NCBI RefSeq assembly: GCF_022601975.1
Contig: NZ_JAKVIR010000001.1
Location: 248,001 to 312,000 of the forward strand
DNA: 64,000 bases
Source: Pontibacter sp. E15-1
Lineage (GTDB): Bacteria; Bacteroidota; Bacteroidia; Cytophagales; Hymenobacteraceae
Direction of reading: 5' to 3'
Under the pieces are notes generated by a model, which made no database searches, was not told where the DNA came from, and worked only from the letters and a program-made list of their open reading frames with translations. Positions 1 through 64,000 of the stretch are shown here, piece by piece. The position numbers and the translations under genes were made by a program. Position 1 is the first letter of the stretch, and every line of letters starts with the position of its first letter.

Positions 1-1286
1 CGCGCCACGGAAAAGCGCTGGCGGCCCTGGGTCTGTCGCCCCGGCTGGGGCATCTGGTGGTGCGCGGCTACGCCCTGGGGTATGGCGCCACGGCCTGCGC
101 CCTTGCCTCGCTGCTCTCGGAGCGCGACATCCTGAAACCAATGCAACAGCCCTACAGCAGCCCGCTGCCTGATCTCGCGCTGCGCCTGGAGCTGCTTGCT
201 GGTCGGCGGTTGCCCACGCCCGGCTTTGTGACGGACGAGAACGCCCTGCGTCGGGTACGCGAGCAAGCACAGAACCTCCGGCAGCGTCTGCGCGAGGCGG
301 CAGGCAAAGTGGCCCCCGAGATGGCAGGCATCCTCACGGCCCTTGCTTACCCCGACCGGCTGGCGCAGCGGGAGTCGTCGGGGCGGGTGCGGTTAGTGAG
401 CGGCCAGCGGGCAAACCTGGCCACAGAGCTGTTCGGCGAAAGCGATTATTATGCCGTGGCCCATCTCGAGACAGGCAAGCAAGCCCGCGTGCTGCTGGCC
501 GCCCCGATCGCCAAAGCGGATATACTGCTGCACTTTCAGGAACTGGTGGAAGATGTGCAGGAGGTTCGTTGGGAAGAGACCACCGGACGGGTGATCTCCC
601 GGCAGGTCACGCGGCTGGGAGCGCTGGTGCTGGAGGAAATGCTGAAAACAAACCCTGACCAGGAGCAAGTGGCGCGCGCCTTGTTGCAGGCCCTGCAGCA
701 AAAAGGAATAGACCGGCTGCCCTGGTCGGCGGAGGCCCTGCGAACACGCCAGCGCCTCGCCTTCCTGAACCAGCTGCAGCCAGACCAATGGCCAGATGCA
801 TCGGATGCTGCCCTGGCTGACACGCTGGAGGAATGGCTTGCGCCCCATCTGCCGGGGCTACACACTTTGGAGCAGGTAGCCAGGCTGGATTTTAATGAGC
901 TGCTGCTGGCAGAGCTCCCCTGGGAGAAACGGCAGGAAATGGACCGCCTTGCCCCGACGCATTTGCAGGTGCCCAGCGGCTCGCGCATTGCCCTGGATTA
1001 CACAGACCCGGCAACGCCCGTTTTAGCCGTGCGCTTGCAGGAGGTGTTTGGCCTGCTCGATACCCCAAAAATTGGCGGGGGCAGCGTCCCCCTGCTTCTG
1101 CACCTGCTCTCCCCCGCCTCCAGGCCCGTACAAGTTACCCGCGACTTGCGGAGCTTTTGGGCATCGGGCTATTTTGAGGTCCGCAAAGACTTGCGTGGCC
1201 GCTACCCCAAGCACCATTGGCCCGAAGACCCGCTTTCGGCCCCGCCTATAAGAGGCACAAAAAAGCGCCCGGAAGGGAATCGGTAA
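1..1286 (+). CDS. hrpB: ATP-dependent helicase HrpB, C-terminal part (5' end outside window)
   Basis: The reading frame is open from base 3 and has no start in the window, so this is the last ~427 residues of a protein that is normally over 800 residues. The first visible residues run through a motif typical of DEAH-box helicases just after the helicase core (ATACALASLLSERDIL). The C-terminus carries the HrpB-specific tail: VTRDLRSFWASGYFEVRK, then GRYPKHHWPEDP, ending in a basic RGTKKR stretch. HrpB is a cytosolic DExH-box RNA helicase of unsettled biological role. The ATPase motifs lie upstream and cannot be checked here. The identification rests on the C-terminal domain, which is distinctive. 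Confidence 0.9.
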   Translation, partial: RHGKALAALGLSPRLGHLVVRGYALGYGATACALASLLSERDILKPMQQPYSSPLPDLALRLELLAGRRLPTPGFVTDENALRRVREQAQNLRQRLREAAGKVAPEMAGILTALAYPDRLAQRESSGRVRLVSGQRANLATELFGESDYYAVAHLETGKQARVLLAAPIAKADILLHFQELVEDVQEVRWEETTGRVISRQVTRLGALVLEEMLKTNPDQEQVARALLQALQQKGIDRLPWSAEALRTRQRLAFLNQLQPDQWPDASDAALADTLEEWLAPHLPGLHTLEQVARLDFNELLLAELPWEKRQEMDRLAPTHLQVPSGSRIALDYTDPATPVLAVRLQEVFGLLDTPKIGGGSVPLLLHLLSPASRPVQVTRDLRSFWASGYFEVRKDLRGRYPKHHWPEDPLSAPPIRGTKKRPEGNR

Positions 1287-1433
1287 GATGCAGTGGCTTG
1301 CGCCATACCCCACAGGTACAACTGGGGGCTTTCTGCCTTTTCAGAGGGGGTTTACTGTCTTATATAATGGCATCATACATCCTTGATTATGTATAAAGAA
1401 GTCAGAAAAGCCTGAATTTCCTGCCGCTACGCG

Positions 1434-1700
1434 TTACGTTTTGGTATACCCCTTGACCCCTTGCCTGAAGCTGCTCAGTCCGTCTACCCCTAACTCCACT
1501 AGATCGCCCGGCTTCAGGTAGCGCGGCGGTTTCATGCCCAGCCTCACGCCAGCCGGTGTTCCGGTTGAGATGATGTCGCCGGGCAGCAGGGTCATGAACT
1601 GGCTGACGTAGAAAACCAGAAAAGGAATTCTGAAGATGAAGTTGGCGGTGGTGCCTGTCTTCGTGCTCAGCCAGAAACTCTTCCAGCCGGGCCATGCCGC
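1434..1700 (-). pseudogene. Remnant of a fumarylacetoacetate hydrolase (FAH) family gene
   Basis: Only the C-terminal ~85 residues of an FAH-family enzyme remain. Family-typical blocks are clear: TTANFIFRIPFLVFYVSQF, then LLPGDIISTGTPAGV and MKPPRYLKPGDLVELG. The full family length is about 280 residues; everything N-terminal is missing, and similarity stops about 30 bases before an inverted-repeat element (1726-1914). In sugar-acid catabolism this family includes 2,4-diketo-3-deoxy-L-fuconate hydrolase. The SDR remnant at 3052-3394 would be its usual pathway neighbour. No start codon or upstream region fits a functional product, so I call it a pseudogene fragment. Confidence 0.8.
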
Positions 1701-1725
1701 TGGTCTCAAAAAAATGTCTATTTTA

Positions 1726-1914
1726 ATACCATTATCAATTGATTGGTACGCATAGATCCGCTCTATGGCGCAAGCGTCCGCTTGTGACTCACAATGCATC
1801 CCATCTGCCGCATTTCATATGAAAGCACAAGCGGACGCTTGCGCCAGTGTTTACAGTTGCAAAATTCACGAAATGAAAAAACTCCAGTACGCTGAATCCA
1901 TTCGATAATGGTAT
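1726..1914. repeat. Inverted-repeat element, family A, copy 1 (~189 bp, MITE/REP-like)
   Basis: The ends form a perfect 11-bp terminal inverted repeat: ATACCATTATC at 1726-1736 and GATAATGGTAT at 1904-1914. Inside is a perfect 20-bp inverted repeat, one arm at 1767-1786 (GGCGCAAGCGTCCGCTTGTG) and its complement at 1826-1845. Each arm is itself nearly palindromic (CAAGCG..CGCTTG). A second copy with the same internal layout lies at about 41914-42097. It encodes no protein. Short non-coding elements of this form are usually mobilised in trans by a transposase; none is present in the window. Confidence 0.8.
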
Positions 1915-2106
1915 AATTTTCCCCAAACGCGCTTGTATCGTAGGGCACATCATCAAGGATTACTCCTGTTTTCTCTTTAGGTGGTTCTCCATATCAGTTT
2001 CATCGTGTTGCTTTTAGGCTTCCTCCGGTGGGAAGGCTTTTTTTAAATGATTTATATATGCTTTATACTTCTTACATCAAACTGCCCCTGTCTGCTCCGT
2101 TTAGGG

Positions 2107-2982
2107 CTATATGGTTTTGGCCTGGCGCACTTGTGTTTCGGCCCAGGTTGTGAGGCGTATGTTATTGGCGGCCATTTTTTGGACACACCGCGCGCTTGTG
2201 AAATAATCGAAATCAGCTTGTCTCCAACTGGCACCGAAATTTGGATGCTCCACACAGAGTCCTTGCATTTCCGCATCGTCGAATGCCGGATGGATCAGGA
2301 TGGTGTTTAACCCCGGCTGCATATTGTCTAAAACCTGGTCATAGTAGCTGGCCAAGCCTTCATTCTCAAACCACTTGTATTCTCCTACATACAGGTGGTC
2401 AACGCTAAGTCCGGCACTGCTGGTAGTTAGCCCCAACGCTTCGTCAGAACCGGCCAGATGCTGTCTGCTCAAAAGGATAGGCAAATCGAATTCTTCGCCC
2501 AGCTGTTTGTATACCTGAAGCAACTCAGAACTTGCCCCCAAAGCAAACATGTGCGTGTCTAAATGCGTTGGCCGCAACCCTAATCCGATGGCTTTCTCGA
2601 TTTGCGCCCGCAGCTCTTTTCTGACATGCTCTGGTTTTGCATAGCGCTTTACCGCGTCCCGGCTGCTGTGGAAGTATCCATGCGGGTCTACCAGGCTTGC
2701 CACTTCCTGCGGCGGCAAAACCGGTCTGAACTTATAGAACTTCCATTCGCAGGTAAGTGTCAGGTGAATGCCGCAATCATACCGGGGATTGCTTCTGGCG
2801 AAATCGACCATTTCTAGAGCCCATGGACAAGGCATCATGATACTGTATGAATTCACCACGCCGTATGAAAGGGCCTGTACCGTTGCCCTGTTTTCGGAGC
2901 ATGATAACCCGGCATCATCGGCATGCACGATCAGCCACTTAACGTCTTTGGAGTATTCTGCCTGCTCTAAGTTCCTATTCAT
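2107..2982 (-). CDS. ChbG/YdjC family carbohydrate deacetylase-like protein
   Basis: This ~291-residue protein has the metal-binding landmarks of the YdjC/ChbG deacetylase fold: HADDAG near the N-terminus, GIHLTLT, THLDTH and a late HPAF. ChbG removes an acetyl group from chito-oligosaccharides, and relatives act on other N-acetylated sugars; the substrate here is unknown. There is no signal peptide, so it is probably cytosolic. I chose ATG at 2982; a GTG seven codons upstream at 3003 is possible. It sits between two pseudogenes of a sugar-acid pathway and seems to be the only intact member of that block. Confidence 0.85.
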   Translation of the reverse strand: MNRNLEQAEYSKDVKWLIVHADDAGLSCSENRATVQALSYGVVNSYSIMMPCPWALEMVDFARSNPRYDCGIHLTLTCEWKFYKFRPVLPPQEVASLVDPHGYFHSSRDAVKRYAKPEHVRKELRAQIEKAIGLGLRPTHLDTHMFALGASSELLQVYKQLGEEFDLPILLSRQHLAGSDEALGLTTSSAGLSVDHLYVGEYKWFENEGLASYYDQVLDNMQPGLNTILIHPAFDDAEMQGLCVEHPNFGASWRQADFDYFTSARCVQKMAANNIRLTTWAETQVRQAKTI

Positions 2983-3051
2983 AAAGCTGAATCTTGCTAA
3001 CACTGCTATTTTACCGGGTGCCTATTATTTATATCCAGCTCTGCCGGCTAG

Positions 3052-3394
3052 CTATTCAGTTTGATGAGGCCGCCGTCGATCGGGTAATCGTTTCCGGTGA
3101 TAAAGGCCGCCTCTTCGGAACAGAGGTATAGGAAAAGCCCGGCGATTTCCTCGGGCCTTGCCATGCGGCCGATAGGCTGCGACTTCGAGAGTTTCCCGAA
3201 CATCTCCTCGTTCTGACCGGGATAGTTTTTGGCCAGAAAACCGTCGACGAAGGGGGTATGGACCCGTGCCGGTGAGATACTGTTGCAGCGGATGTTGTCG
3301 TGCCCCCCTGCCGGGCAAAGGCAAGTGCCTCCGCTTTTTCGATACCACTCCCGCCACCCGAAACTGCGGCTAACTGGTTCGTCAGTTGAAACAT
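3052..3394 (-). pseudogene. Internally deleted SDR dehydrogenase (2-keto-3-deoxy-L-fuconate dehydrogenase type)
   Basis: The first ~31 residues (MFQLTNQLAAVSGGGSGIEK) match the Rossmann start of short-chain dehydrogenases. In another frame, the C-terminal ~85 residues follow directly: NSISPARVHTPFVDG, then QPIGRMARPEEIAGLFLYLC and FITGNDYPIDGGLIKLN. Roughly 130 middle residues, including the YxxxK catalytic motif, are missing, and the junction near 3312 is out of frame. The glycine motif is also damaged (GIEKA where GIGKA is usual). The C-terminus resembles SDRs that act on 2-keto-3-deoxy-fuconate, consistent with the nearby FAH remnant. Clearly non-functional. Confidence 0.85.
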
Positions 3395-3469
3395 AGTCTC
3401 GTTTTGTTTACGCTGATGACACATGCTCTCTCAAAGAGAAAAATTGCCATTTGCTATAGAACCTGAATC

Positions 3470-3572
3470 ATGTTTTTATCGCCGCAAAGCGCTGCCATAC
3501 GGTTTAAAAAATGCTTCGCCAAAATTCTGGCTTAACAATACCCGCTTCCAAAATCAGATTTATACCTGCTCT
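3470..3572. repeat. Degenerate copy of inverted-repeat element family B
   Basis: This stretch matches the right-hand half of the element at 28673-28835: both have a shared AAAAAATGCTTCGCCA core, CGCTTCCAAAA, and a similar end (TTTATACCTGCTCT here, TTTAAACATGCTCT there). Identity by eye is about 70 percent over ~95 bases. The left terminal repeat is not recognisable here. The surrounding 3395-3932 region otherwise holds only the hairpin listed separately. Confidence 0.55.
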
Positions 3573-3766
3573 AATATAAGCATAATATTGTAGCAGCGGA
3601 AAATTTACAGAAGAACGCCAGCAACCCTAAACGCTAGCGGAAAAGTCAATCAGTGGCGCCTGTAGGTAGGCATAAGTTGTAAACCCCGATAAGGTATGAG
3701 GGGCAGTGTATGTAAATGAATAGCGGCTAATGTTGGTGCCCCTGCAAGAAGGCCATACATAACAAA

Positions 3767-3790
3767 GCCTGTATACTCGCATATACAGGC
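3767..3790 (-). terminator. Hairpin, possible terminator downstream of the small membrane protein gene
   Basis: Perfect 9-bp stem GCCTGTATA / TATACAGGC with a 6-base loop. On the minus strand it is followed by CTTTGTT, a weak T-run. It lies ~140 bases past the stop of the 3933-4340 gene. There is no gene between them. Confidence 0.4.
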
Positions 3791-3932
3791 CAGATGCTTC
3801 TGAAACTTGTAGGGGCACTTGGGCAAACCAGGTATGAGCGCCGGGAACTCAACTCCTACCTTTATACCTTTCCATACCCGGTTTGGAAAGGTAAGAGGTA
3901 GCTTCGTGCCGTTTGGGTACTGGGCGAAACTG

Positions 3933-4340
3933 TTACCTTCTGCTGTCTTTTACCAACATCCCGATCAGGAACACAGATGCCAGCAGGGCAATATTGGACA
4001 ACAGAAACGCCGGGATCCTGAATTTCCCGTGTTTTATTTTCTTTACATTTTTCGCGCCCTCGAAGGTCAGCTTCTTCGTTTTGTCATCGTCAAAGTCCAC
4101 ATAGTCCCCGACATCGAATTCGTTTTTGTCATCTTCATACCACACTACAGCCTTTACTTTCCTTGTGTCGCACGAGGCAATGTCGTCCTTGCATACCCCG
4201 ATCAGGATCAGGTTTGATTTGCGAGATGCGTCCTCGGTACTTTCAGATGCGACGGTTTCGTATAGCCTACCCTCGTTTTCAAAGGCAAACTGCACACTTT
4301 TATAGGACGGTTTAACGGCAATGACTTTTCCCTGTGGCAT
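3933..4340 (-). CDS. Small protein with MPQGKVIAVKP start and C-terminal membrane helix (unknown family)
   Basis: I do not recognise a named family for this 135-residue protein. It begins MPQGKVIAVKP, a start shared with its two upstream neighbours on the same strand. The body is beta-rich and acidic (WYEDDKNEFDVGDYVDFDDD), compatible with a small OB- or SH3-like barrel, and ends with one hydrophobic helix (about residues 110-130, IPAFLLSNIALLASVFLIGM) and basic residues, so it is probably a tail-anchored membrane protein with the soluble part inside. Blocks ESTED..., SNLILIGV and KKLTFEGAKNVK are also found, diverged, in the 4411-4800 product. Membership of a paralogous trio is seen directly; the fold is inference. 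Confidence 0.7.
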   Translation of the reverse strand: MPQGKVIAVKPSYKSVQFAFENEGRLYETVASESTEDASRKSNLILIGVCKDDIASCDTRKVKAVVWYEDDKNEFDVGDYVDFDDDKTKKLTFEGAKNVKKIKHGKFRIPAFLLSNIALLASVFLIGMLVKDSRR

Positions 4341-4410
4341 GGCGGTAGATATGAAATATATTAAATGAAGCTAGAAGTAAATTTACGTTATATGATTTAA
4401 AACTTACTTT

Positions 4411-4800
4411 TCACATTTTTATCTCATAAACTATCTTCACATTGTACCTTCGCGCTTTAAAATTAATTTTTTTTGAGTTAGAATCAGAACAGGGTAAACC
4501 GGAAGAAATTTCAGGGTATTGACTTGCATCAACACCAAATAATATTATTTCATTTTTTCGAACAGGCGAATTTCCAGAACCACCAGGATGATCTTCGCAA
4601 CTTTCGACATAACCTACTTTTAACAAATTTTCTTCAGTTTTTTCAAATATTGATGGCTGCTCATCTTCAGAATCCAAATTATTATTGAGGAACCTTAAAA
4701 AACCTTCAATCCAATCTGTGCTCATTTCTTCTTTATCTTCTTTTTCATCTTTACTTTTTTTTCTACCAGGTGTAACGGCAATAACGACTCCTCTAGGCAT
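4411..4800 (-). CDS. Paralogue of the preceding small protein, MPRGVVIAVTP start, no membrane helix
   Basis: This 129-residue protein starts MPRGVVIAVTP, like its neighbours. It carries a charged insertion (KSKDEKEDKEE) after the shared start. Then come blocks that line up with the 3933-4340 product: ESCED, KNEIILFGVD, and SKKINFKARRYNVKIV. It lacks the C-terminal helix and is probably soluble. Base composition is clearly more AT-rich than in surrounding genes, which suggests horizontal origin or relaxed constraint. Spacing to the next copy is 70 bases. No known function. Confidence 0.7.
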   Translation of the reverse strand: MPRGVVIAVTPGRKKSKDEKEDKEEMSTDWIEGFLRFLNNNLDSEDEQPSIFEKTEENLLKVGYVESCEDHPGGSGNSPVRKNEIILFGVDASQYPEISSGLPCSDSNSKKINFKARRYNVKIVYEIKM

Positions 4801-4860
4801 AGCTGTATAGTTTTAGTTAGTAGATAATTTTTACATAAGAATTGGCATGCGTACGCTCAT

Positions 4861-4879
4861 CCGGCAGGCAGACTGCCGG
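4861..4879. repeat. Short GC-rich hairpin between small-protein genes
   Basis: A perfect 7-bp stem CCGGCAG / CTGCCGG around GCAGA. It lies 55 bases past the stop of the 59-codon gene at 4934-5110 on the minus strand. There is no T-run on that side, so a terminator role is doubtful. Confidence 0.35.
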
Positions 4880-4933
4880 TAAAACCGCTGCTGAATTGCA
4901 GGTATTCGGATACTGAAGGAAAGGGCCTGGGTC

Positions 4934-5110
4934 TTAGGATTCCACGTCCTTCGCACCTGTCGGATTGGTTGTGGTGTTAGTCGTTCCCGGCAACTTATTT
5001 ATGGGAGAAGTCGGTTGTGTGTTGCTGCTGTTCTGCACGGATTCTTCGTCTGTCTGACTAACTCTTGAGGTCATTGTTGGCTTTACGGGCACTACTTTTC
5101 CTTGTGGCAT
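4934..5110 (-). CDS. 58-residue protein with MPQGKVVPVKP start (third member of the trio)
   Basis: An ATG at 5110 opens a 58-codon frame ending in TAA at 4934. The product begins MPQGKVVPVKP, matching the two downstream neighbours, and continues as a low-complexity Ser/Thr/Asn/Pro-rich tail ending GAKDVES. The tail has no predicted fold or membrane segment. The shared start makes it credible despite its size; it may be a truncated paralogue in which only the N-terminal module survives, or a real short partner. It is divergent from the propeller-cyclase gene, with ~135 AT-rich bases between. Confidence 0.6.
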   Translation of the reverse strand: MPQGKVVPVKPTMTSRVSQTDEESVQNSSNTQPTSPINKLPGTTNTTTNPTGAKDVES

Positions 5111-5165
5111 AATACAAATATTTAGATAGTTAACTCCTGATATTCAGGCTGTATTTTCTGCTTAT

Positions 5166-5197
5166 ACGTTAAAAGTACAAAATGATACCTATTTTTG
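5166..5197 (+). promoter_or_regulatory. Candidate Bacteroidetes-type promoter for the propeller-cyclase gene
   Basis: TATTTTTG at 5190-5197 fits the -7 consensus TAnnTTTG of Bacteroidetes. The -33 element is only weakly matched (GTTAAAA near 5168). This would give a leader of about 40 bases before the ATG at 5245. Confidence 0.35.
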
Positions 5198-5244
5198 TAT
5201 AAATTTAGTATACATTTAATATAATTACTTCAAAGGATATTACA

Positions 5245-8200
5245 ATGTTAAAACATATAGTTGCCACTCTCCTTTTCGTGTTAGTGTCTACCTATGTGCT
5301 GGCACAGCTAGGGAACCCTTTCGTCCAAAGTTTCCCACCGACGGCTTACCAAAGTTATGCCTATATCTCGAGCCCGCAGAACTGGGGCATCGTGCAGGAC
5401 AACCGTGGGATCATCTATGTGAGTAACACAAGCGGTGTGCTGGAGTATGATGGGCTGAACTGGCGCATGGTGGCTGGCACGGCGGGGCTTGGGCGCACCC
5501 AGCTCGCCCGGAACAGCGAAGGAAAGATTTTTGCCTGCAGCAGCACGGATATGGGTTTTCTTAGCCCCGACTCCGCCGGCAAAATGCAATTTGTTTCTTT
5601 GCTCCCCCGGTTACGAGGAGATCAGGCCAACCTCGACTTTAAAAAAGCGGCTGCCGTAAGCCGCGATGTATACTTTCTCACAGAGAACAAACTGTTCCGC
5701 TGGACCGGCACTCACTTTCGGATCTGGCGCAGCGAAGCGGGTTACTCGCGTATTTTCTCGATCCACAACAGGCTCTATGTGGTTGAAAAAGAAAAAGGCA
5801 TCCTCCTGCTGGAGCACGACCGCTTCCTTACCTTGCCCGGTAGTGAAGGAATAAAGGGCTTGATGGTATCGGCTTTACTGCCTTTGCCTGCCACCAAAGC
5901 CTCTACGCTTAATTTTCTCATCGCCACATACGAAAGCGGTTTGTACAGGTACAGAGACCATACCCTGGAAAAATTGAGCCCCACATCCATTATGAGTGAG
6001 ATATCTTTTTTGCACGGCATCAGTTTGTCCGACGGGACCTTTGCTTTGGCTACACAGGGTGCCGGCATACTGATTCTGGACCAGGAAGGACGAGTAAAAA
6101 AAGTGATCGATCAGGAAACCGGCCTGAACGATAATACCGCGATGGCGCTGTGCATAGACCAGGAAGGCGGCCTTTGGGCAGCATTGAACAAGGGCATCAG
6201 CCGCATCGACTACCCCTCCCCGATTTCCTACCTTAACAAATCCACCGGACTCGACGGCATTGTGCTGGACATACTCAAGAAAGGCCCCTTACTGTATGTT
6301 GGCACTTCTTCCGGAGTTCATATTGCGAGTGAACTGGACCCGACACCTACCTTCCGAAAATTACCGCTGTTGCAGAAGGAGGTATGGAAAATAGTGGATG
6401 CGGGCGATACCCTGCTGCTTGCCAACTCAAAAGGCATCTATACCCTGGCGGACAGTTCTTTGCACCGTGTCTCGCCGGTTGGGGGGAATATCACTTACAA
6501 AACAATCCACCGCTCCACCGTGTACCCGGCCCGGTTTTACATTGGCACTTCAGGCGGCCTCGCCTTACTAACCCACCGGAGTGGCGAATGGAAATGGGAG
6601 GGAAACATAAAAGCCGTGAAACATCCGGTAACCTCGCTGGTGCAGGACAGGGCAGGCAAAATCTGGGCGTCCAGCGATACCAGTATCTCCATTATAGCCG
6701 ATGCAAAGGAATATGGGCTCAAACCTCCTGTCTTGAACCTGAAACTGTCGGAACGCATCTTGAATGACTTTGATCAGTTGCCTTTGTATGCTGTGAAAGG
6801 TAAAATTTACCTTGGCACCAGCAAAGGTCTCTACAGTTTTAAAAAGGATGGCCAGAAATACCGCTTACTGCCCGATGCCACCTTTGGAAAAAGGTTTGCA
6901 GGCGGCACCAAGGAGGCCATTAACCTGACCGAAGACCGCAACGGCAATGTATGGCTTACCTCTGAGTTTAGAACCGGAATGTTGCGCAAAACGGCACAGA
7001 ACAGCTATACCTGGGATACCATCCCACTCAGCAGGGTACCCCGCGTGGATGTGTGGACCATATACCCGGACGCAGCCGGTGTGGTGTGGCTGGCCACCAC
7101 CGAAGGCATTTTCAGCTATAACCCTTTTGTGCCGAAGAATTACAGAACACAGCAGAAAACCTTACTTCGTAAAGTCAATCTGCTCGGCGACTCCACCGTT
7201 TTCTACGGGGCGTTTGCCAACAAAGGCACAGCCACCGTCGCACAGACCCCGCAATTTGAGTTTGTGCTGCCTCATGCCGTTAAATCAATCAGCTTTGAGT
7301 ATACCGCTACTTCCTACGACGCCCCCGGGCAACTGCTCTACAGTTATATGCTGGAGGGGGAGGATGAGAAATGGTCGCTCTGGACCACTGAGACGAAAAG
7401 AGAGTTCACTGGCCTGGACGAGGGCACGTATGTGTTTAAGGTACGCTCGAAGAATATCTATGGCACCGTAAACCAGCCTACGACGTTTGCGTTTACGTCG
7501 CTGCCGCCATTTTACCGGACGTGGTGGGCCTATACCCTGTATGTGGTGCTGTATGGCCTGGTGATCTGGGGCTTCGTTAAGATCAAACACCGCCACCTGA
7601 TCGCCACCCAAAAAAGCCTGGAGAAAGTCGTGCATGAACGCACGGCGCAGTTGGAGGAAGAAAAGAAGAAGTCTGACGACCTGCTCCTAAACATCCTGCC
7701 TTCCGAAACCGCTGAGGAACTGAAGGCCAAAGGCCGTGCCCTGGCCCGCAGCTATAAGGCCGCAACCGTGCTCTTCACTGACTTCAAGGATTTCACAAAA
7801 ATAAGCGAGCACCTGACGCCGGAAGAACTGGTAGCCGTCATCGACTTCTACTTCTGCGCCTTCGACCGCATCATCACCAAGTACAACATCGAGAAAATCA
7901 AAACCATTGGCGATGCCTACATGTGCGCGGGCGGCATCCCGAACCCGGGGGCCAACACCCCCACCGATGTGGTGAAGGCTGGGCTGGAGATTCTGGACTT
8001 TGTGCAAAACCTGAACCCCGATAACAAGCGGCTGAAACATCACAAGTTCGAGATCCGGATCGGCATCCATACCGGGCCGGTGGTGGCGGGCATCGTGGGC
8101 ACCACCAAGTTCGCCTACGACATCTGGGGCGACACCGTGAACACGGCAGCCCGCATGGAGTCGTGCGGCGAGGTAGGCAAAGTGAATATCTCGGGGGCCA

Positions 8201-8322
8201 CCTACACCCTGATCAAAGACGATTTCAGGTGCAGTTACCGCGGCAAGGTAGAGGCAAAAAACAAAGGCGACATCGACATGTACTTTGTGGAGGCCATCGT
8301 GCCGCACCCTGTTTTGCTCTAA
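5245..8322 (+). CDS. Periplasmic beta-propeller sensor fused to class III adenylate cyclase
   Basis: The 1025-residue protein starts with a signal peptide (~20 residues, ending VLAQ). About residues 25-660 are repeated two-component-regulator propeller blades (GIVQDNRGIIYVSNTSGVLEY and similar). Residues ~672-745 form a Y_Y_Y domain, ~759-780 a membrane helix, ~785-830 a coiled coil, and ~835-1015 a class III cyclase domain. Catalytic residues are present: metal-binding D846 and D890, purine-selecting K886 and D959 (a lysine/aspartate pair favouring ATP), and N966 and R970. It should convert an extracytoplasmic signal into cytosolic cAMP. HTCS-like proteins of this layout normally end in a histidine kinase; here the output is a cyclase. 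It is followed by a strong terminator and appears monocistronic. Confidence 0.9.
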   Translation: MLKHIVATLLFVLVSTYVLAQLGNPFVQSFPPTAYQSYAYISSPQNWGIVQDNRGIIYVSNTSGVLEYDGLNWRMVAGTAGLGRTQLARNSEGKIFACSSTDMGFLSPDSAGKMQFVSLLPRLRGDQANLDFKKAAAVSRDVYFLTENKLFRWTGTHFRIWRSEAGYSRIFSIHNRLYVVEKEKGILLLEHDRFLTLPGSEGIKGLMVSALLPLPATKASTLNFLIATYESGLYRYRDHTLEKLSPTSIMSEISFLHGISLSDGTFALATQGAGILILDQEGRVKKVIDQETGLNDNTAMALCIDQEGGLWAALNKGISRIDYPSPISYLNKSTGLDGIVLDILKKGPLLYVGTSSGVHIASELDPTPTFRKLPLLQKEVWKIVDAGDTLLLANSKGIYTLADSSLHRVSPVGGNITYKTIHRSTVYPARFYIGTSGGLALLTHRSGEWKWEGNIKAVKHPVTSLVQDRAGKIWASSDTSISIIADAKEYGLKPPVLNLKLSERILNDFDQLPLYAVKGKIYLGTSKGLYSFKKDGQKYRLLPDATFGKRFAGGTKEAINLTEDRNGNVWLTSEFRTGMLRKTAQNSYTWDTIPLSRVPRVDVWTIYPDAAGVVWLATTEGIFSYNPFVPKNYRTQQKTLLRKVNLLGDSTVFYGAFANKGTATVAQTPQFEFVLPHAVKSISFEYTATSYDAPGQLLYSYMLEGEDEKWSLWTTETKREFTGLDEGTYVFKVRSKNIYGTVNQPTTFAFTSLPPFYRTWWAYTLYVVLYGLVIWGFVKIKHRHLIATQKSLEKVVHERTAQLEEEKKKSDDLLLNILPSETAEELKAKGRALARSYKAATVLFTDFKDFTKISEHLTPEELVAVIDFYFCAFDRIITKYNIEKIKTIGDAYMCAGGIPNPGANTPTDVVKAGLEILDFVQNLNPDNKRLKHHKFEIRIGIHTGPVVAGIVGTTKFAYDIWGDTVNTAARMESCGEVGKVNISGATYTLIKDDFRCSYRGKVEAKNKGDIDMYFVEAIVPHPVLL

Positions 8323-8345
8323 TCTTCTGATGCCCATACACAAAG

Positions 8346-8377
8346 AATCCCCACCGAAATGAGATCCGGTGGGGATT
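8346..8377. terminator. Bidirectional hairpin terminator
   Basis: Perfect 11-bp stem AATCCCCACCG / CGGTGGGGATT with a 10-base loop. It lies between the convergent cyclase (stop 8322) and GH26 (stop 8421) genes. Confidence 0.75.
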
Positions 8378-8420
8378 ATTCTGAAAGCTACGGCTGCGGA
8401 CAGTTTGGGAAAAGACTCGG

Positions 8421-9557
8421 TTAAAAAAGGCCCAGAAACTTCTTCTTTTCGTAGATGTGGTTCAGGTCTTTCTCGAACAGGGTATAGTCATCGTGGTAAA
8501 ACCTCATGAAATCCGGGATGCTCACCTGACCCGGGTAAGGGGCGTAATAATGCGTTGGGCTTCTGATGTCGTTCCGCCATACCAGCACATAGGAAAGGCG
8601 CATGTCGTCGCGCTTCATGGTCCTGAGCAGGGTGTTGGTCCACCACGCGGTATCGGGTATGGATTCGAGGCCTGTTTCGGTGAAGGCCGCCAGCTTTCCG
8701 GCCTTTTTGGCGTAGTCCGACACGATTTTCAGCTTCATGGCGGCTGTGTCGACAGCATAGCGGTCGCGGCCCATGTCGCCGTAGTTGTCCATACCCACCA
8801 TATCCACCCACGCGTCGCCGGGGTACCGCTCCAGAAACTCGGCCTCCGTCCGGAACTTGTTATCCGGGGTGAAGGCATATATAAAATTGTGCACATCCAG
8901 GCTATCGCGCAGGTAGGACACCGTGAATTGCCACAGCGAGATAAACTCTTCGCGGGATGCATAGGGCTTACCCCACCAGAACCAGCCGCCGTCAAACTCA
9001 TGGAAAGGACGGAAAATAACAGGGGCAAGCTTTCCGTCGGCCCCTCTGACGCTGTGCGCCCACGCGCCGATGCCGTCCAGTATCTCCTTGTATTGCGCGT
9101 GCGCCTCGCCACCAGGTATGATGTAGCGCACGGCAGGCAGCGAGAGCGAATCGACCCAGTAGAACCCGCCCGGAGACACCGGGTTCGAAAAATGCCAGGC
9201 CGCGGTGGTCACGCCGCCACGGTTATAGGTATCCACCACGTTCTGCCGCACCGCCTCTTTGGCCTGTGCAATGGCCTGGGGAGATCGCCCGGAAAACCCG
9301 CTGAAATCAACGCCGACCACCGCAGGGTGCGATCCCGTGACGGAAGCCACGTCGGAGCGGTTTTGGTCGCCGGACCATCCGTGGCCATACTCAGTGGCGT
9401 GCTGGTGCCCGAAAAGGGTATGCTTCTTCGAGAGCTTGCCTAAATTTTGGTACAGGGCTTTGGTTTCGCTGGTAGCCGCTGCGTCAATTGGTTTAGAGGC
9501 GCTGCAGCCCACCAAAAACAGCGCGGCCAGTAAAGGCAGGAGAAATAGCTTTTTCAT
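8421..9557 (-). CDS. Glycoside hydrolase family 26 lipoprotein (beta-mannanase type)
   Basis: ATG at 9557 gives a lipoprotein signal peptide, MKKLFLLPLLAALFLVGC, with the lipobox cysteine; ATGs further upstream at 9572 and 9635 would spoil it. The mature protein is a GH26 (beta/alpha)8 barrel. The acid/base glutamate is in RPFHEFDGGWFWWG and the nucleophile glutamate in FTETGLES. GH26 enzymes hydrolyse beta-1,4-mannan, with some acting on beta-1,3-xylan or mixed glucan. The enzyme is probably anchored to the outer membrane or facing the periplasm. No SusC/SusD pair or other carbohydrate-active gene flanks it, so it is an orphan rather than part of a polysaccharide utilisation locus. Confidence 0.9.
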   Translation of the reverse strand: MKKLFLLPLLAALFLVGCSASKPIDAAATSETKALYQNLGKLSKKHTLFGHQHATEYGHGWSGDQNRSDVASVTGSHPAVVGVDFSGFSGRSPQAIAQAKEAVRQNVVDTYNRGGVTTAAWHFSNPVSPGGFYWVDSLSLPAVRYIIPGGEAHAQYKEILDGIGAWAHSVRGADGKLAPVIFRPFHEFDGGWFWWGKPYASREEFISLWQFTVSYLRDSLDVHNFIYAFTPDNKFRTEAEFLERYPGDAWVDMVGMDNYGDMGRDRYAVDTAAMKLKIVSDYAKKAGKLAAFTETGLESIPDTAWWTNTLLRTMKRDDMRLSYVLVWRNDIRSPTHYYAPYPGQVSIPDFMRFYHDDYTLFEKDLNHIYEKKKFLGLF

Positions 9558-9766
9558 GAATGCTTTCTGCATGTTGAGGCAGTTAAGGTACCACCACACG
9601 CGCTTTTTAACAAGGCATCCACGAAGCCAAGGCATCTATCATCCCATTAAATCACAATAACAAAATGGATTAATGCCAAAATACAAAGTATATACTAAAG
9701 TATGCTAAAATACTATTATGCGCTCTTGGGACTTCTTTCTGTAAAATCTGAAGCTGAACTGAAGTA

Positions 9767-9799
9767 CAAAGGAGAAATCCTGAAATACAGGCTCCTTTG
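9767..9799 (-). terminator. Possible terminator hairpin after the 9839-10234 gene
   Basis: 8-bp stem CAAAGGAG / CTCCTTTG with a 17-base loop, 40 bases beyond the stop of the minus-strand gene. There is no clear T-run. Confidence 0.3.
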
Positions 9800-9838
9800 C
9801 ACGCAAACTCCAGCCCGACTTTGGAGGCTGAGGGTATC

Positions 9839-10234
9839 TTATAAATCGTCCAGCTTGGTCAGCTGCGCCTCGATGTTGTGTTGCTGCAACAGCGTAGTGG
9901 CGAACCTGTAACTACCACGCGGCACAAACAAACGCAGACAACCACCTTTCATGCGGGCCACGGATTCGAGTACTTTCCATTTGCTGATCAGGGTGCGCTG
10001 CTCTTCCTCATGATCGTTTTTCACCACCAACTCAAAGTAATACTTGTCGTTTCCGCGCCGCGCCGTGAAATCGGGCGTTAAGGTAAGGTCGGTGTTCACC
10101 ATGCTCAAAGATGCTGGCGAGGTATACCCCGTAAAGTCGGCCTTGATATTATCGTAGCCTGATTTCTGGGCAAACTTGATAACTTGTTCTGCATATGAAT
10201 TGTAATCCTCTGTTTTTTTCCGTGACTGTAACAT
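9839..10234 (-). CDS. Hypothetical protein, possible nuclease-like fold
   Basis: About 131 residues from ATG at 10234 (MLQSRKKTEDYNSYAEQVI). A longer frame starts at 10315, but its extra N-terminus looks like translated spacer. No named family recognised. One region, LTPDFTARRGNDKYYFELVV followed by K, has PD and E...K residues in an order that recalls the PD-(D/E)xK nuclease core, followed by a helix-rich KWKVLESVARMKGG and LRLFVPRGS. The spacing of the final lysine is not canonical, so this is a weak resemblance. No signal peptide. It appears monocistronic. Confidence 0.6.
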   Translation of the reverse strand: MLQSRKKTEDYNSYAEQVIKFAQKSGYDNIKADFTGYTSPASLSMVNTDLTLTPDFTARRGNDKYYFELVVKNDHEEEQRTLISKWKVLESVARMKGGCLRLFVPRGSYRFATTLLQQHNIEAQLTKLDDL

Positions 10235-10678
10235 GTATGGTTTTTTAAGTGAAAAATAATTATGCTGCCGGCACCATGCCAACAGGTATGATAAATAGGA
10301 AGAACCCTTTTCCATAGCCAGTTTGACCAGAGAAACGCACGCCGGAATGCAGGACTGACAGCGTCCGCAGTGGTGCGAAAAGAATTGTAATGGAGGTACA
10401 ACCCCTGTTAGAGATACGCTGGCATTGCCGAAAAGTATACGCTTTACTTTAGGATGGCACTGCCTGGGGCCTGGTGAAACCGAAAAATTGTTGACGAGAA
10501 TCGACCTATAACTATAGTATACGGAAAATATATGACAATTCCTAATTTAATTCGTTAATTCCCTGTATAAACCAGTGAGCGGCAGTTGCCTTTGCCTTCC
10601 GGATTGGCTGCAGTATGGCTACTCCCGGCAATTGTACATGCTAACGCCATACCCGAATCCATTGAAAACATACCCCTT
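10235..10678. other. Divergent intergenic region without recognisable gene
   Basis: 444 bases between the hypothetical gene and the patatin gene. Short open frames here lack recognisable product or coding bias. The stretch 10440-10560 is AT-rich and should hold the patatin promoter. I see no strong repeat or hairpin. Confidence 0.5.
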
Positions 10679-11707
10679 ATGAAAAAGACAATGGCGCTCT
10701 GCCTCCTCACGTTTGCCTTTCGCGTGGCCTGTGCGCAGGATACGAAAATAAAGAACCTGGTATTTGAGGGAGCGGGCATTAGGGGGCTTGCCTACGCGGG
10801 TGTGCTGGAGGAACTCAGTGCGCAAGGCGTGTTACAGGACATTGAGAAAGTGGGCGGCACATCGGCTGGCGCCATCACCGCGCTGATGGTTTCGCTGGAG
10901 TATACCCCTGCGGAGATGGAGCGCATTATCTACAACACCAAGTTCCAGCAGTTCAACGACGGCAGGTTTTTCTTTATCGGTGGGTTGCTGCGCCTGCACC
11001 GCAGCTTTGGCTGGTACCGCACCCGGAAATTCGCGGACTGGCTGGGCAATATCGTCGCGCAGAAAACAGGCAACCCTGACATCACTTTCCGGGAGTTGCA
11101 TGCCCTGGGCTATACCGACCTGTATGTGACAGCCACCTGCCTGAACCGGCAAAAGCTCTACGTGTTCTCGCACGAGACCTACCCCGACATGAAAGTGAGA
11201 GACGCGGTGCGGGCCTCCATGTCGGTGCCGCTCTACTTTGAGGCGGTGTTTATCGACAGCACCGGGAAAGTGCACGAAAAGCACGGCCAGCCGCACGATG
11301 ACCTGGATATAGTGGTGGATGGCGGCCTGCTCGGCAACTTCCCCATCACGCTGTTCGACCAGATCACAACAGATTCACTCCACCAGACGTCGCGCATACC
11401 CAACAGCGAGACGCTCGGAGTGCGGATAGATTCCGATGAGCAGCTCAAAAACGATGCGCTGACCCGGGAGCTCGTGCCGCTACAGATTAACAGCCTGCAG
11501 GCCTATGTCTCGGCTTTCTACATCCTTGCCCTCGAGAACCTGAACCGCAATCAACTGCTGGCCGCAGACTGGGACAGAACTATCTCCGTTTCTTCTGTCG
11601 GCATCACGCCACGCGTAAAACGACTGACACACAACCAGAAAGAACTCCTGCTGCGCAGCGGCCGGGCGCATACCGCCGCCTACCTGCACGCGAGAAACCC
11701 GGAATAA
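10679..11707 (+). CDS. Patatin-like phospholipase, exported
   Basis: Starting at ATG 10679 gives a clean signal peptide (MKKTMALCLLTFAFRVACAQ); an in-frame ATG 31 codons earlier is less likely. The ~342-residue product has the patatin catalytic set: oxyanion loop GAGIRG, nucleophile serine in GTSAG, and catalytic aspartate in VVDGGLLGNFP. Patatins hydrolyse acyl esters of phospholipids or neutral lipids through a Ser-Asp dyad. Export suggests action in the periplasm or at the cell surface. No partner gene is adjacent. Confidence 0.88.
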   Translation: MKKTMALCLLTFAFRVACAQDTKIKNLVFEGAGIRGLAYAGVLEELSAQGVLQDIEKVGGTSAGAITALMVSLEYTPAEMERIIYNTKFQQFNDGRFFFIGGLLRLHRSFGWYRTRKFADWLGNIVAQKTGNPDITFRELHALGYTDLYVTATCLNRQKLYVFSHETYPDMKVRDAVRASMSVPLYFEAVFIDSTGKVHEKHGQPHDDLDIVVDGGLLGNFPITLFDQITTDSLHQTSRIPNSETLGVRIDSDEQLKNDALTRELVPLQINSLQAYVSAFYILALENLNRNQLLAADWDRTISVSSVGITPRVKRLTHNQKELLLRSGRAHTAAYLHARNPE

Positions 11708-11819
11708 GGCCGTGGGCCTTAACATCATAAAAGACGACGTGAACTCATATATTTACAGCAACAAGTTGAAGTACAATTTTAAACTTTTGTAACTTCAGTA
11801 ATGACAATGTGAAAGGAGA

Positions 11820-11955
11820 GGATTAATCCGGTCTTTTCCGCTGTTTCGGATTTCTTAATCCGAAACTTTTCCTGCTGCGGATTTCCTAATCCGCGTGAGT
11901 AGGACCACGGGGATTAGGAAATCCCCTGCAGGTGGCTTCCGGACTTGGAAGTCCG
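11820..11955. repeat. Array of five short palindromes (GGATT..AATCC hairpins)
   Basis: Five perfect inverted repeats in a row: GGATTAATCC at 11820-11829; GTTTCGGATT-TCTT-AATCCGAAAC at 11843-11866; GCGGATT-TCCT-AATCCGC at 11877-11894; GGGGATT-AGGA-AATCCCC at 11909-11926; CGGACTT-GG-AAGTCCG at 11940-11955. The first four share a GGATT/AATCC core with differing flanks. They sit between the convergent patatin and NRAMP genes, so they may act in termination, but the repetition of one core is more than one terminator needs. Confidence 0.75.
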
Positions 11956-12007
11956 AAAGAGCCGAGCGGAGCCGAGCTGAAGTTTAATTATGCTCTCCAT
12001 GCTATTG

Positions 12008-13195
12008 TTAAAACAGGGCTGGCAACTGCTGCCAAAGGGTATAACCGCCCATTCCGGCCATCACCAGCACCACCAGCACCCCGAATACAGTGAGCCAAAC
12101 GGGATGCCGGTACAGGCCCACCACCCTCGTTTTGTATGCCGCGATCAGGATGGTGCCCAGCGTGATGGGAAGGATGAGACCATTGAGCGCTCCCGCCAGT
12201 ATGAGCAGTTTGACGGGGCGGCCCACGAAGACGAAAATAACCGTAGAGACAGCGATAAAGCCAATGATGACCCAGTTCTCGTGCCGGGCAACGCCGCTGT
12301 GGAACGACTTGACAAAGGACACGGAGGTATAAGCCGACCCGATGACGGAGGTGACAGCTGCTGAGAGCATCACGACGCCGAACAATTTATACCCCAGGTT
12401 TCCGGCTGCCAGTTGGAACACAGAGGCGGGCGGGTTGGCGGCGTCCAGTGTCAGCCCTTTGCTGATAACCCCCAGCGCGGCCAGAAACAGGAAAATACGA
12501 ATTACGGAGGCAACCGAGATGCCCATCACGGCGCTGGTGTTCACCTCGGGGAGCGCGGCCTCCCCTTTCACCCCGGCATCCAGCAGCCGGTGGCCTCCCG
12601 CAAACGTGATGTAGCCGCCCACGGTGCCGCCCACGAGCGTGATGATGGCAATCACATCCAGCTCATCCGGCACAAAGGTTTTCACAAAGGCTTCCCCAAC
12701 CGGGGGTGCCGAGGTGATGGCCACAAACACGATCAGCAGGATCATCAGCAGGCCCATCACCTGTGCAAAACGGTCCATCACCTTGCCAGCCTCACGCACT
12801 AAAAACACGGCGATGGCAATGGCGGCGGCCAGCACAGCCCCAACTTCAGGGGAGATGCCCAGCAGCACGTTAAACCCAAGACCGGCCCCGCCCACGTTGC
12901 CGATGTTAAACGCCAGTCCGCCCAGCACGATAAGCACAGCGATAAAAGCCCCCAGCCCCGGCAGCACGGCATTGGCAATGTCCTGCGCCCGTTTCTCGGA
13001 CACCGCGATGATGCGCCATACATTCAGCTGCACGCCAATGTCGATGATGATCGAGATCAGGATCACGAAGCCAAAGCTGGCGGAGAGCGACTGCGTGAAA
13101 ACAGTGGTCTGGGTCAGGAAGCCGGGGCCTACGGCAGAGGTCGCCATCAGAAACGCCGCGCCCAGGAGCACGCTCCAGTTTCGTTTTGGCCTCAT
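12008..13195 (-). CDS. NRAMP-family transporter (YcsG-like) of the 5-oxoprolinase operon
   Basis: About 395 residues with ~11 membrane helices. The start at ATG 13195 overlaps the pxpA stop by four bases (ATGA). The first helix carries [14 protein letters not shown], a variant of the NRAMP metal-site helix (DPGN in true Mn/Fe carriers), so the substrate may not be a divalent metal. YcsG-type NRAMP relatives sit beside pxpABC genes in Bacillus and other bacteria. The simplest reading of the context is uptake of something needed for 5-oxoproline use, possibly the compound itself or a cation. Transport function is family knowledge; substrate is inference. Confidence 0.82.
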
Positions 13196-13971
13196 CCGGA
13201 AACCCTGCCTTTTGCTTGAACCACGATGCCCGCCTCGCGGAGTGCCTGCTGTATCTGTCGGGCAAAGGCCACCGCATGCGGCCCATCCCCGTGGATGCAA
13301 ACGGTGTCTGCCTGAATCGCCACATCCGGCCCCTGCTGCGAGGCCACTTTCCCCTCTTGTACCATCCGGAGGACCTGGCTGATGGCTTGCTTTTCATCCT
13401 TGATCAGGGCATCGGGCAATTTCCTGGATGTCAGGGTGCCGTTCTGCTGATAAGTGCGGTCAGCGAATACCTCGTGGGCCACCTGCAACCCGATCCGCTC
13501 CCCGGCGGCGGTGAGGGAGCTGCCCGCCAGCCCATACAGGATGGCCTCCGGCTGCGTGGCATACACGGCCTCGGCCAGGGCCTGTGCCAGGCTTGGTTGC
13601 ACGGCAGCCATGTTGTAGAGCGCCCCGTGCGGCTTTACGTGGTGGAGCTCACCTCCTTCGGCCCGCACAAACGCCGCCAGTGCCCCGATCTGGTAGACCA
13701 TCAGCGCATAGGCTTCCTCTGGCGTTACGGCCATCTCCCGGCGGCCAAAGCCCACCAGGTCGGGTAAGCCGGGATGCGCGCCGATGGCCACGCCCTGGGC
13801 CAGCGCCAGTTGCACGGTGCGGCGCATCACCACCGGGTCGCCGGCATGAAAGCCGCAGGCGATGTTGGCGGAGGTCACGTACTGGAGCAATTCGGCATCG
13901 TTGCCCAACTGATAGGCCCCAAAGCTTTCGCCTAAATCGCAGTTAAGGTCTACCGCAAGGTGTGTCGTCAT
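13192..13971 (-). CDS. pxpA: 5-oxoprolinase subunit A (LamB/YcsF family)
   Basis: 259 residues with the family start [13 protein letters not shown] and the blocks [28 protein letters not shown] and [10 protein letters not shown]. With PxpB and PxpC it forms the ATP-dependent prokaryotic 5-oxoprolinase, which opens 5-oxo-L-proline (pyroglutamate) to glutamate in the cytosol. It overlaps both neighbours by ATGA, which indicates translational coupling. Gene order on the minus strand is pxpB, pxpC, pxpA, NRAMP. Confidence 0.95.
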
Positions 13972-14975
13972 GGTTTGGTTTTGAAATGAAGGGCTGCCCG
14001 TATCTTCTCCAGGTTTTTCTCCTGCCGGATATAGAGCGCCTGCGCCTCTTCCAGGGTCACTTCCTTAAAATGGATTTTATGCCGCGGCACGAGCTGCGCC
14101 AATTTAGAAAAGTCTGCGGAAATAACCTGCGCGATGCGGGGGTATCCTCCCGTAGTCTGGTGGTCGGCCATCAGCACGATCGGGTTGCCGTCGGGCGGCA
14201 CCTGCACCGTGCCGAATGTCACGGCGCTGGAAATGAGCTCTTCAGGGGAGGCCAGCGCCAGCCGGGTGCCCAGCAGGCGGTAACCCATCCGGTCCGACTG
14301 CGCCGTGACCTGGTAGGCCAGTTGCCAGAAATCGAGGAGGCTCTGTTCTGAGAAAAGCAGGTATTCCGGTCCCCGGACCACGCGGACAACCTGCGGGCCA
14401 TCGTAAGTAACCTGCAACGACACGTCGACGGACCAGTTGGCCTGCGACAGAGGGTTTTCCTGCAGCGCGGTGGTCAGGCCGCGGAGGAAGGCCTCCATCT
14501 TGGCGGGGAAGTCGCGGCACAGCAGCGTGTCGCCGCGCTGCAGCGCCCTTCCCGACAGCCCCCCGATGCCCCCGCGCAGGTACGTGGACTTGCTCCCCAG
14601 CACGGCAGGCAGGTCAAAGCCGCCGGCCACGGCGATGTAGGCCCGGCAGCCGCTGCGCGGTGCCCCAAACTCCAGGATGCTGCCCTCCTCCACCAGCAGG
14701 GGGCGCCAGCCTTTCACCGGCTTCCTGTTTATCGTCGGCGACAAGTCTGCGCCCGTAATGGCGATCAGCTGCTTTTTGGGAAAGAAGATTTTGGCCCCCT
14801 GAAGGGTTATCTCTATACTGGCCTCGCCTTCCTCGTTGCCAACTAGCAGGTTGGCGGCACGCAGGGCGAAGGGGTCCATGGCACCGCTCACCACCATCCC
14901 GTCTTTCTGGTAGCCATACCGCCCCAGGTCCTGGATTGTGGTGAGCAGGCCGGGGCTCAGGATGTTAAGACTCAT
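13968..14975 (-). CDS. pxpC: 5-oxoprolinase subunit C (KipA/biotin-dependent carboxyltransferase-like)
   Basis: 335 residues. The N-terminus [18 protein letters not shown] and the following [17 protein letters not shown] are hallmarks of the KipA/PxpC family. Other conserved blocks are [17 protein letters not shown] and DRMGYRLLG. It overlaps pxpB by 11 bases and pxpA by 4 bases. The protein pairs with PxpB (KipI) in the 5-oxoprolinase complex. Confidence 0.94.
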
Positions 14976-15708
14976 GTTGCTCCTTTCTCATCTCCGTGTA
15001 TTTTTCTGCCGAAATGGCCACAAACCGCACGAGGTCACCGGCCTGCAGCAGGCTGGGCGGGGTGTTGGCCGGGTTGAACAAGGGAATGGGTGTGCGGCCG
15101 ATCAGCTGCCAGCCGCCGGGTGTCTGCAGCGGGTATACCCCGGTCTGGTTCCCGGCGATGCCCACTGTGCCCGCGGGCACGTCCGGCCGTGGCGAGCTTC
15201 GGCGTGGGGTAACGAGCCTTTCTGAGATTCCGCCCAGGTATGGGAAGCCGGGGGCAAAGCCAATCATGTATACCCGGTAGTCTGGCTGGGTATGCAGCGC
15301 GATCACCTCCCCGGGCTGCAGCCCGGTGTGCGCGGCCACCGCGTCGAGGTCGGGCCCATACTCCCCGCCATACGCCACCGGGATCTCCACCACCCGTTGC
15401 GCCAGCGGAGCCCTGCCTTTGCCCATCAGGGGCAGCATCCGCTGCAGAAACCCGGTGACCTTGGTATAAGGGTTGAGTTCCCCTTTCTCACTGATCACCC
15501 AGGGGTTGTAGTATACCGTAACCGTGGTGAAGGCGGGCACATACTCCACCAGGCCCTCAAACGGATGCTCCTCGAGACAGGCCACAAACGCCCGCACCTG
15601 GCGGTGCGTCTCCTCCCCGATCGCGTCGCCGAAGTGCACCACCACGGCCGCGTCTCCGAGGGGGTATAGCCGTACGGTCGGGATATCGCTCTCTTTCAGC
15701 TTTCTCAT
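14965..15708 (-). CDS. pxpB: 5-oxoprolinase subunit B (KipI family)
   Basis: 247 residues; first gene of the operon. The family signature YMIGFAPGFPYLGG is present, followed by PAGTVGIAGNQTGVYPLQT and GGWQLIGRTPIPLF. In Bacillus the homologue KipI was first described as an inhibitor of the sporulation kinase KinA, but its conserved role is as a 5-oxoprolinase subunit. The start faces the M1 aminopeptidase gene across a 131-base divergent gap, so the two transcripts could share control. Confidence 0.94.
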   Translation of the reverse strand: MRKLKESDIPTVRLYPLGDAAVVVHFGDAIGEETHRQVRAFVACLEEHPFEGLVEYVPAFTTVTVYYNPWVISEKGELNPYTKVTGFLQRMLPLMGKGRAPLAQRVVEIPVAYGGEYGPDLDAVAAHTGLQPGEVIALHTQPDYRVYMIGFAPGFPYLGGISERLVTPRRSSPRPDVPAGTVGIAGNQTGVYPLQTPGGWQLIGRTPIPLFNPANTPPSLLQAGDLVRFVAISAEKYTEMRKEQHES

Positions 15709-15839
15709 AGTTCTTGTGCTGCTGCATACCTGGTTTCTCCCAATCGAACGGGTACAGGTGCGCTTGGTTTTGTCCGGCCAGCGGATTAGTGGCCCGTGGG
15801 GGCACGTAAATGTAATATAAATTCTATTTTTGGGGTACG

Positions 15840-18446
15840 ATGAAGAAAAAACCGATCCGATGCCTGGCAGCAGGGCTTGTGCTCGCCAGTGCCGCCCTCT
15901 GCTCCTGCAGCCCCCGCACCATGCCGCCTACAGATGCCCCCGCCGTCGAAACTGGCGTGACCGAGGCGCTGGCCGCACACAGGAAACGCCTCATTAGCCA
16001 GCTTGCCTATGAAATTAACCTGAACATACCGCCCGAAAAAAAGGAGCCTGTGCAGGCAAGCGAAACCATAACCTTTCACCTCCAGGACAACGCCGCGCCG
16101 CTGCAACTCGACTTCAAAGAAGCGACCGCCAATCTGAAAAGCGTGTCGGTAAACGGACGGCAGGTGGACATCATACATCAGCAGGAACACCTTGTGCTGC
16201 CCGCGAGACGGCTGCGCAAAGGCCGCAACGAGGTCGCCATCGAATTCCTAGCCGGGGACCTCTCCCTGAACCGCAACGAGGACTACCTGTATACCCTGCT
16301 TGTGCCCGACAGGGCCCGCACCGTGTTCCCGGTGTTCGACCAGCCGGACCTGAAAGCTACGTTCAAGCTCACGCTTACGGTGCCAACAGGTTGGAATGCC
16401 CTGGCAAACGGCCCGCTGCTTGACACCCTGACTACCGGCTCGGCCAAAACCTACCGCTTTGGCCCCTCCGACACCATCAGCACCTACCTGTTCTCGTTTG
16501 CAGCCGGAAAGTTCGACATGGTGACACGAGAGATGAATGGCCGGGAAATGCGCTTTTACCACCGCGAGACAGACGCGAGCAAGCTGGCCCTGAGCCTCGA
16601 CCCGATCTTCCGGATACACGCCGATGCGCTGGAGTTCATGCAAACGTATACCCAGCTGCCTTACCCGTTTCAGAAGTTCGACTTCATTGCCATACCCGAC
16701 TTTCAGTATGGCGGCATGGAGCACGTGGGTGCTATTGATTACAAGGCGTCCTCCCTGTTTCTGGACGAAGGAGCCACACAGGACCAGAAAATTGCGCGCT
16801 CGAACCTGATCGCGCACGAGACGGCGCATATGTGGTTTGGGGACCTGGTGACGATGAAGTGGTTCAATGATGTATGGATGAAGGAGGTGTTCGCCAACTT
16901 TATGGCCGACAAGGTCACGCAGGTGTCGGTGGCCAATGCCAACTATGACCTCAAGTTTCTGATCGACCATTTTCCGGCTGCGTATGGCGTGGACCGTACG
17001 GAGGGCGCCAACCCGATCCGGCAGCCGCTGGGTAACCTGCAGGACGCGGGCTCGCTGTATGGCAGCATCATCTACCACAAGGCCCCCGTGGTGATGCGCC
17101 AGTTGGAGCGCCTGATGGGGGAGGCCGACTTCCGGCAGGGCCTGCAGGAGTACCTGAAAATCTATGCGAACAGCAACGCCACCTGGGCCGACCTGATCCG
17201 GATACTGGACGCCCGCACCCCCACCGACCTGCAGGCCTGGAACCAGGTATGGGTGAACGAGCCGGGCCGCCCGGAGTTTGCTTATACCCTGAACGAGGCA
17301 AACGGAAAAATTAAAAGCTTAAAGATAACGCAGCAGGGTGAGGACGGGTCAGACCGCCTGTGGCCCCAGTATTTTGAAGTCACGCTGGTATACCCGGATC
17401 GGCAGGAGCAGCTGACGGTGCACATGGGCCAGCGCACGGTTGCCGTGGATTCGGCAGCGGGTATGGCCGCACCGGAGTATATCCTTTTCAACAGCTCGGG
17501 GCAGGGCTACGGCGTTTTCCCGGTGGATGCGCGCATGCTGCCCCCCCTCTTTTCCATCCAGGATCCGGTGGCGCGCGCATCGGCCTACATCACCCTGTAC
17601 GAGAACATGCTGAATGGCCGGTCGGTACGGCCAGCACAATTGCTGGAGGTATACCGGGCAGGGCTTTCTATGGAAAAGGAGGAGCTTAACCTGAAGCTTC
17701 TGACCAGCCAGCTCGGCAGCATTTTCTGGGATTTCAGCACGCCTGCCACACGCGCCGTCTTGGCCCCAACGCTGGAGGCTGAGCTTTGGAAAGCCCTGCA
17801 CCAACAGACGGACACCAATGCCAAAAAGCTCCTGTTCAAGGCTTACCAGAACATTGCGCTGACCCAGGAGGCGAAGGACAGGCTATACCATGTATGGCAA
17901 CAGCAAAAAGCCCCTGTCGGCGTGAAGCTAACCGAAGATGACTACACAGCGCTGGCCCTGGCCCTGGCCGTGCGGGATTATACAGTTTCCGATGGCGACA
18001 TCCTGCTACAGCAACTCACCCGCATCAAAAACCCGGACCGCAAAAAGCGCCTGGAGTTCCTGATGCCTGCCCTGTCGGCGGAGGCAGGGCAGCGGGACGC
18101 CTTTTTCGCTTCGCTGAAACTGGCGCAAAACCGCGAGAAGGAATCGTGGGTGAACGCCGCGCTGGCATACCTGCACCACCAGCTGCGGGCCAGCACCTCT
18201 GAAAAGTACCTGAAAGAAAGCCTCGACCTGCTGGAGGAGATTCAGCAGACAGGCGACATCTTTTTCCCGTATGCTTGGCTCCAGGCTACTTTTGGAGGCT
18301 ACCAGACCACTACCGCCGCCGAGACTGTGCGCGAGTTTTTAGCGGAGCACCCTAACTATAATCCGAAGCTGAAAGCCAAGATTCTGCAGGCCGCAGACAA
18401 CCTGTTCCGGGCTGAGAAGCTGTTGCAGGAACAAGGAGAATTATAA
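15840..18446 (+). CDS. M1 family zinc aminopeptidase, lipoprotein
   Basis: The 868-residue protein has a lipoprotein signal (ASAALCSC). M1 hallmarks are present: the exopeptidase motif in variant form, YGGMEHVGA (usually GxMEN), the zinc site HETAHMWFGD, and the third zinc ligand glutamate in NDVWMKEVFANF, at the expected 18-residue spacing. A C-terminal ERAP1/PepN-like helical domain fills residues ~530-860. It should remove N-terminal amino acids from peptides in the periplasm or at the outer membrane. It is divergent from the 5-oxoprolinase operon. Confidence 0.92.
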   Translation: MKKKPIRCLAAGLVLASAALCSCSPRTMPPTDAPAVETGVTEALAAHRKRLISQLAYEINLNIPPEKKEPVQASETITFHLQDNAAPLQLDFKEATANLKSVSVNGRQVDIIHQQEHLVLPARRLRKGRNEVAIEFLAGDLSLNRNEDYLYTLLVPDRARTVFPVFDQPDLKATFKLTLTVPTGWNALANGPLLDTLTTGSAKTYRFGPSDTISTYLFSFAAGKFDMVTREMNGREMRFYHRETDASKLALSLDPIFRIHADALEFMQTYTQLPYPFQKFDFIAIPDFQYGGMEHVGAIDYKASSLFLDEGATQDQKIARSNLIAHETAHMWFGDLVTMKWFNDVWMKEVFANFMADKVTQVSVANANYDLKFLIDHFPAAYGVDRTEGANPIRQPLGNLQDAGSLYGSIIYHKAPVVMRQLERLMGEADFRQGLQEYLKIYANSNATWADLIRILDARTPTDLQAWNQVWVNEPGRPEFAYTLNEANGKIKSLKITQQGEDGSDRLWPQYFEVTLVYPDRQEQLTVHMGQRTVAVDSAAGMAAPEYILFNSSGQGYGVFPVDARMLPPLFSIQDPVARASAYITLYENMLNGRSVRPAQLLEVYRAGLSMEKEELNLKLLTSQLGSIFWDFSTPATRAVLAPTLEAELWKALHQQTDTNAKKLLFKAYQNIALTQEAKDRLYHVWQQQKAPVGVKLTEDDYTALALALAVRDYTVSDGDILLQQLTRIKNPDRKKRLEFLMPALSAEAGQRDAFFASLKLAQNREKESWVNAALAYLHHQLRASTSEKYLKESLDLLEEIQQTGDIFFPYAWLQATFGGYQTTTAAETVREFLAEHPNYNPKLKAKILQAADNLFRAEKLLQEQGEL

Positions 18447-18576
18447 GCTTCGGAAAGGGGTATAACTCGAAATGGCATGCTACCTCCACCAGTGAAAATA
18501 TGAGGAGCCACAGGAAGCCTGAGCGTCGCAAAGAGTTCACCGCAACGTTCGGGCTCCCAGAACGGAAGGACCCGCT

Positions 18577-19098
18577 TTATTCCGCCCTGCTGCGCACCAC
18601 GCGGGCGGTAACACTCAGCTGCCCCACGTGCCGCTGGGTATGCTCGGCGGCGTGCACCAGCAAGCCCAGCACCGTAGACGGCAGCTGTGCGCGCCCAACG
18701 CCGCGCGGCTCCAGCAGCGTTTGCGCATCGGTATGGCGCAACTGCTTCAAGGCCCGGTCTACCTGCCGGTCGAAGATTTGCACCAGGCCCAGGATATGGC
18801 AGGTGGGCATTGGGCATTTCCCCTCTGTTGCCAGTGCCTCCAACTGGGTATGGCTGAGGGCTTCGGCACGGGCATAGGTCAACAGGCGGTCGAGCACGCC
18901 CGTGAGGTGCTGCAGATGAAACCCAACGGAGGCCACGCCGGCGGGGCGTTTCCAAAGCAGCTCGTCCGGGAAACCCAGCATCAGCGTGCTTACTTCTTCT
19001 TTGGCCTGCAGCAGCGCATGGGCCACAGGCTGCAGCAACGGCGGCATATCGGGCAGCGGTCCGCGTAGCCATACTTCAGGTTTTGGGTCAGAGGTCAT
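18577..19098 (-). CDS. DinB-family four-helix protein
   Basis: 173 residues with the DinB/YfiT layout: a first helix with SVGFHLQHLTGVLDRLLTYA giving one histidine ligand, and a last helix with LLVHAAEHTQRHVGQL giving two more. These histidines normally bind a divalent metal. DinB-fold proteins include thiol-dependent transferases and many of unknown role. It is convergent with the M1 aminopeptidase gene; I see no terminator hairpin in the 130-base gap. Confidence 0.82.
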   Translation of the reverse strand: MTSDPKPEVWLRGPLPDMPPLLQPVAHALLQAKEEVSTLMLGFPDELLWKRPAGVASVGFHLQHLTGVLDRLLTYARAEALSHTQLEALATEGKCPMPTCHILGLVQIFDRQVDRALKQLRHTDAQTLLEPRGVGRAQLPSTVLGLLVHAAEHTQRHVGQLSVTARVVRSRAE

Positions 19099-19489
19099 TT
19101 TCGTTTTGATTTTTTAAGGATCCCGGTCTTACCGAATTGACAAGCAGCCAGAAACAACACAACCTGCCACAGGCTTGCTGACTGGCATACGTTATACCGC
19201 AAACGCATCTTGCAGCTCGAAGGGTTATTATACCCCTGGCAGGCAGGTTCCGCGCAGTTAAACGCGTTGGTAAGGTGGCACAATACCTTCTCTTGCCGCT
19301 TTGCAGGCAAATAATTGCCGTGGTTTTCATAACAGGGCATACCTGGCACGAAGCCTGCTTATAGTATATATCTATTTTAAGTATTTATTGTATTATTTAA
19401 CCCCAAAACACGTATATAGTAATAAGCGGATGCCTTTAAACAGCGAGCATCCACCTTAAACTACCGTTTCGTGATTTTAACAACCTGTT
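19099..19489. other. Divergent intergenic region, no gene seen
   Basis: 391 bases between the DinB and pseudophosphatase genes. Small frames on the minus strand (about 80 residues) look like chance: Cys/Arg-rich with no family features. The half next to 19490 is AT-rich and probably holds the promoter. Confidence 0.5.
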
Positions 19490-19942
19490 ATGTATCCTGT
19501 ACGGCCATGGTTATTTATAGGGAAGTACCGGGATACGCACAACCTTCCGGGCTTATACGCACATCGTATCAAAGCCATGCTGGAGTTAGAGGAGTTGGAG
19601 CAATACCCGGGTATACATACCCTTTATATCCCCACCGAGAACGATGTTCCTTTTTCGCTTAAGGATTTTCGGAGAGGCGTGGATTTTATACTGCTGGAGC
19701 ATCATCTAGGCAAAAACGTGCTGATTGCCTCCGGTGCCGGTATCAGCAGGGCGGTGGCTTATGCCCTGGCGGTTTTGAAGGAGGAAGAGGGGCTCTCGCT
19801 GCTGCAGGCCTACACGCTTACGCTGCGCCAGGAATTTAAGGCCCTGCCACATCCCGTGATATGGCAGTCGCTTTGCAAGTTTTACGGCGAAAACATCCCT
19901 TACCTGGAAGTGCTCCGGAAATACAACAAAGCCCGCAACTGA
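19490..19942 (+). CDS. Dual-specificity phosphatase-like protein lacking the catalytic cysteine
   Basis: 150 residues with a DSP/PTP-like fold: WLFIGKYRD start, a HTLYIPTEND strand region, and a P-loop VLIASGAGISRAVAYALAVL. In active enzymes the loop reads HCxxGxxR. Here the histidine is alanine and the cysteine is serine (S81, codon TCC), while glycine and R87 remain. The general-acid region is not obvious. The protein should still bind a phosphoryl group but cannot form the phosphocysteine intermediate, like the eukaryotic pseudophosphatase STYX. A serine codon is one base from cysteine, so read-level confirmation matters. No operon partner. Confidence 0.78.
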   Translation: MYPVRPWLFIGKYRDTHNLPGLYAHRIKAMLELEELEQYPGIHTLYIPTENDVPFSLKDFRRGVDFILLEHHLGKNVLIASGAGISRAVAYALAVLKEEEGLSLLQAYTLTLRQEFKALPHPVIWQSLCKFYGENIPYLEVLRKYNKARN

Positions 19943-19999
19943 CTCCACTCCGCTCATACCTTTTTCCACAGCTCCAGGCCCAGGTGCTGTGCGCCACAT

Positions 20000-20881
20000 T
20001 TAGCCCTGTAACAGATGTGCCACAGCCTCGGGCGCGATTTCAGGTGTGGCGCCCCGCTGCGTGGCCACCAGCGCCCCGACGGCACAGGCCTGCCGCAACG
20101 CCTCCAGATAACTTTTGCCTTTGATGTGGTTGGCGAGAAACGTTGCCAGAAAGGCATCGCCGCTCCCGATGGTGTTCTCCACTTCCACGTGAAAGCCATC
20201 CTGCTCAAAATAGCCCTCGTCGCACAACACGGCCGCGCCATTCTCGCCGCGGGTCACGATGATGGTTTGCACACCGTAATGCGCCCGCACAAAAGCCATG
20301 CACCCCTGCTCGTCGGTAAAGGGGTGGTGCCACTCCGTGATCTCCATCAGCTCGTGGTGGTTCATCTTCACGATGTTGGCGTGTTGCAGCAGCGGTTCCA
20401 GCACTTCCCGACTATAGTATGGCGGGCGCAGGTTCACGTCAAACACTTTTAGCCTGGCGATCTTCAACAGCTCGTGCAGCGTGTCGCGTGAGGTTTTGCT
20501 GCGGGCCGCGAGGCTGCCATATATGAAAAAGTCGCTTTGGGCCACGTGCTCCCGCAGGCCGTCCTGCAACTGTATGAAATCCCAGGCCACCGGCTGCACG
20601 ATGTCGTAGCTCACCTCACTCCGGTTGCTCACGTTTACCAGCACCACGCCTGTTTTGTGCCCCTCGTTTACCTGCACCCATTGGTTTTGCACTCCCTTTT
20701 GTGTGAGGTAAGCCAGCAGGTTCTCGCCCAGCGCATCGTCGCCAACGCGGCTTACCACCACTGGCTCCAGGCCCTGGTACCGCATATGGATGGCCACGTT
20801 CATGGGTGCCCCACCCGGCAGCTCCCCGCTGGGCAGCATGTCCCAGAGCATCTCTCCGAAGCAAACAATTTTATGATCCAT
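20000..20881 (-). CDS. PfkB-family sugar kinase (fructokinase-like)
   Basis: 293 residues. The start CFGEMLWDMLPSGELPGGAP has the two-glycine substrate motif (PGGAPMN), as in fructokinases. The C-terminal ATP/catalytic motif is NTIGSGDAFLA, with the catalytic aspartate. It lies 54 bases downstream of the sugar transporter gene on the same strand, so both are probably one transcript: transporter first, kinase second. Fructose is the likely substrate by similarity of the N-terminal motif; other hexoses cannot be excluded. Confidence 0.88.
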   Translation of the reverse strand: MDHKIVCFGEMLWDMLPSGELPGGAPMNVAIHMRYQGLEPVVVSRVGDDALGENLLAYLTQKGVQNQWVQVNEGHKTGVVLVNVSNRSEVSYDIVQPVAWDFIQLQDGLREHVAQSDFFIYGSLAARSKTSRDTLHELLKIARLKVFDVNLRPPYYSREVLEPLLQHANIVKMNHHELMEITEWHHPFTDEQGCMAFVRAHYGVQTIIVTRGENGAAVLCDEGYFEQDGFHVEVENTIGSGDAFLATFLANHIKGKSYLEALRQACAVGALVATQRGATPEIAPEAVAHLLQG

Positions 20882-20935
20882 AGCACAGTAGATTTTAAGA
20901 TCGAATCAAATCAATTTTAGGGCCAGGCAGCTCCC

Positions 20936-22264
20936 TTACTGGTGCACCACCTCCCGGCCGATCTCCTCCAGCGAGGTTTCTTTCGTCTCCGGCATCATGC
21001 GCCACACAAACACCAGCTGCAGCACCATCATCATACAGAAAATAAGGAAGGTGGTTCCGCCGCCCAGGGTTTCGGCCACATAGGGGAAAGCGAACGCGAT
21101 AACGGCAGCCAGCAGCCAATGCGTGAAGCTGCCCAGCGCCTGCCCGTAGGCGCGCACCTGGTTGGGGAAGATCTCAGAGATGAACACCCAGATAACTGCT
21201 CCCTGCGAGAAAGCGAAAAAGGCGATGTAGACGAACAGGTAAATGGGCACGGCATACCCCTGAAAGCTCTCTGTGTAGAAAGCCACAGCTACCAGCCCCA
21301 ACGTGATGATGAGCCCGACGGAGCCGATGAACATGAGGGTGCGCCGCCCGAAGCGGTCGATGAAGTTAAGGGCCAGCAGCGTGAACAGGAAGTTGACGAG
21401 ACCCACGCCCGCCGAGGAAAGGAGGGCGGAGCTGGTGCCCAGCCCAGTCATCTCGAAAATGCGCGGCGCGTAGTAAATGATGGCGTTGATGCCTGATAGC
21501 TGGTTAAAGAAAGCAAACAGCACGGCCAGCGTGATAGGCCTGCGATAGCGGCTGGAGAAGAAGGGCTCCTTGGGTTTCGTCACGTCCGTTTTGGCGGAGA
21601 CAAGGATCTCCATCACGGTTTTGGAGGCATCCGTCTCGGGGTTGGCGATCTGCAGTATCCGCTGCGCCTCCTCCACCCGGTTACGCTTCAGGATAAGCCA
21701 GCGCGGACTCTCGGGCACAAAAAGCACCCCGACCAGGAAACCGATGGCTGGGAACGCCTCGGCCCCCAGCATCCAGCGCCAGTCGTTTGCCCCGGAGCCA
21801 CTGATCAGGTAGTTCGACAGGAAGGCGACGAGGATACCGAACACGATGTTGAACTGAAAAAGGGCAACCAGCCTGCCACGCGATTTGGCCGGGGCGATCT
21901 CGGAGATATACAGCGGCGCCGTTACCGACGAGGCACCCACGCCAAGCCCACCCAGGAATCGGAACATCAAAAAGAGATACCAGTCGGTGGCCATGGCAGA
22001 GCCCACTGCTGAGACGAAGTAAAAGACGGCGATCCAGAACAGGGTTTTCTTGCGGCCCATGGCGTCCGAGGGAATCCCGCCGAGGAGCGCGCCGAGCACG
22101 GTGCCGAAAAGCGCGATGGACACCGTGAGCCCATGCTCAAACACATCGAGGTCCCATACCTGCTGTATGGCCCGCTCCGCACCGGAAATCACAGCTGTGT
22201 CGAAGCCGAAAAGGAAACCGCCCAGGGCCACCACAATCGACCATAAGAAAACTTTTTTGTTCAT
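20936..22264 (-). CDS. MFS sugar porter
   Basis: 442 residues with twelve predicted helices. Sugar-porter signatures are complete: GGFLFGFDTAVISGA in helix 1, SDAMGRKKTL, RFLGGLGVGASSV followed by PLYISEIAPAKSRG, VPESPRWL, and FFNQLSGINAIIYYAP in helix 7. The C-terminal tail has PETKETSLEEI. These proteins import hexoses or pentoses by proton symport. The adjacent PfkB kinase would phosphorylate the imported sugar. Confidence 0.92.
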   Translation of the reverse strand: MNKKVFLWSIVVALGGFLFGFDTAVISGAERAIQQVWDLDVFEHGLTVSIALFGTVLGALLGGIPSDAMGRKKTLFWIAVFYFVSAVGSAMATDWYLFLMFRFLGGLGVGASSVTAPLYISEIAPAKSRGRLVALFQFNIVFGILVAFLSNYLISGSGANDWRWMLGAEAFPAIGFLVGVLFVPESPRWLILKRNRVEEAQRILQIANPETDASKTVMEILVSAKTDVTKPKEPFFSSRYRRPITLAVLFAFFNQLSGINAIIYYAPRIFEMTGLGTSSALLSSAGVGLVNFLFTLLALNFIDRFGRRTLMFIGSVGLIITLGLVAVAFYTESFQGYAVPIYLFVYIAFFAFSQGAVIWVFISEIFPNQVRAYGQALGSFTHWLLAAVIAFAFPYVAETLGGGTTFLIFCMMMVLQLVFVWRMMPETKETSLEEIGREVVHQ

Positions 22265-22621
22265 CTGAATCAGCTTATATATACCTTCACATACTTTTTC
22301 GTGTGCCAGCCCGCGCTGCCCGGAACACGGCGCAGTGCCTGCAACTGGTAACCAAGATAGGAAACAATTGCGGAGTATACCCCTCCTGTGGCAGAAATTA
22401 ACTGCTCACGCAGCGTGAAGCCCCAAAGGCATACCATAGGGGAAACGTGCCGCCGCCCCGGCCCAGGGTCTGGCGCAATTCTTGCCAGCCACTTCGGCGG
22501 ATAGCCGGAAAGCCGTCCTATTTTTCGGGAATCAGAAAACGTTTGTAACTCGCAGTCTCAAACTGAGGTAAAGGAGGCAGCCGACGCTACGGCGCGATAA
22601 AAACAGGTATAAAAACAACAC
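22265..22621. other. Divergent intergenic region, no gene seen
   Basis: 357 bases between the transporter and the PBP gene, holding promoters for both directions by position. I see no convincing hairpin, repeat or small gene. Confidence 0.5.
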
Positions 22622-25096
22622 ATGAAGCGTGTGCTCATCAAGATCATCAAGTTTATAGTTTACACCATCATCCTTCCGGTCACGCTGTTCCTGAAAAGGG
22701 AGCTCAAACTGTTTTTCGGGAGCCAAAAGTCCAAATTCACGCGCGCCTACTGGCAGCACAAATGGAACCGGGTGCGCGCTTTCAGGCTAAAGGATGCCAA
22801 ACGCTCAGACTTTTTATACCTCTTCCGGGTTGCTTTCAAGGGTGGCTTGGTGCTGCTGTTGCTGTTCACGCTCTTTTACATGGCCGTGTTCATGGGTGTG
22901 TTCGGCCACATGCCCTCCAAGCGCGAACTGCGAGCCCGGCAGAACAACACCGCCTCGGAGGTATACGCCTCTGACGGCGTGCTGCTGGGCCGCTATTATA
23001 TCCAGGATCGCACCAACATTTCCTACGATGCCATCGCCCCGGCGGCCATCCAGGCCCTGATCGCGACGGAGGACGCCCGTTTCTATAAGCACAGCGGCGT
23101 GGATGTCAGGAGTTCGTTTCGGGTGCTGATCAAGTCGGTGCTGTTGCAGGAGAGCGCGGGCGGCGGAAGCACCCTCAGCCAGCAGCTGGCCAAAAACCTA
23201 TACCCGCGCAAAGACTACAAGCTCTGGGACATGCCCGTGAACAAGCTGCGCGAGATCATCATCGCCCGCAAGCTGGAGGGGATTTATACCAAAGAGGAAC
23301 TGCTGGAGCTGTACCTGAACACCGTGCCCATGGGCGGCAACCTCTACGGAATCGAGCGGGCGAGCAGGCGCTTCTTCAACACCTCAGCCGACTCGCTCAG
23401 GACGGAGCAGGCCGCTGTGCTGATCGGGATGCTGAAGGCCACCACCACCTACAACCCTCGCCTGAACCCGGAGCGCGCGCAGCACCGCCGCAACGTGGTC
23501 CTCAACCAGATGGCCCGGTATGACTACCTTCCGCAAGCCGCCGCCGACTCGCTGAAAAAACTACCCCTGGAGCTCAATTACCGCTACGTGACGCACAACG
23601 ACGGCCTGGCCCCCTACTTCCGGGAGCAGCTGCGCCTGGAGCTGGAAGACTGGTGCGTGCGGCAGAAGAATAGAAACGGCGACCCCTATAACCTTTATAC
23701 CGACGGGCTGAAGATTTATACCACCCTGGACGCAGGCATGCAGCGCCATGCCGAGCGCGCGGTACGCCGCCGCATGGCGCTGCTGCAGCAGAAGTTCGAC
23801 CAGCACTGGAAAGGCAGGGCCCCGTGGGGCCGGGATAGCAAAGTGCTGCAGGCGGCCATGTACCGCTCCGACCGCTACCGCAAAATGCAGAAAGCCGGTG
23901 TTTCTGAAAACGATATCCGGGATGCTTTCGGGCAACCGGTGGCCATGAACGTGTTCAGTTGGAAAGGAAGCACCAAGCGGGAAATGACCCCGATGGATTC
24001 GCTGGCCTACTATGAGCGGTTCCTGAACACGGGCCTGCTCGCCATGGAACCCCACACAGGGTATATCCGCGCCTGGGTGGGCGGCATCAACCACGACATT
24101 TTCAAGTACGACCATGTGCGCTCCCGGCGGCAGGTGGGCTCCACGTTTAAGCCCATTGTGTATGCCGCCGCCCTGGAGAAAGGCATTGCCCCCTGCACCT
24201 TCTTCCCCAACGTGCGCAAGACATACCCGGAGTACGACAACTGGTCGCCCCAGAACGCCACCGGGCAGTATGGCGGCGAGTACAGCATGCGGGGCGCACT
24301 GGCACACTCTGTCAACACGGTGTCTGCTCAGCTGATTCTGGAGGCTGGCGTGGACCGCACGGTGGCCCTGGCGCACAGGTTCGGCATCGAGAACGAGCTG
24401 CCTGCCGTGCCGTCGCTGGCACTGGGCACGGCCGACTTGTCGCTGCTGGAGATGGTGAGCGCCTATACCACCTTCGCCAACGATGGCCACCATGTAGCCC
24501 CTGTTTACATCGAAAAAATAACGGACCGCAGCGGCAATGTCATCCGCCAGCACCGCCCCGACGGGTATGGCAAATCGGTCCTCTCGCCCAAAAACGCGGC
24601 TGTCATGCTGGCGCTGATGCAGGGCGTGGTGGAAGAAGGCAGCGCGGCAAAGCTCCGCTCCGAGTTTGGCCTGCAGATGGATATCGCGGGCAAGACGGGC
24701 ACCACGCAGGACAACGCAGACGGATGGTTTATCGGCATTACCCCGAAGCTGGTGACGGGGGTATGGGTGGGTGCCGAGAGCCCGAAGGTGCGCTTCCGGA
24801 CGCTGGCCCTTGGCCAGGGTTCCAGCACGGCCCTGCCTGTCTGGGGTGATTTCATGCGCCGCATTGCCCTGGACCCCGCCTATCCAGGGTATATGAAAAG
24901 CCAGTTCGAACCGCTCGCCCCTAGTCTGCAGGGCCAGCTCGACTGCGCTTCTTTCCGGGCCGAGGCCCCGCCCCAAAACTTTGTGGACCGCATTTTTGAC
25001 AGTGTGAAAGACAAGGCTGTGCAGACCTACAAAGGCTGGAAAGAAGACTGGAAGCAACGCCGGAAAGAAAAGAAACGCGGCAGGAAAAACAAGTAG
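22622..25096 (+). CDS. Bifunctional penicillin-binding protein (PBP1A type)
   Basis: 824 residues. A basic cytosolic N-terminus precedes a membrane helix at ~74-98. The GT51 glycosyltransferase domain has ATEDARFYKHSGVD with the catalytic glutamate, then GGGSTLSQQLAKNL and REIIIARKLE. The transpeptidase domain has S507-T-F-K510 (RRQVGSTFKPIVYA), the SVN motif in AHSVNTVSAQ, and KTGTT. It polymerises glycan strands and cross-links peptides on the periplasmic face. The C-terminus is very basic (RKEKKRGRKNK). Confidence 0.93.
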   Translation: MKRVLIKIIKFIVYTIILPVTLFLKRELKLFFGSQKSKFTRAYWQHKWNRVRAFRLKDAKRSDFLYLFRVAFKGGLVLLLLFTLFYMAVFMGVFGHMPSKRELRARQNNTASEVYASDGVLLGRYYIQDRTNISYDAIAPAAIQALIATEDARFYKHSGVDVRSSFRVLIKSVLLQESAGGGSTLSQQLAKNLYPRKDYKLWDMPVNKLREIIIARKLEGIYTKEELLELYLNTVPMGGNLYGIERASRRFFNTSADSLRTEQAAVLIGMLKATTTYNPRLNPERAQHRRNVVLNQMARYDYLPQAAADSLKKLPLELNYRYVTHNDGLAPYFREQLRLELEDWCVRQKNRNGDPYNLYTDGLKIYTTLDAGMQRHAERAVRRRMALLQQKFDQHWKGRAPWGRDSKVLQAAMYRSDRYRKMQKAGVSENDIRDAFGQPVAMNVFSWKGSTKREMTPMDSLAYYERFLNTGLLAMEPHTGYIRAWVGGINHDIFKYDHVRSRRQVGSTFKPIVYAAALEKGIAPCTFFPNVRKTYPEYDNWSPQNATGQYGGEYSMRGALAHSVNTVSAQLILEAGVDRTVALAHRFGIENELPAVPSLALGTADLSLLEMVSAYTTFANDGHHVAPVYIEKITDRSGNVIRQHRPDGYGKSVLSPKNAAVMLALMQGVVEEGSAAKLRSEFGLQMDIAGKTGTTQDNADGWFIGITPKLVTGVWVGAESPKVRFRTLALGQGSSTALPVWGDFMRRIALDPAYPGYMKSQFEPLAPSLQGQLDCASFRAEAPPQNFVDRIFDSVKDKAVQTYKGWKEDWKQRRKEKKRGRKNK

Positions 25097-25302
25097 TGCA
25101 AGCCAGGCAAGCAACAGTGCAGTCATATGTTCAGGATTACCCACTATCCTATAGATTTTGGGCAGTATGATTTGCTTATCCGAAAGAAGCATACGATACA
25201 TTCCTCCTTCGATCGGCAGTGTATAACCCACAGGCACCTTCACTGCGTACCCTGAGGAAGAAAGCTGTTCCTGACATATCAAAAAAATATACAAATAAAC
25301 AG

Positions 25303-26181
25303 ATGAAAGTAGGATTTATAGGACTCGGAATAATGGGGAGCCGCATGGCGACAAACTTGCAGCGCGCCGGCCACGAACTGGTGGTATACAACCGCACCCA
25401 GGCCAAAGCCGATGAGTTGGTGGCCCAGGGGGCAGTTCGGGCAGCATCGGCAGAAGAGGTGGCCAGGCAGTGCCGCCTGGTATTCACGATGCTGGCCACG
25501 CCTGATGCGGTGGAAGAAACCGCCGTTGGCCCCGACGGCTTTCTGCGCGCCCTGCCCGGCAACTCCCTTTGGGTGGACTGCAGCACCGTAAACCCGTCGT
25601 TCACGAAGAAGATGGCTCACCAGGCCCGCAAAATGGGCCTGCGCTTTTTGGATGCCCCCGTTTCCGGGTCGCTGATACCGGCGGAGAAAGGCGAGCTTAT
25701 CTTTTTGGTGGGAGGCCCGGAAGAAGACCTGGCGCAGGTGCGGGAATTGCTGGAGGTAATGGGCAAAAACGTGGTGCATGTAGGGGAAAACGGGCAGGGG
25801 GCCAGTATGAAGATGGTGATCAACATGCTGCTGGCCCAGGCGATGGCAGCCTTCACCGAATCGCTGCGGCTGGGCACTGCCCTGGGCATTTCGGAGGAGA
25901 CACTCTGCCAGACGCTGCTGAACACCCCTGCCGCCGCCCCTTTCCTGAAACTGAAGCAGGACAAACTCCTGAAAAGGGATTTCTCGCCTGAGTTTCCGCT
26001 GGAGTGGATGCACAAAGACCTGCATCTGGCCAGCATCTCCGCTTACGAGCAGAACGTGGCCCTCCCTTCGCTACAAGTCACGAAAGAGCTGTATGCCCAG
26101 GCCAAGCAGCAGGGCTTCGGCGAGGAGGACCTGTCGGCCATTTACCGGCTATACCTCCCGGATGACGGGGAGAATCAATAG
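25303..26181 (+). CDS. NAD(P)-dependent beta-hydroxyacid dehydrogenase
   Basis: 292 residues from ATG at 25303; an in-frame ATG 28 codons upstream adds a non-homologous leader. The N-terminal GFIGLGIMGSRMATNL is the family nucleotide-binding motif; substrate motif DAPVSGSLIPAEKGEL and the catalytic lysine region GASMKMVINML follow. The family includes 3-hydroxyisobutyrate dehydrogenase and the glyoxylate/succinic semialdehyde reductases. The NRT near residue 30 suggests NADP preference. The exact substrate is not clear. Confidence 0.88.
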   Translation: MKVGFIGLGIMGSRMATNLQRAGHELVVYNRTQAKADELVAQGAVRAASAEEVARQCRLVFTMLATPDAVEETAVGPDGFLRALPGNSLWVDCSTVNPSFTKKMAHQARKMGLRFLDAPVSGSLIPAEKGELIFLVGGPEEDLAQVRELLEVMGKNVVHVGENGQGASMKMVINMLLAQAMAAFTESLRLGTALGISEETLCQTLLNTPAAAPFLKLKQDKLLKRDFSPEFPLEWMHKDLHLASISAYEQNVALPSLQVTKELYAQAKQQGFGEEDLSAIYRLYLPDDGENQ

Positions 26182-26206
26182 CAGAAACTGAAAGCAGCAG
26201 AAACAA

Positions 26207-26240
26207 AAAGCGGCCGCTCCCATACAGGGGCGGCCGCTTT
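26207..26240. terminator. Bidirectional hairpin terminator
   Basis: 11-bp stem AAAGCGGCCGC / GCGGCCGCTTT with a 12-base loop, between two convergent genes (stops at 26181 and 26273). A preceding A-run and trailing T-run support both directions. Confidence 0.78.
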
Positions 26241-26272
26241 CGGTTAGCGATCAGCCGGTGAAAGAACCTCCG

Positions 26273-27211
26273 TTAGGGCACAATCACGATCTTGCCTGTG
26301 GTATGGCCCGACAGTATCTGGTCCAGTGCCTTGGCGGTATCCTCCAGTGGGTATGTCTCACTGACATGCACTTTCAGCTGGCCAGACTCGGCCAGTTCCC
26401 GCAACTGATCCAGTTGGCTGGCGTTCGGCTCTACAAAAACATAGTGGAAGTTGATGCCGTCGTCCAGCCCCTCTCCCTGATGCACAATAGAGACCAGAGT
26501 ACCGTTCGGCTTTAACCCAGCCAGGCTCTGCTGCAGAGTATCGCCACCGGCGCAGTCAAAAATCAGGTCTACCCCGGCGGGGTATAGCTTCTTCACTTCT
26601 TCGCCTACATTCGTGTCTTTGTAATCAAGCACATGATCCGCGCCGTTTTCCTTCATGAAGGCATGGTTTTTCTGGCTTGCCACGCCGATCACCTTGGCTC
26701 CTTTCGTCTTTGCCAGCTGGATGGCCATGCTTCCCACGCCGCCGGAGCCCCCCAGAATCAAGACCGTCTGGTCTGGCTCCAACTGCCCGGCATCAAACAG
26801 CGCCTGATAGGCAGTAAGGCCAACCAGGGGTATACCTGCGGCTGCCTCCCAGGAAATGCGCTGCGGTTTTTTGGCCAGGTAGCTCTCGGGAAGCACGATG
26901 TACTCGGCAAAGGTGCCTCCATGCACCACCGGGCGCCGGGCATAGGCATATACTTCCTCGCCAACCTTAAACCGCCGGGCACTGAATCCCCGCTCTTCCA
27001 CCACGCCGGCCATATCCCAGCCCGGAACAATAGGGAACTCGTACGGCAGGAAATCCTTCAGGTAGCCTTCCCGCACCAGGGCATCCACGGGATTCACCCC
27101 GGCTGCTTTGATGCGCACCAGCACCTCCCCTTCTTTCAGCTCGGGTACCTCCAGCGAGGTTACTTTTATTTTGTCTGGTCCACCAAACGCTTCGTATGTG
27201 GCTGTTTTCAT
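26273..27211 (-). CDS. NADP-dependent quinone oxidoreductase-like enzyme (MDR superfamily)
   Basis: ~312 residues. MKTATYEAFGGPDKI is the usual start of zinc-less medium-chain dehydrogenases; an ATG four codons earlier (27223) is also possible. The GroES-like half has AAGVNPVDALVREG and PGWDMAGVVE; the Rossmann half has VLILGGSGGVGSMAIQLAK. No structural or catalytic zinc cysteines are seen, consistent with quinone or enone reductases. Role is probably detoxification of reactive carbonyls. Confidence 0.88.
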   Translation of the reverse strand: MKTATYEAFGGPDKIKVTSLEVPELKEGEVLVRIKAAGVNPVDALVREGYLKDFLPYEFPIVPGWDMAGVVEERGFSARRFKVGEEVYAYARRPVVHGGTFAEYIVLPESYLAKKPQRISWEAAAGIPLVGLTAYQALFDAGQLEPDQTVLILGGSGGVGSMAIQLAKTKGAKVIGVASQKNHAFMKENGADHVLDYKDTNVGEEVKKLYPAGVDLIFDCAGGDTLQQSLAGLKPNGTLVSIVHQGEGLDDGINFHYVFVEPNASQLDQLRELAESGQLKVHVSETYPLEDTAKALDQILSGHTTGKIVIVP

Positions 27212-27391
27212 GTTTTTTCGCATAAGTATAAGTTTGTTTTGTGTTGATAAAGTGTGCTACGAAAGAGCGGCGCGGGCACAATGCTCCAGCGCGGGCACTG
27301 TTGCAGGGCTTAGTCGTTATATCCCTACGCGGTTGCCAGCCAAATGGCTTCTTTCAAGTGCCATACCTGCCTCGCGAACGCAACCGCCGTG

Positions 27392-28585
27392 CTATTGTGA
27401 GGAGGCCTGCCCCAGCGGTATGGCGCGCAGCTCCTCCGAGATGCGCTTGTTCCACCGCTCCTGGGCGGCCTCGTCCAGGCCATGGCGGGTTTCGGTGTCG
27501 TACTGCTCCTGCAGGCGGTTCATCTCCCGGAACGACTCGATGTACTCGTATTGGATGATACTGTTATAATCCTCCAGAGTGAGGCGGCCGGGGTGCAGCT
27601 TTTGCTTGAAGCGCTCTGCCACCAGCCGCACGATATCGAAGTGGCGCTGCTCGTGGTTCAGGCCATAGGCATTGCGCGCCGGCTCTTTCACCCACGAGGA
27701 GCTTTTCAGCACATACACTTTCAGCAGCAGCTCGAGCTGGATCACGCCGTCAATAACCTGGGGGCGGCCCTCGTAGGAGAAGCTCGGGAAAACGGCAGCG
27801 GCAAACTTAGTGGGCTTTGTGGACTGTCCCTTGAAGTCGGCCCAGGCGAGCGGGCGGGCAGGGCTATAGAAAACAGAGTCGTCCCCGGCATCGTGCGTGT
27901 GGTCCCGGAAGGTAACCTGCAGTGCCCGAGCCAGCTTTTCGTTGCTGCCGGCCTCGTGCTCCATCCAGGTGTTCAGGTATACCAGGGCATCCGCCAGCAC
28001 CCGCTGCAGAGTGGGCGCTACCACGTCCTGCTGCGTGGTGGGCCTGTCGTAACGGGCCCCGCCGCGGTAGGCCATCAGCGGCACCACCTGCTCGCCCCGC
28101 TGGTATTCAAAGGCCATGTCCATAGTTATCTGGCCCTCCACCCGTCCGGGGCGGGCTCCGGGTTTTTCGGTAACCTGGCACTCCTTCACCCGGATCACCA
28201 CCGGGCGCAGCGCCTGTTGCCGGGGCGCGCCTTGCTGCAGAAACTGACGGACAGCCTTCAGCCCGCCGCCCGCCAACTCCACGGGAACGGGTTTCCCTGG
28301 CGGGCTGGTGGGCGAGGCAGGCAAAGGGAGCAGATAGGCGAAGGGTTTCCCTGCCCCGCGCTCGTCCACCACATCGGCAATGTAAAATTCCTTCGGAACG
28401 AAAGGGAGCGGCTCGGCTTTCAGGGCGATGGGGGCTGACTGGGCCGCCAGGTGCAAGGGAGCTGACAGCGTTTGGAGCAGAAGCAAAAGCGCGGCGGCGA
28501 CAGCCGCCCGAAGCAGTCGGAGGAGAGTATAAACCGCCTTTCCCGGTGTTGAAAGGCGGTATGGGGTAATGGCGCGGTTTTTCAT
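27392..28585 (-). CDS. DUF922 exported protein, putative zinc protease
   Basis: 397 residues with a long hydrophobic N-terminal segment (residues ~20-48, export signal ending HLAAQ). The C-terminal half carries PLAWADFKG and the HExxH-like NHEQRHFDIVRLVAERF, hallmarks of DUF922, a family predicted to contain secreted zinc-dependent proteases. The middle has an unassigned beta-rich region. Activity in this family is predicted from the motif rather than well established. Monocistronic. Confidence 0.8.
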   Translation of the reverse strand: MKNRAITPYRLSTPGKAVYTLLRLLRAAVAAALLLLLQTLSAPLHLAAQSAPIALKAEPLPFVPKEFYIADVVDERGAGKPFAYLLPLPASPTSPPGKPVPVELAGGGLKAVRQFLQQGAPRQQALRPVVIRVKECQVTEKPGARPGRVEGQITMDMAFEYQRGEQVVPLMAYRGGARYDRPTTQQDVVAPTLQRVLADALVYLNTWMEHEAGSNEKLARALQVTFRDHTHDAGDDSVFYSPARPLAWADFKGQSTKPTKFAAAVFPSFSYEGRPQVIDGVIQLELLLKVYVLKSSSWVKEPARNAYGLNHEQRHFDIVRLVAERFKQKLHPGRLTLEDYNSIIQYEYIESFREMNRLQEQYDTETRHGLDEAAQERWNKRISEELRAIPLGQASSQ

Positions 28586-28672
28586 GAAGTGCTTGAGGTT
28601 GAGGTTTGGGTAGGCCGCCTGAAACTGTTAAATTTGATAGCTGCCCAGCGGAAGCATGCCCTTGCTGCCTTT

Positions 28673-28835
28673 AGAGCATGTTTAAAATTCATCTTTTGGG
28701 CTGCAAATTGTTCCTAAAGGAACCTGACTTCACCTTTTTATCACCCCATAGCGCTGCTATGCGGCTCAAAAAATGCTTCGCCAGAACCCTTCCTGAACAA
28801 TTTTCGCTTCCAAAAACGAAATTTAAACATGCTCT
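28673..28835. repeat. Inverted-repeat element, family B (163 bp, MITE-like)
   Basis: Left end AGAGCATGTTTAAA (28673-28686) and right end TTTAAACATGCTCT (28822-28835) are exact reverse complements, a 14-bp terminal inverted repeat. The inside is non-coding. A degenerate relative lies at 3470-3572, and a single end-like sequence at 40793-40808. A target duplication is not clear from the flanks. Confidence 0.75.
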
Positions 28836-29273
28836 TAGCCTAAACAGCCCGGATCTGCTTTGAGTTCGATGCGCCGCCGTAGCAAGGGCAAACGCAACAT
28901 GCAGGCTTTCCCCGCAAATAAAATCTGTATTTAGCAAGAGAAAAAACAGCATTGGCTGTTAAACATACGCGGCCCCATACCACTGCCCGAAGCGGAATCC
29001 TAATGACGGCCTATGCAGCAAAATTCAGATTAATTGTTCAAGAAACTGTACCCATAGTCCATATATACCTTTGATTATCAACACTTAAAAAATATCATCT
29101 AAACATCTTAAAACTTTATTATTCGAATATAAAAACATTCCACATTCACTCGCAGTAATGCTGTATGATATGTTATTTATACATTATTTCCATACCTTAT
29201 CAAAATCAATAAAATAATAGCTTAATAATCACAATTGATCTTTACACATGCTTCCGGAAGAAGGGATGACCAA
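28836..29273. other. AT-rich leader region of the PAS kinase gene, no gene seen
   Basis: About 440 bases. The part from ~29040 on is strongly AT-rich and presumably carries the promoter. I see no clear small gene or stable hairpin. Confidence 0.45.
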
Positions 29274-31124
29274 ATGAACCAACAAATGACTAAGGAAATG
29301 CTGTCTCCGGAATTCTACCAGACATTGGTGAGGCGTAGCACAACCCTTATATCGGTTGTCGAGGTTTCAGGGGTCTACAAATACATCAGCGATTCAGCCC
29401 ATAAGATTACGGGGTATCACCCAGAAGAGCTGCTTGGCAAAACGATTATGGAGTATGTCCATAGCCAGGACCTGCAGACCATCAAGGCTGCATTTGACAA
29501 GCTCAGGACAACACATGACGTAGAGGTGCCCCTGTTCCGGTTCAGGACCAAGGACAGCGGCTGGCGGTGGATGGAGGCAACGCTCTCGAACCTGACCGAT
29601 GACCCGCAGGTGAACGGTTACGTGATCGAGGCCCGTGACATGACCGGGGACAAAAAAGCCCAGCACACGCTCGAAAGAGGGCAGAACTTCTACAACTCGA
29701 TCCTGCAGAAGCACCCGGACGCCGTTTTCACCCTGACGCCCGACGGCATTTTCGAGCACGTGAACGACCATATCTGCCAGATCCTGTCGTACAGCAAGGC
29801 CGAGATTATCGGGGACCACTTCACCAAGTTCATCGCGACGTCTTTCTTCTTTGAGGCCAACAAGGCGATCAGCAGGGCCCATAACTGCGAGCAGACCTCG
29901 CTGGAAGGGAAAGTGGTGAACAAGTATGGCAAGGTCCGGACGCTCAACTTCGACCTCATACCGGTATGCACTGACCATACGCTTACGAGCATTCTGGTGA
30001 TCGCCAAAGACATCTCCGCCGAGAAGATCGCGCTGAAGGAGCTGGAAAAGCTGTCGCTCATTGCCAGCAAGGCCGTGAGCTGCGTGGTCATAACAGATGC
30101 TGCAGGAAGAATGGAGTGGGTAAACGGCGAGTTTACGCGCGTGACGGGGTATAGCATGCTGGAGGCGCTGGGCAAAAAGCCCGGGGAGCTGTTGCAGGGC
30201 CCCGAAACCGACCAGAACGCCATCCAGGAGATGAAAAAGATCTTCTACCACCACGAGCCTATTTCGCTGGAGATTCTGAACTACCGCAAAAACGGCGAGA
30301 AGTTCTGGTTCCATATGGACATTTCCCCCATTTTCAACGACGAGGGCCAGGTATCACAGTATTTTGCCATCCAGTATGACGTGTCGGAGCGGAAGGAGGC
30401 GGAGAAGAAAATGCTCCTGCTCTCTGAGGATCTGATGCGGCACAACCGCGAATTGCAGCAGTTCAACTACATCGTCTCGCACAACCTGCGGGCACCCGTC
30501 GCCAACATCGTGGGCCTGGTGTCGTTGCTCGAGCACATGGACGAGAAGAACGCGAACTTCGTGAAAGTACTCACCAAGCTCCGCCAGACCTCCCATGGCC
30601 TCGACATGGTGATCCGGGACCTGGACGAGATTCTTTCGCTGCGCGACAGCAACAACAGCGGCCTGAGCGAGGTGGTATGCCTGAACAACATATGCGGTGA
30701 GGTGGTGCACAGCCTGCAGGACCGGATTGAGGCCACCGGGGCCGAGATTTACGAGAACATCCCCGCAGACGTGTGCATTCACGGGAACAGGGCATACGTG
30801 TACAGCATTTTCCATAACCTGCTTTCGAACTCGATCAAATACCGCGACCTGGAGCGCCAGCTCCGGATAAGCATTTCCTACAAAACCGAGGGAGATCAGC
30901 ACGTCATCATCTTCCGTGACAATGGGATGGGTATGGACCTGCAGCGCTTTGGCAACAGCCTCTTTAAGCTGTATGGCAAGTTTGATAAAAAGACAGAAGG
31001 CCGCGGCATTGGCCTGTATATGGTAAAGGCACAGATCGAGACGCTAGGTGGCAGCATCAATGTGGAAAGCACACCTGGCGAAGGCACGACATTTTACCTG
31101 CGCTTCAACAAAGAGCTCTTTTAA
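29274..31124 (+). CDS. Cytosolic PAS-domain sensor histidine kinase
   Basis: 616 residues from ATG at 29274 (a TTG 13 codons upstream is also in frame). Three PAS domains occupy roughly residues 8-130, 135-250 and 255-385, with PAC-like ends (YVIEARDMTGD, ILVIAKDISAE, FAIQYDVSERK). The HisKA phosphorylation motif is IVSHNLRAPVANIVGL. The ATPase domain has N-box NLLSNSIKYRD, G1 DNGMGMD and G2 EGRGIGLYMVK. No membrane helix or signal peptide, so it senses a cytosolic cue. No response regulator gene is adjacent, making it an orphan kinase. Confidence 0.93.
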   Translation: MNQQMTKEMLSPEFYQTLVRRSTTLISVVEVSGVYKYISDSAHKITGYHPEELLGKTIMEYVHSQDLQTIKAAFDKLRTTHDVEVPLFRFRTKDSGWRWMEATLSNLTDDPQVNGYVIEARDMTGDKKAQHTLERGQNFYNSILQKHPDAVFTLTPDGIFEHVNDHICQILSYSKAEIIGDHFTKFIATSFFFEANKAISRAHNCEQTSLEGKVVNKYGKVRTLNFDLIPVCTDHTLTSILVIAKDISAEKIALKELEKLSLIASKAVSCVVITDAAGRMEWVNGEFTRVTGYSMLEALGKKPGELLQGPETDQNAIQEMKKIFYHHEPISLEILNYRKNGEKFWFHMDISPIFNDEGQVSQYFAIQYDVSERKEAEKKMLLLSEDLMRHNRELQQFNYIVSHNLRAPVANIVGLVSLLEHMDEKNANFVKVLTKLRQTSHGLDMVIRDLDEILSLRDSNNSGLSEVVCLNNICGEVVHSLQDRIEATGAEIYENIPADVCIHGNRAYVYSIFHNLLSNSIKYRDLERQLRISISYKTEGDQHVIIFRDNGMGMDLQRFGNSLFKLYGKFDKKTEGRGIGLYMVKAQIETLGGSINVESTPGEGTTFYLRFNKELF

Positions 31125-31332
31125 CGCCGCTTTTATACAAGAGAAACAGGTATGGATACGGTAAAGCCCGCTACCTCAGCAGCAATGCACGGCAAGCGAG
31201 TTTGAAGTCGGCCCCCTCATAGGATTCCCAAGCGATTCTGTGGTGGGGCCGGTTTCGGCTTTCAGGTCGGTTGCCCCTGACGGAATCTTCTGCATAAGTT
31301 GGCTGTTACGCTTCAAGATCCAATCTTTACAC

Positions 31333-31647
31333 ATGAGCATCGGGCATAAGTTTAATGTTAAACAGCCTCAAGCTAACGCGGGTGGCCAGTACACGTGCGG
31401 CACCTGCGGCAACCCCCTTTTTAGCGCTGACAAACAGTTCGAGGCAGGGTGCGGTTTCCCTAGCTTCTGGGCTCATATCGAAGCCAATGTGCGGCAACAG
31501 GAGCTCGACAGCTATGGCAGAACCAGAACCCAACTGGTGTGTAGCCGGTGCGGGACGCACCTGGGTCACCTCTTCCCCCATGCGCTCACTCCCTCTAAAT
31601 TGCGCTACTGCATCAGCGCCCAGGCCATCTCCAAAGAAGGGAAATAA
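31333..31647 (+). CDS. Peptide methionine-(R)-S-oxide reductase MsrB-like, short form
   Basis: 104 residues from ATG at 31333. It keeps the zinc site CxxC pairs (CGTCGNPLF and CSRCGTHLGHLF), the substrate loop AGCGFPSFW, and the catalytic cysteine in RYCISAQAI. MsrB usually has ~140 residues; this version lacks the N-terminal helix region. It would repair R-sulfoxides of methionine in oxidised proteins using thioredoxin. The family asparagine after the catalytic cysteine (RYCIN) is serine here. Confidence 0.85.
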   Translation: MSIGHKFNVKQPQANAGGQYTCGTCGNPLFSADKQFEAGCGFPSFWAHIEANVRQQELDSYGRTRTQLVCSRCGTHLGHLFPHALTPSKLRYCISAQAISKEGK

Positions 31648-31679
31648 CAGATGCGCCTGGCGGGGGTATAAACCTGCCG

Positions 31680-32141
31680 CTACCACAAACCGGAAAAGCT
31701 ATACCTAGCGTTGCTCCAAAACGCGTCGAGGGCAATGATGCGAGGCTTAAAAAACGTGATCAGCTGTGGCCAGTCGTCCTGGTTGAATATATTGACAGGG
31801 CCTGTCTCCTTATATATCCGGGTGACAGTTTTTCCGTTCTCGTCGGTGGTGTGCAACACCCACTCCCACTCCTCACCCAGATACTCGTGCAGCACACGTT
31901 TCAGCTCCCTGAACTGGTCGAAGTAAAGCTCCTGCAGTTCTGTGTCGGGGTGCGTGAGCTCGATGGCAATGGAGGCTGTGCGGGTATCGGCTTGCATCCG
32001 GAAATAGACGTGCTTCTGGCCTGTTTTGTAGTTCAGCCAGTTTACCTTTTCGCCATCCGCCGACGGGTGCGGGGCGATATACTGCCCCAGCGCGGTCCAG
32101 AAAGCCTGCCGGAGCTGTGCCGCTTGCTCTTTCTTATACAT
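31680..32141 (-). CDS. DUF4268 protein
   Basis: 153 residues, typical of DUF4268: RQAFWTALGQYI near the start, NWLNYKTGQKHVYFRM, and the conserved end DWPQLITFFKPRIIALDAFW. The domain is common in Bacteroidetes, alone or at the end of nuclease-like proteins, and has no established biochemical role. Cytosolic, monocistronic, convergent with the msrB gene at a 32-base gap. Confidence 0.85.
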   Translation of the reverse strand: MYKKEQAAQLRQAFWTALGQYIAPHPSADGEKVNWLNYKTGQKHVYFRMQADTRTASIAIELTHPDTELQELYFDQFRELKRVLHEYLGEEWEWVLHTTDENGKTVTRIYKETGPVNIFNQDDWPQLITFFKPRIIALDAFWSNARYSFSGLW

Positions 32142-32354
32142 CCGGGCAAGATAAATAATTTGCCTCTAAAAAACACAGCTGCGTATCCTCCCGCACCATG
32201 GCAAACGCACACGCCATAAACTCGCAAAAGGTCGGGGTAACGGCAACCGGCGCAACCGCTTGTAACCAATAAACTTGCGCAAACGTTGGATGAAGGCTAC
32301 TTAATGGCACTGCTCGCTACAAAGGCAGCAGCATTAAAGCTCTAACCAACTGAC

Positions 32355-33818
32355 ATGAAAAAATTCACCATCACGGGCTACGCAGCCGCCATATTGTTTA
32401 TGTTTAACTCCTGCGCCACCAACCCCGTCACGGGCAAAAAAGACCTGGTACTGATGTCGGAGGAGCAGGAGATTGCGCTGGGGGCGCAGTCGGACCCGGC
32501 GGTGCTGGCCCAGTTCGGTTTATACCAGGACGAGAAGCTCCAAAGCTTTATCCAGCAGAAAGGCCAGGCCATGGCGGCCGTCTCACATCGCCCTAACCTC
32601 GAGTATCAGTTCCGCGTCGTGGACTCCCCAGTGATCAACGCCTTCGCGGTGCCGGGCGGCTACGTCTATTTCACGCGTGGCATTATGGCGCACTTCAACA
32701 ACGAGGCGCAGTTTGCCGGTGTGCTGGGGCACGAGATCGGGCACATCACGGCGCGTCACTCGGTCCAGCAGCAGAGCAAGTCCACGCTGGCGCAGGTGGG
32801 GCTGATTGCCGGTATGGTCATCTCGCCGGAGCTGGCGCAACTCGGCGACGCTGCCTCGCAGGGGCTGGGCCTGCTGTTCCTCAAGTTTGGCCGCGACGAT
32901 GAGCGCGAGTCTGACCAACTGGGGGTAGAGTACTCCTCGAAGATTGGGTATGATGCCGATGAGATGGCTGACTTCTTCCTGACACTGCAGCGGCAGCAGG
33001 AGGGCAACGGACAGGCTATCCCTGGGTTCCTGTCGACACACCCAAACCCCGCTGACCGGTATACAACCGTGAACAAGCTGGCCGCCGAGTGGCAGAAAAA
33101 GCTCAACCTGACCAAACCGGAGGTAAACCGCAACAGTTACCTGCGCATGATAGACGGCATTGTGTATGGCGAGGACCCGAAGCAGGGTTTTGTGGAGAAC
33201 AGCACGTTCTATCACCCGGAGCTCAAGTTCCAGTTCCCGATCCCGAACGGTTGGGGCCACCAGAACTCCCCGCAGCAGTTTCAGATGGCCCCGAAGGACG
33301 GCAAAGCCATGATGTCGCTGACCCTGGCCTCGGGCGAAACTCTGGAGGCCGCCGCCCAAAAGCAGCTGCAAGGGTATGGCCTGCAGGCCACGGAGTCGAA
33401 GAAACTGACCGTAAACGGACTCCCCGCGCTCGCGATCATTGCCACACCGCAACCGCAACAACAGCAGCAGCAGCAGCAGCAGCAACAGCAGGATGTGAAG
33501 GTGCTGCTCTACCTGATCCAGTACGGAGGCAACATTTACAACCTGCTGGGGGTATCAAGCTCCGCCAACTTCAGCACTTATTTCCCGGCGTTTACCGGCA
33601 CCATGGAGTCCTTCAAAGCCCTCAGCGACCCCGACAAGCTGAATCGTAAGCCGGAGCGGGTGCGCATCAAAACGGTGCCGCGCACGGCGACCCTGGCGCA
33701 GGTTTTGGGCACTTACAACGTGAAAGACACCCGGATGGAGGAGCTGGCCATACTGAACGGCATGCAGCTTACCGACCAGGTAGAAAAAGGAACACTGATC
33801 AAAGTCATCGAAAAGTAA
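32355..33818 (+). CDS. M48 metalloprotease lipoprotein with polyglutamine run
   Basis: 487 residues with a lipoprotein signal (MFNSCATNPVTGKKDLVLMS). Zinc motif GHEIGHITARHS and downstream ERESDQLGVEY with the third ligand are typical of BepA/YfgC-like M48 proteases. Twelve consecutive glutamines (33456-33491, CAG/CAA codons) interrupt a hydrophobic beta region. The C-terminus resembles a LysM-like or Hlp module (LAQVLGTYNVKDTRMEELA). It probably degrades misassembled outer membrane proteins in the periplasm. The gene ends at a strong terminator. Confidence 0.9.
   Translation: MKKFTITGYAAAILFMFNSCATNPVTGKKDLVLMSEEQEIALGAQSDPAVLAQFGLYQDEKLQSFIQQKGQAMAAVSHRPNLEYQFRVVDSPVINAFAVPGGYVYFTRGIMAHFNNEAQFAGVLGHEIGHITARHSVQQQSKSTLAQVGLIAGMVISPELAQLGDAASQGLGLLFLKFGRDDERESDQLGVEYSSKIGYDADEMADFFLTLQRQQEGNGQAIPGFLSTHPNPADRYTTVNKLAAEWQKKLNLTKPEVNRNSYLRMIDGIVYGEDPKQGFVENSTFYHPELKFQFPIPNGWGHQNSPQQFQMAPKDGKAMMSLTLASGETLEAAAQKQLQGYGLQATESKKLTVNGLPALAIIATPQPQQQQQQQQQQQQDVKVLLYLIQYGGNIYNLLGVSSSANFSTYFPAFTGTMESFKALSDPDKLNRKPERVRIKTVPRTATLAQVLGTYNVKDTRMEELAILNGMQLTDQVEKGTLIKVIEK
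33456..33491 (+). repeat. CAG/CAA trinucleotide repeat (12 glutamine codons)
   Basis: Two CAA, seven CAG, one CAA and two CAG codons in frame inside the M48 gene. In-frame length change would alter only the glutamine count. Confidence 0.9.
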
Positions 33819-33846
33819 CAGCGCCATACCCTGGCCTGTATTTCTT

Positions 33847-33882
33847 ACAAAGGCGCTATCGCAAATGCGACAGCGCCTTTGT
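33847..33882. terminator. Hairpin terminator after the M48 protease gene
   Basis: 11-bp stem ACAAAGGCGCT / AGCGCCTTTGT followed by TGTTTAT. A nested TCGCA / TGCGA extends the stem across the 14-base interior. Confidence 0.78.
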
Positions 33883-34521
33883 TGTTTATATACTGTGCGC
33901 GTCATGGACTCACCGCAGCTTCAGGTGCATTGAGGGTGGGATACCCGTAAAGCGGTCTATTACATCGCTCTGCTTTCTCATACTTAACAACCGCTAACCT
34001 AATTCTTGCTGGATGTATATTTATAAATTATATACTATTCTATCTATATGTATTTATGGTCCCTCACGTTCCCATCTACCTAACTAGAGCATGCCTTCAT
34101 TTTGAAAATGCCAGCTGGAGATGGCTGTGACATGAATAAAATATTATATGTCAATGACTTTGCACCTGCCAGAAGAGCGAAGTTATGCCGCTAAGGTGTA
34201 GTTTTTTTAAGATTTTTTTTCTCTGAAAAATATTTTTTCTTGCTCGTAGTCTTCATTCAGACCACATACACCCTATATTATTCTACATTCACTAAGTATA
34301 TATAGCTTTTGATAAAATATTTACCTGAATCCCCTCCATCTACAAACAATTCTTTATAAGATTTTATTTTATACCACCAAATCTGATCGCGAGTAGGCGC
34401 CGTAAGTAAGCACACAATCACCCAAAGCTATTATACCTCCTAGTTTACCTTAGTTATATCCCTTTCTCTGGTAAGCGCTGCATCACTTTATTTTTATATT
34501 TTAAATTTTTAATGTTATTCT
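33883..34521. other. Long AT-rich intergenic region before the DUF4331 gene
   Basis: About 640 bases with no credible gene. There are runs of T near 34202-34220. A spaced inverted repeat TGACAT (34128-34133) / ATGTCA (34148-34153) could be a regulator site. The sequence TAGAGCATG at 34086 matches the end of repeat family B but has no partner. The promoter of the downstream cassette must lie here. Confidence 0.45.
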
Positions 34522-36606
34522 ATGAAAAACTTTACAAAAGTTAGTCCAAAGATGTGGCTGACATTATGTGCCGTGGTCGGGCTGGGGGCTTTCGCCTCCC
34601 AGACGAACTACCTGGAATCCTCAAGTCATAGGGAGGCCCCTATGATCGCCAACGACCCGCAGGCGGATAACACCGACCTGTATGCCTTCCGGAATCCGAC
34701 GGACCCAAGCAGGCTCGTGATCATCGCGAACTACATTCCGTTTCAGTTGCCACAGGGAGGTCCTAACTACTATTTCTTCGGAGATGACGTAGCGTATGAC
34801 ATCCACATCAAGAACAACGCCACCACAAAGGGCGATGACATCATGTACCGGTTCAAGTTCAAGACGATGAACGAGGACCCAACCACCTTCTTCTATGCGC
34901 GGTTGGGCAAGCAGAACCTGAAGCAGACGTATACCCTGAGCAAGAGTACAGACGGCGGAAACACCTTCACTACAGTGATTGCCGAAGGCACCGTGCCTCC
35001 ATACTATGCCGGTCCCCGCACTATCAACGAGAAAGTGGGTCTGAACTCTAACTACCACCAGGAGTCGCTGATCGAAGGCATCGAGCGCGCTTCTTCCGGC
35101 GAAAAGGTTTTCGTAGGTCCGGTAGACGATCCTTTCTTCATCGACATCGGCGCGTTTGCTGACCTGGGCAACCTGCGGCCAGACAAAGCCGTGGACGGCC
35201 TTCGCTGCCACAATGTGCACACACTAGCTCTTAACATCCCGATTTCTGTGTTGCAGAAAGACGGCAAGCACCCGGATCAGGCTAAGAGCATCCTCGACTC
35301 TGACTTCGTGTTAGGCGTTTGGGCATCTGCCAGCCGTCCGAAAATCACTGTGCGTGAGCCGAATGGCAAGATGAGGCACCAGGGACCGATGGTTCAGGTG
35401 TCGCGTTTGGGTATGCCGCTCACCAACGAGGTGATTATTCCGATTGGCCGCAAGGATGAGTGGAACTCTGCCAACCCATACAAGGACGACACGAAATACG
35501 AGAAGTACTTCACCAACCCTGAGCTGGCGCTTTACATTGACAACACTGCCTTCGGAGACGCCGTGCCGCAACTGGGTCAGTTACCGCTCCAGACAAAATC
35601 GCTGGGCGTGTATGACTTCCGCAACGGACAGGATGGTTTGTTCCCGCTGCTGAACAACCCGGCTGTGAAGGGCACTGCCCTGGACCCTGCGCTGTTTGGC
35701 AACTACCTGCTCCGCAAGGCCGCGCCGCGCTCCGTGGATTTACTGCCTATCTTCATGACAGGTGTGCCGAACCTGGCCCCTTACCAGTTGGCCACAGGTA
35801 AAAACGGTAACCCGCTCGCCAAAGGAAAGCCTTTTGTAAACAACTTCCTGCCAGTGTTTGGCGACATGCTGCGTATCAACGTTTCTACGCCGGTTACGCC
35901 ACGCGACTCCCCGGACTTCAGCAGACTGGGCCTGGTGCAGGCAGCAGTGCTGGGTCTTACAGATCCACGGTTTAACGCCAACGCTGACTTCCAGAACATT
36001 CCGAACATGGACGGCTTCCCGAACGGCCGACGCCTGGAGGATGACGTAGTGGATATTTCGACCATGGCCGTGAGTGGCGTGGTGCTGGCCGCTATCGGAC
36101 TGTGGTATGACGACTATACTCCGGGTGACCCGAACCCTGTTACTCCTGACCTGCTGAAAGTGCTGACATCGGCTAACGACGGTATCAACGCCAACGACAC
36201 CGAGTTCCTGAAAGGCTTCCCGTTTGTGGCCCAGCCATGGACCGGCCTGCAGGGCAACGACTGCGACTGTGGCGACAAAGGCATGATGGAGGCGCAGAGC
36301 ATCCAGGGTATGAACCTGGGTCTGGCACCTGCTGGCATCGTGATGGAGGAGATCAAGACCTACCCGAACCCAGCCTCAGAAAGCACCACGATCCGCTACA
36401 ACCTCGTGAACGAGACAGCGGTGTCGATGAAAGTGTTTGACACTGCCGGACGTGTAGTGGCTACGCCGCTGCGCAACAAGCAGTTGAAAGCTGGAGTACA
36501 CGAAGTGACCCTCGATGTGAGCAAGCTCGGTAACGGCATTTACTACGCCACCATGCAAAACCGCGAAGGAAAGTCACAAACCGTTAAGATTGTAGTATCT
36601 AAATAA
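34522..36606 (+). CDS. DUF4331 secreted protein with type IX secretion sorting domain
   Basis: 694 residues. N-terminal signal peptide (WLTLCAVVGLGAFASQ). The DUF4331 start SSHREAPMIANDPQADNTDL is clear and the domain extends to ~residue 600 with DLYAFRNPTDPSRLVIIANY. The last ~80 residues are a T9SS type A sorting domain: TYPNPASESTTIRYNL, a central KVFDTAGRVV, and GNGIYYATMQN...KIVVSK. The protein is thus exported and attached at, or released from, the cell surface. A C-C pair (DCDCG) precedes the sorting domain. DUF4331 has no defined activity. It is followed after a terminator hairpin by a TPR gene. Confidence 0.9.
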   Translation: MKNFTKVSPKMWLTLCAVVGLGAFASQTNYLESSSHREAPMIANDPQADNTDLYAFRNPTDPSRLVIIANYIPFQLPQGGPNYYFFGDDVAYDIHIKNNATTKGDDIMYRFKFKTMNEDPTTFFYARLGKQNLKQTYTLSKSTDGGNTFTTVIAEGTVPPYYAGPRTINEKVGLNSNYHQESLIEGIERASSGEKVFVGPVDDPFFIDIGAFADLGNLRPDKAVDGLRCHNVHTLALNIPISVLQKDGKHPDQAKSILDSDFVLGVWASASRPKITVREPNGKMRHQGPMVQVSRLGMPLTNEVIIPIGRKDEWNSANPYKDDTKYEKYFTNPELALYIDNTAFGDAVPQLGQLPLQTKSLGVYDFRNGQDGLFPLLNNPAVKGTALDPALFGNYLLRKAAPRSVDLLPIFMTGVPNLAPYQLATGKNGNPLAKGKPFVNNFLPVFGDMLRINVSTPVTPRDSPDFSRLGLVQAAVLGLTDPRFNANADFQNIPNMDGFPNGRRLEDDVVDISTMAVSGVVLAAIGLWYDDYTPGDPNPVTPDLLKVLTSANDGINANDTEFLKGFPFVAQPWTGLQGNDCDCGDKGMMEAQSIQGMNLGLAPAGIVMEEIKTYPNPASESTTIRYNLVNETAVSMKVFDTAGRVVATPLRNKQLKAGVHEVTLDVSKLGNGIYYATMQNREGKSQTVKIVVSK

Positions 36607-36611
36607 AAATA

Positions 36612-36644
36612 AAATGCAGGCCAGTGAACAGCTGGCCTGCATTT
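36612..36644 (+). terminator. Strong hairpin between the DUF4331 and TPR genes
   Basis: 13-bp stem AAATGCAGGCCAG / CTGGCCTGCATTT with a 7-base loop, six bases after the DUF4331 stop and 27 before the TPR ATG. It probably lowers expression of the downstream genes relative to the surface protein rather than separating them fully. Confidence 0.75.
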
Positions 36645-36670
36645 ATTATCCTGCCTTAAACCATGTTTAT

Positions 36671-38011
36671 ATGAAAAGAGGGACTTTTTACTCCATTGTA
36701 CTGATTATTCTGCTCCTGGCCGGTTCCGGTGTATACCTATACAGCAGAAACCACGAAGATCCCATACCACCCCTAAAAGAACGTCACGGCCCCATCTCCA
36801 CAACCAGCGAGTGGCTGAACACCAAAGCAGCGATTGAGGGCCTGCAATATAAACTCAGAAAGAACAGCAACGACACCAAAAGCAAGCTTCTGCTTGCGCT
36901 GGCCTACATGCAGGAAGCCCGCGTTACCGGCGAGCATCCCTATTATTACCCGGCTGCCCTGCAGTTGGTGGACGAAGTGTTGGACCGTAAAAACGCGGAC
37001 CCTTCCATTCGCTACGAGGCAATCATAGCCAAAGCCAGCATCCAGCTGTCGCTGCACCAGTTTGAGGAAGCCCGTGCCACTGGCCTGGAGGCCTTAAAGC
37101 TTAACGACAAGAGAGCCACCGTGTACGGTGTGCTATGCGACGCCAATGTGGAGCTGGGAAATTACGACGAGGCTATTGAAATGGCAGACCAGATGGTGGC
37201 CATCCGCCCCGACCTAAAGTCGTATGCGCGCATCTCATACCTCCGCGAGATTCACGGCGACCTGGAAGGGGCCATACAGGCGATGGAGATGGCCGCACGC
37301 GCCGGAACTCCTAGCCTGGAGCAAACTGCCTGGACCAAGTGTACCCTGGGGCAACTCTATGAGAAAAAAGGCGAGTTGCAGCTGGCCGAGGCTACGTACC
37401 GGCAGGCATTGGAGGAGCGTCCGTCTTATGCCTTTGCCACTGGCGGCCTGGGTCGAATTGAAGCCAAAAAAGGCAATTATAAGGAAGGCATTGCGCTCTT
37501 AGAGCAGGCGGCCAACACCCTGCCTGAGTTTTCCTTTCAGGAGGAACTGACCAGCCTGTACCAGAAAACCGGACAGAAAGAGAAGGCTGCTGAGACGATG
37601 AAGCAACTGCTGGCCGGGCTGGAGGAAGACCAGGAAGCCGGACACGTGGTAGACCTGGAGCTGGCACGCATCCATACCGAGTTGGGCGATGATTATGACA
37701 AGGCCATGGGCTATGCCATGAAAGAGTACAAACGCCGCCCCAACAATATTGACGTGAACAATACCCTGGCCATGATCTACTACAAAAAACAGGATTACGC
37801 CAAAGCGGACACGTATATGAAACGCGCCATGCGCACCCAAAAGCAGGACGCCGCCACGCTGTGTCTGGATGGCCTGATCACGTTTAAAAAAGGCGACAAA
37901 GCCACCGGACAGGCACTGCTTCAGAAATCCTTTTCGCTGGACCCTTTCCAGAATAACAGCCTAAGCAAGGAGGGTAAGAAAGTCCTGGGCAACGCGCTTT
38001 CAAGTTTGTAA
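36671..38011 (+). CDS. Membrane-anchored tetratricopeptide repeat protein
   Basis: 446 residues from ATG at 36671, which starts a typical signal/anchor (RGTFYSIVLIILLLAGSGVY). An upstream in-frame ATG would read through the terminator hairpin. At least eight TPR units follow, for example ATVYGVLCDANVELGNYDEA and KCTLGQLYEKKGELQLAEAT. It is probably a periplasmic scaffold for protein contacts. It sits between the DUF4331 surface protein and a TonB receptor, suggesting joint work at the envelope. Confidence 0.88.
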   Translation: MKRGTFYSIVLIILLLAGSGVYLYSRNHEDPIPPLKERHGPISTTSEWLNTKAAIEGLQYKLRKNSNDTKSKLLLALAYMQEARVTGEHPYYYPAALQLVDEVLDRKNADPSIRYEAIIAKASIQLSLHQFEEARATGLEALKLNDKRATVYGVLCDANVELGNYDEAIEMADQMVAIRPDLKSYARISYLREIHGDLEGAIQAMEMAARAGTPSLEQTAWTKCTLGQLYEKKGELQLAEATYRQALEERPSYAFATGGLGRIEAKKGNYKEGIALLEQAANTLPEFSFQEELTSLYQKTGQKEKAAETMKQLLAGLEEDQEAGHVVDLELARIHTELGDDYDKAMGYAMKEYKRRPNNIDVNNTLAMIYYKKQDYAKADTYMKRAMRTQKQDAATLCLDGLITFKKGDKATGQALLQKSFSLDPFQNNSLSKEGKKVLGNALSSL

Positions 38012-38281
38012 TAAACATGTCGGTAGGTATAAGCAATGGAGTATACATCAGGATAAAGGAGGCGCTACTGTCAGTTGGCGGTGCCCTCCTCCCCTGTCTC
38101 CCTCTACCGGTAGCGGTTCCCTTTCTTTCTGCGGCCATGCTTTTGCCTGAGATAGCTTAGGGTATGATACCCAACAACAGTGCGACCGCATCATATCATC
38201 TATTCTTCTGGCTCATGTATCGCAGAAGGATTTTCTGTATTGTTTAGGCTGATTTCCCAGTTCCTTTTTACCCTACTCTAT

Positions 38282-40555
38282 GTGAAAAAATTACCCTTAC
38301 TTCTATTCTTATCCCTGCTATACCACACGTCAGCACTGGCGTTTATCCACAGTGGCATAATAAAAGGCAACGTGCGTGGGCAAGCCGATCATACCCCTTT
38401 GGCGGGGGCCTCGGTTTCAGTTGTAAGCCATAGTATCGGCACCACAACGGATGTCTTCGGGGAGTATGCCCTGACAAACCTGACCACGGGTACATATACC
38501 GTTCGGGTTTCCTACATAGGCTATACCGCCGCCACGTACACAGTGCAGGTGCAGGACGGGGAAACCACCATTCTGCACCCCCGGTTGGAGCGCGGCATGT
38601 TTGACCTGTCCGAGATCACTGTGTCTGGAGGAAAGGAAAAACCCCTGAACGCAATCAGCGCCATTGACGTGGCCATGCGCCCTGTCCGTTCGTCGCAGGA
38701 TGTGCTGCGGAGCGTGCCGGGGCTTTTTATTGCGCAACACGCCGGAGGCGGCAAGGCAGAGCAGATCTTCCTGCGGGGTTTCGATGTAGACCATGGCACC
38801 GACATGCGCCTGACGGTGGACGGAATGCCCGTCAACATGGTGTCGCATGCGCACGGGCAGGGCTACGCCGACCTGCATTTCCTGATCCCGGAAACAATTG
38901 AGTCGATTGATTATGGAAAGGGCCCTTACCAGGCGAGCCAGGGCAATTTTGCCACGGCAGGGTATGCCAGTTTCGCCACGCGCCCCTCTCTCAGCAACAG
39001 CAGCATCACGCTGGAGGCGGGCCGCTTCGATACCTATCGGGCGGCTGGCCTGTTCGATTTGCTTGGCGAAGCCGCCGGGCAAAAGCAGCAGCACGCTTAC
39101 CTGGCCACGGAGTATATGTTCACAAACGGTTATTTTGAATCGCCACAGAATTTCAACCGCATCAACCTCATGGGCCGCTACCAGGGAATGATTGGCAGCA
39201 ACAAGCTCCTGTCCGTCTCCCTGTCCACGTTCCGGAGCCGTTGGGATGCCTCCGGCCAGGTGCCCAACCGCGCCATAAAAGACGGCACCATCAGCCGCTT
39301 CGGCTCCATCGACGACACGGAGGGGGGTATAACATCACGCCAGAACGCAAACGCCATCCTGACTTCCATCCTACCCAACGGGGCGACGCTGGAAAACCAG
39401 GTATACTTCGTGAAGTATGATTTTGAGCTATACTCCAACTTCACGTTCTTCCTCCGCGACAGCCGCAACGGCGACCAGATCAGGCAGCGGGAAGACCGGT
39501 CAATCTACGGCTACCGCAGCACTTACAGCCACAGCGGTGAGCTTTTCGGGAAAACACTCAAAAGCGAGACAGGCATCAGCCTGCGCTACGACGCGGTGCA
39601 GGATTCTGAGCTGTCGCGCACCAAAGGCAGGCGCGTAACCTTGTCAGAGGTAAAAAAGGGCGACATAGAGGAGGTGAATGCCGCGGCCTATACCAGCCAT
39701 ACCCTTGCCCTCACTCCGCGTTGGAGCCTGAACGCCGTCCTGCGCTTCGACCAGTTTCTGTTTGGCTTCCAGGACAAGCTCACCCAAGACTCTCTTTACA
39801 GGCACCAGACTGCGCAGCAGCACAAGGCCAGCCCGAAACTCAACCTGTTTTATACCCATTCGCCGCAGCTGCAGCTGTACGCCAGTGCCGGCAAGGGCTT
39901 CCACTCCAACGACACGCGTGTTTCGGTGGTGGCTGCCCGAAACGAGATTCTGCCGTCGGCCCTCGGCGCTGACCTTGGCTTTGTATACAAGCCGGTCCCG
40001 GTTGCGGTGCTGCAGGCGGCTGTCTGGTTTCTGGACCTGGAGCAGGAGTTTGTGTATGTGGGGGATGAGGGGATTGTGGAGCCCATCGGCAAAACCCGCC
40101 GCTACGGCCTCGACCTGACCGCCCGGTATCAACTGGCTCCCACTCTTTTCGCCGACGCGGATGTCAGCCTGGCCCGGCCACGCGCCCGCGAGGCGGCTGA
40201 AGGAAGTAATTATATCCCCCTGGCTCCTTCCATAACCGGCACTGGCGGCCTCACCAGGCGCAGCGATAATGGCTTTTTCGGGAGTCTGCGCTACCGCTAC
40301 CTCAAAAGCCGCCCTGCCAACGAAGACTATAGCCTGACCGCCTCCGGCTACCTGCTGCTGGATGCCGTGGCAGGCTATACGTTTAAAAGCCTGGAGCTGA
40401 AACTCACCGCGGAGAACCTGCTGAACGAGAAGTGGAAAGAGGCGCAGTTCGAGACCGAGTCGAGGTTGCGCAACGAGCCGGAATCGGTTACCGAAATCCA
40501 CTTCACCCCGGGCACGCCGTTCTATTTAAAGGCAAGCGCCACATACAAGTTTTAA
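38282..40555 (+). CDS. TonB-dependent receptor with carboxypeptidase-like N-domain
   Basis: ~758 residues if started at GTG 38282, which gives the signal VKKLPLLLFLSLLYHTSALA; a start at ATG 38180 adds 34 residues ahead of it. A CarboxypepD-reg domain (GNVRGQADHTPLAGASVSVV) leads into the plug (RSSQDVLRSVPGLFIAQHAG, FLRGFDVDHGTDMRLTVDG). The C-terminal barrel ends in an aromatic residue (ATYKF). Histidines in VSHAHGQGYADLHF in the plug could bind a metal. It imports an unknown ligand across the outer membrane. Third gene of the DUF4331-TPR set; the gap from the TPR stop is 270 bases. Confidence 0.88.
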   Translation: MKKLPLLLFLSLLYHTSALAFIHSGIIKGNVRGQADHTPLAGASVSVVSHSIGTTTDVFGEYALTNLTTGTYTVRVSYIGYTAATYTVQVQDGETTILHPRLERGMFDLSEITVSGGKEKPLNAISAIDVAMRPVRSSQDVLRSVPGLFIAQHAGGGKAEQIFLRGFDVDHGTDMRLTVDGMPVNMVSHAHGQGYADLHFLIPETIESIDYGKGPYQASQGNFATAGYASFATRPSLSNSSITLEAGRFDTYRAAGLFDLLGEAAGQKQQHAYLATEYMFTNGYFESPQNFNRINLMGRYQGMIGSNKLLSVSLSTFRSRWDASGQVPNRAIKDGTISRFGSIDDTEGGITSRQNANAILTSILPNGATLENQVYFVKYDFELYSNFTFFLRDSRNGDQIRQREDRSIYGYRSTYSHSGELFGKTLKSETGISLRYDAVQDSELSRTKGRRVTLSEVKKGDIEEVNAAAYTSHTLALTPRWSLNAVLRFDQFLFGFQDKLTQDSLYRHQTAQQHKASPKLNLFYTHSPQLQLYASAGKGFHSNDTRVSVVAARNEILPSALGADLGFVYKPVPVAVLQAAVWFLDLEQEFVYVGDEGIVEPIGKTRRYGLDLTARYQLAPTLFADADVSLARPRAREAAEGSNYIPLAPSITGTGGLTRRSDNGFFGSLRYRYLKSRPANEDYSLTASGYLLLDAVAGYTFKSLELKLTAENLLNEKWKEAQFETESRLRNEPESVTEIHFTPGTPFYLKASATYKF

Positions 40556-40792
40556 CCCAGCCAGGTCTGCCGAAGCAGCACATTTTGAAAAGGGCGCGGC
40601 CCTCAAACCCTCTTTATACCTAACCTACGATTTCCAGCTGTCCCAAACAAAACAGGCGCGAAACGGTATTTTATCTTTAGCTGCCTGGCAGGCCTTGTTT
40701 TGGTATAACCGCAATTCCGGACACCCGGCAGTTATGGTATACATGCCGCCCTGCTGCCTGAAGGGCAAGCAGGGCGGCGTATTTTCTCATTA

Positions 40793-40808
40793 GAGCTTGT
40801 TTAGAATG
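40793..40808 (+). repeat. Sequence resembling one end of repeat family B at the OYE gene start
   Basis: AGAGCTTGTTTAGAAT matches the family B left end (AGAGCATGTTTAAAAT) at 14 of 16 positions. It overlaps the ATG of the next gene. No matching right end is found, so this may be a relic or chance. Confidence 0.3.
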
Positions 40809-41879
40809 TCTAGATTATTTTCCCCTTTAACCATTAAAGATATTACTTTCCGGAACAGAATCGCCGTCTCCCCGATGTGCCAGTACTCCAGCGAGGACGG
40901 CTTCACCAACGACTGGCACCTCGTGCATTTGGGAAGCCGCGCCGTGGGCGGTGCCGGGCTTGTGCTGGTAGAGGCCACCGCCGTGTCGGCGGAGGGCCGC
41001 ATCACGCCAGATGATGTCGGGATATGGAAAGACGCCCACATTGCCAACCTGCAGCGCATCACCGCTTTTCTGGAGGCGGAAGGTGCCGTGCCCGGCGTGC
41101 AGTTGGCCCACGCTGGCCGCAAGGCCAGCCACCAAAGCCCCTGGAAAGGCGGCGCTGCCATTGCCCCCTCCGATGAAAAAGGCTGGCAAACCGTGGCCCC
41201 AAGCGCCCTGCCCTTCACAGCAGGCGAGCCCATACCCACTGCCCTGGACGAGGCGGGCATTCAAAAAGTGATCGACGATTTCAGGGGGGCCGCGCAACGC
41301 TCCCTCGCTGCCGGGTTCAAAGTGATCGAGATACACGCGGCGCACGGCTACCTGCTGCACGAATTTTATTCCCCGCTCAGCAACCAGCGCACCGATGCCT
41401 ATGGCGGCTCTTTTGAAAACCGCATCCGCCTGCTTGTGGAAGTAGTGGCCGCGGTACAGGAGGTATGGCCGGCCCAGTACCCGCTTTTTGTGCGCATCTC
41501 GGCCACCGACTGGACCGAAGGGGGCTGGACAGGCGATGATTCTGTGCAGTTGGGCAAAGTGCTGAAGGAAAAAGGCGTGGACCTGATTGACTGCTCCACT
41601 GGTGGCAACGTGCCAAACGCCAAGATCCCGGTTGGGCCGCTGTATCAGGCATCGTTCGCCGAAAAGGTGAATCGCGAAGCCGGGATCATGACGGGGGCTG
41701 TCGGGATGATTACGAGCGCTGCCGAAGCCGAGGCTCTTGTGGCGGAGGGTAAAGCTGACCTGGTGCTCCTCGCGCGCGAGATGCTGCGTGACCCCTACTT
41801 CCCGCTCCATGCCGCCCTAGAACTTGGTGCGGATATCCCATGGCCGGTTCAGTATGAACGTGCCAAGCCAAGACGGTAG
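40806..41879 (+). CDS. Old Yellow Enzyme family oxidoreductase (YqjM-like)
   Basis: 357 residues from ATG 40806; a TTG three codons upstream is possible. YqjM-class features: redox-tuning cysteine in VSPMCQYSSEDG, substrate-binding HAAHGYLLHEF, FENRIRLLVEV, and the C-terminal FMN phosphate region TGAVGMITSAAEAE plus LAREMLRDPYFP. These FMN enzymes reduce activated C=C bonds with NADPH, usually for detoxification of enones or quinones. Monocistronic, followed by repeat family A. Confidence 0.92.
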   Translation: MSRLFSPLTIKDITFRNRIAVSPMCQYSSEDGFTNDWHLVHLGSRAVGGAGLVLVEATAVSAEGRITPDDVGIWKDAHIANLQRITAFLEAEGAVPGVQLAHAGRKASHQSPWKGGAAIAPSDEKGWQTVAPSALPFTAGEPIPTALDEAGIQKVIDDFRGAAQRSLAAGFKVIEIHAAHGYLLHEFYSPLSNQRTDAYGGSFENRIRLLVEVVAAVQEVWPAQYPLFVRISATDWTEGGWTGDDSVQLGKVLKEKGVDLIDCSTGGNVPNAKIPVGPLYQASFAEKVNREAGIMTGAVGMITSAAEAEALVAEGKADLVLLAREMLRDPYFPLHAALELGADIPWPVQYERAKPRR

Positions 41880-41913
41880 GTTATACAGGCAATGCGCTTA
41901 CATCAATGAGAAT

Positions 41914-42097
41914 GGTATATCCAATATCATTGATGTGAGCGCATAGATCCTCTTTATGGCGCAAGCGGACGCTTGTGCCTCGCATTCCAACCTGCCGCAC
42001 ATCGCCCCACAAGCGGACGCTTGCGCCAGTGTTAGTCGCCTCCAAATTCACGAAGTAAAAATACTCCAGTCCGCAAAATCCATTCAGTAATGGTATA
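41914..42097. repeat. Inverted-repeat element, family A, copy 2 (~184 bp)
   Basis: Layout matches copy 1 (1726-1914): GCATAGATCC, then a 20-bp arm at 41958-41977, its partner at 42008-42027, then CCAGTGTT, AAATTCACGAA, ACTCCAGT and an end TAATGGTATA. The two arms differ from perfect complementarity only at two central bases. The left terminal repeat is eroded, while an extra hairpin CATCAATG / CATTGATG (41901-41935) overlaps it. Confidence 0.8.
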
Positions 42098-42118
42098 AGT
42101 TAGTGGCTGGCCATATAT

Positions 42119-42151
42119 AAAAGGGCTGAAGAATGATTCTTCAGCCCTTTT
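42119..42151. terminator. Bidirectional hairpin terminator
   Basis: 15-bp stem AAAAGGGCTGAAGAA / TTCTTCAGCCCTTTT with a three-base loop, between the OYE gene and the PepSY gene, which converge. Confidence 0.85.
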
Positions 42152-42192
42152 ATATATAACCGCTATATATAACCGCCCAGACCGCACTCGAA

Positions 42193-43416
42193 TTACGAGG
42201 CGTTGACCAGTCTCTTCTTCGGTTTTTTCTTCAGTTTGTTAATCCAAATCAACGTACCGGTAACGGGCAGGCTGGTGGCAATGAGGCAGGAGATAAAGTA
42301 CAGGATTTTAGAGAACGTGCCGTATACCTCGCCCAGATGCAGCGGCCGGATGAGCGAAACGAGCTGCACATTCAGCGGCTTTTCGGAGAAAATCTCCACG
42401 AGCAGCGGTTCCCCGGTGTGCTGGTCCAGTTGTACTTTGTCGGAGGCAGCCAAGGCGAAGAAACCCGCCCCAGACTTCGTCACTACCACGGCCGTTGTGT
42501 CATCCTGCGGCAAAGCCACGCGGATATTACCGTCTCCCGGAAGAATGGCTTCTGCTCGTGATATATAACCTGCTAAGGTAAGCGTGGCTGTTTGGCCAGC
42601 CATCCTATGAGACGCCATGGGCTTTTCGCGCCTCCCCTTGAATACCTCTTCGCCCATCAGGCTACTCAGGCCGTTGCGGTACCACTCAAACGACCAGCAA
42701 AGGCCCGTCAGTGCCATAATCAGCAGCAGCAGAGCAGCGTAGAATCCGAGTGTGTTGTGCAGGTCGTGGTTCACGCGCTTCCATTTGGCGTTGGTTTTGA
42801 TCTTTAAGCCCTGTTTCCAGTTCTTACGCTTCACCGGAAACCATAAAACCAAACCCGTCAGGGTGAGGAACACAAATATAATCGTCGCGATGCCCACAAT
42901 CATCTTGCCTATACCCCCTTCAATCAACAACCAGCGGTGCAGCTGCATCATCGTCTGGAAAAAGCCAGTGGCCGGGCCTTCTGTGGTGCCCTTCACCGCA
43001 CCGGTATAAGGGTCCACCATGTACGTGGTCGGGCGGTTGCCCCCGCCGTGCCCGCCTCTGCCCGCTTGCGCATTTTTACCGTTCCCGCTTGGCCCATGAC
43101 TTTCCGCTGCGCTACCTGCCGGCTCCGCTTGCGCCACGCTCACGCGGTACGTGCTTTCGCTGTCCACCGGAATATCCAGGCTCACTACCTTACCGTGCAG
43201 TTCCTTCTCCAACTGCTTTACCAGCGCATCCACCGGCAGCACGTGTGCCTGCGCCTCCACCGTGTACTTCTCCGGCTCCAGCAACTGCTCTATTTCGGTA
43301 TGGAACGTGTAAATGGTGCCGCTGAGGCACACGATAAAAAGCACAAGTCCGCTGCCAATGCCCAGCCAGAGGTGTATGTCGTTAAAAAGCTTGCGCCAGG
43401 TGAAGGTCCTTTTCAT
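42193..43416 (-). CDS. PepSY-associated membrane protein of a siderophore-uptake locus
   Basis: 407 residues. FNDIHLWLGIGSGLVLFIVC opens the first membrane helix, with a histidine conserved in the family. A periplasmic PepSY region follows, containing a Gly/His-rich insertion (AGRGGHGGGNRP). Two or three further helices include IATIIFVFLTLTGLVLWFPV and the FYAALLLLIMALTGLCW segment. PepSY membrane proteins beside TonB siderophore receptors are thought to act in ferric-siderophore reduction or iron release at the inner membrane. It lies 49 bases downstream of the receptor gene, probably in the same operon. Confidence 0.88.
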   Translation of the reverse strand: MKRTFTWRKLFNDIHLWLGIGSGLVLFIVCLSGTIYTFHTEIEQLLEPEKYTVEAQAHVLPVDALVKQLEKELHGKVVSLDIPVDSESTYRVSVAQAEPAGSAAESHGPSGNGKNAQAGRGGHGGGNRPTTYMVDPYTGAVKGTTEGPATGFFQTMMQLHRWLLIEGGIGKMIVGIATIIFVFLTLTGLVLWFPVKRKNWKQGLKIKTNAKWKRVNHDLHNTLGFYAALLLLIMALTGLCWSFEWYRNGLSSLMGEEVFKGRREKPMASHRMAGQTATLTLAGYISRAEAILPGDGNIRVALPQDDTTAVVVTKSGAGFFALAASDKVQLDQHTGEPLLVEIFSEKPLNVQLVSLIRPLHLGEVYGTFSKILYFISCLIATSLPVTGTLIWINKLKKKPKKRLVNAS

Positions 43417-43465
43417 GGGTTAAGACAATATTCTGTATAGAATCAGTGAAAAATCTACAAAAAGT

Positions 43466-45901
43466 TTAAAAGCGATAAGTTACAACGCCAGACAAGTTTC
43501 GTGGCTGCACACTGTCGATATAGTTGGAACGGTAGGCATCATACCCTACTTCGTCCAGGAGGTTGTTGAAGAGCACCCGAACACCGATGTGCTGCCGGAA
43601 CTCATACCCAACCTGCGCGTTCACCAGGGTATAGGCCTTGTTATACCACGGGGCGGTGTCTGGCTCGATGGCATGGTACTGCACCCCGTCCTGTGTCCAG
43701 TCGTTGTATGGGCGCTTGCCCAGGTAATAGGCCCCTAATCCGGCATTCAGTCCCTTCAGCACCCCTTCCGGCACCGTATAGTAGGCCCAGGCGTTAACCG
43801 TGTGCTTCGGGGTGTTGTTCGGCGCAGAACCCGGCACAAACGTGGTGTGCTCTTTATACTGCGCATTGATGTAGGCATAGCCCGTTACGATCTCCAGGTT
43901 TGGCAGCAGGCGGCCGGTCAGTTCCAACTCCGCGCCTTTTCGCTCGTCGTTGCCGCCCTTCGTATAGTAACCCGCAGACACCACCGCGCCTGTTTCATCC
44001 ACCCGGAACACTTCCAGGTTCATGTCTTTGTTGTTGATCTGGTAAAGCGTCAGGTTAAAGCGCAGGCGGTTGTTGAACCACTCCGACTTAATACCCGCCT
44101 CCAACTGGTCGATGCGCTCCGAGCCAAGCGGGTCGCCGTTCGCGTCCAGGCGAGAGGCCGACCGTGGGTTGGAGCTGTTGGTGTAGGAGCCGAAAATATT
44201 GATGTTCTTCTGTACCGTGAACATCACGCCGGCCAGGGGGTTCCAGAACGCGGTGGTGGACGTAGACTCCCCGCCTGACCTGGATTTGTTGGTGCTGTAG
44301 CGCACGCCGCCATATACCCGCGCCCATTCCGTCAGCTGCATCACATCCTGCAGCGTCACGCCAAAACGATGGTCATAGGATTGATTCTCATTGGTAAGCG
44401 AAAAAGCGGGCACGCCTTCCGGCAAGGTGTTGGGAATGGTCTGCGGGTCAAAGACATTGATCACGTCGATGCCGATGGAGTTGTACGTGGGCTGATACAG
44501 GTCCATATACCGGTAATCTGCCCCGATCTGGAAGGTATGCTGCAAAAACCCGGTGTTCAGTTGCTGCCCCACCAGGTCAAGCTGCAGCACCGTGTTCTTG
44601 TCTTCGCGGCTGGAGTTGTGCGAGATGGAGCGGTTATACCAGTTCAGCTGCTCCACGTTGATGTTGTTCTCCTCATCGGTTTTCAGCGCAGAGAGATTGC
44701 TTTTAATCGCGTCGGCGTTGTAACTGGAGTAAAAAGCGGCGGCGCGTATGTATAAACTGTTGTTGAGGTTGTGCTTGAGGCGCGCGGCGTAAGTGCTGTG
44801 CCTCACATCAGTCACATCAGTCTCAAACCCCAGGAACCGGTTCGACGGCAAGTCATATATCTCGTTTTTCTTGTTGCCCACCGACAGGTTCACAGTGCCT
44901 ACATCGATGCCCTGGGCCTCGTCGAAGTAATCCATTTCCAGCGTCAGGGTACTTTTGGCGTTCGGGCGCCACTCCACCGATGGGTTGATGTAATAGGATT
45001 CGTTGGGCATGTGGTCCCGGAACTTTCCGCCGTTCTCGTAAGACCCGTTCAGGCGCACGGCCAGCGTTTTGGATTCGTTTACCACGCGCTACACATCAAA
45101 CGTTGGCCGGATAAGGCCCCAGCTGCCCACTCGCAACGACAAAGCGCCAGTGTTCTCGAACTTGGGTGTCTTTGTCACGATGTTCACAATGCCGCCCGGG
45201 CCACCCAGGTCGGTGGCAGCGCCCATGGTTACGGAACTTGCGCCTTTCAGCACCTGAATGCTTTCCACACCCTGCATGTCGGTGGAGAAGCCCTGGCCCC
45301 GGAAGTCAGTCATCACCCGCACACCGTTCTTCAGCGTCGGGATCCCACGAAAGCCACGCGAGGAAATGCTCTCGCGCACGCCACCGTACGTGGCATAGGT
45401 ATAAACACCCGGCACGTTCCGAACTCCCTCCAGTACACTCAGCGCCCCCTGCTGCGCTATCAGCCGGTCCGATATCACGGAGATGCTCTGGATCTGCTCG
45501 CTGGGCTTGAGCGGCAGGCGCGTGATGGCATCGAGCTTCTCGGGCTGCTTGTCGCGCTCCCCGAACACCTCCACCTCTGCCACCTGGTTGGCCTTCGCCA
45601 GCAGCGACAGGATGATTTCCTCCGACTTGCCGCGGCGCAGCGTCACCTGAGCCGTCTGGCTTTCGAACCCGATGGCCACCACATGCACCTGATAGGTACC
45701 TTCGGGTAATCGCGTCAGCTCAAAGCTGCCATTGTCGCTGGAGATCGTGCTGAAGCGCGTGTTTTCCAGCACTATACTGGCCGCAGCCACGGGCCTCCCG
45801 TTCTCCCCCTGCACGCGCCCATACAACGTTGCCCCGAGGTGCTGCGCCCAAAGGCTGTGTGAAAACAGCAGGAGAAATATAGCTAATGTAAAATTTTTCA
45901 T
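43466..45901 (-). pseudogene. TonB-dependent siderophore receptor interrupted by an in-frame amber codon
   Basis: One frame of 811 codons is continuous except for a TAG at 45089-45091 (codon 271). Before it: signal peptide (FTLAIFLLLFSHSLWAQ), carboxypeptidase-like domain (GRVQGENGRPVAAASIVLEN), and a plug with GVYTYATYGGVRESISSRGF and LKGASSVTMGAA. After it: barrel strands up to the terminal phenylalanine (LSGVVTYRF). The stop falls just past the plug, at the barrel start (RPTFDV, stop, RVVNESKTLAVRL). Homology continues on both sides without gap, so a single base change such as CAG to TAG explains it. Either a recent null mutation or a sequencing error. Confidence 0.85.
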
Positions 45902-45911
45902 CGTTATTTTT

Positions 45912-45930
45912 ATTTAGACTAATTATAAAT
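45912..45930. promoter_or_regulatory. Candidate iron-regulator (Fur/DtxR-like) box
   Basis: ATTTAGA-CTAAT-TATAAAT, an imperfect palindrome with one mismatch, 11 bases before the siderophore receptor start. AT-rich boxes of TTTAGA..TCTAAA type are found at iron-transport genes in Bacteroidetes. Assignment is by position and pattern only. Confidence 0.4.
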
Positions 45931-45933
45931 AAT

Positions 45934-45950
45934 TACTTTTGGCAAAAGTA
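45934..45950. promoter_or_regulatory. Perfect palindrome in the receptor/AraC intergenic region
   Basis: TACTTTTG-G-CAAAAGTA, 8-bp arms around a single base, adjacent to the iron-box candidate. The minus-strand CTTTTG could also serve as the -33 element of the receptor promoter. Confidence 0.45.
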
Positions 45951-45972
45951 GGTCACAGATGGCACGTGCTGG

Positions 45973-46006
45973 TATCGAAAAAGGAAGAAAGAATATCGAA
46001 AAAGGA
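45973..46006 (+). promoter_or_regulatory. Two 13-bp direct repeats, candidate AraC binding site
   Basis: TATCGAAAAAGGA occurs at 45973-45985 and again at 45994-46006, a period of 21 bases (two helical turns). The second copy ends on the A of the AraC start codon, and its AAAGGA could also serve as a ribosome-binding site. AraC-family proteins commonly bind direct repeats at this spacing. Confidence 0.5.
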
Positions 46007-46998
46007 TGTATATGATGATCACCTCTAAAGTAGACGCTGTGGATGCCTGGATTTGCAGCGCGGATATGCCGATGGGGTACGACAACAGCCAGCCTTTGCA
46101 GGAAAAGGAGGTACTGCTACAGGGGCAGGCAATTTCCTCGTTGCGAAGCTTTCAGGTATGCGGCGGCGGGCTGTTTATCATCAACACCAAAATGACCTTT
46201 ACGCAGCAGGTGCAGGATCACCTGAAGGTAACCGGCGAGAGCATCATGCTGGCGTTTTGCCTGGAAGGAGACGCTTCAGCCACCTTCCAGGGGTTCGGTA
46301 AAAAGAGCCCGTGCCGCCCCAATGCCCACCACATCTGCTACACACCGCAGCTCGAGGCAGTGTATACCCTGCAGCCAGCCACGCGGCACCACTATTTCCT
46401 GGTAATCCTCTCAAAAGAGTTTTATTTCCGGCTGCTGCACCGGCACAACTCGCCGCACCAGGAATTTACGGCACAGCTACTGCAAGGCCGGCACACCTGG
46501 CTCAGCAGCAAACCCCTGCACATTACGGCCGAAATGAAGTGGGTGATCCAGGACATCTGCAACTGCCAGCACAGCGCAACCCTCAAACGGTTGTATATAG
46601 AAGCAAAAGTAGCCGAACTGCTGGTGTTGCAGTTGGAGCAATGGCAGCAGTGGCAGCAGCCGCGCCGCCCGATGCTCCGCGGTGATGATGAGTTGCGAAT
46701 CGCAGAGGCCAAAGCCATACTGGAGGAGAACTTCGCCAAGCCGCCCACGATTCAGGAACTGGCGCGCCTGGTTTGTATAAATGAGCACAACCTGAAGCAA
46801 GGCTTCAAGTATTGCTACAACCACACCGTGCACGGCTATGTGGTATGGCTCCGGATGCAGCAGGCCAGGCACTTGCTACGGCAGTCTCAGCAGCGCATTG
46901 GCGAAATAGCCTATGCGGTGGGGTATAAAAAAGCGGCGCACTTCACGGCGGCTTTCAAAAAGCACTACGGCTTTTTGCCGAGCGAGATAAAACGGTGA
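46006..46998 (+). CDS. AraC-family transcription regulator (siderophore locus)
   Basis: 330 residues. The first ~220 form a PchR-like sensory domain (SIMLAFCLEGDASATFQG). The C-terminal DNA-binding domain has helix-turn-helix 1 at TIQELARLVCINEHNLKQGF and helix-turn-helix 2 at RIGEIAYAVGYKKAAHFTAA. PchR/AlcR-type regulators activate siderophore receptor genes when the cognate ferri-siderophore is present. It is divergent from the receptor with a 104-base gap. Starts at 46012 or 46015 (later methionines) are possible because the first ATG overlaps a direct repeat. Confidence 0.88.
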   Translation: MYMMITSKVDAVDAWICSADMPMGYDNSQPLQEKEVLLQGQAISSLRSFQVCGGGLFIINTKMTFTQQVQDHLKVTGESIMLAFCLEGDASATFQGFGKKSPCRPNAHHICYTPQLEAVYTLQPATRHHYFLVILSKEFYFRLLHRHNSPHQEFTAQLLQGRHTWLSSKPLHITAEMKWVIQDICNCQHSATLKRLYIEAKVAELLVLQLEQWQQWQQPRRPMLRGDDELRIAEAKAILEENFAKPPTIQELARLVCINEHNLKQGFKYCYNHTVHGYVVWLRMQQARHLLRQSQQRIGEIAYAVGYKKAAHFTAAFKKHYGFLPSEIKR

Positions 46999-47106
46999 AC
47001 CAGCAGCAGTAAACCTGACGCTCTGTATCCTGTGGGGTAAGTTGGTCCCGGATGGACGCTTTCTCGCAGAAAAGCAATGCCTTACATAAAGGTAAATATC
47101 GTCAAA

Positions 47107-47138
47107 AAAGGGCAGAAGAAATTAATCTCCTGCCCTTT
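47107..47138 (-). terminator. Terminator hairpin after the small lipoprotein gene
   Basis: 9-bp stem AAAGGGCAG / CTGCCCTTT with a 14-base loop; on the minus strand it ends in CTTTTTTGAC. 23 bases beyond the lipoprotein stop. Confidence 0.7.
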
Positions 47139-47160
47139 CTCAAATTGCATTATTTTACAG

Positions 47161-47448
47161 TTAATATCCTCTGGCCTTTGCCTGCGACTCAAGCGCCTTC
47201 AGCTCATGCTCAGCGGCCTTCAGTCTGTTCTTGGCGGCCTTCTCGCGCTGCTCTGCCTCTTTTCTATAGCGCTCCGCCTCGTCTACTTCCCTCTGCAGCA
47301 TTTCAATCTCCTGCTGCTGGGCTGCCACAGCCGGGCTGTTCGACAAACTGCCGCTCCCGCCAAATGCAGAGCAACCTACCAGCACCGGAAAGAACAGGAC
47401 CGCAGCGCCCATCGCTGCCTTTGAGTATAATCGGGTCAATGTTTTCAT
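47161..47448 (-). CDS. Small coiled-coil lipoprotein
   Basis: 95 residues. Lipoprotein signal (FFPVLVGCSAFGG) followed by a Gly/Ser linker and one long charged helix rich in Glu, Lys, Arg and Ala (residues ~43-92, e.g. EAEQREKAAKNRLKAAEHEL) with heptad-like leucines. Its size and layout are similar to Lpp-type or DUF-type envelope lipoproteins, but no family is recognised. Monocistronic with its own terminator; divergent from arsR. Confidence 0.7.
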   Translation of the reverse strand: MKTLTRLYSKAAMGAAVLFFPVLVGCSAFGGSGSLSNSPAVAAQQQEIEMLQREVDEAERYRKEAEQREKAAKNRLKAAEHELKALESQAKARGY

Positions 47449-47610
47449 GTATTTATTGTATTGATACTATATTTAATACGGCAGCGCTTGAAAGTAGTTA
47501 TACACCCGGAAATAAGATTTTCCCTTGATCATACCCAATATCCGGGCTTTCCTATACCACCAGTGGACTCCAGAACGGCTGCGCAAAAAACAGAGATTTC
47601 TGCAAACATT

Positions 47611-47646
47611 TTTGGAAGTAGTGCGTTTTAATCGTAGTATTACGAT
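47611..47646 (+). promoter_or_regulatory. arsR promoter with overlapping ArsR operator
   Basis: TTTG at 47611-47614 and TAGTATTA at 47635-47642, 20 bases apart, fit the Bacteroidetes -33/-7 pattern. ATCGTA-GTAT-TACGAT (47631-47646) is a perfect palindrome over the -7 element, 14 bases before the arsR ATG; this is the expected place for ArsR autorepression. Confidence 0.6.
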
Positions 47647-47660
47647 CATAAAACCAAATC

Positions 47661-47993
47661 ATGGGAGCAAGCAAAACCGAGGCCTTCACCGAAACTGACA
47701 TTGTGCTGGCGAAATACGCCAAAGCGCTGGCGCACCCTGCCCGCGTGGCTATCCTGCGCCTCCTGCTGGAGCGCCGCGCCTGCATCTGCGGCGACATCGT
47801 GGAGGAGCTTCCCCTCTCGCAGTCAACGGTGTCGCAGCACCTCAAGGAGCTGAAAGAAGCCGGACTGATACAGGGCGACATCGACGGCAAGAAGGTCTGT
47901 TACTGTATAGACGCTCGGGCCTGGGAGCAGGCACAGCACCTGCTACAGGCATTCTTCACCGCTTATACCCCCTGCCAAACCGGCTGCTGTTAA
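47661..47993 (+). CDS. arsR: ArsR-family repressor
   Basis: 110 residues. Winged helix with [19 protein letters not shown] and recognition helix [13 protein letters not shown]. Cysteines in [10 protein letters not shown] sit at the classical alpha-3 metalloid site (CxC), and the C-terminus has more (PCQTGCC). The protein should leave DNA when arsenite binds. It starts a cluster with arsM (48 bases downstream) and an arsC-like gene. Confidence 0.88.
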
Positions 47994-48010
47994 AAAAATT
48001 TACCTAAACC

Positions 48011-48028
48011 AATCGCAATAAAACGATT
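48011..48028 (+). promoter_or_regulatory. Second ArsR-like operator before arsM
   Basis: AATCG-CAATAAAA-CGATT, 13 bases before the arsM start. The AATCG...CGAT halves and their 8-base spacing equal those of the arsR operator (AATCG-TAGTATTA-CGAT). Confidence 0.5.
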
Positions 48029-48041
48029 AAAACCGAAGATC

Positions 48042-48887
48042 ATGAAAAATCCTGAAGAACTAAAAGCACTTGTAAAAGAAAAGTACAGTGAGATTGCCCT
48101 ACAGAGCAAAGAGCAGAATGAGACCTCCTGCTGTGGGGCAACGGGCTGTTGCACTGTGGACTACGCCATTTTTGCGGACAATTATACCCAACTGGACGGG
48201 TATACCCCTGATGCCGACCTGGGCCTGGGCTGTGGCGTACCAACGGAGTTTGCCCAGATCAAGCCCGGCGATGTGGTGCTGGACCTTGGCTCCGGCGCCG
48301 GCAACGACTGCTTTGTGGCACGCGCCATTGTAGGCGACTCGGGCAAGGTGATGGGCGTGGACATGACGGACGCCATGATTGCCAAAGCCCGTGACAATGC
48401 CGAGAAGCTGGGTTTCCACAACGTGGAGTTCCGGCAGGGCGAGATCGAGGATCTGCCCATCGCCGCCAACCGGGCCGATGTGGTTATCAGCAACTGTGTG
48501 TTGAACCTGGTGCCGGACAAGCGGAAAGCCTTTGCCGAAACGTACCGCGTACTTAAGCCAGGGGGCCATTTCAGCATTTCGGATGTGGTGCTCGTGGGCA
48601 ATTTGCCCGAAGGTCTGGTGCAGGCGAGCGAACTCTATGCCGGGTGCGTTTCGGGCGCTATCCAGAAAGACGACTACCTGCAGATCATCCGCGAAGCGGG
48701 CTTTGAGAACGTGACGGTGCAAAAGGAGAAGGCAATCCTGGTGCCCGATGAGATTCTGAAGGACTACCTGAGCGAAGACGAGATAAGCGCTTTCCGCGCC
48801 AGCAACACCGGCATTTTCAGCATCACGGTGTATGGCGACAAACCCGCCAGCGCGGCCTGCTGCACCCCAGGCTCTGGCTGCTGCTAA
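48042..48887 (+). CDS. arsM: Arsenite methyltransferase
   Basis: 281 residues. SAM-binding motif VLDLGSGAGNDCFVA, DMTDAMIAKARDNA and a C-terminal domain typical of ArsM. Arsenic-binding cysteines are in TSCCGATGCC near residue 30, GLGCGVP, ISNCVLNLVP and YAGCVSG. It methylates As(III) with SAM to give methylated, partly volatile species in the cytosol. A cysteine-rich tail (ACCTPGSGCC) is an extra possible metalloid site. Regulated presumably by ArsR from the operator just upstream. Confidence 0.93.
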   Translation: MKNPEELKALVKEKYSEIALQSKEQNETSCCGATGCCTVDYAIFADNYTQLDGYTPDADLGLGCGVPTEFAQIKPGDVVLDLGSGAGNDCFVARAIVGDSGKVMGVDMTDAMIAKARDNAEKLGFHNVEFRQGEIEDLPIAANRADVVISNCVLNLVPDKRKAFAETYRVLKPGGHFSISDVVLVGNLPEGLVQASELYAGCVSGAIQKDDYLQIIREAGFENVTVQKEKAILVPDEILKDYLSEDEISAFRASNTGIFSITVYGDKPASAACCTPGSGCC

Positions 48888-48964
48888 CTACTACTTCCCC
48901 CGCACTGTTTTATACTGCGGGGGAAGTTTTTTTCCTATCTTCCACAGAAACCCATCCCAAAAAC

Positions 48965-49588
48965 ATGAAGCTATACCCCGAACTCTCGGCAACAGTGCAG
49001 GAACTGGAGCAGGAGTACAACCAGATACCCGAAAACCGGAAGCAACAGTTGCAGCAGTTGGCCCGGTACGTGCGGCAAAAGCAGGCCAGTGGGCAGCCCG
49101 CACAGCTTAATTTTATATGCACCCATAACTCCCGGCGCAGCCATATGGCGCAATTGTGGGCTTTGGCCGCCGCGGCACAACATGACGTGGGTCCGGTTGC
49201 CTGCTTTTCGGGGGGTACCGAGGCCACGGCGTTTAACCCCAATGCCGTGGAGGCAATGCGGCAACTTGGCTTCAGGATTGAGAAAACTGACGAGGGGGCC
49301 AATCCCGTTTACAGCATCCGGTATGCGCCAGAACTGCCTGCCGCACGGGTATGGTCGAAAGAGGTGACGGACGCGGTAAACCCTTCCAGCAACTTTGCCG
49401 CCATCATGACCTGCTCGGACGCCGACGAAAACTGCCCCGTTATACCAGGCGCGGAGATCCGAATCCCGCTCACCTACGAGGACCCCAAGGCGTTTGACGG
49501 CACGGCGGAGCAGCAGGCCAAATACGTAGAGCGGGCGCGGCAGATAGGCCGGGAATTGCTGTATGCCTTCCAAACCGTCAGCAGCTGA
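48965..49588 (+). CDS. Arsenate reductase-like protein of the LMW-phosphatase fold
   Basis: 207 residues. P-loop ICTHNSRRSHMAQ with nucleophile C52 (CX5R). MTCSDADENCPVIPGA provides C150 and C157, seven apart, matching C82/C89 of the thioredoxin-coupled ArsC of plasmid pI258. All three redox cysteines for arsenate reduction are therefore present. There is an N-terminal helix of ~45 residues not found in classical ArsC. With ArsM it would reduce As(V) to As(III) and then methylate it. Located 77 bases after arsM. Confidence 0.85.
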   Translation: MKLYPELSATVQELEQEYNQIPENRKQQLQQLARYVRQKQASGQPAQLNFICTHNSRRSHMAQLWALAAAAQHDVGPVACFSGGTEATAFNPNAVEAMRQLGFRIEKTDEGANPVYSIRYAPELPAARVWSKEVTDAVNPSSNFAAIMTCSDADENCPVIPGAEIRIPLTYEDPKAFDGTAEQQAKYVERARQIGRELLYAFQTVSS

Positions 49589-49638
49589 TTTGAGTTTTTT
49601 GCAGGTATGGGTATGGCCGGAGCGCCCGTTTCCTGAGG

Positions 49639-50055
49639 TTAGGGTTTCTGATAGCTCATGATCCGGGCGGAAACGGCGTTGGCTGTGGCTGGCTTGCGCG
49701 AAAAGTTTATCCACCCCTCCCGCTCCGACTCTTGCGGCACATACATGATCTGCAGTTCAGAGCGCTCGATAACAGTGGAACCCTGCTGCATCACCAGTTC
49801 CAAGGTCACTGATTCCGCCGTTTCTCCCCCTGTGTTCCGCACCAACACGTGGTAGCGGTATGGCTGCGCCTTGGTTGGGGCGGGCCAGTATTCCACCGAA
49901 AGCTCCGGAGACATAGGCGCGTGCGTGTACGTCTCGTAGCCCAGGTAAGCGAAGATAGCCAGCACCAGCACCAGGCCCACCGTGAAAACGCCCCATTCCA
50001 GCAGGTTTTTGGGATCCTTTGTTTCCTTGTTTTCTTTCTCTTTCGTTACTTCCAT
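49639..50055 (-). CDS. TIGR02588 family single-pass membrane protein
   Basis: 138 residues: charged N-terminus, one helix (LLEWGVFTVGLVLVLAIFAY), and a periplasmic beta-sandwich-like domain (YHVLVRNTGGETAESVTLEL). It matches the small partner that accompanies TIGR02587 membrane proteins; the function of both is unknown. It starts six bases after the TIGR02587 stop, so the genes are translationally linked. Confidence 0.8.
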   Translation of the reverse strand: MEVTKEKENKETKDPKNLLEWGVFTVGLVLVLAIFAYLGYETYTHAPMSPELSVEYWPAPTKAQPYRYHVLVRNTGGETAESVTLELVMQQGSTVIERSELQIMYVPQESEREGWINFSRKPATANAVSARIMSYQKP

Positions 50056-50061
50056 CGGGTG

Positions 50062-50934
50062 TTATTTTATCAGGAGCCTGCCTGCGGAGGCACCAAGGGT
50101 GGCGATAACGCCCAGCGTGATGCACTGTGCAGTGACAATCCAGAAGCTCACCCCATCGAAACGGCCAAAAAACCACAGCGAGAAAGCCGAGGCCGCCAGC
50201 GCGATCAGGTATGAGATGCAGGTATCGTAAAGTATGTTAAAGACGACGTTGCCGTTGAGCACAGCGGACGTGTTGCGAAAATCGCTGAAGGAAACTACCA
50301 CCGTGCTGAGCACCAGTGACACGAGCGCCATAGACAGGATGTGCACGGGCTCGGCTTCGACGGCGATCATCAGAATCTCCTCGGTGGGTGCCACGTTGCC
50401 GCCCACCAGTATCGCCCCACACAAGGCGATCACGGCGGTGGCCATTTTCCCGGAGCCTCGCTTCTGCTCCTGCCTGATGCGGTCCTGTTCTTCTCCGTTT
50501 TCCTCTTCCGCATCGTCCGGCTCCACACCCAACTGCGCCGTGCCCACCGACACGCCAATGGAAATCGCCATGGCCTCAATGATCACCTTGCTCATCAGTT
50601 CCTCCACCGACATGCCGTGCAGGGAGATGCGGTTGAGCATCAGCAGGATGCCGAACGAGAGGATGACACCAAGGCCCATCTCCTCCACGGAGTCCACGAA
50701 AACGCTTCGCCACGACGCATCGGGCCGCATGCCGGCATATCGGTTGTAGCCCAGCAGCAACAGGTACGTGACCACAATCAGCACCATCAGTTGAAAGGGA
50801 GTGGCGATAAAGCCTGCCCACCATACCTCCATGGTGTACAGCATCGGAAAGCTAAAGAGCAAGCCGCCGGCTACCCCGCGGGCATACTCCTTCAGCGATT
50901 GCGAGACCGGTCGGCTCAGGCTGTTTGTTTTCAT
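50062..50934 (-). CDS. TIGR02587 family multi-pass membrane protein
   Basis: 290 residues with about seven helices, including YARGVAGGLLFSFPMLYTME and VIALCGAILVGGNVAPTEEI. An acidic cytosolic loop (PDDAEEENGEEQDR) divides it. The family is defined only by its conserved pairing with TIGR02588. An APTEEI motif inside a helix is strikingly polar and may be functional. First gene of the two-gene unit. Confidence 0.82.
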   Translation of the reverse strand: MKTNSLSRPVSQSLKEYARGVAGGLLFSFPMLYTMEVWWAGFIATPFQLMVLIVVTYLLLLGYNRYAGMRPDASWRSVFVDSVEEMGLGVILSFGILLMLNRISLHGMSVEELMSKVIIEAMAISIGVSVGTAQLGVEPDDAEEENGEEQDRIRQEQKRGSGKMATAVIALCGAILVGGNVAPTEEILMIAVEAEPVHILSMALVSLVLSTVVVSFSDFRNTSAVLNGNVVFNILYDTCISYLIALAASAFSLWFFGRFDGVSFWIVTAQCITLGVIATLGASAGRLLIK

Positions 50935-51233
50935 ATACCAGTTCTACGCTTTTGTTAAATATGTACGCGTCACTATACGCAATCAGCACCACTACAGCCA
51001 ATCAGCGTGGCGGAAAACATACCTTTAGCAGAAAGCCGCTTATGCCATACCCCAATTTTAAGAAACAGCCCCTTCTGCCGGGTGGCTGCTTTAGTTTTGT
51101 CTGGGCATCCCTTCAAGGCTTTGATGGCTCCAGATGTTCATAATCAAGAATATTCATTAGCCTCTAATTCTCAGTCACATTCGTGTTTCCTCGCTGATGT
51201 TTAAATTGACTCTTCCTTCGCTCCGGAAACGTT

Positions 51234-52145
51234 CTACTGTCGTTTTCTGGATTTTTGCTGCTGCAGCTGTGTAAAGCCATACGTCACGCCCGTCATTTCC
51301 TCGGATTTCTCCCAGAGGGCGCTTGCCATCCGCTCATCGTGCGAGGTGTCTTTGGAGGGTACGCCAATAGGCTTGCCCCGCCACTCCTGAAAACCGTTCG
51401 GGCCGATGTACTCCCCGCCATTTATGTTGGGCGACAGCGCGGCATATAGCGTGGGTTGTGCGCCAGCCACAGCGCTTTGCCCGATCATCGGGCTGAGCCA
51501 CTTGAGCATCGGCGGCATGTGCTGCGCCAGGTTAGTATCGGAGAGGCCGGGGTGTGCCGCCACCGAAAGCGTGCGGTGCTCGTGCTCCTTCAGCCTCCGG
51601 TCCAGCTCGTAGGCAAACATCAGGCAGGCCAGTTTGCTTTGCCCGTAGGCCTTGCGCTTGCTATACCCCTTCTGGAAGTGCAGATCGTGCAGTTGGATGG
51701 GCGACCAGCGGTGGGCCAGGCTGCTCAGCGACACGACCCGCGAGCCCGGGGTTTGCAGCAGCATCGGCAGCAACCGGCCTGTCAGGGCAAAATGCCCGAG
51801 GTAATTGGTGGCCAGCTGGCTCTCAAAGCCGTCTTCCGTCACCTGATAGGGCGACATCATCACCCCTGCGTTGTTTATCAGCAGGTCCAGGGTGGTATAG
51901 CGCCGCTGATACGCCGCGGCGAAGGCTTCTACGGAAGCCAGGCTGCTGGTGTCTATCTCCATCGCCTCCACCGTTGCCCAGGGGTTTCGCTTGAGCATGC
52001 GCTCTTTTGCGGCAGCGGCCTTTTCAGGGTTTCGGCAGGCCAGGACCACGGCATACCCCTGGCCCGTCAGGTCCAGCGCTGTTTCATACCCTAAGCCCAC
52101 ATTGGCACCCGTTATGATCGCTGTTCTCATGGTTTTGTCTTTCAT
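51234..52145 (-). CDS. SDR oxidoreductase (retinol dehydrogenase/protochlorophyllide reductase-like)
   Basis: 303 residues (or 298 from ATG 52130). Cofactor motif TGANVGLGYETA, structural LLINNAGVMMSP, catalytic serine in VVSLSSLAHRW and the YGQSKLACLMFAYEL with Tyr/Lys. Classical SDR of the family often annotated retinol dehydrogenase-like; substrate unknown. It starts 50 bases downstream of the RND pump stop and may be the last gene of that transcript. Confidence 0.88.
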   Translation of the reverse strand: MKDKTMRTAIITGANVGLGYETALDLTGQGYAVVLACRNPEKAAAAKERMLKRNPWATVEAMEIDTSSLASVEAFAAAYQRRYTTLDLLINNAGVMMSPYQVTEDGFESQLATNYLGHFALTGRLLPMLLQTPGSRVVSLSSLAHRWSPIQLHDLHFQKGYSKRKAYGQSKLACLMFAYELDRRLKEHEHRTLSVAAHPGLSDTNLAQHMPPMLKWLSPMIGQSAVAGAQPTLYAALSPNINGGEYIGPNGFQEWRGKPIGVPSKDTSHDERMASALWEKSEEMTGVTYGFTQLQQQKSRKRQ

Positions 52146-52195
52146 TGGATTTTAAACTTATTTTTAGGAGCCCGCGCGGGAGCTCGCCAGTATAT

Positions 52196-55100
52196 TTAGG
52201 CATTCGGGAAGGCCAGCTTCTTTTCTGCTTTTCGTTCTTTTTTGGCAGCGCGCCGCTCCTTCATCACGTCCACGGCCAGGTAGGCCACCGGCACTATAAT
52301 CAGGGTGAGGAGCATGGAGCTGGTCAGGCCACCGATCAGCACCCAGGCCAGGCCGTTTTTCCACTCGGCGCCTGCCCCCGTGGCAATGGCAATCGGAATC
52401 ATGGCAATCACCATCGCGATGGTCGTCATCAGGATCGGGCGGAAACGGGCCATCGTGCCCTGCACCAGCGCCTCGTACGAGGGCATGCCCTCCGCCTTGA
52501 GCTGGTTTACAAAGTCCACAATCAGGATGGCGTTCTTGATCACAAGCCCCACGAGCATGATCAGGCCCAGCATACCGAAGATACTCAGGTTACTCAGCGT
52601 CAGGGCCAGCGCCAGGAAGGCGCCGATCATGGCAACCGGCACGGCCAGCATTACCACCAGCGGGTATACATAGTTATCGTAAAGGGCCACCATGATCAGG
52701 TATACGAGCACAATAGAGGCCATCAGGGCCAGCAGCAGGCTGCTAAACGCCTCCGTCTGGTTTTTCAAGTCGCCGGCCGCGCTGATGTTCACGCCTTCCG
52801 GCAGGTTCATCTCATCGATCAGCGCCTGTATCTCCTGGCCCACGGTGCCCACCGGCCGGCCCACCACCTGCGACTCCACGGTCACGGTCGGGATCTTGTC
52901 TTTCCGCTCCAGCTTGGAGGGGCCGGACGAGGAGACGATGCTGGCAAACTGGTTGAGCTTGATCAACTCGCCTTTATCGTTCTGAAAAGTGAGGTTCCGG
53001 ATATCGTTGATGTTGCGGCGGTCAAAAGCGTCGAGCTGCACCCGGATCGGGTACTCGTCATCGCCCTGCAGCAGCTTGCTCTGGTCGTTGCCCGTAAAGG
53101 CGTTCTGCATGGTGGTACCCACCACATCCAGCGACAAGCCAAGCTCCGCGAGCCGCTGGCGGTCTATCTGCACCGCAATCTCCGGGTTACCCCCCTCCAC
53201 GGATGCTTTCACCTCACTGGTGCCAGACACTGTTTTCACGGTCGCGATCAGCTTTTCGCTAAAGGCGAGGATCGTGTCGAGGTTGGCGCCTTGCACCTGG
53301 AACTGGATTGGCGCGGCTCCGGCCCCACCCACCATACTTACCGGGGCGGCCGTGAACTTGGCACCTGGCAGCGACTCCTGCAAGGCCAGCTTGGTTTTGG
53401 CCGCGTACTCGCTGCTGGAGAGCGTGCGCTGCTCGGCAGGCACCAACTTCACGTTCAACTCCGCAATGTATGGGCTGGAACCGGCACTCACGCTACCGCC
53501 GCCAGAGGCACCCACGGTGGTAAACACATTGACCACGTTCGGGTCATTCAACAGCTTCTCCTCTATCTGCTGGGTCAGGAAGTTGGTTTGCTCGAGCGGG
53601 GTCTCCTTTGGAAGCTCGGCTTTCAGCTGAAACTCGCCGTTGTCGCCGTTGGCCACAAACTCCACGCCGATGAAACCGCCGCCTATCAGTGTAAACGAAG
53701 CGATCACCAGCGCTATGATCGCGGCGAAAGAGACACGCTTGTGGTGCAGCGCCCATAGCAGTATGGTTTTGAAAAAGCTCTGAAAACCGTTGATCATGCT
53801 CTCAAACCAGATCAGCGGTTTGTCCAACATTCTGTCGTTGCTCAGGTGCGAGAGCTTGGTGAAGCGGCTTGACAGCCACGGGGTGAGCGTAAAGGACACC
53901 AGCCAGCTGATAATGGTGGCCGCCACCACCGTGATCGAGAACTGGAACAGGAGGTCGGACACAACGCCCGACACAAAGGTAATCGGCAAGAACACCACAA
54001 TGATCACAAGGGTGATGGACGTCACGGAGATACCAATCTCTTTCCAAGTGTCCATGGCCGCCTGCATGGCGCTCTTACCCTGCTCCATGTACATGTGGAT
54101 GTTCTCGAGCACCACAATGCTGTCATCCACCAGGATACCCACCACCAGCGAGAGGGCCAGCAGCGTCATGAGGTTGAGCGAGAAGCCCAGCAGGGCCATC
54201 ACGGCAAACGTTGCCACGATAGAGACCGGTATGGCCACCATCACGATCAGGGCGTTGCGGATGTTGTGAAGGAAGAAGAGCATGATAAAGGCCACCAGGA
54301 TAATAGCGATGATGAGATCAAATATTACGGAGTTGGCCGCCTCTAGCGTAAAGTCGGCACTGTCGTTGGCAATGGTGAACTGCATGTCCTCGGCGCTGTA
54401 ACGCTGCTCCAGCTCGGCCATCGCCTCCTTCACATCGTCGCTGATGCCCACGGTGTTACCATCGCTGGTCTTGGTGATCAGGATACCCAGGGAGGTTCTG
54501 CCGTTGATGCGCGTCAGCGAGCTGGCCTCCTCCTTGGTGTCATAGAGCTCGGCCACGTCTTTCAGGTATACCTGGCTGCCATCTGTGTTGGTTGCCACCA
54601 CCAGGTTTGCCAGCTCGTCCACACTCGTGAACTTTCCGCTCAGGCGAACCAGTACGTCCTGCTGGGTGCTCTTCAGACTGCCAGTCGGGAAGTTGAGGTT
54701 GGCGCGGGAGATGGCGTTGGACACCTGCAGGATGGAGAGGTTGTAGTAGCGCAGCTTGTCGTTGTCGACGTTGATCTTGATCTCGCGGTTCTCGCCCCCG
54801 ATGATGTTCACCTGCGCCACGCCCTCTATACGGGCCAGCTCAGGCTGTACGGTTTTCTCGAACAGTGTGGTGAAGGCGCGCTCATCCATATCGGAGGTAG
54901 CCCCGATGCGCATGATCGGCATCTCGTCGAAGGAGAACTTGCCCAGACTCGGGTCGTCCACGTCATCCGGGAGCGTGGATTTGATGCTGTTCACCTTGCG
55001 TTGCGCCTCCTGCAGGGCCACATCCACATCGGTGCCGTACAGCAGGGTAGCCACCACCACCGACACCCCCTCCTGCGAGATGGCCTGGGTACTCTCCAGG

Positions 55101-55327
55101 TTTTCCAGGGTCGATACGGCACTCTCAATCCGCTTCGAAACGGCGGTCTCCACCTCGGAGGGCGCAGCGCCCGGGTAGATGGTGGTGATGGTGATCACCG
55201 GCGAGCTGATCTTTGGCAGCAGCTCGTAGGTTAAGGTACTGTACCCGATCAGGCCCAGCAGCACCAGTATGCTGAAGATCACCACTACCAGCGTGGGTCT
55301 TTTTACGGCAACGTCTGTAATACTCAT
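52196..55327 (-). CDS. RND efflux pump inner-membrane subunit (AcrB/HAE1 type)
   Basis: 1043 residues with twelve helices. Proton-relay aspartates are in helix 4 (VVGILVDDSIVVLENI). Porter-domain and late-helix motifs such as GLVIKNAILIVDFVNQLK follow. It forms a trimer exporting hydrophobic compounds or drugs in exchange for protons. Gene order from the promoter is tolC-like, adaptor, pump, with 29- and 53-base gaps: one operon, controlled by the adjacent GbsR/MarR regulator. Confidence 0.94.
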   Translation of the reverse strand: MSITDVAVKRPTLVVVIFSILVLLGLIGYSTLTYELLPKISSPVITITTIYPGAAPSEVETAVSKRIESAVSTLENLESTQAISQEGVSVVVATLLYGTDVDVALQEAQRKVNSIKSTLPDDVDDPSLGKFSFDEMPIMRIGATSDMDERAFTTLFEKTVQPELARIEGVAQVNIIGGENREIKINVDNDKLRYYNLSILQVSNAISRANLNFPTGSLKSTQQDVLVRLSGKFTSVDELANLVVATNTDGSQVYLKDVAELYDTKEEASSLTRINGRTSLGILITKTSDGNTVGISDDVKEAMAELEQRYSAEDMQFTIANDSADFTLEAANSVIFDLIIAIILVAFIMLFFLHNIRNALIVMVAIPVSIVATFAVMALLGFSLNLMTLLALSLVVGILVDDSIVVLENIHMYMEQGKSAMQAAMDTWKEIGISVTSITLVIIVVFLPITFVSGVVSDLLFQFSITVVAATIISWLVSFTLTPWLSSRFTKLSHLSNDRMLDKPLIWFESMINGFQSFFKTILLWALHHKRVSFAAIIALVIASFTLIGGGFIGVEFVANGDNGEFQLKAELPKETPLEQTNFLTQQIEEKLLNDPNVVNVFTTVGASGGGSVSAGSSPYIAELNVKLVPAEQRTLSSSEYAAKTKLALQESLPGAKFTAAPVSMVGGAGAAPIQFQVQGANLDTILAFSEKLIATVKTVSGTSEVKASVEGGNPEIAVQIDRQRLAELGLSLDVVGTTMQNAFTGNDQSKLLQGDDEYPIRVQLDAFDRRNINDIRNLTFQNDKGELIKLNQFASIVSSSGPSKLERKDKIPTVTVESQVVGRPVGTVGQEIQALIDEMNLPEGVNISAAGDLKNQTEAFSSLLLALMASIVLVYLIMVALYDNYVYPLVVMLAVPVAMIGAFLALALTLSNLSIFGMLGLIMLVGLVIKNAILIVDFVNQLKAEGMPSYEALVQGTMARFRPILMTTIAMVIAMIPIAIATGAGAEWKNGLAWVLIGGLTSSMLLTLIIVPVAYLAVDVMKERRAAKKERKAEKKLAFPNA

Positions 55328-55380
55328 AATTTCAATTCTTTAGGTTCTGAACATCAATTTGCGGGGCAGGCGGATACCGG

Positions 55381-56472
55381 TTACTCCGTTACGCGCACCT
55401 TATCCCCTGGCTGCAGGTTTATCTGGCCGGATATGATCACTTTCTCCTGCGGGGAAAGGCCGCCAAGCACAATCACGTCCTCCCCAGACACGTTTTGCAC
55501 CTCAATGGCCTGCAGCGCCACGGTGTTGTCTTTCTGCAGCACAAACACCTTGGCGTCTTTCACGCTGCCCACAAGCGCTCTTCGGGGCACAAACAGCCGC
55601 GTGTTGTCCTCTCCTGTCTGAGCGTTCAGCATGGCGGTCCCGAACATGCCTGCCTTTAGGGGGAACTGGCTTGTGTTGTCCACCTCTACCTCCACGTCAT
55701 ACTTCCGGCCGGCATCTGCCTGCACACTAATGAGCGTGATGTTGCCGGTGAAGGTATGGTTCGGGTATACTTCGGTGATGATCTTGACAGGCTGGCCCTC
55801 CTTAACCTTGATCACGTCTTCCTCAGGCACTTTGAGCACCATCTTCAGTTTCGAGATGTCGATCACGTTGCCCAGCTGCATGCCTGTGGTGGCGAAACTT
55901 CCCTGCTCCACTTTCACCTCCCCCACAATGCCCGACATGGGGGCATACACCACCGCATACTTCATCTGCTGCTCAATGCCGGTCAGGTTGGCGCGGGCGT
56001 TCTCCACGTTCAGCGCCACATCCTCATACTGCTTCTGGCTGATGGCCCCAGCCTGCACCAATCGCTCGTAACGCTCTTTGTTTTTCACGGCGTTGTTGTA
56101 AGAGGCGCGTGCCGTGGCCAGGTTCGACTGGATAGCCGTAGGGTCAATCCGGGCAACCACCTGCCCGCGTCTTACCTGCTGCCCTTCCGCAATGTTGAGC
56201 TGGATGATGGAGCCCTGCGCCTCAGCCACCAGGGGCAGCGACTTGCGTGCCTCGAAGGACCCTGGGAGGGTGATGGCGCTGTTCAGCTCTTTCTCGGTGA
56301 CAGTCGCCACTTTTACGGGCATCGCCTCCACGCCCTGCGGCACCGCCTCGGCCCGTTCGTTAATCACCTGCTTGTTGCCGATGAGCTTAAAGATGATGAA
56401 GCCCACCACCACCACAATGATCCCGATGGCTACGTAAGTGGATGTCTTGGTTTTTTTGTTCGTGCTAGTCAT
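55381..56472 (-). CDS. RND periplasmic adaptor (membrane fusion protein)
   Basis: 363 residues. N-terminal membrane anchor (IGIIVVVVGFIIFKLIG), lipoyl/barrel half GSIIQLNIAEGQQVRRGQVV, coiled-coil hairpin ~100-150, second lipoyl half YAPMSGIVGEVKVEQGSF and a C-terminal barrel/MP domain. It joins the pump to the TolC-like channel. Second gene of the operon. Confidence 0.93.
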   Translation of the reverse strand: MTSTNKKTKTSTYVAIGIIVVVVGFIIFKLIGNKQVINERAEAVPQGVEAMPVKVATVTEKELNSAITLPGSFEARKSLPLVAEAQGSIIQLNIAEGQQVRRGQVVARIDPTAIQSNLATARASYNNAVKNKERYERLVQAGAISQKQYEDVALNVENARANLTGIEQQMKYAVVYAPMSGIVGEVKVEQGSFATTGMQLGNVIDISKLKMVLKVPEEDVIKVKEGQPVKIITEVYPNHTFTGNITLISVQADAGRKYDVEVEVDNTSQFPLKAGMFGTAMLNAQTGEDNTRLFVPRRALVGSVKDAKVFVLQKDNTVALQAIEVQNVSGEDVIVLGGLSPQEKVIISGQINLQPGDKVRVTE

Positions 56473-56501
56473 GGTCGCTGGGTTATCTTTTTATGGATGA
56501 G

Positions 56502-57854
56502 TTACTTAACTGGGGATGTCTCCTTGATGATCTGGCTTAGCTGCCCGCTGCTCTGCATCAGGTCCAGCTCGGCCAGGTTCATTTGCAGCATGGCGGTGAG
56601 GTACTGCGTTTGGGCCTCTTTGAGGCCATTCTCGGCGTTAATCAGCTCGGAGAGCGGCGCAATGCCCTCGGTATAGGAAAGCTTGGCCACCTGGTAGAGT
56701 TCCTCGGCCACCTTCATGTTTTCCTGCTGGGCCTCCTGCACCCGCTGGTTCTGCAGCACATTGTTTCGGGCCGTCACAAACTCGTTGGTGATGTTGCTGG
56801 CCAGGTACTGCTTGTTGAGCTCAAGCTGGCGCAGCTCAATGTTGCTCTGCACTACCCTGCTGCGCTTGGCAAAGCCGTCGAAGATGGGGATGCTGAGCTG
56901 CAGGCCATATAAACCGGACTTAAAGCCCTGCGTCTGTCCGGTCTCAAACAACTCGTTTGTCTGCCCCTGCCAGCCGTAGTTGGCGATCAGCGACAGCTTG
57001 GGCAGATACCCGGCCTGGATGTTTTTGGTGTTCAGGCGCTGCAGGTTCATTTGATAGTCCAGCAGGGCAAGTTCGGTGTTGGCCTCCAGGTTCAGTTGCT
57101 GTAGCACTGGTATGGGGTCTGCCCCAACCTCGGTGATGGCAACCGGCTGGCTGGCGGGCACGCTCATCAGCGTTTTCAGGTTGTTGATCAGCTGCACATA
57201 GGTATTGTTGGCGTTGGAGAGTTGGGTCAGCAGGTTGGTGTTATTTACCTTCAGCTGCTCCACATCCACTTTTTTGATGATGCCCTCCTTAAACTGCTCG
57301 TTGGTGATGTAGATCAGCTGCTGCATCCGGTCTATGTTTCCCTTCACCAGCTCCTGTTGCTTTTCCACCATCTGCAGTTGCATATAGATGTTCACCACAT
57401 TATAGATCAGGTCTTCCTTGGTCTGGAAGGTCTGCAGCTCGTACAGCCCCTGGCTCTCTTTGGCGGCCCGAATCCCGACGATGAGCGAGGGATCAAAAAG
57501 GACCTGAGATGCCTGTGCCGTTACCCCCATCTGGTACTGCGTGCCGAACTGCACTGCCACCGAAGTGCCGGGCTGTCCAAAAACCTCGCCGGGCAGAATC
57601 TGGGTGGCCCGCTGGAAGTTGTCGGTGAACGTGGCGTCACCGTTCAGCTGGGGCAGCGCCGCCGCCTTCACCTCCTTGATGCGGTAACGGTTCTTCTCCT
57701 CGTTAAGCTGAGTGCTCTTCAGCTGCGGGTTTTGCTCCACAGCCAGGTTCACCGCCTCAATCAGCGAGAGCCGCAACGTGTCTGCTTGCTGTGCATAGCC
57801 TTGCAGACAAAGCTGCAGCAGCAGGAAGAGTGACAGAGATAATTTCTTTTTCAT
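56502..57854 (-). CDS. TolC-family outer membrane channel
   Basis: 450 residues with signal peptide (KLSLSLFLLLQLCLQGYAQ). Two long coiled-coil repeats of the outer membrane efflux protein domain. It is the first gene of the efflux operon; its ATG lies 22 bases from a palindromic operator. Confidence 0.93.
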   Translation of the reverse strand: MKKKLSLSLFLLLQLCLQGYAQQADTLRLSLIEAVNLAVEQNPQLKSTQLNEEKNRYRIKEVKAAALPQLNGDATFTDNFQRATQILPGEVFGQPGTSVAVQFGTQYQMGVTAQASQVLFDPSLIVGIRAAKESQGLYELQTFQTKEDLIYNVVNIYMQLQMVEKQQELVKGNIDRMQQLIYITNEQFKEGIIKKVDVEQLKVNNTNLLTQLSNANNTYVQLINNLKTLMSVPASQPVAITEVGADPIPVLQQLNLEANTELALLDYQMNLQRLNTKNIQAGYLPKLSLIANYGWQGQTNELFETGQTQGFKSGLYGLQLSIPIFDGFAKRSRVVQSNIELRQLELNKQYLASNITNEFVTARNNVLQNQRVQEAQQENMKVAEELYQVAKLSYTEGIAPLSELINAENGLKEAQTQYLTAMLQMNLAELDLMQSSGQLSQIIKETSPVK

Positions 57855-57875
57855 ATATGTGTTTTTTTATTTTAT

Positions 57876-57899
57876 TTTGTTCAGTATTTTGTGAACTAA
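57876..57899. promoter_or_regulatory. Operator 1 of the GbsR/MarR regulator, before the efflux operon
   Basis: TTTGTTCA (57876-57883), 8-base spacer, TGAACTAA (57892-57899). One arm mismatch from perfect symmetry. It nearly matches operator 2 at 58430-58453 in arms and spacing and lies just upstream of the tolC-like start. Confidence 0.7.
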
Positions 57900-57913
57900 A
57901 CTGGGCAAAAAAT

Positions 57914-58390
57914 TTAACTGTGCTGCTCCTCGAATTTTCGATACAGCACAGGCAGCTCTTCGTTCAGATAATCCATAAACTGGACCAGCCTTTCCATACT
58001 CTGGTTAAAGTTCTTGGTATGGTCCGGGCGTTGCTGCAAAATCTGCTTCAGAATATTGTTAAAGTTTGATATGTTGTTCAGGTCCGCCTTCACGTCCTCC
58101 TGCCAGCTCATCACCCGGCTACAGAAGTAGCGCTTGCGTTCACCCAGTTTGGTTTTATACTCTATCTTGTTCGCACTTAGCAATTGGTTGATCGCCTGAC
58201 TGGTGGCCCCCTTGCTGATACTAAGCGTATCCTGGATCTGATCGAAAGTCAGCTCGGTCTGGTCGCTTACTAACAGAAGGGCCACCACTTTAGCCATGGC
58301 TGGCTGGAAACCTTCCTTCTCAAGCAAGACGGCAAGTTTCTCCAACAGCTCAATTTGCTCTACCCTAAGTTTTATGCTATTTTCAGACAT
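57914..58390 (-). CDS. GbsR/MarR-family transcription regulator of the efflux operon
   Basis: 158 residues. Winged-helix core: FQPAMAKVVALLLVSDQTEL then LTFDQIQDTLSISKGATSQA as the DNA-reading helix-turn-helix, and a C-terminal dimerisation helix pair. GbsR relatives usually repress osmolyte or efflux genes and release on ligand binding. Two matching palindromes, one in its own promoter and one in front of the tolC-like gene, strongly indicate that it controls itself and the pump. Confidence 0.88.
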   Translation of the reverse strand: MSENSIKLRVEQIELLEKLAVLLEKEGFQPAMAKVVALLLVSDQTELTFDQIQDTLSISKGATSQAINQLLSANKIEYKTKLGERKRYFCSRVMSWQEDVKADLNNISNFNNILKQILQQRPDHTKNFNQSMERLVQFMDYLNEELPVLYRKFEEQHS

Positions 58391-58410
58391 ATTGTTTCCC
58401 TTTAGTGCTA

Positions 58411-58441
58411 CAAATATACGAAAGTTTTTTTAGTTCACAAA
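58411..58441 (-). promoter_or_regulatory. Perfect Bacteroidetes promoter of the GbsR/MarR gene
   Basis: Read on the minus strand: TTTG (58438-58441), 19 bases, TATATTTG (58411-58418). This is an exact fit to TTTG-N19-21-TAnnTTTG. The -33 element lies inside operator 2. Confidence 0.75.
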
Positions 58442-58453
58442 GTATTGAACTAA
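58430..58453. promoter_or_regulatory. Operator 2 of the GbsR/MarR regulator (autoregulation)
   Basis: TTAGTTCA (58430-58437), 8-base spacer, TGAACTAA (58446-58453): perfect 8-bp arms. It covers the -33 promoter element, so bound protein should block its own transcription. Confidence 0.75.
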
Positions 58454-58665
58454 CTATATTTCTAAATAACTGTTTTGTGACGTGTTTTTGGTGTCCGTTT
58501 CCATAGCGCATGGGTTAATTTCGCCTTCATAAGCTAATTTACCCATGCGCTGCGCGTTACGGAAAAGAAAGAGATACCTATACCTGGCTGGGCTTATACT
58601 GCGCGCAGCCAGGTTCTCTGCGATAGGTTTGCCAGTTATACCTCTACATGCTGCTGCGGCCACTG

Positions 58666-61263
58666 TCAGAACCTAAACCCCACCGACACATGCGGCAGCA
58701 CGTCGTCCTCGGAGATGCCTATCACGCCCTGCAGCAGAATGAGCTTGGCCGGTATGAGGTATAAACCTCCCCCAAAACCGTCGTGCCATTTGTCGGAGTC
58801 CTCTCCCTTGACCCACACGCGGCCGACATCGTTGAAACCCAGCAGGCCCACTGAGCCCGGGAACAGGTATGAGCTGAAATCAAAGAGCTTCAGGCGCAGT
58901 TCCAGGTTGTGGTATAGCATGCGCTCGCCCGCGAAGCGGTAGTTGCGGAAACCCCGGAGGTTGTTGCTTCCGCCCAGGTAAAGCAGCTGGTAAAAGTTCG
59001 GCTCCCCCACGGTGGCACCCCCGCCAAAGCGGTTGGCGATCACGAGGTTCCCGCTGCTCCCGGGACTCAGGTAAAAACTGAACGCGGACTGTACCTGCCC
59101 ATACGCCTCCCGGTTATCGTCCAGTTGCTGCATGCCCGTGAGCGAGGTGCTCCAGTGCACCCCGCGCGACGGGAGCAGGCTGTTGTTTCGGGTGTCATAC
59201 TCCAGGCCCGCCACCAGGCCGGTGAAGAACTTCCGGGAGAAGATGGCCTCCGACGGGTTCTCCTCCTGGTATGAAATGATGAAGCGCCCGTTGTTTTCGT
59301 CGGCCTCGTTGCTGTAATATTGGGCTGCCACGCCGCCATTTATACTGAAGTGCTCACCCAGGGACCGGTGCAGCCGCACCTGCGAAGTGATGAAATCGTA
59401 GCGGGTGCGGTAAAAGCGGATCGGCTTATCCCCTACCTCCACATACTCGGTCTCGTTGCCCACCCCGAAAAAATTGCTGGTGTTGTTCGGTGCCTTCCCA
59501 TTCACGTCCACCGTCAGGTTGGCCTTCCCGATCGCGTCGGTAAACTCCCCTGAATAGTCAAAAAAGAAGGCTTTGGTTGCCAGTGCATGCCCCGCCATCA
59601 GGCGGTGCCGCGCCGCATAGGGCTCTTTCCGGAACCCGTGCTTGGTATACAGGAATCCGGCGCCCAGCAACACCCCGTCGTCCAGGTTATACCCCGCCGT
59701 CACCTGCGGCATCAGGATGTCATACTGGTATGTGTTGGGTTCGTAGTCATTCACAGTGGTGTCGGCGGAGGCCTTGATGGTAGCCAGCGAGGCCTTCGGG
59801 AACGTGTTTTCCTTGTCTGAGCGATCATATAGGAGCAGTCTACCGCTGTTGCGGAACCCCTCTTCCACCCGGAAGTCGTCTTTGCCGCCCCCCCCGATGA
59901 CCCGCACTTTTATAGGGGAGTGCTCTTTTCCCGCCACCGAGAAAATATCGCCGCCGCCTCTCCCGTAAACCCGGATCTCTTTGGTGACGCTTGGCAGGAA
60001 CGTGCGGTGGTATAAAAGCCTGCCGTTGCTGTCGTCTTTTTTAAGATCGTGCACAGTTACCGCAACGCTCCCGTCTGCCTGGGTATAGTTGATGTCCACA
60101 CGCTCCCGTTTGTCGGATATGGGGATGTCCACGGTTTTGGCCAGAAAGCGGTAATAGTCCAGGGCCACTTTCTCCAGGTTATCCCGCCTCGCGATCATGG
60201 TGCGGGCAATCTTGTCGCCGGACAGGGCGTAGATGCCAGCGGGCATGCGGTGCACTGCCTCGTAGACCAGGGAATCGGTCAAGGTTTGCTGCACCAGGCC
60301 AATTTCCTCGCGCCACGCCTCCTCGTCCAGGCTCTGCAGAAACAGGCGGTCGAAGTAGCGGGCGTTGAAGTTCAGGCCCTTCACGTCCCTAATTTTCTTG
60401 TCATACCCCTGAAACTTGGGCATAATCCATTTGCGGGAGGCGATGGAGGGGATCACGCCGGTGTTCACGAAGAACACCTGGTCGCGGTCGCGGGGCACCG
60501 GGCGGTACATGTCCCCCACCTCGTCCTCGGTCTCTACCCAGCGCCACTGGTCGGCGTGGCGGTCCCAGTCCCCGATCACGAGGTCGAGCAGGCGGGCCCG
60601 CAGCACCAGCCGCTGGTCCACGCGGTTATCGTTGTCGTCCTCCAGCTTCTCCAGCACCTTCTCGGTGTTGTCGGTGTCCCTGGCCGTCAGGGGCTCGCGC
60701 TCCTCAAACAGGTATACCTGATTGGCATATTCCCGCCGGTACTCACCCAGCGCGGGGTCATCGGGCAGGTATACAATCTCGGGGTTGGCGTGCGGCACGT
60801 TCAGGGCCTCGGCCAGCGGTGGCACCACCAGGGAGGCAAAGGGATGGGAGGCCGAGATCTGGTCCTGCACGATTGCTTTGGCCACGGTGGCCCGCAGGTT
60901 CTCGGGCAGCGCCAGCCCGGGGTCTTTCTGAACCGTGCGCAGCACCCACTCGTTTCCGGCGGCATCCTGCAGGCGCAGCGACCTGGTTTGCTGGCCCCCG
61001 CCTTTCTTCAGGATCTTCATCCCTCCTTTTTCCTGGCTCAGGTGGAAAACCCGCATCTGCACCGGCGTGGCCCACAGGGCACGGTAATTCTCCCCGAACC
61101 AGAAGCGGTGCGCCCGGCTCACCGCGTCATACTCGGGTGCGATGGCAAGGGTCACGCTGTCGGGGGCAAGCGGTTGTGCAGGAGCGCTGGTTGCGCCTAA
61201 GGCAAACAGGAACAGGTATAGAACACAGCGCTTTACCGTGTCTTTCAGGTGATGAATGGGCAT
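58666..61263 (-). CDS. OMP85/BamA-type beta-barrel protein with kinase-like N-terminal domain
   Basis: 865 residues from ATG 61263, which gives signal peptide CVLYLFLFALGATSAPAQ; an ATG 11 codons upstream is less good. Residues ~55-400 look like a HipA/CotH-type kinase fold: KKGGGQQTRSLRLQDAAG, then WVLRTVQKD with K113 as a beta-3 lysine candidate, VYLFEERE, the catalytic-loop-like VIGDWDRHADQWRW (D234), and PRDRDQVFF (D259, D261) in the metal position. A linker with VRVIGGGGKDDF leads to a C-terminal surface-antigen barrel (~530-865), with GGSNNLRGFRNYRFAGE and the final SVGFRF. The barrel is firm; the kinase assignment is inference from motif order. Confidence 0.8.
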   Translation of the reverse strand: MPIHHLKDTVKRCVLYLFLFALGATSAPAQPLAPDSVTLAIAPEYDAVSRAHRFWFGENYRALWATPVQMRVFHLSQEKGGMKILKKGGGQQTRSLRLQDAAGNEWVLRTVQKDPGLALPENLRATVAKAIVQDQISASHPFASLVVPPLAEALNVPHANPEIVYLPDDPALGEYRREYANQVYLFEEREPLTARDTDNTEKVLEKLEDDNDNRVDQRLVLRARLLDLVIGDWDRHADQWRWVETEDEVGDMYRPVPRDRDQVFFVNTGVIPSIASRKWIMPKFQGYDKKIRDVKGLNFNARYFDRLFLQSLDEEAWREEIGLVQQTLTDSLVYEAVHRMPAGIYALSGDKIARTMIARRDNLEKVALDYYRFLAKTVDIPISDKRERVDINYTQADGSVAVTVHDLKKDDSNGRLLYHRTFLPSVTKEIRVYGRGGGDIFSVAGKEHSPIKVRVIGGGGKDDFRVEEGFRNSGRLLLYDRSDKENTFPKASLATIKASADTTVNDYEPNTYQYDILMPQVTAGYNLDDGVLLGAGFLYTKHGFRKEPYAARHRLMAGHALATKAFFFDYSGEFTDAIGKANLTVDVNGKAPNNTSNFFGVGNETEYVEVGDKPIRFYRTRYDFITSQVRLHRSLGEHFSINGGVAAQYYSNEADENNGRFIISYQEENPSEAIFSRKFFTGLVAGLEYDTRNNSLLPSRGVHWSTSLTGMQQLDDNREAYGQVQSAFSFYLSPGSSGNLVIANRFGGGATVGEPNFYQLLYLGGSNNLRGFRNYRFAGERMLYHNLELRLKLFDFSSYLFPGSVGLLGFNDVGRVWVKGEDSDKWHDGFGGGLYLIPAKLILLQGVIGISEDDVLPHVSVGFRF

Positions 61264-61357
61264 TGTAGTTTGGGTTGATGGTCGCGTGATTTGCATTCAA
61301 TTTATATAGAAGCCGACTAACTGTTGCATAAGGCATACTCTTTTTGTATCCCGGCGG

Positions 61358-63715
61358 TTATACCGCTTCCGCCTCATCGGTGGCCACACTCACCCGGATG
61401 GCTTTCAGGCCGCTCACGCCCTGCAGTTCCTCCAGTTCCAGGTGCTCTACCTCGCCGGTGAGCTGCTGGCGCTCCTGCAGGTAGCCGATATACCTTTTGT
61501 ATTCCTCGGCCACCTCGTTGCTGAAGTACACGATCGCGATTTTGCCGGGCTGCGTCAGCCGCTCCGCCGTGCCTTTGATGTGGACCTTGTCGATGCGCTT
61601 TTTCACCATCTGGTACCGGATGTTGTAGGCTCCCTCCACGTCAAAGCGCTTCTCGTCTTTCCGGAAGCTGATGTCGATGGTGCTGCCGTGCGCGAAGATA
61701 AGCTGCGTGGTCCGGATCGGCACCTGCATCTGTGGGAGCAGCGAATGCGTGAGCCGGGTGACGCGGGCCATAAAACCCATCTGCATAAGCCGGAAGTTGT
61801 GCAGGTACAGCAGGGCAAAGGGCCGGGCTGGCGTGATGGACTGGCCAATGTAAACGTCATATTCCACACCGTCTGTCCGGAAGGACTCGATATAGCAGGG
61901 GAACGACTGCTGCAGCTCCTCCTGAAAGGCCTTCACCTCGCGGTTTACGGCCTTGTTGATGCGCTGCATCGACTCCTCCAGGCTGCTGCGGTGCTGGTGC
62001 GCCGCTCCCTGCTCCGGGTCGATGTGCTGGAAGTACGCTTCCATCAGCTGTTGCGTTTCGGGGTAGTGCAGCCTGTAGTGCCGCAACAGCGGACGGATCT
62101 CCTGCTCCAGAAAGGCGTTGATGCCGATATCGCTTCCCATTTTCAGAAACTCGGAGAGGCTGTCGAGCCATTTCCTGCACGTCGCGATCTTCTCGTCCAG
62201 AATGCTCAGTTTGAAATGCCCGTTCAGGTCGGTGAGGGTATGGATGAGCATTTCGAACTCAGTCTCCAGGTCTGCGCGCAGGGCCCTGTTGCGCTCCACC
62301 GTAGAGTCCCGCATGTCGATGGCGCCGTACAGGGGGTATACCTCGCTGAAGGACACGGGCCCAATCTCGGGGTGCTCTTCCTCCCGCAACAGGGCCTTCA
62401 GGTACTCCCAGGCCACTTCGTTCACTTTCCACTGGATGGATGGCTGTAACGGCGTGAACTCTTGCTTGATCACGCGGTCCAGCTGCACGTTAAACTCATG
62501 CAGGCTGCGGTGCAGCAGCTCGGCCAGCAACGGAATCACCTGCCCCAGCCGACTCAGCGTTTTGTCGCTCAGCATGCCCTGCACAGCCGAAGTGACCTCC
62601 AGAATGCCCACCAACCGGGTGTTGCGGAAAACGGGGAGCAACACGAGACCCGCCCCCTGCCGCTCCTGCAGCATGGTGGCGATAAAAGGGTATGCATGCG
62701 CGTTTTCATTGCCGGCTTGGAAGAACATCCACGCGGGCTTTTTGCGGAAATCCTCCAGAAACGCCATCAGCTCGCTGCGGCTTCCAGCGTCCGGGCTCCC
62801 CCACTGCATCAGGAGGCTCAGCGGGTGCCCGTCGTGGAAACCGATCAGCTTGTGGTTCAGCTCCACGAACGGCAGCAGCCCGAACGTGACCTTGTCGGTG
62901 CCCACCACCGCCTGCAACAACTTCAGCACGTGCTGCGAGGTTTCAATAAAGGACGCCGTATCCTGCCCGATGATGCTCGTTTTGATGTCCTCCACCACAT
63001 AATGGGCCGTTTCGTCGGTAGCCGTGAGGGTGGTGAACCCCCTGAAGTGGAACATGCCCAGCGGCAGCACCTCCTGCAAATAGGCGAAGGAGGACGCTCC
63101 CACCATATAGACATCCTTGAGGTCGAGCTCAGGCAGCTCGCCTATCACCTCCACCTCCACAAACTGCAGGTTCAGCGCCAGGCTATAGTACTTGACAAGC
63201 CCCGTGTGTTCCTCGTTTAGCGTGAAGACAATTTTCTCGGACAGGTTGGAGGCGTAGTTGTAGAACCGCTCGAGCAGGAAGGAGTAGAGGTAGAACAGGT
63301 TCAGCTGGTCCGCGTTTTCCATACCCTGGACGGGCACCGCCGAGAAGATTTTAGAGGTATGGGAGTGGTGCAGCAGCCGGTACAGGGCATCGGTGCCGAA
63401 AAAAACGGCGGGAGACATGGGCAGCCCGAGCCCCCACAGCAGCGCATCGGGGGGTATGGAAGGAGGCAGCAGATAGGCTTGCACCAACCGGAACAGAGGT
63501 TTGTAAGCACTGCTGTCCGCCAAGGGGATGTCCCCGAGCCAGTCCGGGTGCTGATCCAGCTCCTGCAACAGGTGCTGCTGCAGGTATGCTTGTGCCGAAC
63601 CGCTGGCATGGCGCTGCGCGCGCACATCGTCCCAAAACGTGCGGAAAGACAAGGTGGCGACCACAGGACTGTGCCCCACCTTGTTAGCGCCGGTATAAAG
63701 CAGTTCGTTTTTCAA
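61358..63715 (-). CDS. Large GAF-domain protein, unknown function
   Basis: 785 residues, no signal peptide or membrane helix. Around residues 320-410 is a GAF-like region (GAGLVLLPVFRNTRLVGILE). The middle has a conserved-looking EVYPLYGAIDMRDSTVERNR, and the C-terminal part a beta-rich domain (DVYIGQSITPARPFALLYLH) with basic strands. Bacteroidetes have many cytosolic GAF proteins of this length without assigned role. No catalytic output domain is visible. It lies 94 bases upstream of the OMP85/kinase-like gene on the same strand, so both may be one unit. Confidence 0.75.
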   Translation of the reverse strand: MKNELLYTGANKVGHSPVVATLSFRTFWDDVRAQRHASGSAQAYLQQHLLQELDQHPDWLGDIPLADSSAYKPLFRLVQAYLLPPSIPPDALLWGLGLPMSPAVFFGTDALYRLLHHSHTSKIFSAVPVQGMENADQLNLFYLYSFLLERFYNYASNLSEKIVFTLNEEHTGLVKYYSLALNLQFVEVEVIGELPELDLKDVYMVGASSFAYLQEVLPLGMFHFRGFTTLTATDETAHYVVEDIKTSIIGQDTASFIETSQHVLKLLQAVVGTDKVTFGLLPFVELNHKLIGFHDGHPLSLLMQWGSPDAGSRSELMAFLEDFRKKPAWMFFQAGNENAHAYPFIATMLQERQGAGLVLLPVFRNTRLVGILEVTSAVQGMLSDKTLSRLGQVIPLLAELLHRSLHEFNVQLDRVIKQEFTPLQPSIQWKVNEVAWEYLKALLREEEHPEIGPVSFSEVYPLYGAIDMRDSTVERNRALRADLETEFEMLIHTLTDLNGHFKLSILDEKIATCRKWLDSLSEFLKMGSDIGINAFLEQEIRPLLRHYRLHYPETQQLMEAYFQHIDPEQGAAHQHRSSLEESMQRINKAVNREVKAFQEELQQSFPCYIESFRTDGVEYDVYIGQSITPARPFALLYLHNFRLMQMGFMARVTRLTHSLLPQMQVPIRTTQLIFAHGSTIDISFRKDEKRFDVEGAYNIRYQMVKKRIDKVHIKGTAERLTQPGKIAIVYFSNEVAEEYKRYIGYLQERQQLTGEVEHLELEELQGVSGLKAIRVSVATDEAEAV

Positions 63716-64000
63716 TGGGTCTTGTGGTTAATGGGTTAAGGGCACGCTGACGCAGGAGAACATGCCTTCTTGTACGCGACGCAACCGCTTCTGTGTTGTG
63801 ATAGCCTTTTGGCCGCAGCGCATCAGATTAAGAACATTTCTACCGTCTGTTTGTTGCCCCAGGAACTGCGTGCCGCTTTGGCTGCGTTCTCAGGCGTGCG
63901 CTGAGCCTGCCTGTTCCCTACACGAAGGTATACTTTTGCAGCGATTCCTGGCGCAGCTTAATTGCTGATTCTCTATTTTTGAGTGGAGGGAAGGTGACGG
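63716..64000. other. Terminal intergenic region, no gene seen
   Basis: 285 bases upstream of the GAF gene. Short frames here have no recognisable product. The promoter of the GAF gene is expected here; I see no exact -33/-7 match. Confidence 0.4.

Follow-up and report, generated by a model that had tools for sequence, protein, structure and literature searches.

Three consecutive minus-strand genes whose products open with the motif MP[Q/R]GxVxxVxP, here called MPxG genes, belong to a real and narrowly distributed set that has no match in the curated families searched and is tied to a sensor of a known kind. Their constant partner is this signalling sensor gene, which is transcribed divergently from them and which the first-pass annotation of the window (the whole stretch of 64,000 nucleotides analysed, from the 5.59 Mb genome of Pontibacter sp. 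E15-1, G000) had not connected to them. The genetic linkage between the two is firm, and we infer a mechanism in which the three MPxG genes and the divergent gene would form one accessory cAMP or phosphorelay module, the small proteins acting as cytoplasmic partners with a shared docking peptide and swappable bodies; we rate the chances of this reading as about even. The features concerned are the following.

3933-4340, minus strand: MPxG type 1, 135 aa; 11-residue start, variable linker, beta-rich-looking body and predicted C-terminal hydrophobic helix
4308-4340, minus strand: start module of type 1, MPQGKVIAVKP
4411-4800, minus strand: MPxG type 2, 129 aa; start module, then a soluble body that carries a charged insertion; AT-rich
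4768-4800, minus strand: start module of type 2, MPRGVVIAVTP
4934-5110, minus strand: MPxG type 3, 58 aa; start module with Pro at position 8 and a short disordered-looking tail
5078-5110, minus strand: start module of type 3, MPQGKVVPVKP
5111-5244, no strand: divergent intergenic region, presumed shared promoter region, GC 0.22
5245-8322, plus strand: partner sensor; hydrophobic N-terminus ending in AQ, Reg_prop beta-propeller, Y_Y_Y domain, a single hydrophobic segment seen by eye, and a class III cyclase domain carrying residues of the adenylate type

The coordinates and the three starts given in the first-pass annotation were exact, and the middle gene is indeed as AT-rich as described there, its GC of 0.33 (window 0.558) placing it in the lowest 0.5% of 390-bp windows. 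The type-2 genes of two other genomes, G014 (GC 0.39) and G035 (GC 0.36), are likewise AT-rich. At 3052-3424 on the minus strand, pieces of an apparent short-chain dehydrogenase gene, read by eye, lie in different frames and are probably a remnant.

The start is carried by 17 genes at nine loci, 14 of them at eight loci other than the window, and homologues with the same beginning, for which the earlier annotation had proposed a search, thus exist in other genomes, where the copies also cluster beside the constant divergent sensor. Eight of 204 family genomes carry type 1: seven among the 50 genomes of the genus, that of the window included, and one from a second genus. Orthologues of the sensor (E <= 1e-100) occur in nine of these 204, including all eight with type 1, and no type 1 without a sensor orthologue was found among them. 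One to three MPxG genes are divergent from the sensor at every one of the nine orthologue loci, which are related to each other, so that the linkage counts are not independent. Identities of type 1 and of the sensor correlate (r = 0.71 over 28 pairs), although shared ancestry would by itself produce such a value, which may also depend on a single close pair.

Beyond the family, the type-1 profile detected no credible further copy in 395 genomes of the class (G000 among them). Apart from the window there were three matches, with E from 3.2e-4 to 0.0047, which we took as chance: one is broken by three stops, another lies in an apparent lysozyme-type enzyme and the third in a protein that is longer than type 1 and dissimilar to it. 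An exact-peptide scan of genome contigs with six stretches matched 71 stretches, one of which was confirmed. Among distant homologues of the sensor (28-55% over the matched part), the full start motif was seen at none of 22 loci and looser MPxG matches at three, the 1.5 kb flank probably stopping short of the gene start at two of the 22 (L097, L104). The genome of the window itself carries a second sensor (G000:C53:4157-6679; L069, L071), 31% identical, with no MPxG gene within its 1.5 kb flanks. With regard to an empty site, the helicase-side flank was taken from 30 of 48 matching genomes, and in none of these 30 did the gene from the other side (window 8421-9635) lie within 1.5 kb.

Gene order at the module is regular. 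The large divergent gene adjoins every cluster in an all-against-all comparison of seven Pontibacter loci, and does so likewise in G195 and G180. Other neighbours vary: in the seven Pontibacter loci several close ones are common only to G000 and G036 and to G028 and G014, while two neighbour genes of G014 and G047 show a more distant relationship (26-50%) and lie at different distances. Type 1 is the last gene in all six multi-gene clusters and stands alone in G028 and G047; type 3, where a multi-gene cluster has it (three cases), is always nearest the sensor. Between the sensor and the first MPxG start lie 134-149 bp at seven of the nine loci, those at which the sensor match begins at residue 1.

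Individual loci show further peculiarities. In G036 the intergenic DNA between type 2K and type 1 (L063 706-757) contains an inverted repeat whose 24-bp arms match perfectly around a loop of 4 bases, and its arm is present only in G036 loci among the locus DNA compared. Beside the module of G195 (L059 5318-9099) and G180 (L070 1883-5739) are genes for an HD-domain protein, a cNMP-binding protein and a HEAT-repeat protein of 921-954 residues, assigned by domain scan for the G195 copies and by sequence similarity for those of G180; the cNMP-binding and HD-domain genes of G195, a few kilobases off, may represent a separate neighbourhood.

In the partner, Reg_prop repeats and Y_Y_Y score above the cut-off in all nine sensors, and two solved two-component sensors of the Reg_prop/Y_Y_Y type, 3v9f and 4a2l, match the sensor of the window. 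The output domain is a class III nucleotide cyclase in seven of the nine and a histidine kinase in two (G035 and G047). Metal aspartates and the adenine-type Lys/Asp pair are found in all seven cyclase versions, and six of the seven have in addition both transition-state residues, Asn and Arg; we take the Lys/Asp pair to be adenine-specific, and likewise assume the roles of the metal aspartates and of Asn/Arg. Judged by these residues, the sensor cyclase probably makes cAMP. In the G002 sensor (L026 6032-9112) a Cys replaces the conserved Arg (NTAACMES), and the G002 cyclase may therefore be weak or dead. As to the kinase versions, the sensor of G035 (L024 14704-17578) has genes for another histidine kinase, a receiver protein and a receiver-cyclase protein downstream, and this response-regulator/cyclase may mean that a cyclic nucleotide output is kept there; at G047 no cyclase was seen among the neighbours listed, one of which was domain-scanned. 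A hydrophobic N-terminus followed by AQ is visible by eye in all nine sensors, which fits the rule that in Bacteroidetes a Gln is exposed after signal peptide cleavage (PMC5837995).

Turning to the small proteins, the common start stands out from chance in the genome of the window, where four sites match a degenerate DNA pattern encoding MPxGx[VIM]xx[VIM]xP, three of them being the window genes, and no site matches its reversed control. The same pattern gave 28 matches in the 50 genus genomes, 14 in the clusters and 14 scattered, the latter being not rarer than the matches of the reversed control (3). Thirteen of the scattered 14 were read (all except L038) and none resembles the MPxG family; 11 gave a reading frame and two (L029, L040) none. 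Six scattered matches have another continuation in common (RPAA.AYTY). In 390 genomes of the order, the pattern had 32 matches, 13 in known clusters and 19 elsewhere, with about 21 for the reversed control (hand count), and it revealed no second tandem MPxG cluster; the sole match read outside the family, L072, is out of frame.

Met1, Pro2, Gly4 and Pro11 are identical in all 17 MPxG genes. Position 3 is Gln (14) or Arg (3), position 6 Val (15) or Ile (2) and position 8 Ala (13) or Pro (4). Across the eight type-1 orthologues, the synonymous share of all synonymous and nonsynonymous differences is 0.76 at codons 2-11, whereas linker, body and tail reach 0.11, 0.29 and 0.33, respectively; the start peptide is thereby the most constrained part of type 1. 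At codons 6, 7, 8 and 11 of type 1 every difference is synonymous, and Pro11 is encoded by all four of its codons over the 17 genes. Hence, as judged from these substitutions, the start module is conserved by selection at the protein level. The first 12 bases may be subject to a further constraint, possibly linked to translation start, on top of that acting on the peptide: Gly4 is GGA (window 4329-4331, 4789-4791 and 5099-5101) and Pro2 either CCA or CCT in every one of the 17 genes. These genes are related and therefore non-independent draws, and yet other conserved positions differ in codon. For comparison, GGA accounts for 13.9% of Gly codons inside genes, for 8 of 30 within codons 6-15 and for 28 of 114 in the bodies of MPxG genes. 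Codons 2-5 of ordinary genes, which match best as a background, give a very small sample with a less extreme bias (GGA for one of two Gly, CCA/CCT for five of seven Pro). Upstream of the MPxG start codons some positions are A-rich, as is ordinary for start regions in Bacteroidota.

Behind the start follow four kinds of body. Type 1 (eight loci) continues with linker, body and hydrophobic helix; type 2 is found in the window, G014 and G035; type 2K in G036 and G002; and type 3, of 50-58 residues, acidic and with Pro at position 8, in the window, G036, G195 and G180. What the first-pass annotation had called a fixed N-terminal module with diversified bodies is borne out by alignments, which share the start only. 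The profile alignment of types 1 and 2 covers 16 columns at the start, BLAST between the two finds the first 11 residues and a meaningless four-residue match, and types 1 and 2K have just the first 11 residues in common. The internal blocks that it had also seen in genes 1 and 2 did not hold up, since with the start removed 3 of 100 column shuffles score at least as high as the type-1 and type-2 bodies, whose alignment extends over 7 columns (17 of 100 for type 1 and type 2K); moreover, gene 1 has its ES.ED block in the linker, which type-1 orthologues do not conserve.

A membrane segment in type 1, proposed earlier as an anchor, is likely: a hydrophobic stretch occupies the C-terminal region of all eight sequences, and the AlphaFold model of type 1 places a helix at 111-134, albeit with low confidence (mean pLDDT 41). 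Both AlphaFold models, obtained from two-row alignments, are of low confidence (means 49.7 and 41.4). No signal peptide was seen by eye in the MPxG proteins, which should consequently stay in the cytoplasm, away from the exported propeller.

As the earlier annotation had supposed, the curated families searched do not account for these proteins. None of the 15 of 17 MPxG proteins scanned (all but type 3 of G195 and G180) scored above cut-off in Pfam, and the three window proteins had no match in NCBIfam. PHROGs returned weak matches only for five proteins (best 0.024). Type 1 bears a weak resemblance to cold-shock proteins. When the type-1 profile was compared with PDB sequences, the sole match was the cold-shock protein Unr (E 0.86, no single stretch being significant), and three of eight type-1 proteins matched Pfam CSDE1 below cut-off (best E 0.0023). 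In bits, type 1 reached 12.5 for CSD and at most 18.4 for CSDE1, against a cut-off of 27; five of the eight matched neither, and other members have equally weak matches to unrelated models (E 0.054-0.11). Compared with the cold-shock proteins of its own genome, the C-terminal half of type 1 scored above 100 of 100 shuffles, at a profile probability of 13-22%, while the scores of types 2 and 2K were reached by 32 and 27 of 100 shuffles, respectively. On strands 2 and 3, cold-shock domains carry the RNP-type motifs G[FY]GFI and FVH. These were seen by eye in none of the eight type-1 sequences, whereas five of five own-genome cold-shock proteins, taken as a yardstick, have them. We consider an OB-like body in type 1 plausible from these similarities, and have rejected type 1 as a member of the cold-shock domain family, given the missing RNP motifs and scores below the Pfam cut-off. 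In type 2K, the KOW model weakly matches the body of G036 (E 0.085 over 14 residues, below cut-off) and does not match that of G002.

In the mechanism that we propose, the divergent neighbour would be an inner-membrane receptor, its exported beta-propeller/Y_Y_Y sensor linked through a single membrane helix to a class III cyclase in the cytoplasm. It would read something outside the inner membrane and drive the cyclase to make cAMP, or in two relatives a phosphorelay. The MPxG proteins would be its dedicated cytoplasmic partners, with the C-terminal helix keeping type 1 anchored to the membrane. Their first eleven residues would form a short peptide docking at a single binding site common to all, and the remainder a swappable working part, namely a membrane-anchored beta-barrel-like body in type 1, a soluble one in types 2 and 2K and an acidic tail in type 3. 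We infer a docking function, and interchangeable bodies, because the start peptide is the sole part common to all members and one locus keeps little else: at G180 the only MPxG gene is an acidic type 3 of 50 residues, which leaves the start motif as the shared minimum. The peptide would thus bind something, presumably at a site on or near the sensor, and the bodies would tune or carry the signal. The sensor versions have the propeller, Y_Y_Y and membrane region in common and differ in the output domain, and the propeller should be out of reach for cytoplasmic proteins, so that any obvious docking surface present in both versions would have to lie at the membrane helix or its edge. The docking site may accordingly be at this edge of the sensor, or on another protein.

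The main rival to docking is that the MPxG genes are mere targets of the sensor, the pathway of which would switch the divergent promoter, while the proteins act elsewhere, for example on RNA or in the envelope, and their start binds some other component of the cell. The divergent layout and the intergenic region of 134-149 bp at the seven measurable loci, AT-rich in the window, would suit this explanation, and a link through expression would also fit the exchange of the output domain while the MPxG genes stay. The weak cold-shock-like and KOW-like bodies, in turn, suggest nucleic-acid binding. However, no regulator binding site was identified, and regulation by itself gives no reason why type 1 is never found apart from the sensor in the 204 family genomes. 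We regard this explanation as a serious possibility that nevertheless falls short of likely.

Far less probable is a conflict or defence module in which a Pycsar-like cyclase would work with small membrane and soluble effectors diversifying under attack. Pycsar combines the PycC cyclase with a membrane or TIR effector, and the present locus likewise has a cyclase gene beside a small protein with a hydrophobic helix; the patchy distribution and strongly differing bodies would fit as well. Five PADLOC models of PycC match the sensor (E 1.8e-15 to 0.0075), but only in its C-terminal cyclase part (residues ~792-1004), as expected of any class III cyclase. Here, unlike in Pycsar, the cyclase is fused to a sensor and lies behind its exported portion, is replaced by a kinase in two versions and is arranged divergently, and no cyclic-nucleotide-binding effector was found: Pfam detected no such domain in 15 of 17 MPxG proteins and PADLOC none in five. 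These five small proteins had no PADLOC match of any sort, and type 1 had no match on plasmids and no confirmed relative in viral contigs. Of the interacting, targeting or conflict roles entertained in the first-pass annotation, the conflict part is unsupported on these grounds.

Least probable of all, in our estimation, is that the common start works chiefly at the nucleic-acid level, in translation or mRNA control, with the peptide as a by-product, for although the uniform Gly4 and Pro2 codons would agree with it, the purely synonymous differences at type-1 codons 6, 7, 8 and 11 and the free codon choice at Pro11 do not, the comparison at codons 2-5 is tiny and less extreme, and the A-rich upstream positions look ordinary.

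Returning to docking, a bolder form of the proposal is that ~MP[QR]Gx[VI]x[AP][VI]xP constitutes a portable docking tag recruiting unrelated bodies (membrane-anchored OB-like, KOW-like or acidic disordered) to a propeller-sensor receptor, and so permits plug-in rewiring of a cAMP or phosphorelay receptor. This we put forward tentatively and consider rather doubtful; to our knowledge, such rewiring has no described counterpart. In the literature covered (titles and abstract openings, most subscription journals lying outside its scope) there is no description of a module of MPxG proteins and sensor cyclase, which is weak evidence of absence. Apart from the question of docking, the nine loci present a propeller sensor whose output is a cyclase at seven and a kinase at two, while the set of small proteins stays. 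Bacteroidota have many propeller sensors, best known as kinases. If the small proteins do dock, they would offer a defined eleven-residue peptide open to direct mutational test.

Set beside described systems, the small proteins have partial likenesses. In its C-terminal half, type 1 is similar to the final strands of the cold-shock domain (CSD/CSDE1), from which the protein differs by its extra linker, its hydrophobic helix and the lack of G[FY]GFI and FVH; the likeness to KOW motif proteins is confined to the single type-2K body of G036. The partner stands closest to the Reg_prop/Y_Y_Y sensors of Bacteroidota, hybrid two-component proteins of which we take BT4663 to be an example. The sensor of the window has the same propeller and Y_Y_Y domains, whereas in its group the output is mostly a cyclase, with a histidine kinase in the two exceptions, and small divergent MPxG genes lie alongside.
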